DNA from: Hoplostethus atlanticus
Lineage: Eukaryota; Chordata; Actinopteri; Trachichthyiformes; Trachichthyidae
Assembly: GCA_034670405.1 (NCBI GenBank)
Contig: JAXDDX010000018.1
Span: 2,356,501 to 2,420,500, forward strand
DNA: 64,000 nucleotides
Direction of reading: 5' to 3'
Shown: positions 1 through 64,000 of the stretch, in pieces
Layout: the number at the start of each line of letters is the position of its first letter
Position numbering within the stretch: position 1 is the stretch's first letter
Program-made: the position numbers and the translations under genes
The notes under the pieces: model-generated
What the model saw: only the letters and a program-made list of their open reading frames with translations
Told to the model about the DNA's origin: nothing
Database searches by the model: none

Positions 1-3000
1 GTCCTCTTGTTTTGGATGTCCCACTCAGAGCTTCTGCTGCCTGAATGAGAAGTTCTCACAAGTAGTTGATTGTTTCTCTGGCAACACAGAGCAACAGAGC
101 AATACCTAAGGAATCAGCCATCAGGACTATTGATGTTAAGCTTGATGGCTGTTGGATGGCAGAGATGGAATTGATGGAAGAAACTGCAGTGTAGTGGAGT
201 GGCTAGCTGGCTGGCTACCTTCGACATATGCCACAGCAAATTCCAAAAATCCACAAGCAAATACTAGAAGACCGGTGCCACTGGAGGCTGATCAATTCTC
301 ATTCATTTGTTGAAGCATAGAACTAAAAAAACACAAGTTCATTTGAATGAAGTAAACTGGCCAAGGAACATAGCAGGAAGTCAGCTATGAGGAAAAAGCA
401 AAAAAAAAAAAAAAAAACCCTTAGCCATCTCCAACACGTCCAATCACAATTTCTGTGTTAGAGTACTAGCTATGCAAGTTATGCAATTATTACCATACCT
501 TTTTGACTGTTCATTATGCCTGAGATAGATGTAAAATGAAAATGCCTTGGTCGAAAAATCAAGCCAAAAATCCTACATTCACATAGTAGCCAAAAAAGTG
601 AGTTACTGAAATATCTAATGCACTTTTACCGAACAGTTGAAGACAGGGTTTGTAAGAAAATTGAGTGAAAGGAGAACACCACTCAGTTAAAAAAGAAAAT
701 CACATACATCATTCTTATTTTATGGGACAGTTGCATTAACAATTCTTGCCCAAACCAAGATTGTCGTCGTGGCATCAAGAAAAATGAAGGGAAACAGAGA
801 GAATTGTTTCTTATCTCGTCTGTCAACTCTCTGTTTCATCATTATGCTGATGTACAAACATGACAGGGTATTTTGTTTCAATGAAAAGAATAAACAAAAA
901 TCTACATCAAATTCTTTCCAATGTTATGTGCAGTGAATTGAGTTTCCACAAAAAAACTATTCAGCTGTTGAAGCAGCCAATTTCACCTTATGACCACTAT
1001 CAAGTTATCTGCATTATTCTCCTGTTTCAATTTGTGATGTATTCCAGACAGAAAGTCAACCTTTATTTGTTAAATTGTTATCAAAGGCATCCAGTAGGGC
1101 TGGCATTTCAGCATTTCCAGAATTTCAGGCCTTTAGAGAATTTATGTTCTTCTCTATTCCTGTTGTAAACGGGTCAAAATACAAGGACATTTGGATGGAG
1201 GATTCATTTGCAGTGCATGCAAAATATTTTCTCACTTTTTCTCAGGTTTTATTTAAAATGTTTAAGTGTTTACCTCCGTGTACCTCAAAGGGCAGAGGTG
1301 GCTGCTTGTGTGTTTTCCTTTGCAGAAAGGTCCAGAACATTACATTAAGGGTGGCAGAGTCTAAAGCTTTCAGGCTCCTAGTCAGCCCTAATCTCTGCTT
1401 CAATTTCACTGTAATTGTTTTTGTGGAGGAAGCTATGAAACGATGGTGATATGCTGCCCTATGATGAAAAACAACAACTCTTTCATATTCAGTTAAACTC
1501 AGAATTACCATAACCTCCCTGTGGACAGCAGTGGTTGCCGTATACTGCTGTCGTTTCACCAGTGCCTGCACGACCTTGTGGTGGGCGCTGCTCACAGCGT
1601 TGACACACTGATGTGTCGGGCTGCTTGCTTACCCACCTCCCTACGGGGCACCACCGACAGGTAGCTGGAGCTAAGTGATGGTCTGTGCTGGCTTTGTAGT
1701 TATGACAGCTGATGCAGTAACTGCTCCAGGATAGTGACGCCATCTAATTTAACCTCCAGGGTCATGCTGCCACCAAGACCAAGATTTATACTTGACCACA
1801 AAGTCAGTTGTTTTAAAAAAAAAAAAAAAAGCAAGCTCTCCTCTTCATTCATACATTGGTCAAGAGTCAGGGCCTCAAGCCCTCCTTCAGCCCAATCTGT
1901 GCATGAGCCTGGATTTGAGACACATGAAAAATATGATTACAAAAATATCCAACTTGATCTCTTTATGCATTTATAAAAAGATCTAGAACACATGTGGTCA
2001 AAGAAAATCAGAATTGCTTGTGCCTGTTCAAATCCTGCTGTCAGGGAACTGAGAGATGGCTAAGTGAGTGTTATCAGCCGATGTGCAGAGCACGGAAAAG
2101 GTCACTGACATTGAGGTTGATGCCCCTGTAAGAAAGCAATCAGTGTAGTGTCATTTGAAAAAGCAATCTGGAGGGCATAAGTAATTCTCTTGAGCCTTAA
2201 TGCACCAGTACAGATCACAGCATGGCACCTTTAATTGAAATCCATATACAGGTATGTATTGGTAATGTAAACACACACTTGTCTTTTAGGTTTGATGGGT
2301 TGTGATAATTAGCTCATTTTCCACATTTACATCAAACCCTTCAACCTGCGAATGCACTAAAAATATGTCCAATTAAAATCTTGATCAAGGCTTCAGACCA
2401 GCACTGGCTGTTTTACTAACACTGATATACAACACAATGTTTTTTTTCTCTCTTCTCCTTTCATGTCCTGCTGCACTCCTCAAATGAAACACCATTGAAT
2501 GCTTTTAGACAACAAAGGTAAGGAGATATTCTGTTATATCGTGGGGTATTACAATACAGGGTTTCTTATACAGCTATTGCAAAGACATACTCTTGCTACT
2601 CCATGGAATACAGGTGACAGTGACAGTAAGTATATTGTAATATAATTCACTGATTTCCTGTTTGTTGTCGCTGGTAATTACATTGCTGTTGCACTATGTA
2701 GCTACTAGGATAGGATCATACTCGCACTATTATTGAATTACTCAGTCACTCCAGCCGCAGACCTATATATTTCATATATGCAGGCTATGTGGTAACAGCT
2801 CAGCCGTAATGAAGGATGACATCCGTGATAAATGCACTGACCATAAACTGTCAAATCAGAGCAGAACCTGCCTCCTGGCCACTCCCTTGGTTACGCTGAA
2901 CACCCTTCCACTCCTGTCTTGTCCTGTTCAACCTCCGCTCAGCCCAGCCCCCGTGCATGGCTGGAGCGTTGGCCACACTTGGTCAGAGCTAGCATTGACG

Positions 3001-3170
3001 GGGAGCTGAAGTGAGTCACATTGTGGCCGAAGGCATCAGCAGCCAATGTTAGTCATCATTAAACATCTCCGCACCACTCTCCGGATGAACCCTCTTGAAC
3101 TCAGTCTCAACCTCAGTGGCTAGCTGTCCACTCTCAAAGACAGCAGCTAAAGATTGACAGGAAGCAATCT

Positions 3171-3210
3171 GTGCGTGTGTGTGTGTGTGTGTGTATGTGT
3201 GTGTGTGTGT
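3171..3210. repeat. (GT)n microsatellite
   Basis: Forty bases of alternating GT, interrupted by single C and A changes. A simple sequence repeat likely to vary in length. Confidence 0.9.
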
Positions 3211-3912
3211 TTAAATCACACCAGATCAGAAAAAAAGAAATATAGGAAAGGCAGCATGATAAATAAAAAAATAGATTCCCACAAAATGGCGGATGGATGC
3301 AAGCTTACCTACCTCTGTTGGCACGCTGTCTTTCATTTTCTCCTCTGCTCTCTTATTCATTCATCCGGTTTATCTCCCTTTGACAAGTTGTCATTCCCCC
3401 CTAGTCCTTTGTCCTTTTAAAAAATGCATTGAATTATTCACCCTCCTTCATGCATGATAGTGCTACTGTCAGTCCGGATCACTTTGAAAACAGATTAGAG
3501 AGAAGTTTTGGGGTCCTGCGCTCTTTGTTTGTGAAACCTGCCAGAGGATACTGATAAGTGCTGATAAGGTCTCTCATCATAAATGGACGTGGAGTGATAT
3601 CAAGTACCATCAGACTTTTGGTGCATAATACTATCTGAACTCTGTTTCTGTAAAAACTTCAAATGCACACACATCTTTCTGTGCTGGTAAAATGTCTGCA
3701 ATGCGTGGCATATTCTTGTCATATCTTGTATGTTGGGGGAAAAAAATGCTATTCAGGGTTGGAAACTTGAGAAATAAAAAATGTTCCAGGGATCTTGTCC
3801 TCCAGTCAGCCATCTTTTCTGACCAATCAGTGCTTAAATTGGATGGAGCCCTTCATGATTTCAAAGAAGTAGATGTGCCCTGAAAACAGTAACAACACCA
3901 CAACACCACACT

Positions 3913-3938
3913 ATACCGCAACCGCAACCGCAACCGCA
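3913..3938. repeat. (CCGCAA)n hexamer repeat
   Basis: About four tandem copies of CCGCAA beside a CAACACCA-type repeat. A short, GC-richer minisatellite in otherwise AT-rich DNA. Confidence 0.8.
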
Positions 3939-6006
3939 TCTGACAAAGACAAATTACATGGCACACAAAAAACAATATTGTTCCAGTAAATCAGGCCTAC
4001 ATGTGAGCCAGTTGATATATAGAATATCCTCCTTATATGAGGTCTGTTTTACTTTGAAGCATAGCAGTGACACATCAAGGGTAATCAGGATCCCGCGGTT
4101 GACAGTAGAGTTGTGTGTGATTCCTAGCGAAAGACTTCTGTTCTTCTCTTGCAATAAATTGTCACCTTTCATCTCCGTCTCTAACACGTGCTATGACACG
4201 AGGGCAAGCGCTGGCTTGGCTGTTGTGACCACATGCTGTCTTGAAAGACCTTGAAGAACTTTCACAGAGTCTCAACAAGGTTTGAAGAGGCGTAGACAAT
4301 GGAGAAAGAGACAAATGAGAAGCGTGGATTCCTCTTATTGTCAGAGCATCGTGTGTTCGCTCACTACCAATAATGCCCTACCACATGTCTCAACATTTTT
4401 CCGTCACAGCTGCTGACCATCACTTACCCCGGTGTGGCTGGGCAGTGTGTTCCATTTTGGTTGATTCACTCCTTTTGTAAACCTTCATGAGCTTCTTTCT
4501 CTTCATTGCCAGGGAATCCGAAGTGTCCATTCAGTGACCTGTGCACGGCTCCCACACACCACGTTCATACTGATCAGAGCTGCTGCACTCTGGGATTGTT
4601 CAAATGTATTCAGGCATTCAGTCATCACGACTCAGCGAACACGGCACGACATAGAAGTTCTTAAATATCATGTGTTTTCTATTCATGTGCTATATAAAGT
4701 ACATAGTATTTTTGGTGTAGTACCCGCAAATCAGAAGAGGATGTTCTCCTGATGGCATTCAATCTAGTGCCTCACCATTCAGATAACTTCCACCAAATAA
4801 ACTGCTAAAGAATTGTACGGCATATAAACATACCAGCTTTACAACAGGAACAGATTGGCCCTGAGATTGTATTTGTTTGCAGACTTGCACAGCCACTCAG
4901 GAAAAATATATATGACCTCCTAGTATTGTGCAGGCAGTCTTGTTGACAGATTTGTGTCTGGGTAGATTTGCAGAAGTGTAATGTATTTCGTGGACAATTG
5001 AAGCGGTGCAACAAACTGTATTATTCTTTCTATGGATGTAGATTAGGTTTTGCTTGCTGTTGGCTATTTGTGTCTGAATTGTTGTCACTAGGAATATGAT
5101 GTCCGTCCCTTCAGAGATGCTCCACATCCTGCTTAAAGACTAAAGACTTAAAGACATCTTTTATGGAATTGAATTGTCACTCCAATATTTGTTTCTTAGT
5201 ACTATGTAATTTTGATGCTCAAGTCATTAATTTCCGTTGTATTGTTTCTTGCAACGATCTATAATTAACAGAGTTTGATTAATGGTGGAATTGTTTAATG
5301 ACACCCACTGCTTAGCTTTATGAAATAGGCTAAGAGTGAAACATCTCTGATGAATACCTCAGGATTTTTGCTGAGCTGAAACACACAAACCATTAAAAAT
5401 TTATATGAACACTAATATGAGAAGGATGAATGGCTGGGCACTAAAATTTCCAGGCCCTTAAATCCATTCAGGCTGAACCACTTTAATTTTCACTCGTTTA
5501 TTTTTTCACTCAATTCTCTTCCACACAGATTTGCTCTTGCACCACATGTGTTTGGAGATCCTCTTAGGGTACCCAGGCTTGAAATCCAATTTTGGTGCAG
5601 CTCTAAAGCAAGATAAAAAAAAAAGTCTTTATAAACTACAATGATTTTCATTACACAGAAGCCAATAGAAAACAATTTTGCAACTTTAGTGCAATATGCT
5701 AGGAGTGTGTTTGTTGGTGTACACAGACCCAGCAGTGCTACTGTAAACCTTGTTTCAAAAGAATAACAGCTGCTTGCCGAAAGACTTCATCATCATCTGG
5801 GTTTTGTTTTTACCATCTGCCGGCGCTTCAATTTTATTAGTTCTACTGATGTTCTCCAATTACCTTGTGTGGTAATTTACAGCACTTCATATTAACCTCC
5901 GCTTGCGACACCCTCCTCTCTGCGAGAAGTTTAAATGAGATCAGGTCAGAACCTTTGGAGTCTCTTGTCAATAATAAATGACTACATGGTTTCCACCAGC
6001 AAGTTT

Positions 6007-6112
6007 AAGCAATAAGCCACGAGAGGCTGCGTGCTTTAGTTATTTTAGAACAGCTACTGTGCGAGGTGTTGTTAGGTACGACGCCTCAATCCCTCAAGTG
6101 GCTTATTGCTTT
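6007..6112. repeat. Short foldback (hairpin) element
   Basis: A 14-base sequence, AAGCAATAAGCCAC, at 6007-6020 recurs as its exact reverse complement at 6099-6112, so the 106-base segment can fold into a hairpin. The inner part also pairs partly (GAGAGGC against GCCTCAA). The layout is that of a small MITE fragment, and I recall similar sequence as dispersed in fish genomes. Family not assigned. Confidence 0.6.
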
Positions 6113-6987
6113 TATAAAAAATATAACAATATTAACATACTGTACTATTAAATGAGAAAGAACAAAAATGTTCAACAAATCTTTTTTTTTTAACCGATAA
6201 TAACCTCCGCCAAGCTAGTTGTGTAACAGAGTGGTATATAAGTACAGTATGAGTGGTAATATTTATTCATTAATATTGAAACTATTACGCAATGAATTTA
6301 TCGGGTATTTACAATAGCTTTGAACGTGACTATCTGTTGTATAAACTTCTATGTATCTGACTATGGAACAATATACGAGATATTCTTTGTTGTATATGTT
6401 GAACTTCTAAGCTGCAGTGACAGCAGAGCTTATGTGGTGTCATCTCAGCATGGAAATATGGAATTCAAAACATGAGAATACTACATATGCTGCAGAAGGG
6501 TGTTTGATAAAAAACCATAATCCATTCAGCTACCAAACATGACAAACATACTAAAACTTACTAAAGTGTGATGGTATCGCCTCTGCTTTATTATTTGAAT
6601 CCAAACTCCACAGCCAAGCATAGCTTATCCACTCACACCCTGCACCTATACAATTACAGTGGCACTGTATATACAGAGGACCTTAAGGGAATCATTCTCA
6701 ACTTAAAAGAGATTTGCTGACATGTTCAGCAAATGTTAGGACTTGATGATTTTTGTAGACCTAACATGTATTGTTGTGTAGCAGCAGTAGGCAATCTACA
6801 TTATTGCCTGTATACTGGAAGGCTGTTGATCTCCCGTAAAGCTGCTCTCCCTCTTCTGAGAGGCCACAATATCTCTTCATTAAATTGAACTGGACTCTGC
6901 CAGGAGCTAATTTGTACCCAAGACTCTCTAGATGCTCACTGTAGCATTATTGATGACAATAGTGAACACCTGACATGCAGATGCTGA

Positions 6988-7020
6988 CACACATACACAC
7001 ACATACACACACATACACAC
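6988..7020. repeat. (ACACACATAC)n microsatellite
   Basis: Three tandem copies of a decamer built from CA dinucleotides with a regular TA interruption. Confidence 0.85.
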
Positions 7021-8449
7021 GCAACCATATGATGCTGAATAATTTTAGTATTCCAGCTCAATGGTATATTATATATGTTTTTGCGGCAACAGTTTCTTGT
7101 CTCATAGATCCTTTTGCTTTTAGTTAGCCCTCACACAGTCAAAAATTGATTCAGCTTTTGTGCAAAAATCCACAAGAACCCAAGCTAACTGAGGCATCAC
7201 AAATAGACTGAAGAGAGATTTCTCTCCTGGTGGGAAATTCATCCCATACTCGACTCCAAGCTACAAGATTGAATTACATGAAGGCCCTCCGCGGTTCCAC
7301 AGCTCCCCTAGATTCCTATGAAATCAAAGTTCCTGGGACCCAGCTGTTCTAATATCACGGTCAGGTCAGCATGTCTTGCAATATGAAGACAATGTACTGT
7401 ATGATGGTCATGGGTATGCTTTTCAATACCAGTGCAAGGGGCGCTGTGTGTTCAAAGTTACAATTAAGCAGTTTTGTTCAGTTCTCAGTCATGAACAACT
7501 TTTACTTCATCAAATTGGGAGGAGGAATGAAGGAAACTAGCATCCATTGTTAGCACGGAGAAAACCTCTCCTGACAGATTGTTACACCCTTTCCTATTCT
7601 GAGAGCAGCTATGAATGCAAGCCTTGCCTCAAATTGAAACCCACATGGAACGCTCCTCTCTGTCTAGAACATGGTGCTCCTCGGCTCTAAAGGCCCTGTA
7701 TCTATCAGACCTCTACAGGAAGGAGCATCATCCATCACTGTCAGTGTTAATATTGTTTCCCTTCACCTCCCAATAGGCAGCTTGTGTTTTGGTTTACGGC
7801 ATTTATGTTTTCAGACTTGTGTACTCACGGGCCCTCACCTGGCTTTGCTCTCTGGCATCCCCCTGCCAAACCGCATAAAACTAATTTCAGCATTACATGC
7901 AGCCAGCATATTAAAATGCCTCTGCTTGAAGACATGTCTCTCTTTTTCTCTCTTTCCCTCTCTCGCTCTATCCCTCCAGCCCCTCTAGGATTTATCTTAT
8001 TATTGTTTTTGTTTTTTACGTTCTATTTTTTGTTTCCAAATTGCTTTGGAAAAGCAAAAGTTGCTGTCCTTTTGATTTTTTTCAGAAGATGAGAGGAGTT
8101 TTATAGCTGTGCCATAATTGATTAAAATAGCAAACACTTGAAATTATTTGTGGGAAACGTTTGATTATCTTGAAAAAAAAAAAAAAAGCTATCAATAAAA
8201 TTACACATCCCTTGGGGGAATTACTCACTCTGTCTCTCTCTTTTTCTCAACCCATTCTCTCATCTTTTGTTTCTCACTCATTATCCCCCAAATCTCTGAA
8301 TCCAATATTCCACTACATTGCTTACATTGGTCGCCCCTTTCGTCTTCCATGAATTATTTATACTTAATACAGTTTAAATTCCTGTGTTTATTTGTGTTAT
8401 CTCTGTGTTCTGCAGGTCATCAATTTACATGGACTCAGAAAGACTCATT

Positions 8450-8467
8450 CACACACACACACACAGA
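8450..8467. repeat. (CA)n microsatellite
   Basis: A short run of CA dinucleotides followed by further broken CA/TA sequence to about 8486. Confidence 0.8.
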
Positions 8468-11400
8468 CATGTATACATACACACTAACCAACCTATGTTT
8501 AGGCTTTCCAATTTTCCGGTATCTGTCATGTTTACTGGGAGGAAAATAAAACATCCCTGAAAGAATGAAAACCTGATAATGGGTCTTCTTTGTATTCGGA
8601 CAAATCTCTCTCGTCTCTAAACAAGATTCAAACATCCTGCGTCATAAACCTGAAGCAATCTCAAACCCATTCTCCACTCTGCCCCCTCTGACTTTTCTCT
8701 CTCTTTCTGGATCATTGGCCAATCACACTTTTCCTCCTCACAGAGCACAGAAAATGCTTTTGCTGTTCATACGGCCCTAATTTTGGCAGATTTGAGTGCC
8801 AAACTGATTGATGCCTGACAGCCTGCTCCTCCACCCCATCCCTCCTAGTCCAACTCTTTCTACCAGTCCCGTAAATACATTCAAGTCCACGGTTGAGACC
8901 CTGCTATTTTTGCATTTCCATCTTAGGCTCTCCAGCACCATTAAAGGGGAGTAGCTCACACCTTGTTCCTCTTATGGCCAAGATCAGGTTTTATGAACAT
9001 GAAAAAGTGATATAGTTCATAAGAGAAAACTATTTTGTAGATTCAGTGGCGATCTCCCTACATTATTCACTAATGCGTCAGATTGGCTACGTATTCTCCT
9101 CATGATTATCTAACTAACTTCTCATGGCAGCATGTGAAAATGAAGACCTCTCTCTAAAACAAGAAGCAAGAAACCATCCCATAATCTGGGATATATGGGA
9201 TATGTTCAGAGGAAGATTAGCCTAGAAATTAATAAAATTAGTAGAATCTGTATTTACTTACAAAAAAAATCCCCAAAAAGTAACCAAAGATCAATCAAAT
9301 TACAGCGTGCTGATGTAGTTTTTTTTTTTTTTTACACTTTGTGCTTGTTGCCAGGCAAGGAGTGCTTAGATCTTAGTCTTGCCTTTCCTAGAGCTGATGA
9401 AATTGTTATGGGCCTGTGTGATCACTTGACGAGTGGCGGAGAGCATTATATTAGCCAAGCAGCATTTAATATCACGACTAAGGTCTCTGTTAGCAAGAAA
9501 CACACATCACATAATTAGAATATAGTTGGTATAGAATCTTTGGTGATATAAAATGATGAAAAATAAAATAATACTGCGGACACAGCCACAGGAGAGCAAA
9601 ATTATGGTTGCTATAGATTGATTGATTTTATAAAACCAGTACTGAAGAGGACTTCATAGTTAGTTTTGATACAGATTCAGCCAAGTCTCCAACAATACAA
9701 TAACACTCTATAGGTTTTAAAGTGGTGTGACCTGTTTTACCCAGAGCTCCTTTCTTAATTGACTCCAGCATGGAGTAAATGAGAAGAAAATGAAAAGATA
9801 AATTACTCTAATGGAAGGAAATGAAGTGTGAAAGGAGACATTCATCCCAGTGTTTTCTAGGATGCAGTGCATTGGTAAATTGAAAGGATTTGGCCTCCAT
9901 ATAAGACAAATTGTTCTATGATTATAGAAAATGATGGATGCATAATATCAGGAATTTGTACAACAAGACATGCACTCATTCATTCCTTAGTTCTCCAGTA
10001 GATAAATAACATTAAAGGCGAACAGCAATGGCCTTTGAGTTTGTGTTTATTTAAGGGTGGCCTATTTGCCCCCTGCAGCTATAATAAAAAAAACAGCAGC
10101 TCTCATGCAAATAGTGGCACTGGGTAGCTCCGTTTTGGTTCTGCTCCAGCTAAAGGTCAAGTCTTATGAGCTTCCCAGCACCATTAACACACAGTTGGTT
10201 TAAAGCCTGTCTGAAGGACAATGCTCAATGAACTGGAACACAGACATGTCGTAATAAATTCAAGGAAAAAGTTATGGTTCCGCTCAATGAAGTCAAAGGG
10301 CAGATGGAGGATGAGAGGGGAGTCCAGGTGTCTCATCTCAATATGCTGTTATTTCCCCTACTCAAAACTGGACAGGCAGTGAGAGAAATCTGTAATGCGT
10401 TGAATTTAGAGTCTTTGCACAGTCATGGATGCACTCGCCCATGCATGCTGGTTTTAGAGGAGCAATTACTGTCCGAGGGATGAAAATGTGACCTTTTCTT
10501 GTTTTTAATTTTTTAGTTTTCTATTCCCGTTTTATTTATTTTCACTTGCACGCACCAATCACCCACAAACCAAGTGAAAGTATCAATTCTAGTGATACTA
10601 ATGGAATAATTGATCAGTTTCACCCTGTTATTGTTCTGCATTCTTTCCTCATCGCCTTCTGCGATTCCAAGCGCAGAATCCATACGTACTGTAACAGACC
10701 AAACATTGCCTCCTAGGACATTTTCACCTTGGTCATTAGAATGAATTCATCTATAGGGACCTCCAGTGAGGGCCCTGAAAGGAGTCATGAGTGATCTGAA
10801 GGCCTTGTATCTGATCCCAGCGGAAGCTGCCTATTGATTTGCTTGTCTAGTGGCTCTCTGGAATAATAAGGAAATAAAGCCCCTGGATATTAGGAGATTG
10901 ATGTCAATCAGTGGCCTGCCTTGAGTGTGGCTTGTCCCATCTTATTAACGCTCTCTTCACGAACTGAGTGTTCACTGATGACTCCATTGATATGCAGCTG
11001 AAGAGAGGAGGCTGTCTGTTGCCATCTTGAGGAGGATTCCCCTATGATTGCTCACTCTGTCATCATAGAGTTGAGTGAGAGAGTGTCATGTATCTATGGG
11101 ATAGGGCAAAGTTTGAGCTTCTACCTTCAATCTAAATGTCACACATAATCAGAAAGAGACTGCAAAACTGCATTATAGTTGTAGTTTCAATCAGCCCATT
11201 GCTTTAGTCCACACCGAATTAAAGGTGCAGCAAAAAAAACAAAACGGTTAATCAGAAATTAGCATTTTCATTTGGGTGGCAGCAGTAGCTCTGAAGAATA
11301 TTTGAAGAAAAAGTAGCCTTTTCTGGATTAGGATGTGAAAATTGTTTGTCATTTATTTAGTCAGGACTCCTGACTTCAGGACCAAATTAACACATCCAGA

Positions 11401-14400
11401 CTTTTGCTGCTAAACCTGGATCCACATACATTATTTTAGAAATACCATCTATAAGATGATAGAAAGATATCACAGAGTATTTAATACAAGAAATGGGATT
11501 TTTAGTATAACATGTATAACACCATCCAACATTTCAAATGGTCGCAACTAGATGAGTGGTGTCCATGTAAGAAAAAGAAGATGATGGAATCTCTGGCCTC
11601 AATTTCAAAACATTATAAGTGTTATGAATAAAAGTCACAGGCAGAGTTAGTGTGGTGTTACTTGTAAAGGCAAGGATGTTGGCTGCCCTGTCATGTCTTG
11701 AATGCAGTCGACTGAACTTGCACACAGACAAAAAACATTTTGTAACCTAAATTTCCCTGGGGACGATAAATGGTATTGTGTTGTATTTGCGCCACTGCTC
11801 AGAATAGCGTAACTGTAGTCTCATTCTGTCACAGCAATTACCACTCTTAATTTATGAATCAGCTCTTATTAACAGGCTTGCAGATGGAATGCAGGTACAT
11901 CAGGTTTCATGAATAACCCCTGGAGTGTGGAGCATTGTATCTGTTTTTAAATTTGGGACTATACTGCAGTCGGTGAAAAGTTAGCTAGCAACCTATATGC
12001 ACTTTGATTTCAGCTGCTACTTTTGCTATGCTAGTACTAAGCCTAGCCACCATCTACCAGCCGTAGCTGTAGCCACGTGCTTAAAACATCTCAGAATCTC
12101 AGGAGCTTCTGACCAATGGTAATGGTACCTTTGTAATCTGAGTTTTTCATGCATTCATTAACACGTTGCAACAAAATTACAATTGAGCAGTTAGCCTCTG
12201 TCAGTACTTTCTTGTTGCGTGACAGTTAAACGACAAATTACCGTCAATAAACAACCCAGTTTTACAGGTATGATGAGCCAATCTTGGAGTAATTCAATCA
12301 TGTTGGAGGAAACAATCACATTGCCTTTGAAATTCTTTCTTGCAATGAAATAGCCCTGTGTCAATTAACATCAAGATGGAAGAAAGTGTTAGAATCTAGG
12401 AAAAACACGAGAGGAAGAAGAGTTGAACACATCCATTTTTGACCAGTAGCTATGAATTTGGCTAAGTGAACAAAACATGCCATGAAAGCACCACAAGCAC
12501 AGGGATGACATGCAGCACAACTGTGGTCATTAAAGAGGGGTCACTCTTGTCCTTCATTAGTCTATACATGGTGAGGAAGGAAATTGGATTCTTTGAAATC
12601 GAGTAAGTAACCTGCAAAGTAACCTCTTTACTGCTCATGAACGCTTTTGTTGTTTACAACCAGCTTGACCAGCTCATACCAGCTAAGAATCCAAGATGGT
12701 CTCAGATGGATTTTACAGCAGGACATCTGTGTGTGCAATCAGTCACTGTCTGGGCCTTCGTATGCTGCAGTTGGCTGGCTCGTGCATGGTTAAAGATGAT
12801 AGCATGACACCCATCCTGTGAACCTGAAAGGGATGTCAAGATCACATTATCCTGACAGTGCAGCACTTAGACTCCCTTTCCAGCCTGTCCGAGATATGCA
12901 AACCTACTACTTCTACACCTGATTGGAGTCCTTCAAGCACAATAAATTTGGTCTGACAGCAGGCCTGTGAGATAGTATTAAAGGATGCTGGTCTGAGTGT
13001 GAGCGAGTTTATCCATTACAATTGTAGCCTGCCACAAAACAAAACGGAAAAATCGCCCATTTGCCTATATTCTCTGATAGATTCTTAGTTTTATACAAAC
13101 ATTTTCAAACAATTTAGTTGAGACAAGGATACTTAAAGCAACTCTATGTCATGCCTTTTATCTGATTATTTTTAATATTCTATTGTTTTTACCCCTCTTT
13201 TATTTGCTGCAATTCTTTCATTTACCTATTAAGACACTTTGTAAAATGATGTATGTAAAATTAATAATATGTATTAATTAATAAATTAGTTAACCTTTCC
13301 AATGCTTAATTAAGTAGATCATAGCTTAACCGCATTAGCGTACTCAAATCCATGTAAAGATTTTTGGTTCTTCAGCGGTGCTTCAATGAACTATGGATTG
13401 AGCTCCGCCCGTCCATCCATCCATCAAACGTGATATCTCAGGTGAGATCTGAGACACCACTGAAACTTGCAGGAATGACGCACAGTGTTGCACTGTGTTA
13501 GGGCATTTGAAAAAAATATATAGTAATTCACCTGATGAGGATGCTATAATTAAAGATAAAAATTTCAACTTCAACTTTCAAATTTCAAAAGGCACCAATA
13601 CGCCACTAGTCGGATTTTCATGAAACTTGAAGGGATGATGCATCATTCCTGCATCATTTGAGGGGTACGACATGGTTCCCTTGTCTTACTGTGAAGACAT
13701 CCTTGTGGAGAGGGTTGAACAGTCAAGATGTAAAGTAATATCCTCATAAGAATTCAACAGATTTACAGTAAAATTGAATGGTCATAGGATAGGCCTTGTA
13801 TTATTGAGTTGAATGCAGAGACAGATTACAGGATGGGTAGCTGCAATTGCTAACTCTCATAGCCAGAAAAATCACATATTTGCAACCAATATAGTGTTGG
13901 TGGAAAGAGATGGATTTTAGTTGTATGATATTTTTTAACTGGTCATTTCCTGTTCTGTATTTTTTTAGGCTGATAGTGCACAAATTATATTTGAAATTCA
14001 GTTACAGCTTCATTCTATGAAGCTTCAACTGTAAACATCCAATTAGGGTTTTGAGATAAGAGCAGTGTGGTAGCAGCTTGCTCCTCTGTAATCACCACAG
14101 TGAGGTCTCCAACCTGTACATATTGATCCTATATTGATCTGTGTATGAGAAACTCTGGTTTAACCCAATGCTCCACTCTCACTCTCCACTTTCATTCGAT
14201 ATTCTGACTGAAGGGCAGCAAGTGGATGGTCCAACCAACACAGAGGAAGAAACTTAGGAAAATGAGAGAGAAAGGCTTTAGTAATGAGGTTCACTAGGAA
14301 ACACATTTGGTACAGAAATAACAATAATCGTAGTTATTCCTCAGTTTTAGTTCTACCATATATTTTCTAACAAAACATTCCTTCGCAGCTTTTATTCCTT

Positions 14401-17253
14401 TTTCTTGAGATCCCTCCCTCCATTTTTTGCAATTATGAGGGAGGCAGGCTTATATACTTCAATCCTTCATGAAGACCTCCCTTTACATTCTTTAGTCTCT
14501 CTGGTAGTGAGACATGTCAAATATGCTTAGTTTGCCTTTAAAAAGGAGCTTTGGCTGCTCTTGTTGTGACAGAATAAGGCTACAAGGAAATGTTTCCCCT
14601 CCATCTTGAAACATCAAAAGGTCTTTGAATTGCTTCTGTAGCCAAGAAAGATAAATGTGGTGTTGTCAAGTCTGCCAGTAAAATGTAATGCCATGTGTCA
14701 ACTCTGTCAGCCTGGAAGAGGCTTTGTAAAGAAATTGTTTACTCTTTGTCTTGAATGGCATGATCAAACTTTTATTATAGTGTGCGGCATGACGGTAAAA
14801 GCACTCTGCATTACCAAATGTTACAATGGCTGAGCGAGGCAGAGCTCCTGTGGCACAGTTGATTTTCATGTTTTATTTTAGATGCGATTCCTCATTTAAA
14901 AGATAAAGATATGTTTCCTGCCATGGGAGTCATTTTCTAATCAATGAAGACAAAGGTAGTTTTCCAGGGTGAACGTTTGCCTCATGGCAAGTAGATTTAA
15001 ACATCTATTTGAAATGCAGCAAAAGCAACCAGGCTTGTAATCAATACATCCACAATGTGCCAGTAATTTGTGGAATGCACAAGCTTCGTAATTAAATGAT
15101 GTGTAAAGAATTGATCAGATGGGGCTTTAGCAGATATAGACAAGAAATTTGATAGATGTGAAACTCACCGTGAACTGTCAACCATAATAGACACGATACC
15201 ATTTAGACACATTTGTAATGGTTGTTTTCGACAACTGAGAACAAATTTCAAAGAGCTAATGTCGACCTGTAACATTTCCACGTCACAGTACTGTACAATT
15301 GACCTCCAAAGTGACTTTTTTTCTGAAATGTATTTATTTAATGCATCTTACATCACAAGGTCTGACTTCCAGCTCTGGCTCATGCAGCCTCTTGGAGCGC
15401 TTTAGCTTCATAGGATCAGTCGCCTTTGTATAGCGCTCTCATTCACTGCCTGTGTCAACAACATCCTTTCATCTGTAAGCATGTGGATTGTGCTGGCAGC
15501 TTTCCTGCCTCATTAACACAAACTGTCACCCAGAGTACAACCTAATTAAGGTGTTAAAACACACTGCATAGGCACATTCAGAGGAGGATTATCATCACCA
15601 TCAGTGTTGCTCCTCAATATTTATCACAGCTACTCATTTATACCATATTTCAAGAAAACCACATAGGACATATTTATATCTATAATTTGCTATTTATATA
15701 TGTTCTATTTGTTGTAGGCTATTTTCTTCAATGCCTTCTATATGTTCTGTTCACTGTTTCTCTTTTCAAGTTCTATCAATGAACTGAAAAGCAATGCTCA
15801 GTGAAACATTGGAAGAATGTGAAAAATAAAAGTTGATAAAAATGTGTGGATAGAGGTAGATGGAAAAAGGCACAGGACAGGAGGGAGCATAAATCTATTG
15901 GAGAGAGTTGGAGATGGAATAGATGTGTGAATTCTGTTTTAGGGAAGATTTTTAATGGAATCATCTTATTGCATCAGTCTCAGTGATAGCATCTCTAAAT
16001 TAAAAGAAGGTGATTGCCATAGATGTGCCCAAAGGACTGTATATTCCAAATCTCTTTCTTGTTACAACAGAACGGTGTGTGAACAGAGTGAGTGTGAAAT
16101 ACTGCCACTATATATACTGTAAAACAGCAACTCAGCACCTCCATTTCAAAACGCTATAGCCTTGTCCACAGAAAGGTCTATACATGTGTTTACTTAAAGC
16201 TACACGGGACAACTTTGCGTGTTGGCAGCTCCAAATGGAAATTTAATTCCCAGAGATCATGTAACGTGACGTCAGTCAACTGCATGCAGCATGCTCATCT
16301 TTACCAATCCGGCCAGTCTGTGATGCTTTATACCAAAGCATACCAAAGGGACTAGAGAGGCCTAAAGAGAAAATCTTCCACCCATGGAATTATTTTTTTA
16401 ACTACAAATTGTTATATTAAATTGTCAGTTTTTGGTTGAAATGCAAGCATCAGAGTTATCTGATGAGATCATCGAGGAGTTACATTTTTCAAGTTGAATT
16501 GAATTTTAAAAGCGTAACCCACATCCTTTAAACAATCAAAGTTTCATCAAGGTTGAGGTTGATTGGGTTACTCAAGTCCAACTGAAGTGTTTACATGAGG
16601 TTGTTTCATTTGAAGTGGGACTCAATCAGCGCTCTTAATCGATTACCGGTGTCAGTGGTTAAAGCCCCATTACAATGGTGACAAAGTCTCTGAAGAGACT
16701 CTCTTATGCTCATGCTTTAGTCAACCAGAGGACCCAGGTTCAAGCCTTCTGTCAGCAAGCATTACTAACAACACCACGAGGATTGTTTTGCAGTTTTCCC
16801 TGACTCTTCGTAGCGGAGGGAGGCAAGTGAAGAGAGATTGTAAACCATAGCAAGTCATAGTAATCACTAAGAGAGAACAGTAGGCAAACGGTATGTGGCT
16901 CATTGTAATCATAACCTTACTTACAGTATAGTAACCTTTCTACCTTAAATCAAGATTGAGACTGTTCTGAATGTAAGTAAAATACATGTGTACATGTAAT
17001 GTTTTTTGTGTCATTTCTTTTTAGTGTTTTTAGGGAAGGTGTTGTAGTGTTTACTTTTCTTGACTGTGCTTGAGTTGTTATGCCAGTGTGTTGTTCTATC
17101 CTGATAATGTATGAGAGTTTTTTGGCAATTTCCCTTGGCAGGTCCATCAATTCATGGAGTTGCTTTTTATTGTTGAAGTTACTGCTGAAGTTACTGATCA
17201 AAAGGCCAGAATGCTCATGCAATGGAACTTTAAAAACAACAACAACAAAAAAT

Positions 17254-17276
17254 TGTGTGTGTGTGTGTGTGTGCGT
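17254..17276. repeat. (GT)n microsatellite
   Basis: A run of GT dinucleotides with one C interruption, just after a short (AAC)n stretch. Confidence 0.85.
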
Positions 17277-17724
17277 GCATGGAAGGTTTGAGAAGGGGAC
17301 TAGAATAGTGAAGTCATTCTCGCCTTCTGCTGGAGTCATTTGAGAAACATGTCCCTTTAAACTTTTACAAGTCAGTGGACTATTTCTACTTTATTAATAT
17401 TATTCCATTCTGTGTTTCCCTCCTTCCAGGACTGTAATTATTGAGCTCATCTTTGATAATGAACACTCATGCAGGCTTTGTGCAAGCTGCTACTCACCAC
17501 TGTCCTTATTAATCTGTCACCCTTAAAAGCATGGACATAGATAGATGTACAGTATAACCACTGAAATACTGCTGTAAAGCATCATATTCAGCACCCAGTT
17601 CTCCAATGCACTGTACCTTTTGACACTGAACATGCACTTGGCAAAATTATATATGTCTTATATATGTCTCTACGTAGTATACAAAATACCATCATATGGT
17701 TGCGGATTACTTATTGTGCCTCCC

Positions 17725-17760
17725 CACATACACACACACACACACATGCACACATACACA
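17725..17760. repeat. (CA)n microsatellite
   Basis: CA dinucleotide tract with TA and TG interruptions, about 250 bases upstream of sez6 exon 2. Confidence 0.85.
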
Positions 17761-18008
17761 AAATGTAGAATAGTAACAAAAAAGGTGTGGAAGAATTCTA
17801 CATGAGGCCACCCTCTCACCACATTAAGCTTAATTGTGTAGGGTATAATTTGGCAGACTTGACGATATTATAATGAAATTGTCAAAAAGAATGACGGCTC
17901 TTGTGTATATTGTTTTTGCAGCTTATTAGCCATTGTCAAATTATTATTATTAAAATATTATCATGTTTTGCTTAGTCCAACCACGCCATGTTATCTTTAT
18001 TGTTACAG

Positions 18009-18720
18009 TTCCTAGTCCAGAGGCAGCCATTACCATCAATCAGAAGACATTGAACCCAGACAGGGCTCTCCTCACACACTCCCCGACACAGGACACCGAG
18101 AGCGAAGTCCACCCATTGACCACAGTTTCACCGATGAACATACCCAACCACCGGCCTGTCCTCAAGGGCATGCTGCTCCCTGAGTACCTGCTCACAAGGG
18201 ACTTTCAGGGAGACCAGCACTTCTTCAGGAAGGATGGGTCTCTGGCTGCTCATCCCACCATACCAGGCTCTGCAGTGGCAGGAGACCCTGCCATGCAACT
18301 GGTGCCCCATGAGGATGCCCCAGCCTTCTCAGACATTGCCACTACAGCCACTGTGGCCGCCACCACCCCACTGACCACATTTGCTCCAACAATGCCTAGG
18401 GGGCTTGTGTCTCTACCACAGAAGAAGTCCAAGGACAAGACCAAGGGAGTAGAGAAGCTAGCGACAACCACAGACTCCCTAACCACTCACGTGACACACA
18501 CTGGCTGGAGTGTTATTCCTGTTGAGGCCACCCTTGCACCCACCGCGGTGATGATTGAGGAAGGGGAAGCCAAGGAAACCGCATTAAAAGACAAAACCAG
18601 CCCTGGTCATCACCTCCTCAACCAGACCTCAGCATCCCAATTAGAAGTCGATAAAGGAACCACCACCACTTACACCACCACTATCACAACGACCACCATC
18701 ACCACCTATGCAAACATCAG
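18009..18720 (+). CDS. sez6: sez6 exon 2: Thr/Pro-rich N-terminal extracellular region
   Basis: This 712-base exon begins after a pyrimidine-rich TTTATTGTTACAG acceptor and ends at CAG|GTAGGT. It encodes about 237 residues: a low-complexity, Thr/Ser/Pro-rich segment typical of the poorly conserved SEZ6 N-terminus, including a TTVSP...NHRPVLK stretch that resembles the human TTAP...NHHPLLE stretch, and ending in a run of Thr with Ile (TTTTYTTTITTTTITT). Such tracts are usually O-glycosylated. Oddity: the open frame enters the donor with two leftover bases, whereas exon 3 needs one. Removing one base near 18,707 would give Met-Gln-Thr-Ser-Gly across the junction, matching the family's VQTPG. 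See findings. Confidence 0.88.
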
Positions 18721-21700
18721 GTAGGTCTTCATCTTTTCTCTGCCTTGATGTACCAAGCAAAACGTCAACACATGACTTTGAGCCATAACTAACAAAAAAC
18801 AATACAATAAACAGCTTTTTCTGCTGGAAATTCAAAATTGAGAATCTCCATTCTAAGCTTCCTGCCATTTAACAAAAGAGACCAGTGGTCCTCAGAGTCC
18901 TCAGAGGTCAAGTGAATTAAGCATCAGGTCATCAGCATCACTGCTGTTCATTTTGTGTGCTGAGCACATCAATTAATCTCCCCAGTCGGAGTAACAGAGT
19001 TGCTCATGTGTCAAAACCAATCAGATTTCGCCTGATGTGTCCTGCTTGTCCTTTCCACTGACCACAGAGGGCTGAAGGCCCAGATGATCAGTGTCTGAAA
19101 AGAAATCTGGACAGATAGTTAGAGGCTTACAGGGCCACTGAGACATAGGTGGACTGTCAGAAGGATCAGTGGTCTGGGACAAAGGGAATCACTTGTCTTT
19201 TTTTATGTCTCTTCCAGGGCTGTGTAGTCTGAATTTCACTGACCCGGAGGGTAACATCGAAATCCTGCAGCATCCTGACTCTGGAGTGGAGTGTAACTAC
19301 TTGGTGACTGTCTACCTGGGATATGGGATTGAAGTTCAGGTCAGTGCATGAGGCTCACAGTGTTGCTGTTCCTCATTAGTGATTCAAAGCTATGATATAC
19401 ATATATTTTCTTTCATTGTCTACTGGCATCTAGTCTGAAGCTAAGGTAACCAGCATCTGTAAAGACACCACAGGTGTTAAAGAAGCAAACAGCAGACTCT
19501 CGTCAGTAAACAAATGCAATGTTCACCTGTATTTTTTAACAGGTCGTTGAGCTTTGCTGTACTTTTGTTTCTTACTGCTTTGTTGTTGCTATGACTTCCC
19601 TGTATTGTGGCTGTGCTCGATAGCCACAACCCAGCTCACCATTGGTAGTCTACCCCTATTACTAACGTTATTGTAAGCTGTTTTTTGCGGGTGGATGGAG
19701 ATTGGAGATAGATGGACTGCAAAAGTGATGGGTTCTATCCCAGGTTGGATGTTTTTTTGGTAAGTCGTTCCACAAAAGGCTGCGAAAATTAACTATCAGT
19801 ATATGTGTTTCCTGGCATTTGCAATTCTTCAAACGCCTCATTTACCGCTGGAGACTTTCAAATGGGTGAGCTTTGTCTTGCTGCCTCTGGAGGGCTAAGA
19901 TAAGTCTAGACAAAGAGTGTTTTGAGTGTGCGTTTTTCTCTGAATACTTCCTTAGGGTAACTTTAGCAAATCTTAAACCACAAATACACACACGCACGTG
20001 TGCATGGACACACACATGCATGTACGCACCTTTGCATGTACGTGCACGCACACATATGCACACCCACAAGTTTTATATGAAAGCTCTCATCATCCACAGC
20101 TTCTCCAGTGCATGTGGCATATCTAGTGGGCTAATTATTATAGAATGAAAGACTAAGCTGGGGAGCATAGAGACCTCTTTATCCTCAAACATCTACCAGG
20201 CCTGTAGGGGAAACAGGAGGACCCTATGTGTGGAACACATGGAACCAGATCGAGTTTCCCTCATACGCCTACAGCTTAATTAGCAGTGGCATGGGTGATG
20301 ACAAACTATACAGATGACAGTTTGAACAAAAGCAGCCATGGTCTCTGGTTCCTGGTGAAGATATACATTGATTGATGCATTGTCATAAATTCTCATCATT
20401 ATTTCCAGCTTGCTGCTTATTGTAGGGCTCATCCCAACATGTGTAGGGAGGCGTACACATACACATTTCTTAGATGCATAGCTCACATGCTGTCAATATT
20501 TCCCCTGCTAGTTAGCTATGGTTAGCAAGCAAGCTGCTGTACCTTCCTTTTGCAAACAAGCTAGCTTAGCTGTAGCCACTAACAGAGTTTCATAAATGTG
20601 AGTCTAGTTGTTAAATTCTTTGGAAATCAATGACTTAATTGAATTCCCCCAAAGACACAAACACAGGAACTTATATCAGCCTGGCAAAATGCCAATTGTC
20701 ACTAAAAAGAAAAGGGAAAAAAGATTAGTGCCTTGAGACTCATTGATTCTATTTCTGAAAGATTCTTCTTTTAAAGTGCAGGATTTCAATTTAGTCATGA
20801 TGCTTTTTTTGGAAAAGGAAAAAGGTTTCCTAAAATGCAGTGGATATTAAGAACAAATTTAAAATAGTACCATAAATGAAACCATGTGAGTCACATATTT
20901 GATTTCAGATGTGTGTTCCATTAGTCTCAATCTGTCTTCTCCACTGTGTTCACTCCCTACTGCATTTTGTACTCCAGTGCCCCCAGTCTCCCAATCTTGG
21001 GTGAAGAAGATTGCATGTTGACTCAGGCAGCATACAGGGCTCCAACAGATAGACATGCATCACAGAAGATCACCTGCTGCTGGTCTAAGGGGCAATCTGC
21101 TGCCCAAACTTCTGCTCAGTAGGTCCAAGTACTCAACTACACTGTGTAGTGCCTGCCAATCAACGTGATTATTTGTTCGATATACAGAATTTGAAAATGG
21201 TCAATTTTCAAATTAAATTTGTCCAGGAATTTGTCCAGTTTTATGTGAGTGAGTTTTATTGAGTAAACCTTGGGATCTATGTAGGAAGTGCTGTGAGACA
21301 TGGGTGATGGTTCAAAAATCATGGCAAACAACAGCAGAGTGACACTAGACAGAATTTGTGTTTGTGTGTTTGAATTTACTGTAGTATGATGAAGCTGTCA
21401 CTAGAGTTGGGTATCGTTTGAAATGTTTCGATACCGATACCAAAACAACCTTCACAATACTTTTTTCAATACTTTATATGAATGAAAACCATATAGGTTT
21501 ATCAGCCAACTATGTTTTTATAAATGATTATAACTAGTACTTTTTACTTTTTGTAACCATTTTTATTCCGTAAACATTGTCATTGTAAAATGAAAGATAA
21601 GTATTAGTCTGTGAAAATGATGTCATTTTAAAAATGACAGAATAAGCAGAATGCAAGAAAATAAAGTGCAATTTCAATCATGTCATGAAATGACAGAATA

Positions 21701-24700
21701 GGGACAGAAGAAAATAAAGTGCAATTCCAAAGCTGTCTTTTATGAAATGTCAGGGCATCAGTTTTGAAACCAAAGAAAACCCAACTATGAATACATTTGT
21801 GTGTGTTAGAATGACACACAGTATAGCTTTGAACTTGAAGCTATCACACAAAAAAGTTAGCAGTACGCAGGCAGCTAGGCATTGTTGTGATCTTATACCA
21901 TCTCAGCAGTACAAGGTCAGCAGTGTGCCTGTTATTTCATCGTTGGCAGCACAGTCAAAAGACCCAGACCCAGACCCATGGTTTGACGGTGCTGGTGTCT
22001 TGTTGAACACCGTGCAATTGTTCACTCTTAAATTCACACCATGGATGATCTAATGCTTTATCATATTCAACGTGTTCCCTGTCTTGCATTTAATAGTAGC
22101 TCCGCCTTCAAGAGCTTTGTGTAGATTTGTCAGTCAAGTTGCCTGCAAATTTGGTACAGTTTTTTCCAACATATTTTGATACTCGGACCGGCATATTTTG
22201 GTTTTTGGATACCCAACCCTAGCTGTCATCTGTCACAGCCTAACATTTTAGACAGGTTTTACAGATTTTCAAAACTGTCACTGAGAAAATTGTGCACAGG
22301 GCCAGGTTGTATGTGGCATTGGGAAATAATAAAAATACCAACAACTGAATGAAATAAGAAACTGAGGTTACAATTACTATGAATCAACCAAGTCAGCAAC
22401 ATGTTTAAAGGAAAAACCCAGCCTAAAACACTTTAACACTGTTAAAAAAAACAGCTATTGGCAAGGCAGTATACCTTGCATTTCTTTTTTTTGGTAATGT
22501 ATTTTTTCCTATTTCTGTGGATGGCCAAACATAGACAATGTGACATCACGGCAAAATATTTCCAGATATTTCTGAGTAAGGGGTCCTGATGCTTCCTATG
22601 AATACTGATCTGAAATCATAGCTCAGATAAGTCCCTTCTGTCCTTTCCTTTTGAGAGTCCTATTTTTCAGCATCCTTTATGTAATCCTTGACGACACTAA
22701 CCTCCTTTTCATCATAGTCTGTGATAAAGAAAGAGACATGAAATTGATTGTTGTTAGAGCCTGGCTAAATTGGTACCTCTGGTGGGATCACAGACCTTCC
22801 TCTCCCATTTCCCTGGTGTGTTTATGGATATTTGTTAGTGAGATAATTGATTAGCTGTTTTATTGCCATAGATTATTTCTTGTTATTTGTTGTCTAATCT
22901 GAAAGGTAGTCAGACATTTACCCTTAGTCCCATTGACAGTTTGATCAGCTGGGATTTGATACCTTCCACCATGTCCAACAGCAGCACTGGGAAAATGCTT
23001 CTACTCCACCCTTCCACGAAGCTGCAGAGCCGTACAAAGTACATCCTCCTCTTTTGGTTTTGTGGGAGTTTTTCCTTGTCCTCTGCGAGGGTCCAAGGTT
23101 GGGGGGTGTCGAGTGCTACCAGTTATTATTTTTTGTGTTTGGTCAATATTCCTTTCAGCACTGGCAGCTTGCAAGAGATGGAGGATGAAAAATGTATCAG
23201 AGAAATGTACTGCACTTAGCCTGACTGTTCAACCCCTCTGCCACAGCTAACAGCACAGCGTGCATTGGTCCATCTGGTTATTCTGACTGGATTGTTTATT
23301 TATTTGCCCAATAATGTTCAAATATTAGGAGGTTGATGTAATACCAACTTTCAATAAGGAGATTAATAGCAGTACCATTGTAAAAAAATTAGAATCTCTT
23401 TATAATACAATGCAGATATAAAGTACTCAATAATAACATTGCAACAACATAATAAGTATTTCATATAATATTTAAATATGATATAATATTTACTTGCAGT
23501 TCTAAAAGGTAGCATGTAAACTACTTAAACTATTTAACTATCAGTTGGATGTACATTACATAAACTTAATTGCTTAATTTGTATTTGTTTATTCCATTTT
23601 GTGAAGAAACACAGTGGTTCTCAACTGGTTTATCATCTGACCTCTTACCTTGTCAAAGATTCACAGCCAAATGTAAGATAATTGTTCTTCATGAACAAAT
23701 AATCAACTTATAAAATATGTCTTATGTTATGTTATGTTATGTTCATGTTATGTTATGATTTTGGTGGCAATGACTTCAAAAGCCTAAAAATCACTTAATT
23801 AATGAGTAACATTATCATTTATATTATTATGGTAATATAAAGTTTCCCACATGCTGTCGGGGTTGCATTATCACAGTAAGCCCAGAACAACATATAGTTT
23901 TAAGCAAGAATAGGCAAAGCAATGGGCAAGGCTTAACTTTGAAGCACTCCAGTTCCCTCAGTCGTTATCTGCTTGAGGTATAAGTAGGCTTAAATATGAA
24001 AGATAAAAATGCAATCTTTCCACTCATAAAATTCAAATCCATAATGTATGCTCTTAAGGGCCCTCCAATGGTTGTCAAAGTTGGTTTATGTGCTATTTAA
24101 ATTAAAGTCAGATATATGTACAGTGGGGTCCAAAAGCCTCAGTCCACTACCAAGAAATATTTTGTTACATCATTTATCAAAAACACAGTTTTAGCCAAAT
24201 GATATTCGTCCACACAAGATTACATTATTACATCATTTTAAATAGAATTTAATAAATTATTAAACATATTTTTCAGCGGAAGTCCTTTTTAGTTAAACCA
24301 CTAGCAGTAGCGACAATAACGCATAGAGGACAATATCTAGTCAATATCTGGTATTAGTTAAAAGACCAAAACAATTCACGCTGTGTACTGGGATGTTATT
24401 GTGATGTTAAGGATATTAATACATGTATTAATATTTGAATGAAATATATGGTGTGACAAGATTTTCAGATACATTTTAATATAATGTGAGCATTTCTCCA
24501 AGAGCTTAACATTTTGATTTGTATCCGTTCTAAATAATGTATTCTTTAATAAGAAGTATCTACTGAGTAAAACAATTGTATTAGTTTTTGCTAAACTAGG
24601 AAAATAAACAGTTCAAAGTGAACTCTTTTGGACCCTTTTGGATAAAAAGTCAATTGGTCAAAACCAGAACACAAGACACAATCCATCTTATCAAAGCATC

Positions 24701-27700
24701 ATGAAAATAGTTTTAATGATTTTGTAGAATAACAAAGTAAAAGTACTAAAAGTACACAACAAAAGACACTGGCAGATTTTTTTGGGGGGAAGCTTCCCCT
24801 GCCAGTGAAACGACACACCTGCTACCACTTTTTTTTTCATGACCATGTCAGAACAGTGAAGTATCTCACTTGTCACGCATTACTGGGCCTTTATTCATTC
24901 TACCTGATCATATAGTGTTTTTCAAACTGCTTATTTTTCACCTACAAAGGGCTTAGTTATTACTATTGTAGTAGTAGTAGTTATAGTAGTATTTATTACC
25001 ACTATTTACTGAGATGTTGCCATATAGTATTTGCCCAGTACTTCCTTATATTACAGCTGTTGGTTTTAAATAATATTCATGTTGTTTGCTTGTTGTTGCC
25101 CCAGTGCTGCCTTCTTATATCTGCTGTGTTTTTATAGTTGCTTTTATTATTATTGTGACAAACCCTAATCATTATGATTCATATATTTTTATTTTATTTA
25201 TGATTACATATTGTATACTTTTATATACTGTTGCATTTTAGTGTTCATGCTAAATTACTGTACTCTTCTTCTAAATTGTGCCATGTGGACAGGGAGCTTG
25301 CTCTTACTTGGGGTTATTAATAAAATTCACCAGCATGATTAATTTTATGGTAGGGGCGGGTAGGGGAGGGGCTAAGGCTACCAGAGAGACAGTAGTGCTT
25401 TGTAATTCATTTACGTAACAGTTCAGTGTTTCCTTTTCTGTGCTCTCCATTTTGCAATAATTTTAACAAGTAAAATATTTTACTATCAAAAATGTTTCAA
25501 ACAAGTGATGTTTAAATAATGCTGAAATAAATTTAAAAACATCAAAAATGTGTTCCTGCAGGCAGGAATTTTATAGCACTCTGTCATGTCTTGAATGCTA
25601 TTCACCGCATTTGCATGCAGGGATGGACAAGGTTTATACTTAAAATACTTAAAATACTTTACTTAAAGCATCATGGCTGTCATCCACCGGCCAGAGGTCA
25701 TAGGCAGTGCTATTAAGAGGGCTGTTCTGAAATGGTCATGAAAAAAAAAAGTGTTAGCAGGTGTGTTGTTTTACTTGCAGGGGAAGCTTCCCCCAAAAAT
25801 CGAAATAACATACTGAATAATGAAACACAATGAAAATATGTGGAATTTCACTTCGCTCTACATCGCCTATGCACAAATAAACTTTGTTACCCAACGTTAG
25901 CCAACCTTACCCTGTATAACATGGATGCAGAAAAAAAAAAATCTAAATGCGCGTCTGACATTTTAAGCAGACATGGCAGATAAACAACAACCCAAAGTAA
26001 CAGGCCTTTTTCAGAGCCAAGCTCCACAGCCCCCGGCTTGCCTCCATCCACAACCCCGACCACATCCGAGGTCAGGTAAACAGGTAAACACAGTGCCTTA
26101 TTGACTAAGTATTTCAGCTCAGGTTTACTTTTGTATATAGTTATTGGTAAAGTTTAGCTTCTCAAAGGGCGAGACCCTAGTGCCGCCCATGCCAACGGTA
26201 ATCTTACTCCATCATGGCGATTACTGCCCAGGCAAGTTTATGAATCACTTAAACTGGGTCAAAAATGTCTGACAAAATGACAGAATGTAGTCACATGTGG
26301 GTCTCATGAACAATCTATCATGAATCTTCTGTGCTCTCCTGTGTAAATAAAGGCAGAGATTAAATGAAAACTGCTACTAGTGAATCTGTGATACACTCTT
26401 ACACACATCTCATCACTGTCCTCTATATCTGTCTCCGCCCCTTCTGCACAGTTGTACTTGCAATCAGGTTTTAGTAGAGGACAGATGGAGGTTTTCCAGA
26501 ACTGGGCTGTGGCACTGAAGTACTTAAAATTTGTTTTGGAGCTTTTTTTTATTTGATCAAATAAATCCTGTGAGTTAGCTGGCTATCAGCTCTCTCCAGG
26601 CCATCTGTCCTGCTCTGATTTGTCCTTCTCATCTGCTCACTGATCTACCTGCCCGGGTCCCAAGGGGTTTTCCATCTGGGGCATTACGCAGGCTATCCCC
26701 TCTCTGTTTCACAGAGGTCACGTTCTGCGCTCCCTGCTGTTTCCTTTCAAAAGGAGAGAGGCCAGAGTATACAGTATAGTACGGAGTGAGAGTCTGTGAA
26801 GCATTTCATGGGTGAGGAGCCTGTATGTGGTCAGCCAAAGCCACAAAGCCTGATTGGGGGAGAGTTTCCATTTTCTGACAGGTTAAAAGCAACGTCATTC
26901 AAAGGAGATGATGGAGAAGGATTTGGAGGTCAGGCTATTCTGCGATCATTATCACACTGTGATTAGTTCTATTCTCCAACACTGTATAGCTCCTTTTTTC
27001 TCTTTCCTGTTCTCCATCCCTCCCCCAACTCTTTCTATTCTTCCACGCTTTCTCTTTCATTTTCCTTTTATTCTTTTTTTTTGCTTTTCCATCAGCTTTT
27101 GGCTTTGTCTAGCTCTTCTCTTTCTCAATCACGTTCCTGTTCTGGTGCCACTAAACATCCAGAAATAGATTGTCACGACATAGGGACCAATTTACATAAC
27201 TCTATTTTAGGATAGTGCTAGATCGCTTCTAGATGATATTTTTTTTTTCATTTTAATACCAGTGATGGATAGTTAAGTCCATGGAGTTGAATAAAAAATA
27301 ACTATTACAAAAATGTTGTTCACTTTATGAACAAAACATTCTGATTGTGTTGGATGAAATGACGAGGTGCCAGAAACTCATTGTTAAAGCAGCATTTCAC
27401 TAACAAAGATCAAAAAAGTTGATAAAGTAACAAAGCTGGTATAGTTTTTATACCTTTTTAACTTAACTTTGGATAAAGAGAGAAAATTGTCCACAAAGTG
27501 AAGTGATCCAGAGCATACAAAACCTTTTTTTGTGAATTAAAGCTCATGAAATATAAAAATAAATGAAAAATAAACATGGCCCAGTTGGGAATGCTACTGG
27601 AAAAATATGTAGCTTCCAGGTTGTTAAGTTGTTTATATACTCAGAAGAGTGAATATGTTTTTTAGAGAATTTCAAAACACAAACAAAACAACAAAACAAA

Positions 27701-30700
27701 ACCAAATATCTAATGAATGCAGGGCCATAGCAAAAAACTTATGTGGTAATCAATTACACCCAAGGGAAGGACAAAATCCTGTTGATGTGGATTATCAGTG
27801 AAATGTATTGAGACGTTACAAAGAATGCCAAGTGTTTATAGCTAACCTTGACTTCAGGGTTAACAATTGCTATTTGATGCTGCCACTGCAACCATGCTCC
27901 TCTGACTCCAATCAATAGTCATGTTAATAAGCAGCACCAATAGTCGACACACAGCCTCTTTCAATTGCTGGGAGAATTGCTCTATTGATCCCTGCACTCT
28001 CATTTTAATTCCAATATTTCCAACAAAAGAAGAAAAATACATGTGGAATTGACCCTGGCTGAGTCTGGCAGACTGAGAGAGGGAATTCAATTTGTTTTGC
28101 CAGTGTTGAACGACTCCTCATTCACTAATCACATGAATGGATAAAACAAAATATTGTAATGTAGAAGTTTCCAACAAAACGAGTTTCAAACCTTTCCAAT
28201 ACAAAGAGTTCCGGACGCTCCTCTTGATTTTGCCCATGTAACTCATTGGCATCTCCATGGGCAAGACCCTATTACAATACAGAGTGACATCTGAACTGCT
28301 AGTGCTAGTCTTTTCTCCCCACCTCTGAAAGACTAGATGTAGTGTTTTAACAAGGTGAGGCAAGTGTTTCAGCCAGTCTGTGACCCTGGTCCCCAGCAAC
28401 ATAAATGACACAACACACAGCAGAAATGACTCAGGGGATCCGAGTCTGGCTGGGTAATGGAGGTCAGGACAGGCTTGCTGGCTTTAATCAACTTGAGATG
28501 AGGCAGAAGGAAGCCTTCATCGTGTTATGCCTTGGGGGAGTATGGCAGGACATAAAGGAGGCCAGTTTGATCTTGATGAGCTTTTTAAGGTGTCGGGGCT
28601 TTGCTGAGATGAGTTTTCATGGGGCCTAGCCATCCCGAGAGGAATGCTTTCAGGTGACACTAATTGCTCCTCCACCCAGCTAGCTGTCATAGAGGGAGAA
28701 GACTCTGTCTGGCAGAAGACTACGCTCCCTCCAACTCTGTCAGCGTCATGATGAGGAGGAAAGAGTAAAGATGCATGCCAGAAAATAGGAAATCAGCAAT
28801 GCATGAATTCAAATCTATGCAAAACTGTGCACTGCTGCAAATAACAAACTGAGATGTCGAGGCCCACGAGGCACCTCGGGGAGTGAAGTTGATTTATCAG
28901 AAGGCAAGAATGTGATCTCAAGAACATGTTTCATATGCTGGGAGCCCTTTAACCTTTGCTCCTAGGTAAAAAAAAAAAAGTTGGTGTTTGGCAGTGGCAT
29001 TTGGTGAGTTCAGGAACATAAAATGTGGCAGCTTACATGTGCCATTAGTGACAATGGGTAAGTTGGTATTGTGTTTAAGCACTGGCTCCAGCACTTCCTC
29101 ATTAACATTTAACTTTTGCTGGTTGGTAGGGATCCATTGTTTTAGACAACTGTGCAAACAGAAAAGGGCTGTTTGTATAGAGGTGAATGTTCAACTCAGA
29201 TAGCCGTTCATATAAAGAGTGTCAGAATAACTCAGGAGGTGCACAAAAACACTAATTGGATGTACTGTACCAAGCTCTTTCACATTGTAATTATAGCATT
29301 TAGAAACCTAAATCTTCGACGCAGTAGGTACATTGCCAGACCTCCCCAGAATCACGGGGGAAGTGTCGTTTGTTACTCGAAAGTCTTTGCATGCCACCGT
29401 ATGTGCCAACCAGTTTTATCATGCTAATGACAAGACTGCAGCTGGTGAATCCATTGGCTGTTGATTTACCGTCCCCGGCAGCAGGGCCATTTAATTTCCA
29501 TGTATAGTTGGATCATTTTGATTGCATACTGTTCATTTCTGCATCACCAATGGCTCCTGCGAGTCATTGTAAATGTTCACAGCCAGATGTTTTCAACAGT
29601 AAATTGGTAGTGAGAGCCAGCTCCTCCTGAGGGTTAGCTCATTCAAAACGCATGTACTTGCTGATAAAATAACAAATGAGTGAATGGAGATTTCCTGCCA
29701 TGTCTGAGAGTCAATTTTTTGACATATTATTTATTTGAAAGCACATTCCTTTAAAAGAGCAGCAAAAATACTTTGTTGTCACCAGATGGCATTTTCACTG
29801 GAGAATAGTGTATGTGGGCTGAATCCCATATCCTAACAGAGTTACTACAGTAACCTACTCACACAATATAGATTATCTTATCTTAGTTTATGTTATGTGG
29901 GACTAGCTGTCAGATAGACTCTACTGCATTCTGTTTGAATGTGAAAATGCTCACTCTTCACTGTGATAGTTCAGACACTACAGTGCATACATAGGGTTTT
30001 CCCTGTGCTACAATGGTCACAACAAACACAAGATTAGTATATGAAATACTGCAAATAGAGCATGTTGGGACCATCGTTTTAGAGGTTTTCTCTCTTCTCT
30101 TTTTGTATTCTCTGTGTAGTCCAAGGTCTGGCAATGGTACTTTGGCCTTGCAGGATGGTCTGTTCATTAAAGTTGTTTGATTGAAGAGACAGTGGCTGGA
30201 GGAGAGAGATGACCCTTTGCAAAGCACAGTGCTCATTTTGATGGGGTTCAAGAGGTATTTTATAGGAATGCTGAAAATAAATGAAATTGAAAGAGCACCT
30301 ACCCAGAGGACAGTGTTAAATTACTTGCACTGCTCATAGATTTCATTCAATAAATTCAAATTTATACAAATACATTTATACATATATATTATACATTATA
30401 GATTTATAAATTATTTTTTATACAGTATACATGTACATTATAGATAGAACAATAAGCCATAGGGCTAGATGCCATATGTTTCTATACTGTAATGTGGATA
30501 ACTCAACATTATCCAACCATTCATTTTAACAGAATCCAAATACTAAACAAGATTTTTTTCCTCTCAACACTGGAAACTGGAAATTCCTCTCAGTTCTGGA
30601 AATGGAACAACACATTGTAGCGATGGCATCCTCTGATAATGTGGTTGGTGCAGGAGTGTGCTTGGTCAGCCAAATCCCTGGTCCCACAGATGTGTCTGCT

Positions 30701-33700
30701 GAGGCAGAGCTTCCAGCTAGCAGCTACAATAAGTGTGCTCTCATTACAGTCCACAAAAACATGAATGTATGTGTTCATACATGTGCACACTGTGTATACA
30801 GTGTGTGTTTATGTGCACTCATGGTGCGTGTGTGTGTGTGTGTGTGTGCTAGAGAGAGACAGTGAGAAGAGAAAGAGGAGACGGGTAGTGCACCCTCTGG
30901 GTCTTGGCTGCAATGCTGGTGGAGATAAGGTGGTCTGATGTCTCCTGACACGGCCAATGATTCATAATTGAGGCAGGACAGCTGTTCCTGGCTGCTTTGA
31001 CAGGTCCCAGGGTAGATGACAGATGATAGGGCCCTTAGGGGCCATACTATCTACCAGTCCAAATTTCCACTGTCTGCTCACCTGTCCCTCATAAGCCTAC
31101 CTGATATAGTAAGTGATTGCACTGGTGACAGACCCATGTTCTGTCTTACCTGTTTGTATGTGAATGTAAGTTGTTGTGGTACCACAGACACACGCTCTAC
31201 ATTTGGACCTTATTACAACATGATGCGTTTCTGTAAGGCCTTGTGTAGCTGCACATGTTCAAGCAACTGATCAGAAATACTCATTACACACTCAACTACA
31301 CACTCAGCAGGAGTTTGTGCTATGATAACAACAACAACAACAAGGTCAAGCAGCACTAACATGGAGCACTTGCCATCTCCATTCTTCAGAACGACATTAG
31401 TAATCTTGACAAGGACAGTTTTCATAATATGCCAATGAAAACAAGAGTGACATTTTTTGAAAATTTGAAAATATATCCCTCCATCACCTCTGGGAATGAT
31501 ACCACATCCTCCAAAATTATGGAAATGAAACAGCCATGAAATCAGTCTACAGTTATTAAGGACTGATGGATTTAACAAGGGCTTTTCAGGTTTTAATCCT
31601 TAATGCTGAATAAAATCCCAGGAAGTTCTGCCCAGCAGAAATAAATTCAGAAGAATATTTGCTGATTGAAATCTTACATTTTTAAATATAGGATATTTCA
31701 TCTTTGAGAAGGACAGCAATATCCAATGTGAGCATAGTTGTTTAAAACAATACATTGTTTGGGAAAACTGAGCCATGTTTGCCTTCAGGTTAATAAAAAA
31801 GGATTAGAACCAGATTATGTTAGCAATGTGTTTTCTTATTTGTTAACATTCAAGAGCAAATGCCTTGTTATGCACACCACAGGCGCAAAAATTGTATTTA
31901 ATGGTGTCTTGTCAGGTGAGGTGTAAATTGATAAAGCTTTCAGAGTTTCAATGCTGCATAACACACCTTTATCGATTTCTTCTCCCCTTGTTTTATTTTT
32001 TTATTTAAAGACGCTCCATCGCTGGAGTCACTGGCTGCATTACTACAGAATCAGTGAAATGATCGCTACGGAGACACAGCAGGATAAAAGTGAAAAATGA
32101 CATCTACCATGCTTTTCATAGCTGTAACACAATGTTCAAATATTAATGCTAGGATTTTTAGTATTGATCATGAATCATGAAAAATAAATGATAATGTATT
32201 GGTAGATTTTTTACCCATTTATAGTGATAAATAAAGCAAACTTCAGTCTTTCAACCATGAATCACTTGTGGTGGAAATCCATAGGGAGAGCTGTTACCAG
32301 TGCAGATCCTCTGCCAACATACTGTAGTACCGTACCAAATTCACATGTGAATACCAGAGAAAAACTGTTCATACATTACAATTCTTTATCGAGGCCTATC
32401 ACCGCTCTCCTGGCTCTGCAGTCCTGAATTGTGTGTGTACTGCAGCATTGCTCGAATGATAAAAGGGATTATTTTTGATGAAATGGAACTTTTTCAAATT
32501 ATACTTCAGGTTTCTATGGCGTGGCTTTCAAGGATGCTGCCCAAATCTGGTCTAATCACCCCCTGCCCCCTACTTAAAATCAATGTTCCCCTAGCCTCCG
32601 CTGGCTTTTCTTAAGTACATTTTCAACGTTAGGCATTGTTATCAATTATGATCATACTATTTATACTTGTACCTGTACTTTTGCATTACATTAATCACTG
32701 TTAAATATCTTGCAAATATATGTCTATTCTATTCAACAAAACAGCAAACATATCCACAATACTATGCATACTATACACACTATAATACATACTATGCTCT
32801 GGATGCTCTTTGACGGTTCCATTGAAGAAGGTTTCAGCTTGAAGGACATCTAGCTTGATTAGTAGTCTGATGTCTGTGGAGAGAATGTGTACGAACCAAG
32901 GTGGAATATCAGCCATCTCTCGTCGATTCAACAACTTCAACAACAACTACATAATGGTGGAGGCACAGGTAACACATCAGAGAATAAGACCGAGAGATGG
33001 AGAGAGCAAGGAAGTGAGAAATAGAGAGAGGAAGAGAATTATTTTCTTCTCTGAATCCCTGATAAATTCAGAACCAAGCTCGGATCGCAGTTGGAAAGGC
33101 TACAGAGGACTGAATGAAACAATAAAATATCATCAATGTAGGCTTATAAATGTTACGATAAAATAACAAATCATACTCTGCTACAATTGCTCACTGAAGA
33201 TTTCAGAAGTCAGTATGATTTTTTTTAAATTTGGATAGATTGGATACATTTTGCACTGAAGTCCATCATACACGCAGAAGCCGAACACGAATAACGTCTT
33301 AACTGTGAGGTGAATTATGAAGTTAAAGCTGAACAAATACGGCATGCTTAACCGCTTAGCCCATGTAACCTGCTTTACAAAACACTGAGCCTTTCACATT
33401 AGCTCAGAGAGAGAAAGGCAGAAATGAAAAAAGAACTGTGCCTAAGGCTTTGTCATTGCCATTGCCCTTGAGAGAGTGAAAGAGTGACTCTATAAGATCA
33501 TGTGACACTCCTTTATTACACACTATAACACTATAACCTGCCCTACCTAAACTATATGCATTATTTATATGCATTATTTTCATGATCATGAAATATATGT
33601 GCAATGGTGATTATCCATGACATTGTGTCACACACACACACACAAACAATGAAAGCTGATTTGACTTTGACTCCCCATGTTCTCAGTTGCATGTCCGAAA

Positions 33701-36024
33701 GTTGCATTGCTTTTAATTCTGGTGCGATTAAATCAAATCAATCAAAGTGGTTGGCCTTATGGATTTGCGGAAGAAGTCACCTCTAAGCTCAGTCACAGAG
33801 TGTCCATTAGCCTCACGGCGCCCATCGTCATTTCCCCTTCAACTGAGTGACAGCGAGTCAACGTGACCGAATTCATTTTGCTGCTGTCATTTTGCCATGT
33901 GTTCCTCCTTCCCACTGTCTCAACTTTTCCAGGCTGCCTCGCTAACACTCCCACACAGACATTACCCCTGGGACACCATGCCTACGGAGGGCTACCCTCT
34001 TTCTGCCTCATGGCACACCCGGGGATAAGACCTCTAGCTAAGACAACATTACCTCTGACAACATGCTATGAATTCCACTGCTGGCTTGAAATAGAAACTG
34101 TGGAATTAGCTTTGATGATGCACCCCCTCTGCCTCACGAGCAGCAGTGAAGGTGAATGCTACTTTTTTCATACAGAATACCAATCACGACATGCTGTTAG
34201 TTTAACATACCAGATTTAAGGTTCAGTGGGGAATTAATCAGATGTTGCTCTAAAATATGTCACTGTTCCATTATTCAGACAATTTAACTACATGCAATCC
34301 TCCCGAGGTCCCTTCACCAGATTTAGCTGCAGATGTTGTTCAAACCTGTTGAAGACATAAAGTGCTGCTGTCAGAGAGGCTTACAGGCACAAGGAGTATA
34401 GAAAGACAACGTTTTTAACTACGGATAAAGGACCTGAATACTAAAGGGGATAAGTCAACCATGAGTGGAATGACCCAGGCAGACACTACTGTTACTTAAA
34501 TTTGCAATCTACAATCTAGGAGCAAGATAAAAATGAATTGGCTAAACCAAACACATCCCAGTGCAAGTTTGAACCGAGTAAAACCACACAAGTGACCCAT
34601 TTTCAAAGCAAATATTAAAAGGAATAAGTTGAAATGCAAGTTGAATTAAAATCCCATCTGATGTGAGCTGAAACCTGTAAGCCAGTAAGTCTATGATGTG
34701 AGGTCATTTGCTTTGTTTTTGTTCAATGTTGGAGTGAAAAGTCCAGACGGTTCGCCTAAAAGCCTTGAATTTACACTGATGGAAAATGGTGAGGGTGTAT
34801 AGAGATATTTCTGCTAATTCTGGTGATGCTAAAAAGATATTGCACCATTACCCGCTTTCATTTGGTAGTAATGCAGTGTCCAGGGAAAAGTGAGGTAGAG
34901 CAATAACGGGCTATGTCTAATAGCATGGTCTCTGTATTCTCAGGTGCTAAACGTGAGTGTGTTGGAGGGGGAGCAGGTGACGCTGGAGGACACGGGTGGA
35001 CGAGAACCCTACATTCTTGCCAATGAGTCGGTCCTGATGAGGGGCCTGGTGGTACGCAGCTGGAGCAACCAGATCTCCATCCGTTTCCGCAGTGACCATC
35101 AGCCCAACTCTGGATCCGTCCTGCTGCATTATGAAGGTGAGCTAGTGCCATGCTAACTTCACTCTTGCACTATTCAAACCAGACAACAACCCAACAACTG
35201 CTCATCCCAAAACGGATGGAGATTCAATTCATTGGTTGACATTTTGGTAAATAGCTTGAACCAGCCTTTTTATGCTGTTAGTTGCATCAGTTGTAGAGGT
35301 GATTCACTCGTCATGCTAGCCAGGAGAATGAGAAGTGCTGTGTAATTACATGCTTTATTTACAGAAATGTCAGAAAGCAGAGGGTCTTCCACTTTGCTCC
35401 TCATCCTATCACAGCTATCACATAACAAGATAAAGAGGAGATAAAAACAACACAGCATGAAGCCAAATATTTTTATATAACTAGTGGACAATGACAGACT
35501 CTCTCCGGGAATAATGCACCCTCAATAATCTTCAATTTCCATCAAATAAAGGCAAAGCTCTCACATTTACACACAATGCTCCAAGCTGACTGTTGACCAA
35601 TTTTGAGCTTAAGTTTCTAAATACCTGCCAATCAGAGAGAAGTGAGCGAATGCCCTGTGATGTGTATAGGCGTGTCTCTAGCAATAGCTTCCCACACTGT
35701 GCATGCATTTTAATTCTGTTCCCGAACTGGAAGCGAGACAAAAGTTTCCACTTTCTATTATTGTCGAGCCCCAAATAGAAAATTGTTTGTGTGGAGGAGC
35801 ATCGCTAAACCTCCTGATGTGTTCTCAATAGCAAGCTGTCATGTAGCTTGTGTTGCGTCCGTTGTGGACTCAGTCATGAGTTAGCAAGCCAGGCAGAAGC
35901 TCTGTAGCATGGCACGGAGACAAGTGACAGCTTGCTCTTTTTATTTGGATAGACCAGGGATACCAGGGGTTTTGGAGAAGCAGACATTGTCTCCAGTCCA
36001 TTATTACAGAAATGTTGACACAAT

Positions 36025-36059
<35 letters not shown>

Positions 36060-37424
36060 GTTCTTATTATAGGTTTGGTTTGGGGGCATAAAAAGTAATT
36101 GGCCTTTGCACAATACAGTATAAGAATATTGGTTTGCCCACTGCCGTAAATAAAATATTTGATTACATAAAAAAAAAAAAAAAAGATTAAAGTGGACATA
36201 ATGACTACATTATCGAAACACATATGCATAACACATCCCCGTGCTGCCAAATGTGATCAAACAACAAGCGTAGAGTAGTGGCAAATCCTCTATCAGTAAA
36301 AATTGGTTGTTATGTTCTTGGTGAATATGACGCCCTGTAAATTCTCCTCTCTCTCTCTCTCTCTCTCTCACTCATTTAGTCCATGACATCGATCTTCCAT
36401 TTCCACAACAATGGCTGTTTATCTTAGCAATCACACTCGCAAAGTGGCCACCAATTACATGCTCCATCAGCTTGAGTTGATGGTGGAAGCTGGTGGACAA
36501 AACAAAAACATTCCAACACAAACTGTTAATGGCGCTTTCATCAGCTCTAAAACGATCGCCCCATCAAAACAGCGCCACAGATGTTAGATAAATCAAACCG
36601 TCACTGTTGAATGTGTGTGCCTATTGGTGTGTGGTCATGCTGAATGATGACAGCAAGGGGTCAGTGCAGATCATACAAAGGGATGCGTGGATGTGGAAAG
36701 ACGAAGTCCAGCTGGGGTCCTTGGGGAGAGATACTTGAAATATGTTACCAGGGCGCTAATAGTGGGTCTACGATTCTCCTCCACCTCTTCTCTTTGTACT
36801 TTAACTGCAAGGTTCAGTAAGCGGAGGAGAAAATAAAGCATAATATCCAGCATAATTTTTCACTTTGTGTGATTTACCATCGAAACTCACTGTTGAATGT
36901 AGGAGGGAATTTAAAAGTGTAACCTTCACATACCCTGCGCATGGTGTTTCTTTGATTCTTTTGTGTTGTGAAAAGACACACCTGTGGAGTAGCAGCCTAT
37001 AATGAAGCAGTGGGTGATAGGGGGATTTATTATTCCCTCGCAGCTCTCTCCCACACACCTTTAGACTTCAATGTTAATACGTATGCATAGCTTGAGCTGA
37101 ATTTGACTGAAGTTTCTGGTTTGAATGTTGCTTAAGAGGCCAAGATAAAAGATGCAGCTCTCTCTCAGTATTCACATAATTAGGGAAATAGCAGCCATCA
37201 CAGGATGGAAAAAGCAAACAAAGTGTATTGGAGAGAGAGGTAGATGAAGCAGACAAGCAGACAAAAGACTGAACCTTGCAGTCTTTATTGAGTTTCTTGT
37301 AAACAAACAACATGTAGCACATAGAAGACACTTTTCGATCTATCTATCTCTCTATCTGTCTATTTATCTATCTGTCTATCTATCTGTCTATTTATCTGTC
37401 TGTCTGTATGTCTGTCTGTCTGTA

Positions 37425-37461
<37 letters not shown>

Positions 37462-40400
37462 TTCTGTTCAGCAGTATGCGGATACGCCAAGTCTTTCTTC
37501 CTGTTATCCTCAAATTTACTAACATCTTTTATCCTTGGGGTCTCACTGATTGGAAAGAAAGATCTTTTTGGTGTTTTAATGGCTTTATGTTGTTTCTGAG
37601 TACAGATTTTTGTTATTTATAACATTTGGAAAGAAAAACAATTCCTGTCATCAAGGATAGTAACATGTATTATTTTGGAAAAACAAACACAATTTCAAAC
37701 ATTTCGAAGGATTTTATTTATAAAACAGAACATCATCATCATCATCAGAACATCAGTAAGGACCACATAACAGTTATTTATTTACAAAAAACACCAATAA
37801 AAATGTAATGTAGGCATTGTGTAGGGATTGTTCTTTGCTACTGTAAGTGCTATGTATGCGAATATGTATGCTATGTATATGTGAGATAGTAAAAAACAAA
37901 GTTACGTAGTCACCAGATTGAGTTTGGCAGAATATGAATAGCATATTATTTTTCCTACAGGCCACCACAAAGTACAGTCCAGCCTTTGTCTACATTACTG
38001 TGCACATGATCTGCAGAGAGTGTGTGCGTGCTCCTTGCAGACATATTTCTTGCATTTCACACACGTGTTGCTGGTCTTGGAGTCATTTCTGTTGGGACCT
38101 GGCCCCTGCCACGTTTCCTGCGTGCTGTTTGAACCACAGGAGTTGAGGTGTGCGTCTCCGTTTGGATGTCCTTCACAACAGCTGCAGCAGCTGTTGATGC
38201 TCTTGGAAGGCACCGTCTTCTCTCGATATGAGGTTTCACCAGCGCGTAACCCAGCTGCTCCAGGAAAATCCTCCTTCGACTCAGTTTTCCGCTGTTCGAG
38301 TCCTTGTTTATTTCGCTCCATATTACAAAGGCATTGTAGGTGCTCATATCAATGACGTTGAAGAAACTAACTAGGGGCCAACGGGCAGTCATGCCTTGGC
38401 AGCTGTATGTGGCTGTGACCTTGTCCAGGTTGTCAACCCCTCCCAATACAATAGGAGACGACAGTGGCTCTGTCAGTGAAGGCAAACATTGAAGATGTTA
38501 CCTTCCTGTTCTTCATCTCAAGAAGCTCAGAGGGAAGCTCTGGCTTGTTTTTTCTTACTGTTCCTAACATGGTAAGCTTCCTTTTCAGCAGTTCCTCACC
38601 CAGGGCGTACAATGTGAAAAAAATGATCACATGTAATGTTATGACCATTCAGTCCTTCGGCCATGTCTAGTACCACCCTCATGCCCTGATTGTTTTCAGG
38701 TGCTTCCCTGGCTGTGCACCACATGCTGCCCATATTTTGATACCGTATTTGGCCGGTTTGCTTGGTATGTATTGTCTGAAGGGACAGCACCCACAAAATG
38801 CAACCAGACATTCATCCACAGTCAGGTGGGGGCCTGGATTGTAAAGAAAGGGTAAAACGTGGAATGTCTTCAGAGGCTGGAAATATTGCCCTTCCAGTGT
38901 CAGCATTCCAAAGGCTTGCTGTTGCTTCGCCTTTTGACTTGTACACTCCTGCCAAAATGAGCAACCCAATGTAGGCTTGCAAGTGGGTCACATCCAAGTC
39001 TTTCGAACTGTCCCCATACACGCGCCTCCCCTCTTTGTCATCTCAAGTATATCCGTTTCTATTGATGGTGTTATGAAGAGCTCAAATCCTGATTTTATGT
39101 CTTGGACATGGCATGCTGGTGGGGCCTGGAACCATTTTGATCACATCGCAGCACTAAGTCTACACAGAATCTGCTGGTGGTTGAGAGACAACAGGGTCAA
39201 CCCCAAGGGTCTCATTCTCATCAGAGGAGGATGCCTCATAATCAGGGTCCTCCTCAACATTATCCTCAGTCTCAGGCTGTCAAAGAGCTGTGACAAAACC
39301 TCATTGACAGAAAACGTCTGCTTAGAGGTCATTTTCAATTGAGAGAAAGCATAAAGAGAGAGGACACAGAGCACCAAGATAAATGGTTTTGAAGGCTGCT
39401 GTGCAAGCCTTTTATATGTTTGCCCCTCCCCCATGTCGTGTGAACTATCAGGAGTTCTCGCACTACTACAGATATGGTTATGTTAGGTTAGGGCCCTAAA
39501 GCATAGGAGTAGTTAATATGGCCTGCCTTATGTCAAAATTTGATTGATGACCCCCATTTGATTGATGACCTGTCAAAGTTGACAGTATTGATTGATATCT
39601 TATCAGTATTAGACAGTTTTGATTGATGACATATAGACCTCCATTTGATCGACAGCCTGTCAGTAATTTGTCAGTTTTGAATGATGCCCTGTGTGATGTG
39701 TCATGTTGTGATCTTTTAATTATTTAATGATCCTAATGTGGAGGTATTCCCGAGGGTGTGGATCGGAGTTGTCATTCATTAGTTGTTTTGATCCGGAACG
39801 GGAGGGCATTGACCATCCGTGTGGCATTGGGGGTTGTGGGACCATCTGTGGGCTATGGAATGTGTTTTTAGGGTTATACTCACTAACTGACCACACGGCA
39901 AACAAGGGGAGGGCATTGGGGTGTTGTGTGACATATGGAAATGCTATGGTCTGTTTTAGTTTTATGTTCATTAACTGACCACACGGCAAACAAGTGGGGC
40001 AATGGAGGGTGTGTGACATTTGGAAATGCTATGGTCTGTTTTAGTTTTATGTTCATTAACTGACCACACGGCAAACAAGGGGGGCAATGGAGGGTGTGTG
40101 ACATTTGGAAATGCTATGGTCTGTTTTAGTTTTATGTTCATTAACTGATCAGTGTCAAACACGGGGCATTGGAGGGTGTGTGACATCTGGAAATGCTATG
40201 GGCTGTTTTAGTTTTATGTTCATTAACTGATCAGTGTCAAACAAAGTGCAATGAGGATCTGTGTGTGACATCTGGAGAGCTATGGGAAAGTGTTTTTGTT
40301 TTATACTCATTAACTGACCACTTGTCAAACAATGGACAACGGGGAGCTATATTTGTTTTATAATCCTTAAGGAAGTCTATTGATCTATGGCAAATGCGGG

Positions 40401-43400
40401 TCTTTGGTGTGTTTAACCCTGATTTGTTCTTTACTAAATAATGAATTTGTCCCAATGACTATCAATCTTTACATCATTGTTGATATACGTAATGGGTATA
40501 GGAAGGCTATTTGGCCATGTTATAATATGACCAAATATATTAGGACATCTAAATTAGAATAATATATAGAGCAGGCCTATATTTCAGATGGACACAACCA
40601 ACAACATAAGAATCTAATGTGAAAAGATAGCTACATTAAACAAGGTTTTGGTGTTTTATAATAATGATTTTGTCACATATGTGAGCGCACACACAGTCAG
40701 AACGAGTGTCTGATGATACCTTAGGACGCACACAGATAGTTATTGACACTGCGTGAGAGATGTCCTTGGGATGGTGGAGCTGTCACGATATGATTTTAAA
40801 TTATATAATGCTCCTATTGAGGAGAAGCTATTTCTGAGTGATAAATGAAGGGTATTTGTCCTGAACAAATTGCGACGCTCGGGGGGTCTAAGTCTGGACT
40901 GTGCGCAAGGCGGGGGGCGAGACGCCAAAGCATCTGGTTTTACGATAGTAATTGAGGATTACCGCCCAGATCACACGTGACATCTCGATCGCTCACCCTT
41001 GCAGATGACGACGGTGTCGGTATGGCGCTGTTTTCCGGGTCTTGGACGGACTTTTCTTCGCTGCACATCTGTGTCAGCCCAAAGTCAGAGCGATCCCAGA
41101 GTGCAATGTCGTCATCAGTCCAGCTGTCCAACTGCAGATTTAAAACTATCCCCGCGGAGGCGCTCGTCTCCTCCTCGCTTACTAAAAAACAAGACACATT
41201 AGATGGTATAGTCCATTAGTCTGTGATTATTATAAAAGGGACAATATAGTTTTAAACATAGGATGTGTCATATGTTAACACTATACCGTTTTCAGATCTT
41301 GTGCGTTTTGCCTTTGGCTCCTGTGTCTCAGCTTCTCCCTCAACAGACGACTTTGAAACGTTATTCACATATTGTTCAAGCTTGTTTAACGCCTCGCCTT
41401 GATGTTCAGTAACAACAAAAGAAAGAACACCATATGAGATTTGCCGTTTATTTTATCATTTCAATTTGAATTTATATCAAATACTTACTAGTGTTTTGAG
41501 GACGCCGTTCTTTAAGGGGTGCGCGGTTTTTTCCTAGAAGACCTAAGAAATGCAGGAGCAAAAATGAAACGTACAACTCATTAGAAAGTTCAACTCATTA
41601 GAAAGAATCCTGGTTTTAAAAATATGCGCCCGAATGTAGAATAAAAACCTACTTTTGTTAGGGTGTTTATGACCGGTACCCACACGGGTATCAGATTTTA
41701 TGTTCCTGGTCTGATCTAATATATTTTGTGCTTCTAGAGAGAAATAGAAACAAAACATAGACAATCGTGTATAGGCGTTACATAGTTTTAAATACGTGGT
41801 AATGCATCTCAATCTAATAAAACACCTGCATAGAATACATTGGATTTACCGTGGCTTGTAGAGGCCTCTGTAAGATCCTCAATTGTGTTGCATTCCCCCC
41901 CTAATCTTCACCAAATCAAAAAGAAAAACATATCGTATTAGTTTTTATCCAACTATGGGATATCGGTTGAATAGAATATGACATAGTTAAATAGAATACT
42001 TACAGTAAACAAACATCTTGTCTAGGTTCGGTCGATTCCGCAGCGTTGAAGCCTGTCTTGCGAAAAAATGGGGCCGTGCAGCGTCTATGCAACGCTGGAC
42101 GCGCTACGGCTGGTCAACATACATCGGCTCCGTGCGCCTTATATCCCCAAAGACGACTCTCACAATTCAGACTTGCGCACTTTCAATTTTAGCGCTCCAA
42201 ATGTCACGTGTGATCTGGGCGGTAATCCTCAATTACTATCGTAAAACCAGATGCTTTGGCGTCTCGCCCCCCGCCTTGCGCACAGTCCAGACTTAGACCC
42301 CCCGATCGTCGCAATTTGTTCAGGACAAATACCCTTCATTTATCACTCAGAAATAGCTTCTCCTCAATAGGAGCATTATATAATTTAAAATCATATCGTG
42401 ACAGCTCCACCATCCCAAGGACATCTCTCACTCAGTGTCAATAACTATCTGTGTGCGTCCTAAGGTATCATCAGACACTCGTTCTGACTGTGTGTGCGCT
42501 CACATATGTGACAAAATCATTATTATAAAACACCAAAACCTTGTTTAATGTAGCTATCTTTTCACATTAGATTCTTATGTTGTTGGTTGTGTCCATCTGA
42601 AATATAGGCCTGCTCTATATATTATTCTAATTTAGATGTCCTAATATATTTGGTCATATTATAACATGGCCAAATAGCCTTCCTATACCCATTACGTATA
42701 TCAACAATGATGTAAAGATTGATAGTCATTGGGACAAATTCATTATTTAGTAAAGAACAAATCAGGGTTAAACACACCAAAGACCCGCATTTGCCATAGA
42801 TCAATAGACTTCCTTAAGGATTATAAAACAAATATAGCTCCCCGTTGTCCATTGTTTGACAAGTGGTCAGTTAATGAGTATAAAACAAAAACACTTTCCC
42901 ATAGCTCTCCAGATGTCACACACAGATCCTCATTGCACTTTGTTTGACACTGATCAGTTAATGAACATAAAACTAAAACAGCCCATAGCATTTCCAGATG
43001 TCACACACCCTCCAATGCCCCGTGTTTGACACTGATCAGTTAATGAACATAAAACTAAAACAGACCATAGCATTTCCAAATGTCACACACCCTCCATTGC
43101 CCCCCTTGTTTGCCGTGTGGTCAGTTAATGAACATAAAACTAAAACAGACCATAGCATTTCCATATGTCCCACACCCTCCATTGCCCCCCTTGTTTACCG
43201 TGTGGTCAGTTAATGAACATAAAACTAAAACAGACCATAGCATTTCCATATGTCCCACACCCTCCATTGCCCCCCCTTGTTTGCCGTGTGGTCAGTTAAT
43301 GAACATAAAACTAAAACAGACCATAGCATTTCCATATGTCACACACCCTCCATTGCCCCCCTTGTTTGCCGTGTGGTCAGTTAATGAACATAAAACTAAA

Positions 43401-46400
43401 ACAGCCCATAGCATTTCCATATGTCACACACCCTCCATTGCCCCCCTTGTTTGCCGTGTGGTCAGTTAATGAACATAAAACTAAAACAGACCATAGCATT
43501 TCCATATGTCACACAACACCCCAATGCCCTCCCCTTGTTTGCCGTGTGGTCAGTTAGTGAGTATAACCCTAAAAACACATTCCATAGCCCACAGATGGTC
43601 CCACAACCCCCAATGCCACACGGATGGTCAATGCCCTCCCGTTCCGGATCAAAACAACTAATGAATGACAACTCCGATCCACACCCTCGGGAATACCTCC
43701 ACATTAGGATCATTAAATAATTAAAAGATCACAACATGACACATCACACAGGGCATCATTCAAAACTGACAAATTACTGACAGGCTGTCGATCAAATGGA
43801 GGTCTATATGTCATCAATCAAAACTGTCTAATACTGATAAGATATCAATCAATACTGTCAACTTTGACAGGTCATCAATCAAATGGGGGTCATCAATCAA
43901 ATTTTGACATAAGGCAGGCCATATTAACTACTCATAGGCATGTTTTTTGAAGATTATAAAATTGCATGTGATAGAGACCTCAGCCAAAACAAATGTGTGT
44001 AAAATGTTAAAGTTTTTTAATGTTTTATACAGCTAAAACAGCCTGGGGTCAAATTGACCCCAAAGAACACCGATGCGTACCAAATGTGCACAGGAAAACA
44101 TATCATCATGTTAATTTTATTTACCCAGTTGTCCCCATTAAATTAGGAAAAGTCATTCAATATGAATAAAAAAAAAAAAGTCAATCATTTATTTAGAGAC
44201 GTTAAACATTGAATGGGGTCAAATTGACCCCGAAGATAATAGGAGGGCTAATTAATCACCAGTTTATTAGTGTGATCTCAGGTCTCTCTGGCTCCCTATT
44301 TGTTCCAGCTGCCTTCATCTCTCCCATGGAGAATGCACAAACAGTTAATAATCATAGGCTACATGGTTGCTAATTAAGGTTAGCAACTGAACCATTAGCA
44401 GAGAATGACTCATAGCATATTACAGACACACACAGAAGTGCTGTTTATTTGCAGTAGCACTGCTTATTAATGTGCTTGTCTGCAATTCAAGATGCAGTTA
44501 TCTGACATCTCGTCAACATGGCAGCAACCCATTGTAAACGTTACACTGCATTAGGCTGCTTTTAATATGTTCATAATCCTCAAAATACACTTGAGTTGAA
44601 TTTTCAAGCATTGCATGACATTAACTCTATCAAAGTACCTGTATGGTAAATTGTTACACATATACATTATATACATACACATATAAATCACTGACATGGG
44701 CAAAGAAAATCTTGCAGAATCCATGTTTCTTCCCTGTTTTTTTCTGAGCTGGACCATTGGAAGGAACAGGCACAGGAGGTTGTAATTACGACCTACCAAT
44801 TGGGAATTTACGCTTCCCGACCTCTCCGATTCCGACTGACATGCAGTGTTTTGCAAGTTTTACCATCGTGTATTTAAAGCATCTTGCATGAGGTAACACA
44901 CCGATCAGCACCTCTTGAAAATCAAACATCTAACATCTGGCATCATCCGAAACAAACGCCATATTGAAATGATTCACTGCTGAAAGGTATTGTGTCAGAT
45001 TTTATGCTATTCCACTTTACTTTACTGTAATTGATACCATTGTTATGACCCTGTAAAATGCTTTCACAGAGAGACTATAAATTGCAATCGTTGCCAACAA
45101 TAGTGGCTTTGAAAGTTGCAATGTCAGCAGTACGATGTCTCTATGTGCAGTTAGTTGTCAAAAAAACAACCTATTTGGGTACAGTGATGAGTCAACATGC
45201 ATTGTTGATATCAACAAAATACTTTTTATGTTATTCTAACCACTATATAGTAATGCAACCCTATTTACTTTTTTTCATGCTGGTTATCACCAATTAAAAA
45301 ATGGTAATTTTAGTTGATGATTATTTGATGTATCTGCTAAGGACATTTAGATTAATCCGATTGTTTTTTTTCTTTCACTTTTTGAGCGCTACTCCAAAAC
45401 CATGACGGCAACTTTTACCTATACCTGCACATTTTTCAAAGGCTATTAGCATTAAGATTGCTGGAGATATTTCAATTTGTGTTCATCTCCTTGGTAAGCT
45501 CAGTATCACCTTGTCCTTCATAATGGGCTGTGAGAAATGTGATTGGACAAGCGTGAAGAGGGAGACAGATCTGTGGAGCGACGGATCTCAGCTCAGGGTA
45601 ATTAATAACTGCTACAGCGTTGGCTCTGCCAGCGATGGCAGACTGATGGATGCCTCTATAACATTAGCAGCACTCTTGACACTGGGACATGATTACATGT
45701 CTGTTTCAATGTTTGTAGGGGTGGAAGGTGAGCACATCACTTTTGTCATCCATCTCAATCCGCTATGTGTAAGAATATGTGCAGCACACGAATGGATTAA
45801 AAGAAAGAAGAGTGTCCATTAAACAGATATTTTGCGACCCTTTAACAATGGGGTCGAGGAATATGGTGTCAAATTAAAACATCGACATCAACTGCGTGCA
45901 TGGGCATAATAATGATGCAATTCAATTAAACATGGCACATACACATTTTCATGGCTAACCCCAAGGCACAGTTTCCTTTCTGTTGGAAATTGTTATTGCC
46001 AAGAGACGTTTTGTTTGAAATTATTGAAATTCCGGCATAATAAATTTCAAGTGTTGCTTAAATCCCTCCAGGTAGAGAGGAGGTTGGAAACGCACCAAAC
46101 TACGTGAGGAAGGGAAGTAATGAAATATGCAGATAGAATTCAGCTCATAAAATCTATTGAATCGTGTACAGATGGTTAGTTCATTTGACAATGGTATGTC
46201 GAGAAATATCTACCATCTAGCCTTGACATATGGACAGCAGAAAGTGTTTTGAATGCACTGATTGTAAAGCCGTCATGGGGGGTCGCTGGATAACTTGTGA
46301 AAGACTGTGATTGTATACTGTATCCAAGCCCCATGTCCTGGCTCTGCACCAAATCATTGCCTTTTAAAGAAAGATCAATAGTGTTTCTGGGGAAGCGGTT

Positions 46401-49400
46401 CCTTTGTAGAGAGCCACACCATAGTTCTGCTGTGATATGCCCTATTGATATTTATGCGGTTGGGTTAAAAACTCAATTTTAATGGTCATTTACTCAATAA
46501 ATGCTATTAAAGTGAAATAACTTTGAACTACAGATGGCATCTCATCAATGCTGCTCTCTCCGGGACTTGTAGCAGGAAGTGGATCATTGCCAGGGATGGA
46601 AGTCTTCCTGCCACCTCACTTTTCATCACAGCTGATTAGTTACTGCAAATCAATAATGCCTAGAACATCTTTGTCATTAGCAGCACCATTGATTTCTGGT
46701 CTATAGTTCACAAAATCACTACATTTGAAATTATTCCATCTCGACCATGAGAGTTAAGAGGTCACATATCATGACAACAACGTATTAATCAATTTAATAA
46801 TAAGGTGATGTGGCAGTTAAAAGCCCACCGTGACATTATATGGATTTAATTTGGTTGTCCATGATACCCTAATCAACAACATTTGTCCAATATTGGTTGA
46901 TGAGTGTTTTTCATTTGACTTAGAAGTAGTCAGCCAAATGAAAAATGCAGAAAGCAACAGTATAGGACACATTAATAGCAGGAGCATCACAGTGAATGTT
47001 GTTTCTGGAAAAGATTTATTTTCTTTCATTGGAGGGCTGAACAAATCTTAACCCATGATTGGGTCAAGTTACAGATTCATGTAATGTAAACAAAGACACA
47101 ATGCACTTTATAATACATAACATGCAGAAAGACAAGGAAAAGGCAAAAAGAAAAGTAGACAGAAATATATTCAAAAGCAGCAATTAAAAAATAAATTGTT
47201 ATTGCACAGGTACAGAACAACAAAGCTAATCAACAACAGTAAAAGCTACAAAGGAGCATTGTGAAAATGTAAGATGACAAATTAATTAAATTATTTTTTT
47301 GTTAATTTGAAATTAGTTTATTGTTTGGATTTTAGTTTTTCAAGTATAAGTATACAGAACAACTTGCTAACTTGAAAAATATACTGTCTAATCCTTAGCC
47401 TTGTCATTTGAAGAATCTGTGTTTTGCATGACAGTCTGTCACCCACAAATGAAACAGTCCACCTCTGAGCCAATCAGGAACAAATATGTCGCCTTGGTAT
47501 TTTTTTTTTGGACAATAATTTGTCTCCTAAATGATATCAGAAAGATACATAACAAAAATAACCATGAATGATGCGATGTATTGTTTGCATCGTTCTCAGT
47601 ACATTTCAAACGTTGGCAGCATTGCACTTTATGAAAATTGCATTGTATCGTCCTCTGCACTAGTAGTAGGCAGTTTAAGCTGAGAGACTATTGTTGAGAC
47701 CTGAGACAGGTCTTTCTGCAAGAGCATAAATTTCACCCGAAATGCCCGTCCATGAGGTAGTGAAGACCAAAGTTTACCTGAGTAACACCAGTGTGACTGT
47801 TCCCACTCCTCTACAGGGGAACAATAACTAAAGACATAAGCTCTACATCTGTTGCCGGCGGCCCTACCATCAGCTAATCTTCCTGGCTGCCTGCGCTGTG
47901 GATCCATTATTTGTAATAGCAAAACAATCAGACTTTATGGCCCAGTACCACATCTAACGGAATGGAGGCAGCACGTAATTTAATACTTCAGGAATTGGCT
48001 CGACATTTTTTGCCTCTGGCTCCCCTGCTGCATGCTCAATAGGGATGTAAATGCTGCTATGATAATGGCAATAACTAGGTTCATTGGAGCTAGTGATAAA
48101 CTATGAATTGAATGGATGACCCTGGGGCGGCTGTACCTGGTCCCTGTGGCTCACTGATTTACGGCAAGAGAAAATGCCTGTTTCATTATGGTGGAAACCA
48201 GTGGCTTGTGTAAAAGAATAACCTAAATCAGTAGATTAAAACATACTAGATGGAGGCAGTTTCGCGAGCCTTCAGGGGTATTATGCATTTAGGGATGTAT
48301 TGCCTTGAGTTCAAGTCCAAAGATTGATAGAATGACATTTTTTAACAGACAATTTACCTTCAAGGCCCATACTGAAAACATCATTGAAGTGTCGTTTTGT
48401 CATCTACAAACCATTGCTAGAATGAAAGCACTTCTAATCCAACCTGCTGCTGAATGCCTAACTTCTTTTAACTCATGCTACTTGGACATTACAATGCTCT
48501 GGTTCTTGAGGCATCTGCCAAATGATCAATCGGCTTTGTTTTGTAGACAACTGTGCTGCCCGTTTTCATACACACACACACTCCTGTACTGTTTAACCTC
48601 CGTGTGCTCAGCATCTGTACATGCAAAGACTTCAAAATCATATTTCAGATTTACTAAGCCATTCATGTGTGTGGACCCTCCTACCTGTCTGGCCTCAACC
48701 TTCCACGCGTCCGCTGCTCTGCCAGCTGCAAACTCAAACAGTTGTGTGGTTGTTGGACACACCAGACCTGTGTCAAAAACATTTTTGGAAATAGTTGTTG
48801 ACATTTAACCTGCTTGGAGTATCAGACGCCTGGGCTTTAACTCATCAGGACAATTCAGATAGGGTCAGGTAAATTGTCACAGAAACCACTGTATTTATAT
48901 TGTGAAAATGCTAATAGGAGGTTCTGCCATTTTTTCCAAGTTGATACATGCAAGTACAAGTGCATATTTCAATGCTTACTGATGGAGTTCTGGTGCTCTG
49001 GTGAGAGTTTCTTTGTTGGATGTAATCAAAGACAATAGCTTTAGAAATGAACAATTCAAGAAAACGACCGCAAGGCTGACTCTGATAATGAACGTCAACA
49101 ACAAGCCTTTCATAATGAAACTAATATTGCAATAGTCCACGTCTTAACTGCCGAATTTATACCTCCAACAACCTTAATCAAATGAACATAAATAGATTAA
49201 GGTGTTTACATGACCCATGTTTTACTCACAGTATTATCATAATTGCTTTAAGATGGCATTTTTTATATGGAGGTCCTCTAATGTGCCCCTTCCCTTCATT
49301 TTCTCCATCTGCCAGCCCCTAGTGATTTAGGGTTTGCATACAGTACATTAAGCCGCAAAATAATAAAGCAACTCAGACGTTTTGAGTGAAGAAGCTACGG

Positions 49401-51861
49401 AAGTTAGCCGGCTCCTATAATGTCTCTACAATAACGTGTTTGCATTGTTTTAACCTAAGCTACTGCGGGTCCAATTACGTTGCCTGTTCTATTGTTCACA
49501 CATTCTCAGTAGTTTAAAACTTTTAGTCTGATCCTCAAAGTGGCTACACTAATGAGGTAGAACAGCGTGGTTATTAGACAGGGGAAGAAGGTTGTTTAAT
49601 AGCTTCCATTACAGACTTGGTTAGCTCAATCCATCATCCAAGAGAACTCCATCCCATCTAACACCATTTGTTTGAAAACGGAGACAGGACAACAATGCAA
49701 AGCAAGTCCAAGAACATTGATCTTACTGTGCTGGAATCACAGGCCCTTTGAAAACCGCAACAGAGGCTATTCCTCTTCCAACTATCACATTACAGGCCCT
49801 CTATGATGTTCAACTGATCAGCAACATTTCCATTTGTCAAAGTCTTTGCAGTAGCTGTGGAGACGAAGTTCTACTACACGGAGATATTAATTACTGTAGT
49901 ATTGCAGACGTGTCTCTCTCTGCATTTGAAGATGTACTTTTAAACTGCAATTAATTAAAAGAGCTGGAGTTGCGTGTTTGTACACAAAGTGGGAGGTTGG
50001 TTATAAACTATTCCTGCTTGATTCCACATTGAGAGAGAGAGAGAGAGAGATTGATTTCATTTCATTCATATCTTTTGTTTCAATCTTGCTGATGAAGTGA
50101 GGGAAAATGGAGTTGCATTTAGGCTGATAACATGGCCATACTGTGTCAGTGTGATTTTCTTGCCAGGGTTTGATTCAGAGTGTGTCCTCCCCCAAAGTTG
50201 AAATAAAAGTTTTCATATGTCAATCATTAAAGTATTGCATTCCAGTTTCAAGGGATTTTTTGGCTAGAGCTGCCTTGAAAATTGCATGAAAAAATTGGAA
50301 TTATACTTAAATGGAAAAATTATTTTGTTAATAAAACTAACAATTTTCCTTCCTTCCTTCCTTCCTTCCTTCCTTCCTTCCTTTATCCTTTTCCTTCTCA
50401 CCAGCCTTTGTGCTGAGCTGTGCTTTCCCCAAAGAGCCTGCTGGTGGAGAAGTGTCCGTGACTCACCTGCATGCTGACGGAGAAGCCTACTTCCGCTGTT
50501 TCACTGGCTACAGGTTGCAAGGCCCCAAAATGCTTACCTGTCGCAACGCCACCACGCCTTACTGGAGTGGGAAGGAGCCGAGATGTGTGGGTAAGAAGTG
50601 TGGGTTCCCAGACAAAGCTGCTCCCTGACAAACATGTTAGCTAATCAACACTGGTAGCTGCGTACTCTCAATTCGGAGTAATGAAGTGGCCTCTTCAGAG
50701 CGCACGGAGAGCGCAATTGAACCATGACAACAACAACAAAATAGCTCAAGAATGAATCGTACGTAGCATAAATTGACGCTCTCTCATTGGTCTCCCCTTA
50801 CCTAAAGGTTAATTGGGATTTACTGAATGTTCGCTGCAGTATAAAGTACCTGTTTTTTTGAGATTCATTTTTTTTTTTTACTCATTTAGAATCTAGTAGC
50901 TAACACTTTTGCAATTGGATCAAGTTCAATTAAACACCGTTATTCCAGGAATCTTTGTGAAATAACTTCACGATACTGCATTATTATTCAACTGGCCAGA
51001 AACTGTTTTTAATAACAAATGATGTGCAATATAATAGCTACTTAAGGTATAGAGGTATATCTTCAGCCTCCCTTCAAACACACAGGTGGTCTCAAGCTTT
51101 GTAAAGGCTTTCACTATGTCGTCTCCTCCTCTGAATTGATTAGTAACACTCCAAGGCCAAATGAATGTGTCTGCATGTGATTAGCAGCGCAGGGAGCTAT
51201 TCTTTGGAGACAGGGCAAAGCAAGGCCAGTGGACCTGGCTGCCTTAATTAGAACTGGGCTGCATGACCGTCCTTCTCCTGCTGGTAAAGGCTCATCTGCC
51301 AGTCCCAGCCTTTCTCCCTGCCTGCCTGCAGCTGCTCTGCACTGATAGTGTTACTGCCGCTGCTTTGCTATTCTCCTTACAAGTCCATCACACGTAGTCA
51401 CACACACTTAGACCCAGGTGAGCCACCTGCTGTAGCCCAGCTCCAGTCCATTGGATATTGATGCAATCTATGCTCAGACAGGGACAGAGACTTATCTCCA
51501 AAACCCCTATCATAATCAGTGTCATTACTTTTCTCATTCAATCCCACCCCTCAGCTCCTTTCTCTGTGTCTCCCTCTCATTGCTCTCTCTCTCTCTCTCT
51601 CCGCTCATCTAGCATCCTGCGGAGGCATGATAAAAAATGCAACCTATGGCCGTATTGTTACTCCCGGTTTCCCTGGAAACTACAGCAACAATCTGACGTG
51701 CCATTGGGTCCTGGAGGCCCCAGAGGGCCACCAGCTTCACATTCACTTTGAGAAGGTGGCTTTGGCAGAGGACGATGACAGGTGGAGTATGCACTCTGCT
51801 AAAATCAAGCAGACAATGAGAGGAAGAGTGTGTGGGAGTGGGGATATTTGCCTGTGTGTAT

Positions 51862-51895
<34 letters not shown>

Positions 51896-54345
51896 TGGGT
51901 CTATATAGTGGAAACGAGACATCACTTTTTTGCTAATTAGATTCCATTCTCTCCAGAATATGCAAAGCCAACAGCTGATAGATGACACCAGACTTTAAAC
52001 TCAATTTCACCGAATAACAAAATGGGCAAAACCTTTAGGGATTGACACATGAAACTGAAAGGGCATTTTATCATTATTTAAAACAGTATTTTATCACGCA
52101 AATTAAGGGGCTACCAAGGCTTTCCGTAACTACTAATCCTTATCAGTCATTGCCTCACCAGTTACCTCGCTAGTGGCTGAGAATGACAACACAAGGTTAC
52201 TCCAGCCACCGATGGAACAGCGAGCAACTCTCAGATAGCCTGAAACTTCCTTTTTATACTCTCTTAGTTCCCAAGACTCTCTTCGTCCTCTAGTATTTAA
52301 TCTGTCTTCTATCTGTGTATTTCAGGCTGCTGATTAAGAATGGGAACAACATAGACTCTCCTCCTGTGTATGACTCATATGAGGTGGAGTACTTGCCTAA
52401 TGAGGGTGTGCTCAGTACTGGACGCTACCTGTTTGTAGAGTTCACTACAGATGGGACAGTCACCTCCACTGGTGCAGCCATCAGATACGAAGGTATATTC
52501 CTGCAGTTTCAGATTGTGTAACATATTTGCACGTGTCTTCATAATCACATAGAGTAATTGTGATAATATATAGTTATGTATCCAGTCACTTATGTTTCAT
52601 GTCATGCATTTTTGTGTGCCAAGCCTTTGCAAAAGGGATGTGCTATGAGCCCTTTGTGAAGTACGGCAACTTCAGCAGCAGTGACTCCGCCTACAGCGTG
52701 GGTGCAGTGGTTGAATTCTCCTGTGACCCAGGGTACACACTGGAACAAGGCTCTGTCGTGATCGAGTGTGTGGATGTGCAAAACCCACAGTGGAATGAAA
52801 CTGAGCCAGCCTGCAGGGGTGAGTCAACAGATTTCATTTGCTTGAGTAATTCTGGGACATAAAGTCTTTTCAAAAATGTATTTGCACTAGAGGAGAACAT
52901 ACAACCAGATATGCCTGATTAGGAAGACCCTTTCATTGTCTGCTTGATCATTGTAAGAGTCAGTGAAACTTTTTTTTATTCAAATAACATAGACCACTGG
53001 CAGCTAAATGTATCCTCCTATAAGCTGCTTTCCTCTGATCCTTGATAACTTTCCACTTAGAATTATAATAATGACGTACTTTTGTCTGTGTGCTTGCAGG
53101 GCAGATTTCAGTAGTGCTGCAGATTAGAGGCATAAAATAGTTGGCCTAGAAGGAACATTGCCCACTGCAAAGACTATGCACCAGACTGTATAGCCCTCTA
53201 CCCCTTCGCCTTGGCCTCTCTTTTCCTTTCTCTTTCTGTCTCTCAATTTGTCTGCCTCTCCCTCTCTGGTCTTCCCACACACTGCACACTGGCATTACTC
53301 CTATTCTTTGTTGCCTGTGCATGGTGCTTCCACCACACAGCCAAGTTGAAAAACGTTCCAGTAAAGCTAGATATCAGAAAATGTCATTTCTGCTCCTCTG
53401 AGTCATGGTCACCAAGCTATTCATTGGTACAAGGTTTATAAAAAAGGATCCTGGAAAGTTGATTTCCGTTGTTTTATTAAGAGCTACGACTGAACATGGT
53501 TACAGCCTATGAATCCCTACTGTACTCCAAGTATAGGTCATTTTTATTTTTATTTATTCCTTATGTTACCTGTGTATGTGCACACTTTTGCATTTATTTA
53601 CTTTGCAGGATTATTTACGTTATATGTTAGACTAAAATCGACTGTCTTTTGAAATCAGTTACAATGCATGTATTTGTTCCTCAGTCTCAACCTGGTGCGC
53701 CTGTGTGTGTTACAGCTGTGTGCAGTGGGGAGATCACAGACTCCGCCGGTGTGGTGCTGTCTCCCAATTGGCCCGAGGCCTATGACAAGGGGCAGGACTG
53801 CATCTGGGGCATCCACGTGGAAGAGGACAAGAGGATCATGCTAGACATCCAAGTGTAAGAGACTGCACTCAGGTGTGAGGCTAGACGGGGGAGGTCACCG
53901 TGGAGGTCAGCTTTACCTCCAGATGCTTAACGCTGTCCCTCCTGCACATAGAGAGAGACACAAACATGCACACTCTTTGTCTCTTTCTGGTTCTTTCTCT
54001 CTCACCCAGACGCGCCACTACATGCACAGGGGGAAGTGTTTCTGTGGTTGCAGTCACTAATTAGATTTTTTTTCATCCACTACATTAAGAATTCTGTGTT
54101 GCTTCCAGTTCGCTCTCTGACCAGATTAGCCAGTAAGCCTCTATGCTCCCCCTTCCCTGGTGTGTGTCTCAGAGTTGGCTTTGAAATGAATATGCTCTGG
54201 CAGTGAACTACTCCCAGCCACTTATCCAGCCTTCTCAACAGTAATTCAACACAGACATACACAGAAGTGAAAATACACACATCCACACATAAATACAGGG
54301 GCAATCTCTTTCTCCCTCTTTCACCCACTGTTCACACATGAATGG

Positions 54346-54403
<58 letters not shown>

Positions 54404-57400
54404 TAAACTCCAACGGACCACAGATGTTCCACGATTGCTTCTTTCTTTTCTTCTTCTGCTTTCTCATCGGATCAATCTACGCTAGTTATTGTCCTTAATC
54501 TATCTGGAAATGATCACTGGGCGTGTTGCCTTCATGTTACGTTGCATTTTCCTCTAAAACAAAACACAACTATTATCGCCACGTGTGCACATGAGAATCT
54601 GCATCTTTGTTTGCTTAGCTTATATATCCATTTAATGTATCCATTTTATCCATTTGATGCATTCAAGTGATTCCCTCAATATGCAATTTTGTCTCCATAA
54701 GGATACATCCTATAGAGAACACAGCAAGACACCGATTTTTGTGTTTTTGCCTGAAGCAACTGCAAAGAAGAGGGTGCAGAGAGGTTAAAATTAAACCAGT
54801 GGGAATATCGGTTGGGGTTGTAGAAAACCCAGAGCCACTGACAAATCTGAAACAGAGGGAGACTAATGAAAGCTTTTAGACGGTCAGTTATGCATTCAGA
54901 CATTTACAGTACTGATCAAGATCGTCACGTTTTTTATGTTAGTCCCAGGGATTTCTCAGAGCTCAGTATAGCCTCTGCTATGAGACAGAGAGTGGGCTGA
55001 GGGTGAGGTGGGGCGGTGGACGGCTTTCTCACTGGGTCAGTCTTATTAGGCTCTGCTGGCTACAATGCACCTAATGCCCCAAACTTTATCTGTCAAGCAT
55101 AAAGGTGCTCAGATATGAACCAATGACACAGACTACCTCGATCCCAAACTGGCCCTAGTGGCCCTGCTGCCTCCATGTACTTGGGTTTGAGATTAAGATT
55201 TGCACCAACATGGTTTAATTTAATCTAATATTAGTTACAATCAGAGTTAAGTAAAACTAAGTGTTAAAAATGAGTAAACTTAGATTTAAATTTAACAGGG
55301 GAAAGAGTAATTTAGTTTAAATAATAGTAATAGATTAGTAAATGTAAGATTCATTATTTAAATCTAAATTTGAATGATTTGAACCAAGATTATAGAGATT
55401 AATTACAGTACCAGAAATAGATCATCGGGAGGGATGAGAGGAGAGACAATCTCAACTCAAATCCTTGTGGAAGAATATGAAAACCAAGGTATTATCATAA
55501 AATCATCTACTGGTTGAGTCTCTCCCTTCTCTTTTTTCGAGGAACTCTCTCATTTTCCTCCATCCACCTAAAAATGCTGACAGTTGACAGTTTAAAGTTA
55601 ATCCCTGATCAAAATTTAAATTAAAGTGTAAAGTTAATCTAGGTTTCAAGTGAAAACTTAATTTAGATTTAAAAGAAGTTTTAAATTGAGTAGCCCCTCC
55701 CAAGGTTTCTTCCAAGGTTTTGTTGATGTTTTCCTTGTCCTTTGGAAGGGTCCAAGGTTGAGGGGTGTCATTTATTGTTTTCATAATGGGCTATACAAAT
55801 ACATTTGATTTGATAAACAATGATTTAATTCAGTTTAAACGTTAATCCTTGTTGGTGTAACCCTAAGACTCAATGGTTAACGTCTGATGTTGAAAGCCGA
55901 CCAATACACCTGAGTGTAAAAAAGATCAGAGAGAATGTTTGTTTTTTTCATGGATGAAAAAAAGGAGAATCATTTGAAGTGAGAGGACTTTCATTCAGAG
56001 ATATCTTTTAAATTATACAAGCCATACATTTGTATTAATTCAAGCGACATGATGCCACTCGCTGTAAATTAATGGCGCTTTGGCCGGCTCTAGTTATCTC
56101 AAGGTTGGTCATGCATGGCCTTCGTAGCAGCAGAAACCCACAGCCTGTCTGATCAGCGCAGACCCTACCATTACACTCCACTCTGTACCTATACTGTGTG
56201 TGTGTGTGTGTGTGTGTGTTGAAGTGACACAGGCTCTTGTGGGTGAGAGCTGTCTCATTATAAGGGTGGGCACACACTTTTCTACATTAATGAGTATGTT
56301 TTCAGTATTGTCATTCATCACTGTGCCTGTGCCGGTGCTGGCAATTACAGAGGAGCAGTGTGCATAATGAGGACTGATTAATTAATTTAGGCCAAACAGG
56401 AGGGCTGGCTCTTTGCTAATTAGCACGGAGCATGGCTCGAGCATGAGCAGGAGACAACAGGTTACAGCTGATATTCCCACCTGCAGACACAGCGATCTTG
56501 GCATTTACTGTACAATGCAGAGCTCTAGAAATACATGCTTCCCAATTACCTGCAGTGATTAACTCTATTTTACTGTATTAGCAGTGTTTGTGTCAGTTTT
56601 CTCAGCAGGATTGAGAGCGATTGTTCATAGGACGCCCTGGGTGCATAGAGCCCTCTTGTGGAGACCCCTAGAATTACATGTTGAGGTTTCGCTGCTTGAG
56701 CAGGACGCCTGAAGAAATTAATTGTTACTTTTGTACTTAGATAGAGAGTATTTATATATTTTTTAAGCGGGAATAACAAAAAAGAGATAAAAAAAAAAGA
56801 GATTTGGATTGGAGATTTGGAGATAAGCTTTTATAAATTGTTTAATTGAACGCACTAAACAAGTGTATGAAAACCTAATGAATTTACATTTTTTGCAAAA
56901 TATCCTTAATTTTACAAACCCTGACTGAACCCAGGGGCATTAATTATGTTCAAGCCTGCGAGGTTTAATCCCTCAGTCATAACCATTTTCCATTAAAGCT
57001 GAGTACCTGCTACTGCCATGCTCAGTATGTTACAGTTTTTCTCAGTCGCTTTAGTACATTTCTCGAATCATCCTTAAGATTTGCAAAACAGTAAGCGCAT
57101 TTCTCGAAAACAATTGGTACAAACAGCAACACACAATGGATTACCTGCAAAAGCCCGTAACTTGCTCAAAATCCTTAGAGATGGTCAAAATCCTTAGTAC
57201 CATCTCTCAAAAGTAAATCTTTACGTCAACGAACATGTCAGTCCATCAGAATGACACATCCTTGTGTCATTGAGTACAAACAAGATAGTCAAAATGCTTA
57301 GCCATGTTGTCAATATAACAGTGTACTCTGATGGAAACTATGGCGAAGGGTTTGATGACTGATTGAAAATGCACAAGGCTGCACTTTTTCTGTATGGCAT

Positions 57401-60400
57401 ATATCACTTTCAAAAGACATATACAACCAATAATTGTTCAAATTGTCAGTCATAATTGTTAGTCATTTGCCTAAATGTGCTAAAACATTTGCAAATGGTA
57501 ACAAAGAGAAATGCTCTTTCTGTTGTGCACAGGTAACAAAATGTTGTGAAGAATTTCACATATTGATTTGACGACTTCAACTGTCATTGGATAATTGAGC
57601 CAAAGCAACTGAGAAAAACTGTAGTGAAAGTCAAGATTCATCAATTCAGGACACATTTACAAAACAAAGTCTAATAGAAATGTAGAAAATAGAAAATATG
57701 CTTGACAGATTATGACAACTGGTTCAACCATTTTGCATGTAATGACTTATGCAATGAACTAATGCCTAGATGTTCTGGGGGGTAAGACTATTCAACAGAG
57801 AACCAATATAATACATTTTGATCAACATGACATAAGCAATTGATAATGTAGGAAACAGCAGACAGTTGTACATAATCATTTGCATGAATGTGCCAAAGCA
57901 TTTGCAATTTGTTCAAAAGAATGAGAAACTGCTTTTATGATGTGCACAAATGACTAGATGATGTGGAGTTTGAACAAGTAGTTTTGAGAATTTCAATTCT
58001 GATCTGAGAAATGTACCAAAGCTAGAAAAACTGTAATCTCAGTCATCCAGGCTCAGTCTGACCAAGACTAGAACGGGACCTTACTGTGCTGTGAAGTCAG
58101 GTGAGTCAATGCCCAAACAATTTAGGCATTTAAGTGATGCTCTTATCCATAGTGATTTACACTAAGGGTAACAGTAGAGTGAGTTTAAATTCACTCACCA
58201 AGTCACCAAAAACCAAACAATAGTAAGGAGTGCAGGAGTGACAATACACATATCAATACTAATATGACTCTAGAATTCAAGGAAAGTAAATAAAAAGTGA
58301 GGAGGGTAGAAAGATTTTCTTCAAGACAAAATGTTATTAGTGAAAGTAAAGGAGGAACATATGGGAATGGGGATGTAATATATTTCTTTAAGAGATAAGT
58401 TTTGAGATTACAAGTGAAGACAGGGAGTGACTGCTATCCTGACTGCAGTGGGAAGGCCACTAGGGAGCCATTAGGGAGTCAGGTGGGAATGTCTGGGTGG
58501 AGTGATGGCCAGGTTGCCACAGGGAGGGAAGCTAAGCAGCCTGTATAGCAGAATGCCGAGTGTGGGCTAGTGTGTAAGACTGGATTATGGCCTGGAGGCA
58601 CAGTTCATTTACCATCCTTGTACGCCACCACCAGGGTTTTGAATTCAATATAAGCAGCCACAGGCAGCCAGTGGAAAAGTGGAGGAGGTTGGTGACATGG
58701 GAAAATTTAGTGAGGGTGAAGGCAAGGTAGGCTGCAGCATTCTGTATGAATTATATGGGCTGAATAGACAATTTTGTGAGCCCAGCGAGGAGGGAGGATT
58801 ACAGGAGTCCAGATGGGAGCAGGATAGACTCCCCGCTGAGAAAATGTCTGATTTTGCTGATGTTGTAGAGCACAAATTTGAAGGCCTGGGTTGTGGCTGC
58901 AATGTTGGCCTTGCATGTCAGTTATCTATAATCACAAGATTCTTAGAAGTCTGGGCAAGAGTCACTGCAGTGTTGTCAGTAGTGATAAAGGTGTTGCAGA
59001 TGACAGCATTTCTGTCTTGCTATGGTTGAGCTTGAGGTGGTGGGCAGATATCAAATGGAAATGTGCACTTACAGGGAGGAACAAGTAGAGTTGAGTGTCG
59101 TAGGAATAATGATGAACAATGATAGGTGAATTTGTCGGATGACAAAGCCAGAAGATTTTGTGAAAAGATATAGAAGTGAGGCCCAAGACTAAGCCCTGGG
59201 GAACCCCAGTGGAGAGGGTACACAATGAAGACAAAGATTCCCTCCACGTTACATCAGACAGGTAGGAGGCAAACCCTGAGAGCACAGACCCAGAGAACCC
59301 CAAGTTAACATGGAGCATCTAGTGGTGGACAGTGTCTGGTGGACAGATCTAGGAGGATGAAGATGCCTTGAAACCAGATTGATCCAACAGACTTTTGTTT
59401 TGTGACAGTTTGTTAGAGGCAGCATGTTGAAATGTTTTGGAAAGACAGAAAGAGGTGAAACCAATTTTAACATCCAATCGGTCAAACATGTTTCTTAAGA
59501 GCAGCAACTCTAACTTGAAGGCAGATGGTACACAGCTAGACATCAGTGACTAGTTGATGATAGTGGTTGGGAAAGGATGGTCTCAAGCTCTTCTAGGAAA
59601 TCGTTACATGTGACTGGGTGTTGTTGTAGGATGGGTTGCAGTGAAAACATATAATTGAATTGAAGAAATAGGCCAGTGTGAGAAAGGAAGAAATTTCCAT
59701 GTAGGAGAGAAGACCAAATCTGTGCCACCACCACAGCCCTAAGGAAGATGGCTGAAACTGTATGTAGCAGAGAGGGCAGTATGGGAGTTGCTGTGTTCTC
59801 TGCAATGAAATGCGGAGACAGGAGGCAAAAATATGCTAGGATTGCAGACTGACAGTTCCACAGCCCTCCCTCTACAGTAGTCTGAGTGCAAGGACACCTT
59901 TGGGAATATATATGGTTAGATACAGTGCGATGACAAGGTGGATAGCCTTGTTGACATGAGCACCAGGCATAGAAGAGAATTGGGAATGAAGTGAAGTATG
60001 AGATATGGAGATGGTAACAAGAACAAAAAAGTGTCAGTAATTCAGCTCAATGCGCTAAATGTGTAACAGTGTAGAATATGTGGTAAATAAGGCTTTAAGC
60101 AGTTATAACAAAAGGCAGTTAGCCTAAAGAAACTGAAGGTGATAACTGCCTATCTACACAAAAGGCCCCTAGCTATATCACTACAATAGTTAAGAAGGTA
60201 TATATGAAACATATATGAGTATGAATATATGAAACAAGTGAGAGAAAATCAGTTAATTTTCCTGATGCACTTACACTATTACATACGTATCATTTTAATA
60301 TGCCCCAGTATTTCTCCATATGCTCGATGTGTTCTCTAACAGGGAAACTGGCGACTCTACCGGTTTATTATCCATGTCAACTTGTCAGTCTTGTCACTTC

Positions 60401-61114
60401 TGCCCACAGCCATTAGTTGTTGCGTTATCTTGCCTCAAGGTTTAGAGAGAAAATAGAGGTCTAATTTGTCCCTATAGCTGTCCCACCAACCAGAGGGAGT
60501 ACATTGTCAGTCTTCACCTCATTTTGCTCTCATTCATGCATCTCACATCTATTATTTGTGTTGGGGCTGGGAGATAGTTTAGCTCAGATTTGTCCACGGG
60601 CACATTGTGCAAGCAGATTGTGGCATCCACCATTCACTTGACTAACGTCTTCTCCTTTGGGCATAATAAGGGCTGCTTAAAGCCCCAATCAGGGATTTTT
60701 GACTGTACAAATTGCGGATATAATTCTATAGATTCTTGATTGTTCACAGAAAATACGATTTTTCAACGCAGTTCTGTCTCAACTCTACATTGCAAATACA
60801 ATCAAACCATTTGAATATAACACTTTAAAAATAACCCTTTAAGCACTTCAAACACTTTAAAAATAAAGAAGCAGGCATATTATATTTTTCAGTACAGCTG
60901 AGGGGGAGACAGAGTAGCCTAGGGCGGGGGACATCAAGAGCTCTGTTGAAAGAAATGTCTCTAATTCCACATTTTGGTCATTACTACACAATTATTTACA
61001 TATGGACTATGGATTCATTTGACAAAAACTATCTGCAAACCAACAGTGGGATCCAAGAGTCTGGGTCCACTACCAGAAACTAATACATTTTACTCGGTTG
61101 ATACTTCTTCAAGA

Positions 61115-61183
<69 letters not shown>

Positions 61184-62920
61184 AGTTTTTTTCAAATTGT
61201 TGTCACACCTATGTATTCTCCTAATACTCAGTCTGAATTGTTTTGGTCTTTTAACAACTAATACCAGATATTAACTCAACAAAACTATTGCCTAGTGTTG
61301 TAGTGTGGTAGAAGCAACAAATGGTTTATTGTGTCAAGTAAAGAGGTGTAAACACACATAAACTCATACATCCTCATGACAGCCGGAAAGCAGGATGTGA
61401 TCACAATTGTGGTTGAAAGGAATTGGAAATGTGATTTCTTTTTTTTTTTGGCATCACAATCTGGAATTGACATTGAAATGTGCAAACGGAGGGAGAATGA
61501 TTGGGAGATGTGTTTCCTAATAACCATTTCAAATCGGCCCTTGGCACCTGAGACTCAGTCACGTAACGAGATGCAGAGTAAATATGCTGGGCAGCCGACA
61601 GGTGATTGATAGCTACAAGAACTTTGCCTCTTTCCCGTGGCATGTTTGGAGAATGGTGCTCTCCTTTTTTATCACTTTCATGTGCTCTCCAACGCAGCCT
61701 GTGAATATTGACACAAGACAATCATAACAGAGATCTGCTCAGCTATTTTGACACCTGCCTTAAGGCACATAAAGAACAATGGCAGAGCTCTCCCTGTATC
61801 ACTGTTATATCAGCAGGGAACTACAACTTTCACGGCTTATTATTTTTCCCTCCATTCTCCCTCGCCCGTCGCTGAATAAATGTCAAGCTTTACTCTTGCT
61901 CTGTAAAGAGGCTAAGGACTTATGAATCTGTAAATGGAAAGGTTAATGCATTCTTAAATTAATCAGTGACAGACTCCATCAGACTGTGGCTTTTTCTAGT
62001 GCGCTGCCTTTAATTCTATTTTTCACACATAAATAATGCAATGGACGAGGCAATAGTTACATACTTAGATTATTCTATATTTACTTACTTATCTAAGGCC
62101 TTTCCTCCTCCAGTATAATGCAATATTTAGCTCCATAATCCTCATTGACAGGCATTGTGTTTTTGTCGGCGTAGAAGTAATCCAGAAGAAGGTGTGGCAA
62201 CTTTACCAATATCATGACTGTCTCCCTTCTCTAATAGTATGAAGTAATAGTAATATTTCTCTAATAGTGGACATTATTTCAGCCTCTTATTTACTCATGG
62301 AACTGAGTTAGCTAAAATAAAAAAAAGAAGCAATAAACAATAAGAGTTCCTTATTGTGCTCTCATATTTGTAAATATACATTTCAGTACATATTCATGAG
62401 AGCAATGTGGGAGCGAAGAGAAATAAATGCTGAATTATTTAGTGTTTATTTCACATCAGATCCATCCAATATAAACAGAATTGAAATGTACCAAGTGCTG
62501 ACGTTGCCTTGTGTGTTATTGCTCATTATCCAAAAAAAAAAAAAAAAGGTCACTTAGCTCTGAAAGCTCTTTATGAAAAATACACACCGCAGACACATAG
62601 CATTCTGCATAGCTCCACTCTGCATGAAAGTCTCCATATCATCAGTACTATTGGATGTATTCACCCATTCTTTATTATGTAAAGGCATATGTAACTGTGC
62701 TTGGTGTGTCTTGTTCCTCCTAGTCTCCATGTGGGTAAGAATGACCTTCTGACCTTCTACGATGGTGACGACCTGACGGCCAACATCCTGGGCCAGTACA
62801 GCGGCACAAAGCCCCACTTCAAGCTCTATACCTCCATGGCTGATGTCACCATCCAGTTTCAGTCGGATCCTGCCACCAACATCTACGGCTACAACAATGG
62901 ATTTGTGGCCCACTTCTTTG
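18009..62920 (+). CDS. sez6: SEZ6 (seizure-related 6), central part, nine exons
   Basis: SEZ6 is a neuronal type I transmembrane protein with a Thr-rich N-terminal region, three CUB and five sushi (CCP) domains, implicated in dendrite branching and synapse balance. Visible exons: 18009-18720, 19218-19339, 34944-35136, 50405-50590, 51613-51781, 52326-52492, 52624-52818, 53716-53854 and 62724-62920, giving Thr-rich region, CUB1, sushi1, CUB2, sushi2 and CUB3. All introns are GT-AG and junction phases agree except exon 2 to 3. The choice of SEZ6 over SEZ6L rests on remembered family sequence: the CUB2 motif NYSNNLTCHW, EDDDR followed by PPVYDSYEVEYLP, CYEPFVKYGNFSS, AVCSGEITDSAGVVLSPNWPE and FTSMADVTIQFQSDP all fit SEZ6. 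Signal peptide, last three sushi domains, membrane segment and tail are outside the window. Fish may carry duplicates (sez6a/sez6b); I cannot say which this is. Confidence 0.95.
18721..19217 (+). other. sez6 intron 2 (497 bp)
   Basis: GT-AG intron, GTAGGT donor and CTCTTCCAG acceptor. No further feature seen. Confidence 0.8.
19218..19339 (+). CDS. sez6: sez6 exon 3: first half of CUB1
   Basis: A 122-base exon with acceptor TCTCTTCCAG and donor CAG|GTCAGT. It encodes LCSLNFTDPEGNIE, then VECNYLVTVYLGYGIEVQ. The two cysteines are the expected first disulphide pair of a CUB domain. Asn-Phe-Thr is a possible N-glycosylation site. The exon needs one base from upstream and ends in phase 0, which joins correctly to exon 4. 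It is a few residues shorter than the human counterpart between the two cysteines. Confidence 0.93.
19984..20063. repeat. CA/TG-rich imperfect repeat
   Basis: Eighty bases of alternating purine-pyrimidine sequence (CACACGCACGTGTGCATG type), degenerate rather than a pure dinucleotide run. Such alternation can adopt left-handed DNA. Confidence 0.7.
21402..22221. mobile_element. hAT-type MITE, about 820 bp, with 8-bp target duplication
   Basis: The left end reads TAGAGTTGGGTATCG and the right end reads, reverse complemented, TAGGGTTGGGTATCC, so the termini are inverted repeats. Directly outside are GCTGTCAC (21,394-21,401) and GCTGTCAT (22,222-22,229), an 8-base direct duplication with one mismatch. 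Eight-base duplications and TAG-starting short inverted ends fit the hAT superfamily. No transposase is encoded. Inside, a segment ending AGAAAATAAAGTGCAATT is duplicated (around 21,655 and 21,710). Confidence 0.82.
23064..23122 (+). mobile_element. Retroelement 3'-tail-like fragment, copy 1
   Basis: The stretch GGGAGTTTTTCCTTGTCC...GGGTCCAAGGTTGGGGGGTGTCG resembles the conserved 3' region of an abundant fish LINE/SINE family, as I recall it. A related copy lies at 55,701-55,815. No coding part is attached. Confidence 0.5.
23722..23758. repeat. (TTATG)n microsatellite
   Basis: Seven or so copies of the pentamer TTATG, with one interruption (TTCATG). Confidence 0.9.
24121..24642. mobile_element. 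Tc1/mariner-like MITE, copy 1
   Basis: The left end begins CAGTGGGGTCCAAAAG after a TA, and the right end carries CTTTTGGACCC, its reverse complement. This end sequence is of the type found in Tc1/mariner-derived fish MITEs. The interior is AT-rich and non-coding. A second, inverted and partial copy is present at 61,043-61,310, sharing the TCTGGTATTAGTT...AAAAGACCAAAACAATTC block and the right end. Confidence 0.65.
24775..25803. mobile_element. Inverted-repeat element, about 1.03 kb, ~70-bp ends
   Basis: The segment at 24,775-24,850 (a T/G run, GGAAGCTTCCCCTGC, GACACACCTGCTA, a T run, CATGACC) is matched in reverse complement by 25,733-25,803 with few changes. The ends hold the palindrome GGGGAAGCTTCCCC. 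This is the layout of a non-autonomous DNA transposon. No target duplication is clear and the interior has no recognisable transposase. The interior includes GC-rich GGTAGGGGCGGGTAGGGG at about 25,350. Confidence 0.7.
30824..30850. repeat. (GT)n microsatellite
   Basis: GT dinucleotide tract with one C interruption, followed by GA-rich sequence. Confidence 0.85.
34944..35136 (+). CDS. sez6: sez6 exon 4: second half of CUB1
   Basis: A 193-base exon with acceptor TGTATTCTCAG and donor G|GTGAGC. It encodes VLNVSVLEGEQVTLEDTGG, then ILANESVLMRGLVVRSWSNQ and ISIRFRSDHQPNSGSVLLHYEG. The strand pattern is that of the C-terminal half of a CUB domain (ANES...I-V-F-S...G-F-H-Y-). NVS and NES are possible N-glycosylation sites. 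Starts in phase 0, ends in phase 1. Confidence 0.93.
36026..36060. repeat. (TTA)n microsatellite
   Basis: About eleven copies of the TTA trinucleotide. Confidence 0.9.
36347..36369. repeat. (CT)n microsatellite
   Basis: About eleven CT dinucleotides. Confidence 0.9.
37338..37465. repeat. (CTAT/CTGT)n tetranucleotide repeat
   Basis: About 128 bases of CTAT units passing into CTGT units with scattered CTTT and ATGT variants. The gradient from one unit to the other suggests point mutation followed by expansion. Confidence 0.9.
37995..39332 (-). pseudogene. piggyBac-type transposase, decayed
   Basis: Read on the minus strand from ATG at 39,332 to a stop at 37,995. The start gives MTSKQTFSVNEVLSQLFDS; an acidic segment then continues in another frame and meets stops. 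Core blocks follow: DLDVTHLQAYIGLLILAGVY, KSKGEATASLWNADTGRAIF, YNPGPHLTVDECL, CPFRQYIPSKPAKYGIKIWA, LLKRKLTMLGTVRKNKPELP, GGVDNLDKVTATYSCQG. The end is a Cys-rich CVKCKKYVCKEH...CRSC finger, as in the C-terminal domain of piggyBac transposases. Several internal segments are missing (after GRAIF, after IKIWA, after EGLNGHN, before GGVDN), removing parts of the DDE/DDD catalytic core, and frameshifts separate the blocks. It cannot encode an active enzyme. This family cuts and pastes at TTAA sites. Confidence 0.9.
39408..39417 (-). promoter_or_regulatory. TATA box of the piggyBac transposase
   Basis: ATATAAAAGG on the minus strand, about 76 bases before the transposase ATG at 39,332. Position and sequence suit a core promoter. 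The large inverted-repeat element is inserted about 90 bases further upstream. Confidence 0.6.
39539..39692 (+). repeat. Subterminal TTTGATTGATGAC motif cluster (left)
   Basis: Near-identical copies at 39,539, 39,557 and 39,618, with weaker variants at about 39,587 (ATTGATTGAT), 39,643 (TTTGATCGAC) and 39,677 (TTTGAATGATG). The same cluster is mirrored in the right arm at about 43,748-43,902. Repeated subterminal motifs are commonly binding sites for a transposase or other element protein; that role is inferred. Confidence 0.65.
39839..40340 (+). repeat. ~84-bp tandem repeat, left arm, about 6 units
   Basis: Each unit contains GACATNTGGAAATGCTATGG, then TTTTAGTTTTATGTTCATTA, then ACTGACCACACGGCAAACAA and a GGGGCAATGG segment. 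The outermost and innermost units are the most diverged, with central units nearly identical, the usual picture for a tandem array under unequal exchange. Units begin near 39,929, 40,014, 40,098, 40,182 and 40,266, plus one degenerate unit before. Confidence 0.9.
40940..42016 (-). CDS. Six-exon gene of unknown function inside the inverted-repeat element
   Basis: Minus-strand coding exons: 42016-42004, 41900-41850, 41733-41653, 41542-41489, 41397-41287, 41181-40940. All five introns are GT-AG and all interrupt the frame in phase 1. Lengths 13, 51, 81, 54, 111 and 242 sum to 552 bases, that is 183 codons plus TAA. The start ATG is preceded by a TATA box. The product is hydrophilic: ECNTIEDLTEAS near the start, basic LKERRP in the middle, a likely nuclear signal PKAKRTR near residue 100, then an acidic-aromatic stretch LQLDSWTDDDIALWDRSDFG. 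No family is recognised; a nuclear regulatory protein is only a guess. The last 44 bases lie inside the left arm. A strong alternative donor (AGG|GTGAGC) near 40,990 could splice to a further exon in the arm. The exon-5 acceptor is the weakest call. Confidence 0.72.
42138..42146 (-). promoter_or_regulatory. TATA box of the inverted-repeat element gene
   Basis: GGATATAAG on the minus strand, about 120 bases upstream of the ATG at 42,016. A CACGTG E-box (42,205-42,210) lies about 60 bases further upstream, exactly at the inner edge of the right arm. Spacing fits an RNA polymerase II core promoter with a short 5' leader. Confidence 0.6.
42201..43933 (-). repeat. Right inverted arm (1,733 bp)
   Basis: Reverse complement of the left arm, longer by 256 bases, which is three tandem-repeat units. 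Its inner end forms the upstream part of the element gene's promoter region, while the same sequence in the left arm supplies the gene's last codons. The arm therefore also holds an inverted, non-expressed copy of the gene's 3' end. Confidence 0.92.
42849..43602 (-). repeat. ~84-bp tandem repeat, right arm, about 9 units
   Basis: Same unit as in the left arm, inverted. Units recur near 42,912, 42,996, 43,080, 43,165, 43,251, 43,336, 43,421 and 43,506 with spacings of 84-86. Because the unit length is often not a multiple of three and stop codons are rare in some frames, the array gives spurious open frames rich in Cys-Pro and His; these are not genes. Confidence 0.9.
50031..50050. repeat. (GA)n microsatellite
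   Basis: Ten GA dinucleotides. Confidence 0.9.
50347..50383. repeat. (CTTC)n microsatellite abutting the exon 5 acceptor
   Basis: About nine copies of the TTCC/CTTC tetramer, followed by TTTATCCTTTTCCTTCTCACCAG. The repeat extends the polypyrimidine tract of the sez6 exon 5 acceptor, which ends at 50,404. Confidence 0.92.
50405..50590 (+). CDS. sez6: sez6 exon 5: sushi (CCP) domain 1
   Basis: A 186-base exon, acceptor CTTCTCACCAG, donor G|GTAAGA, phase 1 at both ends as usual for one-exon sushi modules. It encodes AFVLSCAFPKEPAGGEVSV, then GEAYFRCFTGYRLQGPKMLTC and WSGKEPRCVG. The four cysteines (SC, RC, TC, RC) and the conserved Trp before the last cysteine are all present. NAT is a possible glycosylation site. 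Confidence 0.95.
50591..51612 (+). other. sez6 intron 5 (1.0 kb)
   Basis: GT-AG intron between sushi1 and CUB2. It ends in a (CT)n run at 51,583-51,600 that supplies the polypyrimidine tract of the next acceptor. No other feature seen. Confidence 0.85.
51583..51600. repeat. (CT)n tract before exon 6
   Basis: Nine CT dinucleotides, thirteen bases before the acceptor AG at 51,611-51,612. Confidence 0.9.
51613..51781 (+). CDS. sez6: sez6 exon 6: first half of CUB2
   Basis: A 169-base exon, acceptor CGCTCATCTAG, donor CAG|GTGGAG. It encodes ASCGGMIKNATYGRIVTPGF, then PGNYSNNLTCHWVLEAPEGH and LHIHFEKVALAEDDD. This has the canonical CUB start CGG, the P-x-P/GFPGNY motif and the C-x-W core, plus NAT, NYS and NLT sites. 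It ends in phase 2 and joins exon 7 to give an Arg. The donor is weaker than the others (GTGGAG), but the reading frame across the junction fits the family. Confidence 0.95.
51782..52325 (+). other. sez6 intron 6 (544 bp)
   Basis: Splits CUB2. Contains a (GT)n microsatellite about 80 bases after the donor. Acceptor TGTGTATTTCAG. Confidence 0.85.
51863..51892. repeat. (GT)n microsatellite in intron 6
   Basis: About fifteen GT dinucleotides close to the weak exon 6 donor. Confidence 0.9.
52326..52492 (+). CDS. sez6: sez6 exon 7: second half of CUB2
   Basis: A 167-base exon ending G|GTATAT. It encodes LLIKNGNNIDSPPVYDSYEV, EYLPNEGVLSTGRYLFVEFT and TDGTVTSTGAAIRYEG. The PPVYDSYEVEYLP block is strongly SEZ6-like. 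Starts in phase 2 and ends in phase 1. Confidence 0.95.
52624..52818 (+). CDS. sez6: sez6 exon 8: sushi domain 2
   Basis: A 195-base exon, only 131 bases after exon 7, acceptor TTTGTGTGCCAAG, donor G|GTGAGT, phase 1 at both ends. It encodes CYEPFVKYGNFSSSDSAYS, VGAVVEFSCDPGYTLEQGS, VVIECVDVQNPQWNETEPAC. Four cysteines and the conserved Trp are in place; NFS and NET are possible glycosylation sites. Confidence 0.95.
52819..53715 (+). other. sez6 intron 8 (897 bp)
   Basis: GT-AG intron between sushi2 and CUB3, acceptor GTGTGTGTTACAG. Contains a CT-rich segment near 53,215-53,275 and no other feature. Confidence 0.85.
53716..53854 (+). CDS. sez6: sez6 exon 9: first half of CUB3
   Basis: A 139-base exon, donor GT|GTAAGA. 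It encodes VCSGEITDSAGVVLSPNWPE, AYDKGQDCIWGIHVEEDKRI and MLDIQ. This is the highly conserved CUB3 start with its cysteine pair and the C-I-W core. Phase 1 in, phase 2 out. Confidence 0.95.
54346..54399. repeat. (AC)n microsatellite, about 27 units
   Basis: The longest pure dinucleotide tract in the window. Confidence 0.95.
55701..55815 (+). mobile_element. Retroelement 3'-tail-like fragment, copy 2
   Basis: Contains CAAGGTTTCTTCCAAGG, TTTTCCTTGTCC, GGGTCCAAGGTTGAGGGGTG and GGGCTATACAAATACATTTG in the order found in an abundant fish retroelement 3' tail, as I recall it. It shares the middle block with 23,064-23,122. Confidence 0.6.
56195..56219. repeat. (GT)n microsatellite
   Basis: About twelve GT dinucleotides. 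Confidence 0.9.
57031..57623. mobile_element. MITE with TACAGTTTTTCTCAGT ends
   Basis: The left end TACAGTTTTTCTCAGTCGCT is matched in reverse complement by AGCAACTGAGAAAAACTGTA at the right. The ends start with TA, as for Tc1/mariner-type elements. The interior is non-coding with repeated TTTGCAAA-type words. Confidence 0.7.
57624..58035. mobile_element. Second, tandem MITE copy (right half)
   Basis: Ends at GCTAGAAAAACTGTA, related to the right end of the preceding element. Its internal words follow the same order (a GTGCCAAAGCATTTGCAA block, then GTGCACAAATGA, then TTTGAGAATTTCA). It appears to be a diverged second copy whose left end is missing or overlapped. Confidence 0.5.
58110..59850 (-). 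mobile_element. L2-like LINE remnant (reverse transcriptase fragments)
   Basis: Minus-strand translation gives, in broken frames, LDQSGFKA, then STGVPQGLVLGL and HHYSYDTQLYL followed by HHLKLNHSKTEML, and further on blocks resembling the region after the polymerase domain (QTFSQRGV, IIHTECCSL). These correspond to the QSGFR, GVPQGSVLGP, YADDTQLYL and LNxxKTE motifs of L2/CR1-clade LINE reverse transcriptases. The catalytic YADD is altered to YSYD. Frameshifts and stops show it is dead. Endpoints are approximate. Confidence 0.82.
61043..61310. mobile_element. Tc1/mariner-like MITE, copy 2, partial
   Basis: Begins CAGTGGGATCCAAGAG and shares, inverted, ACTAATAC...TTTTACTC...TGATACTTCTT and GAATTGTTTTGGTCTTTTAAC with the element at 24,121-24,642. 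It is interrupted by the (GATA)n tract. Confidence 0.6.
61115..61183. repeat. (GATA)n microsatellite, about 17 units
   Basis: A 69-base uninterrupted tetranucleotide tract lying inside the second Tc1-like MITE copy. Confidence 0.95.
62724..62920 (+). CDS. sez6: sez6 exon 10: second half of CUB3
   Basis: A 197-base exon, acceptor TTGTTCCTCCTAG, donor G|GTGAGG. It encodes LHVGKNDLLTFYDGDDLTAN, ILGQYSGTKPHFKLYTSMAD and VTIQFQSDPATN, then YNNGFVAHFFG. The LTFYDGDD and TIQFQSDP blocks are CUB calcium-site-like and strand motifs conserved in SEZ6. Phase 2 in, phase 1 out, so a sushi exon is expected next; none is seen before 64,000. Confidence 0.95.
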
Positions 62921-64000
62921 GTGAGGCTCTGGTTTTTGCTAACATATTGGGGTTTTTTTTTAGCTTTGATTGTGATTGTGATGTGATTTTCCTGAAAGAT
63001 TCTCTCTATTTTCCTTTTCAGCTCAGAAAATGTACTAAAAGAAAACTATTTTGATCACAATCAGAAGCTGGATTATAGGGAAAAAAACAATAACAGAATT
63101 TGGAATATGTTATTCCTATGATCTTGGTAATTCCAGTCAAAGCTCTAATATCATCAAGCACCACATTCTGGAGTCGCTCCACTGACAGGTCCTGAAAGGC
63201 TGACTTTGTGGACTCAATAGAGTGGAGTGTTTGAGCTTCTAAAGCCAAATGTGTGTGTTATGTACTAAGAACCAGTTAGTGTACCATACCCTTGGTGAAT
63301 CACAGTGTTCACATCGGTCTTCTATTAGTTGAGCAGCTTCAGGAAGTGCTGTTTGATAGCATCACACATTAAACTGCTTGCCGTCTTCATTCAAGCTTCG
63401 AGAGCGACGCGTTCACAGTCACGTTATAAATCATGACTTAACTGTGCAAGATCAGGAGAATAATATATGTGGACTTTCCTTTCAAAAGACAGACTGAAAC
63501 AACAAACCTCTGCTAGAACTTAGTGAGAGGGAGAAAAGACTAACGAGTGTGGAATACAAAATGTTAGTCATGCACAGAAGCCAGCAGGCTCCCAGTTGGA
63601 AAAGCACAGCTTTATCTCTCTCTGTCTGTCTTCTGAATTAGCCCAGGTGCACAGGATTAGACAACAACAAACACAGAAACATAATAATAGGCTACATTTC
63701 CACATCAGCTGGAAAGGCCTAGTGCTTTGTGTGCTTGGCCATGTGTGCTGCAGTTACAGAAAGGCGGATCGGCCAGTGCCAAACCACATGCTGCGTTCCT
63801 CTTGGCAAACATCACAGGCTTCTCTCCCTTCTAATTTACATTTTTCTCCTCAAGCACCATTATTTAATACATATAGAGAACAGACTAGAATCTGGTTCAT
63901 TCCCTGCAGAGGAAGCTGTTGTGTATTATCATGAGATAGTAATAAGTCCCTTAGAGTCTGGATCCAGCGGGATAAAGTTAAAGTTTAAAAGTTCTTCACA
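62921..64000 (+). other. sez6 intron 10, incomplete
   Basis: Starts with GTGAGG and runs to the window edge. I see no sushi-type exon and no transposon signature. Confidence 0.75.

Follow-up and report, generated by a model that had tools for sequence, protein, structure and literature searches.

The locus analysed here, in the genome of Hoplostethus atlanticus (assembly GCA_034670405.1, contig JAXDDX010000018.1), raises the question of what kind of element carries two long, nearly identical inverted arms around a small spliced gene, and how such an arrangement arose. All coordinates refer to the window, the whole 64,000-nt stretch of DNA that was analysed. The original prediction of two inverted arms enclosing a spliced gene was confirmed: the element (39508-43932; 4,425 bp) comprises a left arm of 1,476 bp and a right arm of 1,732 bp, which differ by 4 mismatches and one 256-nt gap, and a 1.2-kb spacer in which the gene lies. 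The inverted repeats detected (1,069 and 651 nt, 99% identity) are well above chance. Insertion as a unit also holds, given the 6-bp target-site duplication CATAGG on both flanks and an empty site with a single CATAGG in six of six paralogous flanks, but the ATAG previously taken for a 4-bp duplication is only the inside of CATAGG, and the outermost G and C of the interval 39507..43933 belong to this duplication rather than to the element. The features of the insertion are the following:

38682..38987, minus strand, piggyBac-type repeat fragment adjoining the insertion (Pfam DDE_Tnp_1_7, E 8.6e-9; repeat copies)
39502..39507, plus strand, left target-site duplication CATAGG
39508..40983, plus strand, left arm, an inverted copy of Maverick end A
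39866..40331, plus strand, 85-bp tandem array of the left arm (TRF; 6 units by motif count)
40978..40983, minus strand, rearrangement join with the 6-nt microhomology ATGTCA
40984..42200, minus strand, single-copy loop (spacer) containing the spliced gene
42201..42206, plus strand, second parental copy of ATGTCA, at the spacer-side end of the right arm
42201..43932, minus strand, right arm, Maverick end A with its parental connection to the gene kept
42954..43574 (TRF range), minus strand, 85-bp tandem array of the right arm (9 units by motif count)
43933..43938, plus strand, right target-site duplication CATAGG

From its outer end inwards, the left arm consists of ~300-370 bp corresponding to the terminal inverted repeat (TIR) of near relatives, the 85-bp array and unique sequence. 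The predicted internal array is thus present, with a period of 85 bp according to TRF instead of ~84 bp, and its units were counted by one core motif; the innermost of the nine right-arm units falls outside the TRF range. The 256-nt gap between the arms equals three ~85-bp array units, which indicates that the arms were not left exactly as copied, and apart from this gap the arms are only 0.27% apart, in keeping with the youth first attributed to the element.

No transposon family had initially been named for this arrangement; its termini, AGTAGT...ACTACT, are those of the vertebrate Maverick/Polinton elements described in excerpts from PMC8097293. Near-full matches to these ends were found 40 times in the genome (of 53 rows, the window's two included) and with different flanks, while the whole 4.4-kb arrangement was found once. 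Among the nine same-contig pairs of ends A and B lying ~14-20 kb apart, eight have matching 6-bp duplications. These relatives are ~15 kb long, and on the inner side of end A they have polymerase B as well as an ATPase-like ORF, as seen from DNA_pol_B_2 on side A of C333 (Pfam, 4.8e-41) and from the ATPase-like ORF on side A of C405 (Pox_A32, 2.7e-4, below the cut-off), and the one copy checked for the opposite side, C333, has an integrase on side B (rve, 9.4e-12; Chromo, 1.4e-8). The ATPase-like ORF of C405 had no relative among the IMG/VR viral contigs, and PHROGs gave nothing convincing for it or for the ORF adjoining the integrase, which had one chance-level match in PDB (E 0.65) and none in Pfam. 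Within the window element itself, frame lengths and a family search with the spliced protein revealed no polymerase B, ATPase, integrase or capsid gene of its own, the longest stop-to-stop frame (132 aa) lying in the array. Judged by its ends, its 6-bp duplication and the genes of its relatives, the window element is a non-autonomous Maverick/Polinton derivative.

Foldback and Galileo elements resemble the window element in having long inverted arms that contain tandem units, and on this ground a fold-back transposon family unrelated to Mavericks, of the Foldback, Galileo or Mutator type, could be invoked. However, such families make longer target duplications (9 bp in Foldback) and possess their own transposases, whereas the 6-bp duplication and AGTAGT ends observed here are common to the ~15-kb polymerase B/integrase elements, in which, moreover, the arm corresponds to one end only. 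We give this explanation practically no credence.

The long arms are not the normal terminal repeats of the family; comparison with the parents revealed an inverted duplication of a single Maverick end. Within one parent, ends A and B have 303-371 bp in common in seven of nine pairs and 582-583 bp in the other two, while parental end A matches the entire window arm and continues into the gene. The layout is A-gene-A', in which an inverted copy of end A stands where a parent has end B and the greater part of its body. Ends A on both sides would also be expected from recombination between two nearby Mavericks in opposite orientation with deletion between their inner parts. Nevertheless, matching CATAGG copies on both sides, together with the empty site, require one insertion event, and the window arms are nearer to each other (0/371 and 2/670 differences) than to any of ten other ends, the nearest of which, C359, differs from them by 3/370 plus a gap and by 3/670; recombination of two elements is therefore extremely improbable.

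The inner ends of the arms, noted in the original prediction, were located at TGACAT/ATGTCA and turned out to be the rearrangement join. The motif ATGTCA at this position is common to the gene and the inner arm end. Of the 17 parental-gene loci that were aligned (23 rows), 15 have the motif and none follows the window past the switch point. Such a microhomology has the character of a template-switch signature, although a 6-nt overlap may also be due to chance. Only the window contains the join among 40 scored genome matches (182 candidates), and since it is single-copy, no movement of the window element after its formation was seen.

Joins of this kind may be produced by a fold-back read or by a path switch in a repeat, and the assembly does contain suspect palindromes. 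Two of them were considered and rejected as independent snap-back elements: contig C972 (15.1 kb), because its palindrome extends into the host flanks, and contig C1095 (11.7 kb), because it is a 92% palindrome whose loop is nearly absent and one of whose arms is noisy. The window element, on the other hand, lies in a 5.7-Mb contig between unlike flanks with matching duplications and has an empty site in paralogs; 4 bases and three array units distinguish its arms, and its 1.2-kb loop is single-copy. Besides, a fold-back read would also have copied the flank, and the 3' end of the gene would not come to lie beside an arm through a path switch in the TIR, which makes an assembly artefact very unlikely.

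The join also determines the structure of the gene, whose parts are as follows:

42134..42148, minus strand, TATA-like stretch GGGGATATAAGGCGC, a putative promoter upstream of the gene, recognised by eye
42004..42016, minus strand, exon 1, coding part (ATG)
41850..41900, minus strand, exon 2
41653..41733, minus strand, exon 3
41489..41542, minus strand, exon 4
41287..41397, minus strand, exon 5
40940..41181, minus strand, exon 6, truncated by the join, reading into the left arm with its stop at 40940

The six-exon model stands, with GT/AG at all five introns, but the gene is a truncated copy of a Maverick accessory gene and not independent cargo. It is cut by the join ahead of its C-terminal segment, and everything inward of it has been removed; the predicted protein has 183 aa in the window versus 241 aa in the C509 copy, and the reading frame of the parents runs on beyond the join position. 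All 10 splice dinucleotides are intact in 17 of 19 distinct loci, the window included, the set being defined by BLAST rows whose start lies <=3 nt from the ATG and whose end lies at or beyond base 1,000 of 1,026, a filter by which loci with broken-up matches (e.g., C100) are uncounted. No sign of purifying selection was found in 14 intact copies chosen from these loci (pN 0.0255, pS 0.0261, intron 0.0258), a count biased towards intact frames by the omission of C1095, C333, C283, C120, and C369, of which C1095 was left out though intact because its contig is suspect. Homologs were found neither for the 183-aa window protein (none at E <= 1 among 75 candidates) nor for the 241-aa C509 protein (none at E <= 10 among 356 candidates). 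The spliced window protein gave only CR6_interact in Pfam (E 0.058; 13.5 bits versus a cut-off of 29.5), the spliced accessory protein had no match in PDB, and the final exon in the C405 copy had none in Pfam.

With good confidence, we propose that the window element is a snap-back derivative of a resident Maverick, formed by a template switch in protein-primed replication and integrated by the integrase of its parent. A ~15-kb parent would have been undergoing protein-primed, strand-displacing copying, which the polymerase of the relatives suggests took place outside the chromosome, with the polymerase or the displaced strand arriving from end A. At ATGTCA within the accessory gene, synthesis would have jumped to the complementary strand at the inner boundary of the end-A region and then run back outwards to the terminus, generating A-gene-A' with an origin-bearing Maverick terminus at either end. 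The polymerase, the ATPase-like gene, the integrase and the capsid module that the parent presumably possessed would have been lost, and the promoter-proximal part of the accessory gene would have been retained in the loop with its C-terminal truncation. The switch probably preceded integration, in which the parental integrase, apparently acting in trans on the AGTAGT...ACTACT ends, would have inserted the molecule at the piggyBac-type repeat and duplicated CATAGG.

A second A-A' type, with another join and carrying other DNA (X), was found at three loci (C311, C253, and C147), which have their own 6-bp duplications (CTCGGT, TACCTT, and AACACT) and the layout A - 5'UTR - X - X' - 5'UTR' - A'. 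In C311 the palindrome includes end A and the 5'UTR of the gene on both sides, and in C253 and C147 these were seen on the left side; for this reason X was rejected as a plain transposon inside a Maverick; with its own duplications at three loci, X behaves as part of the element. The different flanks of these loci further indicate that A-A' molecules of the X type were integrated as such. This observation bears on the possibility of a rearrangement in place, in which an A-B Maverick residing at CATAGG would have suffered a break repaired by a microhomology-mediated template switch into its own end A, followed by a homologous exchange in the shared TIR by which the copy took the place of the body and end B. 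This course of events would yield an identical join, microhomology and duplication, and the 303-583 bp common to ends A and B would permit the second exchange; however, two coordinated events would be needed at one locus, and the X-type loci, with their different flanks and separate duplications, point away from it. We consider a rearrangement in place unlikely.

If the snap-back origin is accepted, it may be suggested, tentatively and as a possibility rather than an expectation, that vertebrate Mavericks have satellites, that is, snap-back genomes in which the replication ends and end-A region of a helper are preserved, and which are copied, integrated and perhaps packaged by this helper and can found lineages. 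The window element would then be a freshly formed satellite with a truncated regulator that might influence its helper, and the X-type palindromes would represent a lineage that picked up other DNA. End A rather than end B would be privileged because a packaging or regulatory signal resides there, possibly the 85-bp array, which might be likened to the adenovirus left end. To our knowledge, extrachromosomal, adenovirus-like replication of vertebrate Mavericks has so far been inferred mainly from gene content. Since snap-back genomes are expected from protein-primed replication, integrated ones with 6-bp duplications provide indirect evidence for extrachromosomal replication, and also for the action of the integrase in trans on minimal ends, for which the window element, with two ends and a loop, constitutes a natural minimal substrate. 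Moreover, snap-back formation is a possible route to long arms and other cargo in Maverick-type elements.

Regarding known systems, left-end symmetric defective adenovirus genomes, reportedly described by Daniell in 1976, are said to have one end duplicated in inverted form and to arise under protein-primed replication, and, unlike the window element, not to be integrated with a target duplication. Adeno-associated virus (AAV) replicates by rolling hairpin and not by protein priming. Polinton-1N1_DR, named in excerpts from PMC9341505, would by the Repbase naming convention be a non-autonomous Polinton like the window element. A literature search on palindromic, snap-back or non-autonomous Polintons/Mavericks, with most subscription papers and Repbase outside its scope, returned no palindromic Maverick among the matches listed.

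According to excerpts from PMC8097293, vertebrate Mavericks/Polintons have (AGT)2...(ACT)2 ends, a 6-bp duplication, lengths of 12.7-24.6 kb for autonomous elements and terminal inverted repeats of 46-1,447 bp. The window element resembles them in its ends, duplication, terminal inverted repeats and polymerase B/integrase sister copies, but at 4.4 kb it falls below this range, lacks core genes, has arms of 1.48-1.73 kb, and draws both ends from the same parental end. Its multi-intron accessory gene occurs in a class whose intact members are reported, in the same excerpts, to lack introns (PMC8097293). Excerpts from PMC8235507 describe AAV snap-back genomes (5'-SBG) in which one viral end is duplicated in inverted form, a promoter and a partial regulatory gene are retained, and asymmetric forms have a loop, and propose template switching as the origin of non-unit-length AAV genomes. 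The window element similarly has an inverted duplicate of one end, an asymmetric loop and a partial gene, although its gene lies in the loop and not in the arms, and it is a chromosomal insertion whereas the AAV forms are packaged particles (PMC8235507). Overall, the window element has the structure of a snap-back genome, both of its ends being derived from one parental end and separated by an asymmetric loop.

Two inverted arms enclose a single loop in the window element, and their alignment shows four base differences and a single gap of 256 nt, which corresponds to three units of the tandem array that both arms contain (period 85; by motif count, six units in the left arm and nine in the right). 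The arms, together with two exons predicted in the right-hand part of the window, are as follows.

39508-40983: left arm, 1,476 bp, reverse complement of the right arm
42201-43932: right arm, 1,732 bp, reverse complement of the left arm
51516-51908, plus strand: CUB-domain exon (Pfam 1.9e-9; best PDB match cubilin, 7.3e-18)
62695-63054, plus strand: CUB-domain exon (Pfam 1.2e-4)

Both CUB-domain exons possibly belong to one large CUB-repeat gene in that part of the window. The element has the termini AGTAGT / ACTACT and is flanked on the left and right by CATAGG, its left flank being a piggyBac-type repeat (DDE_Tnp_1_7, 8.6e-9). Among 15 matches, all six of the other genomic sites that reached the insertion point were uninterrupted and contained a single CATAGG, which bears out the original prediction that the element was inserted as a unit.

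The assembly comprises 632.8 Mb in 1,161 contigs, the window occupying C18:2356501-2420500, and a search of it with the outer 300 bp of the element returned at least 53 matches, including at least 40 near-full ends with the window's own two; these counts are lower bounds, the best 40 of 259 candidates having been scored. Two inverted near-full ends on one contig were found in 12 contigs among the matches listed. Reading inward from each terminus separated the ends into two kinds. End A matches the whole length of the window arm, with an array of variable length, and continues directly to a spacer with a spliced gene wherever the fetched stretch was long enough, while in end B the match to the arm gives out after 303-362 bp (after 399 bp where the copy has an internal repeat). 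When ends A and B of the same parent were compared directly, 303-371 bp were common in seven of nine pairs, the other two, C283 and C407, having 582-583 bp in common. The array itself holds 2 to 9 units of ~85 bp among 12 end-A copies (motif count), a fast turnover that could date copies or reflect slippage. Nine of the 12 same-contig pairs were of the A-B type (C576, C509, C369, C333, C359, C120, C133, C283, and C407), two were A-A pairs whose flanks are unlike (those of the window and C311), and one was a suspect A-A pair with palindromic flanks (C972); no B-B pair occurred among the twelve.

Matching 6-bp duplications were present in eight of the nine A-B pairs. The exception (C359:21555-36657) has the unlike duplications GTTGTG and TCTGAA, and an assembly misjoin between two Mavericks is possible in this case, because the 6 bp at its right end are identical to the TCTGAA adjoining another end at C556:37246. 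Long polymerase ORFs lie inward of the spliced gene in C405, C333, C509, and C576 (interrupted in C405 and C576), and the ORF of C333 matched DNA_pol_B_2 (Pfam, 4.8e-41). The ORF after the polymerase in C405 gave a weak, packaging-ATPase-like match below the cut-off (Pox_A32, 2.7e-4), and an integrase was found inward of end B in one copy, C333 (rve 9.4e-12, Chromo 1.4e-8). A survey of intact vertebrate Mavericks describes lengths of 12,723-24,620 bp, terminal repeats of 46-1,447 bp, 5'-(AGT)2//(ACT)2-3' as the commonest termini, target duplications of 6 bp, and accessory regions alongside the core modules in most elements (PMC8097293). The relatives described above are Mavericks. Two Maverick ends on different contigs (C509:36304 and C100:544928), with cores that differ in quality, are bordered by an identical 20-bp piece of host sequence, which represents a haplotig or an assembly duplication; C407 and C895 likewise have a flank in common with each other. 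At C747:1-8000, a set of long ORFs that by eye looks like a gag-pol retroelement sits next to the gene on its inner side, and has apparently inserted into this Maverick copy.

The accessory gene is predicted on the minus strand with five GT-AG introns of uniform phase (phase by eye), and at least 41 matches to it, at least 36 of them nearly full length, were obtained from the best 40 of 136 candidates. All ten splice dinucleotides are intact in 17 of 19 distinct loci, the window counted, and 15 of the loci have an open frame, which is broken in C333, C283, C120, and C369. A multi-intron accessory gene is unusual in a Maverick, since the survey states that introns were not observed in the genes of intact elements (PMC8097293). 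The predicted protein has 241 aa in the C509 copy vs. 183 aa in the window copy, in which the last segment, helical and coiled-coil-like by eye, gives way to a short tail encoded by left-arm sequence. No homolog of the protein was found for the window form (E <= 1, 75 candidates) or for the C509 form (E <= 10, 356 candidates), and there was no PDB match. Exons and introns of the gene copies are equally diverged, so that this comparison reveals no visible constraint on the protein.

The gene meets the inverted left arm at 40978-40983. On the minus strand, the parental gene runs past this join in 23 matches at 17 loci, mostly reading ...GAGATGTCA and then TTGTGTTGATC, and the window departs from them there with CGTGTGATCTGGG, which is the innermost part of end A in reverse complement. 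The hexamer ATGTCA occupies the switch point in 15 of the 17 parental loci (ACGTCA in C747, GTGTCT in the diverged C120) and the arm carries it too where it ends on the inner side, which amounts to a 6-nt microhomology. When a 181-bp query spanning the join was searched against the genome (best 40 of 182 candidates scored), the whole join was not found outside the window, the remaining 39 of the 40 scored matches covering one side.

Outside the array, the two arms differ at 0/371 and 2/670 positions, and the closest of ten other ends, that of C359, differs from them at 3/370 plus one gap and at 3/670; the window and C359 genes are separated by one indel over 1,026 nt. Because the arms are nearer to each other than to the closest of these ten ends, one of them was copied recently from the other. 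Arm divergence is ~0.27% (4 differences in 1,476 aligned bases), which, at a neutral rate near 1e-8 per site and year, would place the element at an age in the order of 0.1 million years, a rough estimate because of array turnover, conversion, and assembly errors.

The second A-A pair with unlike flanks, C311, belongs to a further, probable snap-back lineage of palindromic Maverick derivatives; it bears the duplication CTCGGT and arms that are 97.3-99.9% identical. Each arm runs from end A through ~160 bp, which break off in the gene's 5'UTR immediately upstream of the ATG, to other DNA (X) and a loop of 724 nt, and no ORF of 120 aa was found in X. Searching the genome with 1.5 kb of X returned 41 matches (21 of 21 candidates scored) in 12 places including C311, with further short fragments in C227 and C94. 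Inverted X pairs occur in C311, C253, C245, C147, C216, and C161, the last with an additional diverged pair, and X stands in one orientation in C3, C46, C1, C911, and C320. The join of end A, 5'UTR and X recurs on the left side of C253 and C147 (98.5 and 97.7% identity to C311), both with a family end on either side and with the duplications TACCTT in C253 and AACACT (by eye) in C147, where the end motif is AGTAGTAATATATG; the outer part of the left arm is truncated in C245. X-type palindromes occupy three loci, each with a different 6-bp duplication, and, since the window element has another join, the A-A' layout arose at least twice. Two short palindromic contigs, C972 (15.1 kb, host flank included) and C1095 (11.7 kb, one arm noisy and the loop almost absent), are likely fold-back read artefacts.

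Protein-primed polymerases displace single strands that are able to fold back. Mavericks are expected to use an adenovirus-like jumping-back start (PMC8097293), and work on adeno-associated virus describes snap-back genomes that retain a promoter together with a portion of rep, possible asymmetric forms with a loop, and template switching as the proposed origin of non-unit-length genomes (PMC8235507). Similarly, the window element has one end in two copies and a loop with a promoter-proximal piece of a gene, and by analogy it fits the snap-back picture drawn from these viral systems. End A was used in all A-A' cases, which is consistent with a cis signal at this end, although numbers are small, the unbiased count comprising two pairs with unlike flanks. 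The adenovirus packaging signal is described as a set of repeats adjoining one end of the genome (PMC5033970, PMC12090768), and the window element likewise has a repeat array adjoining its duplicated end.
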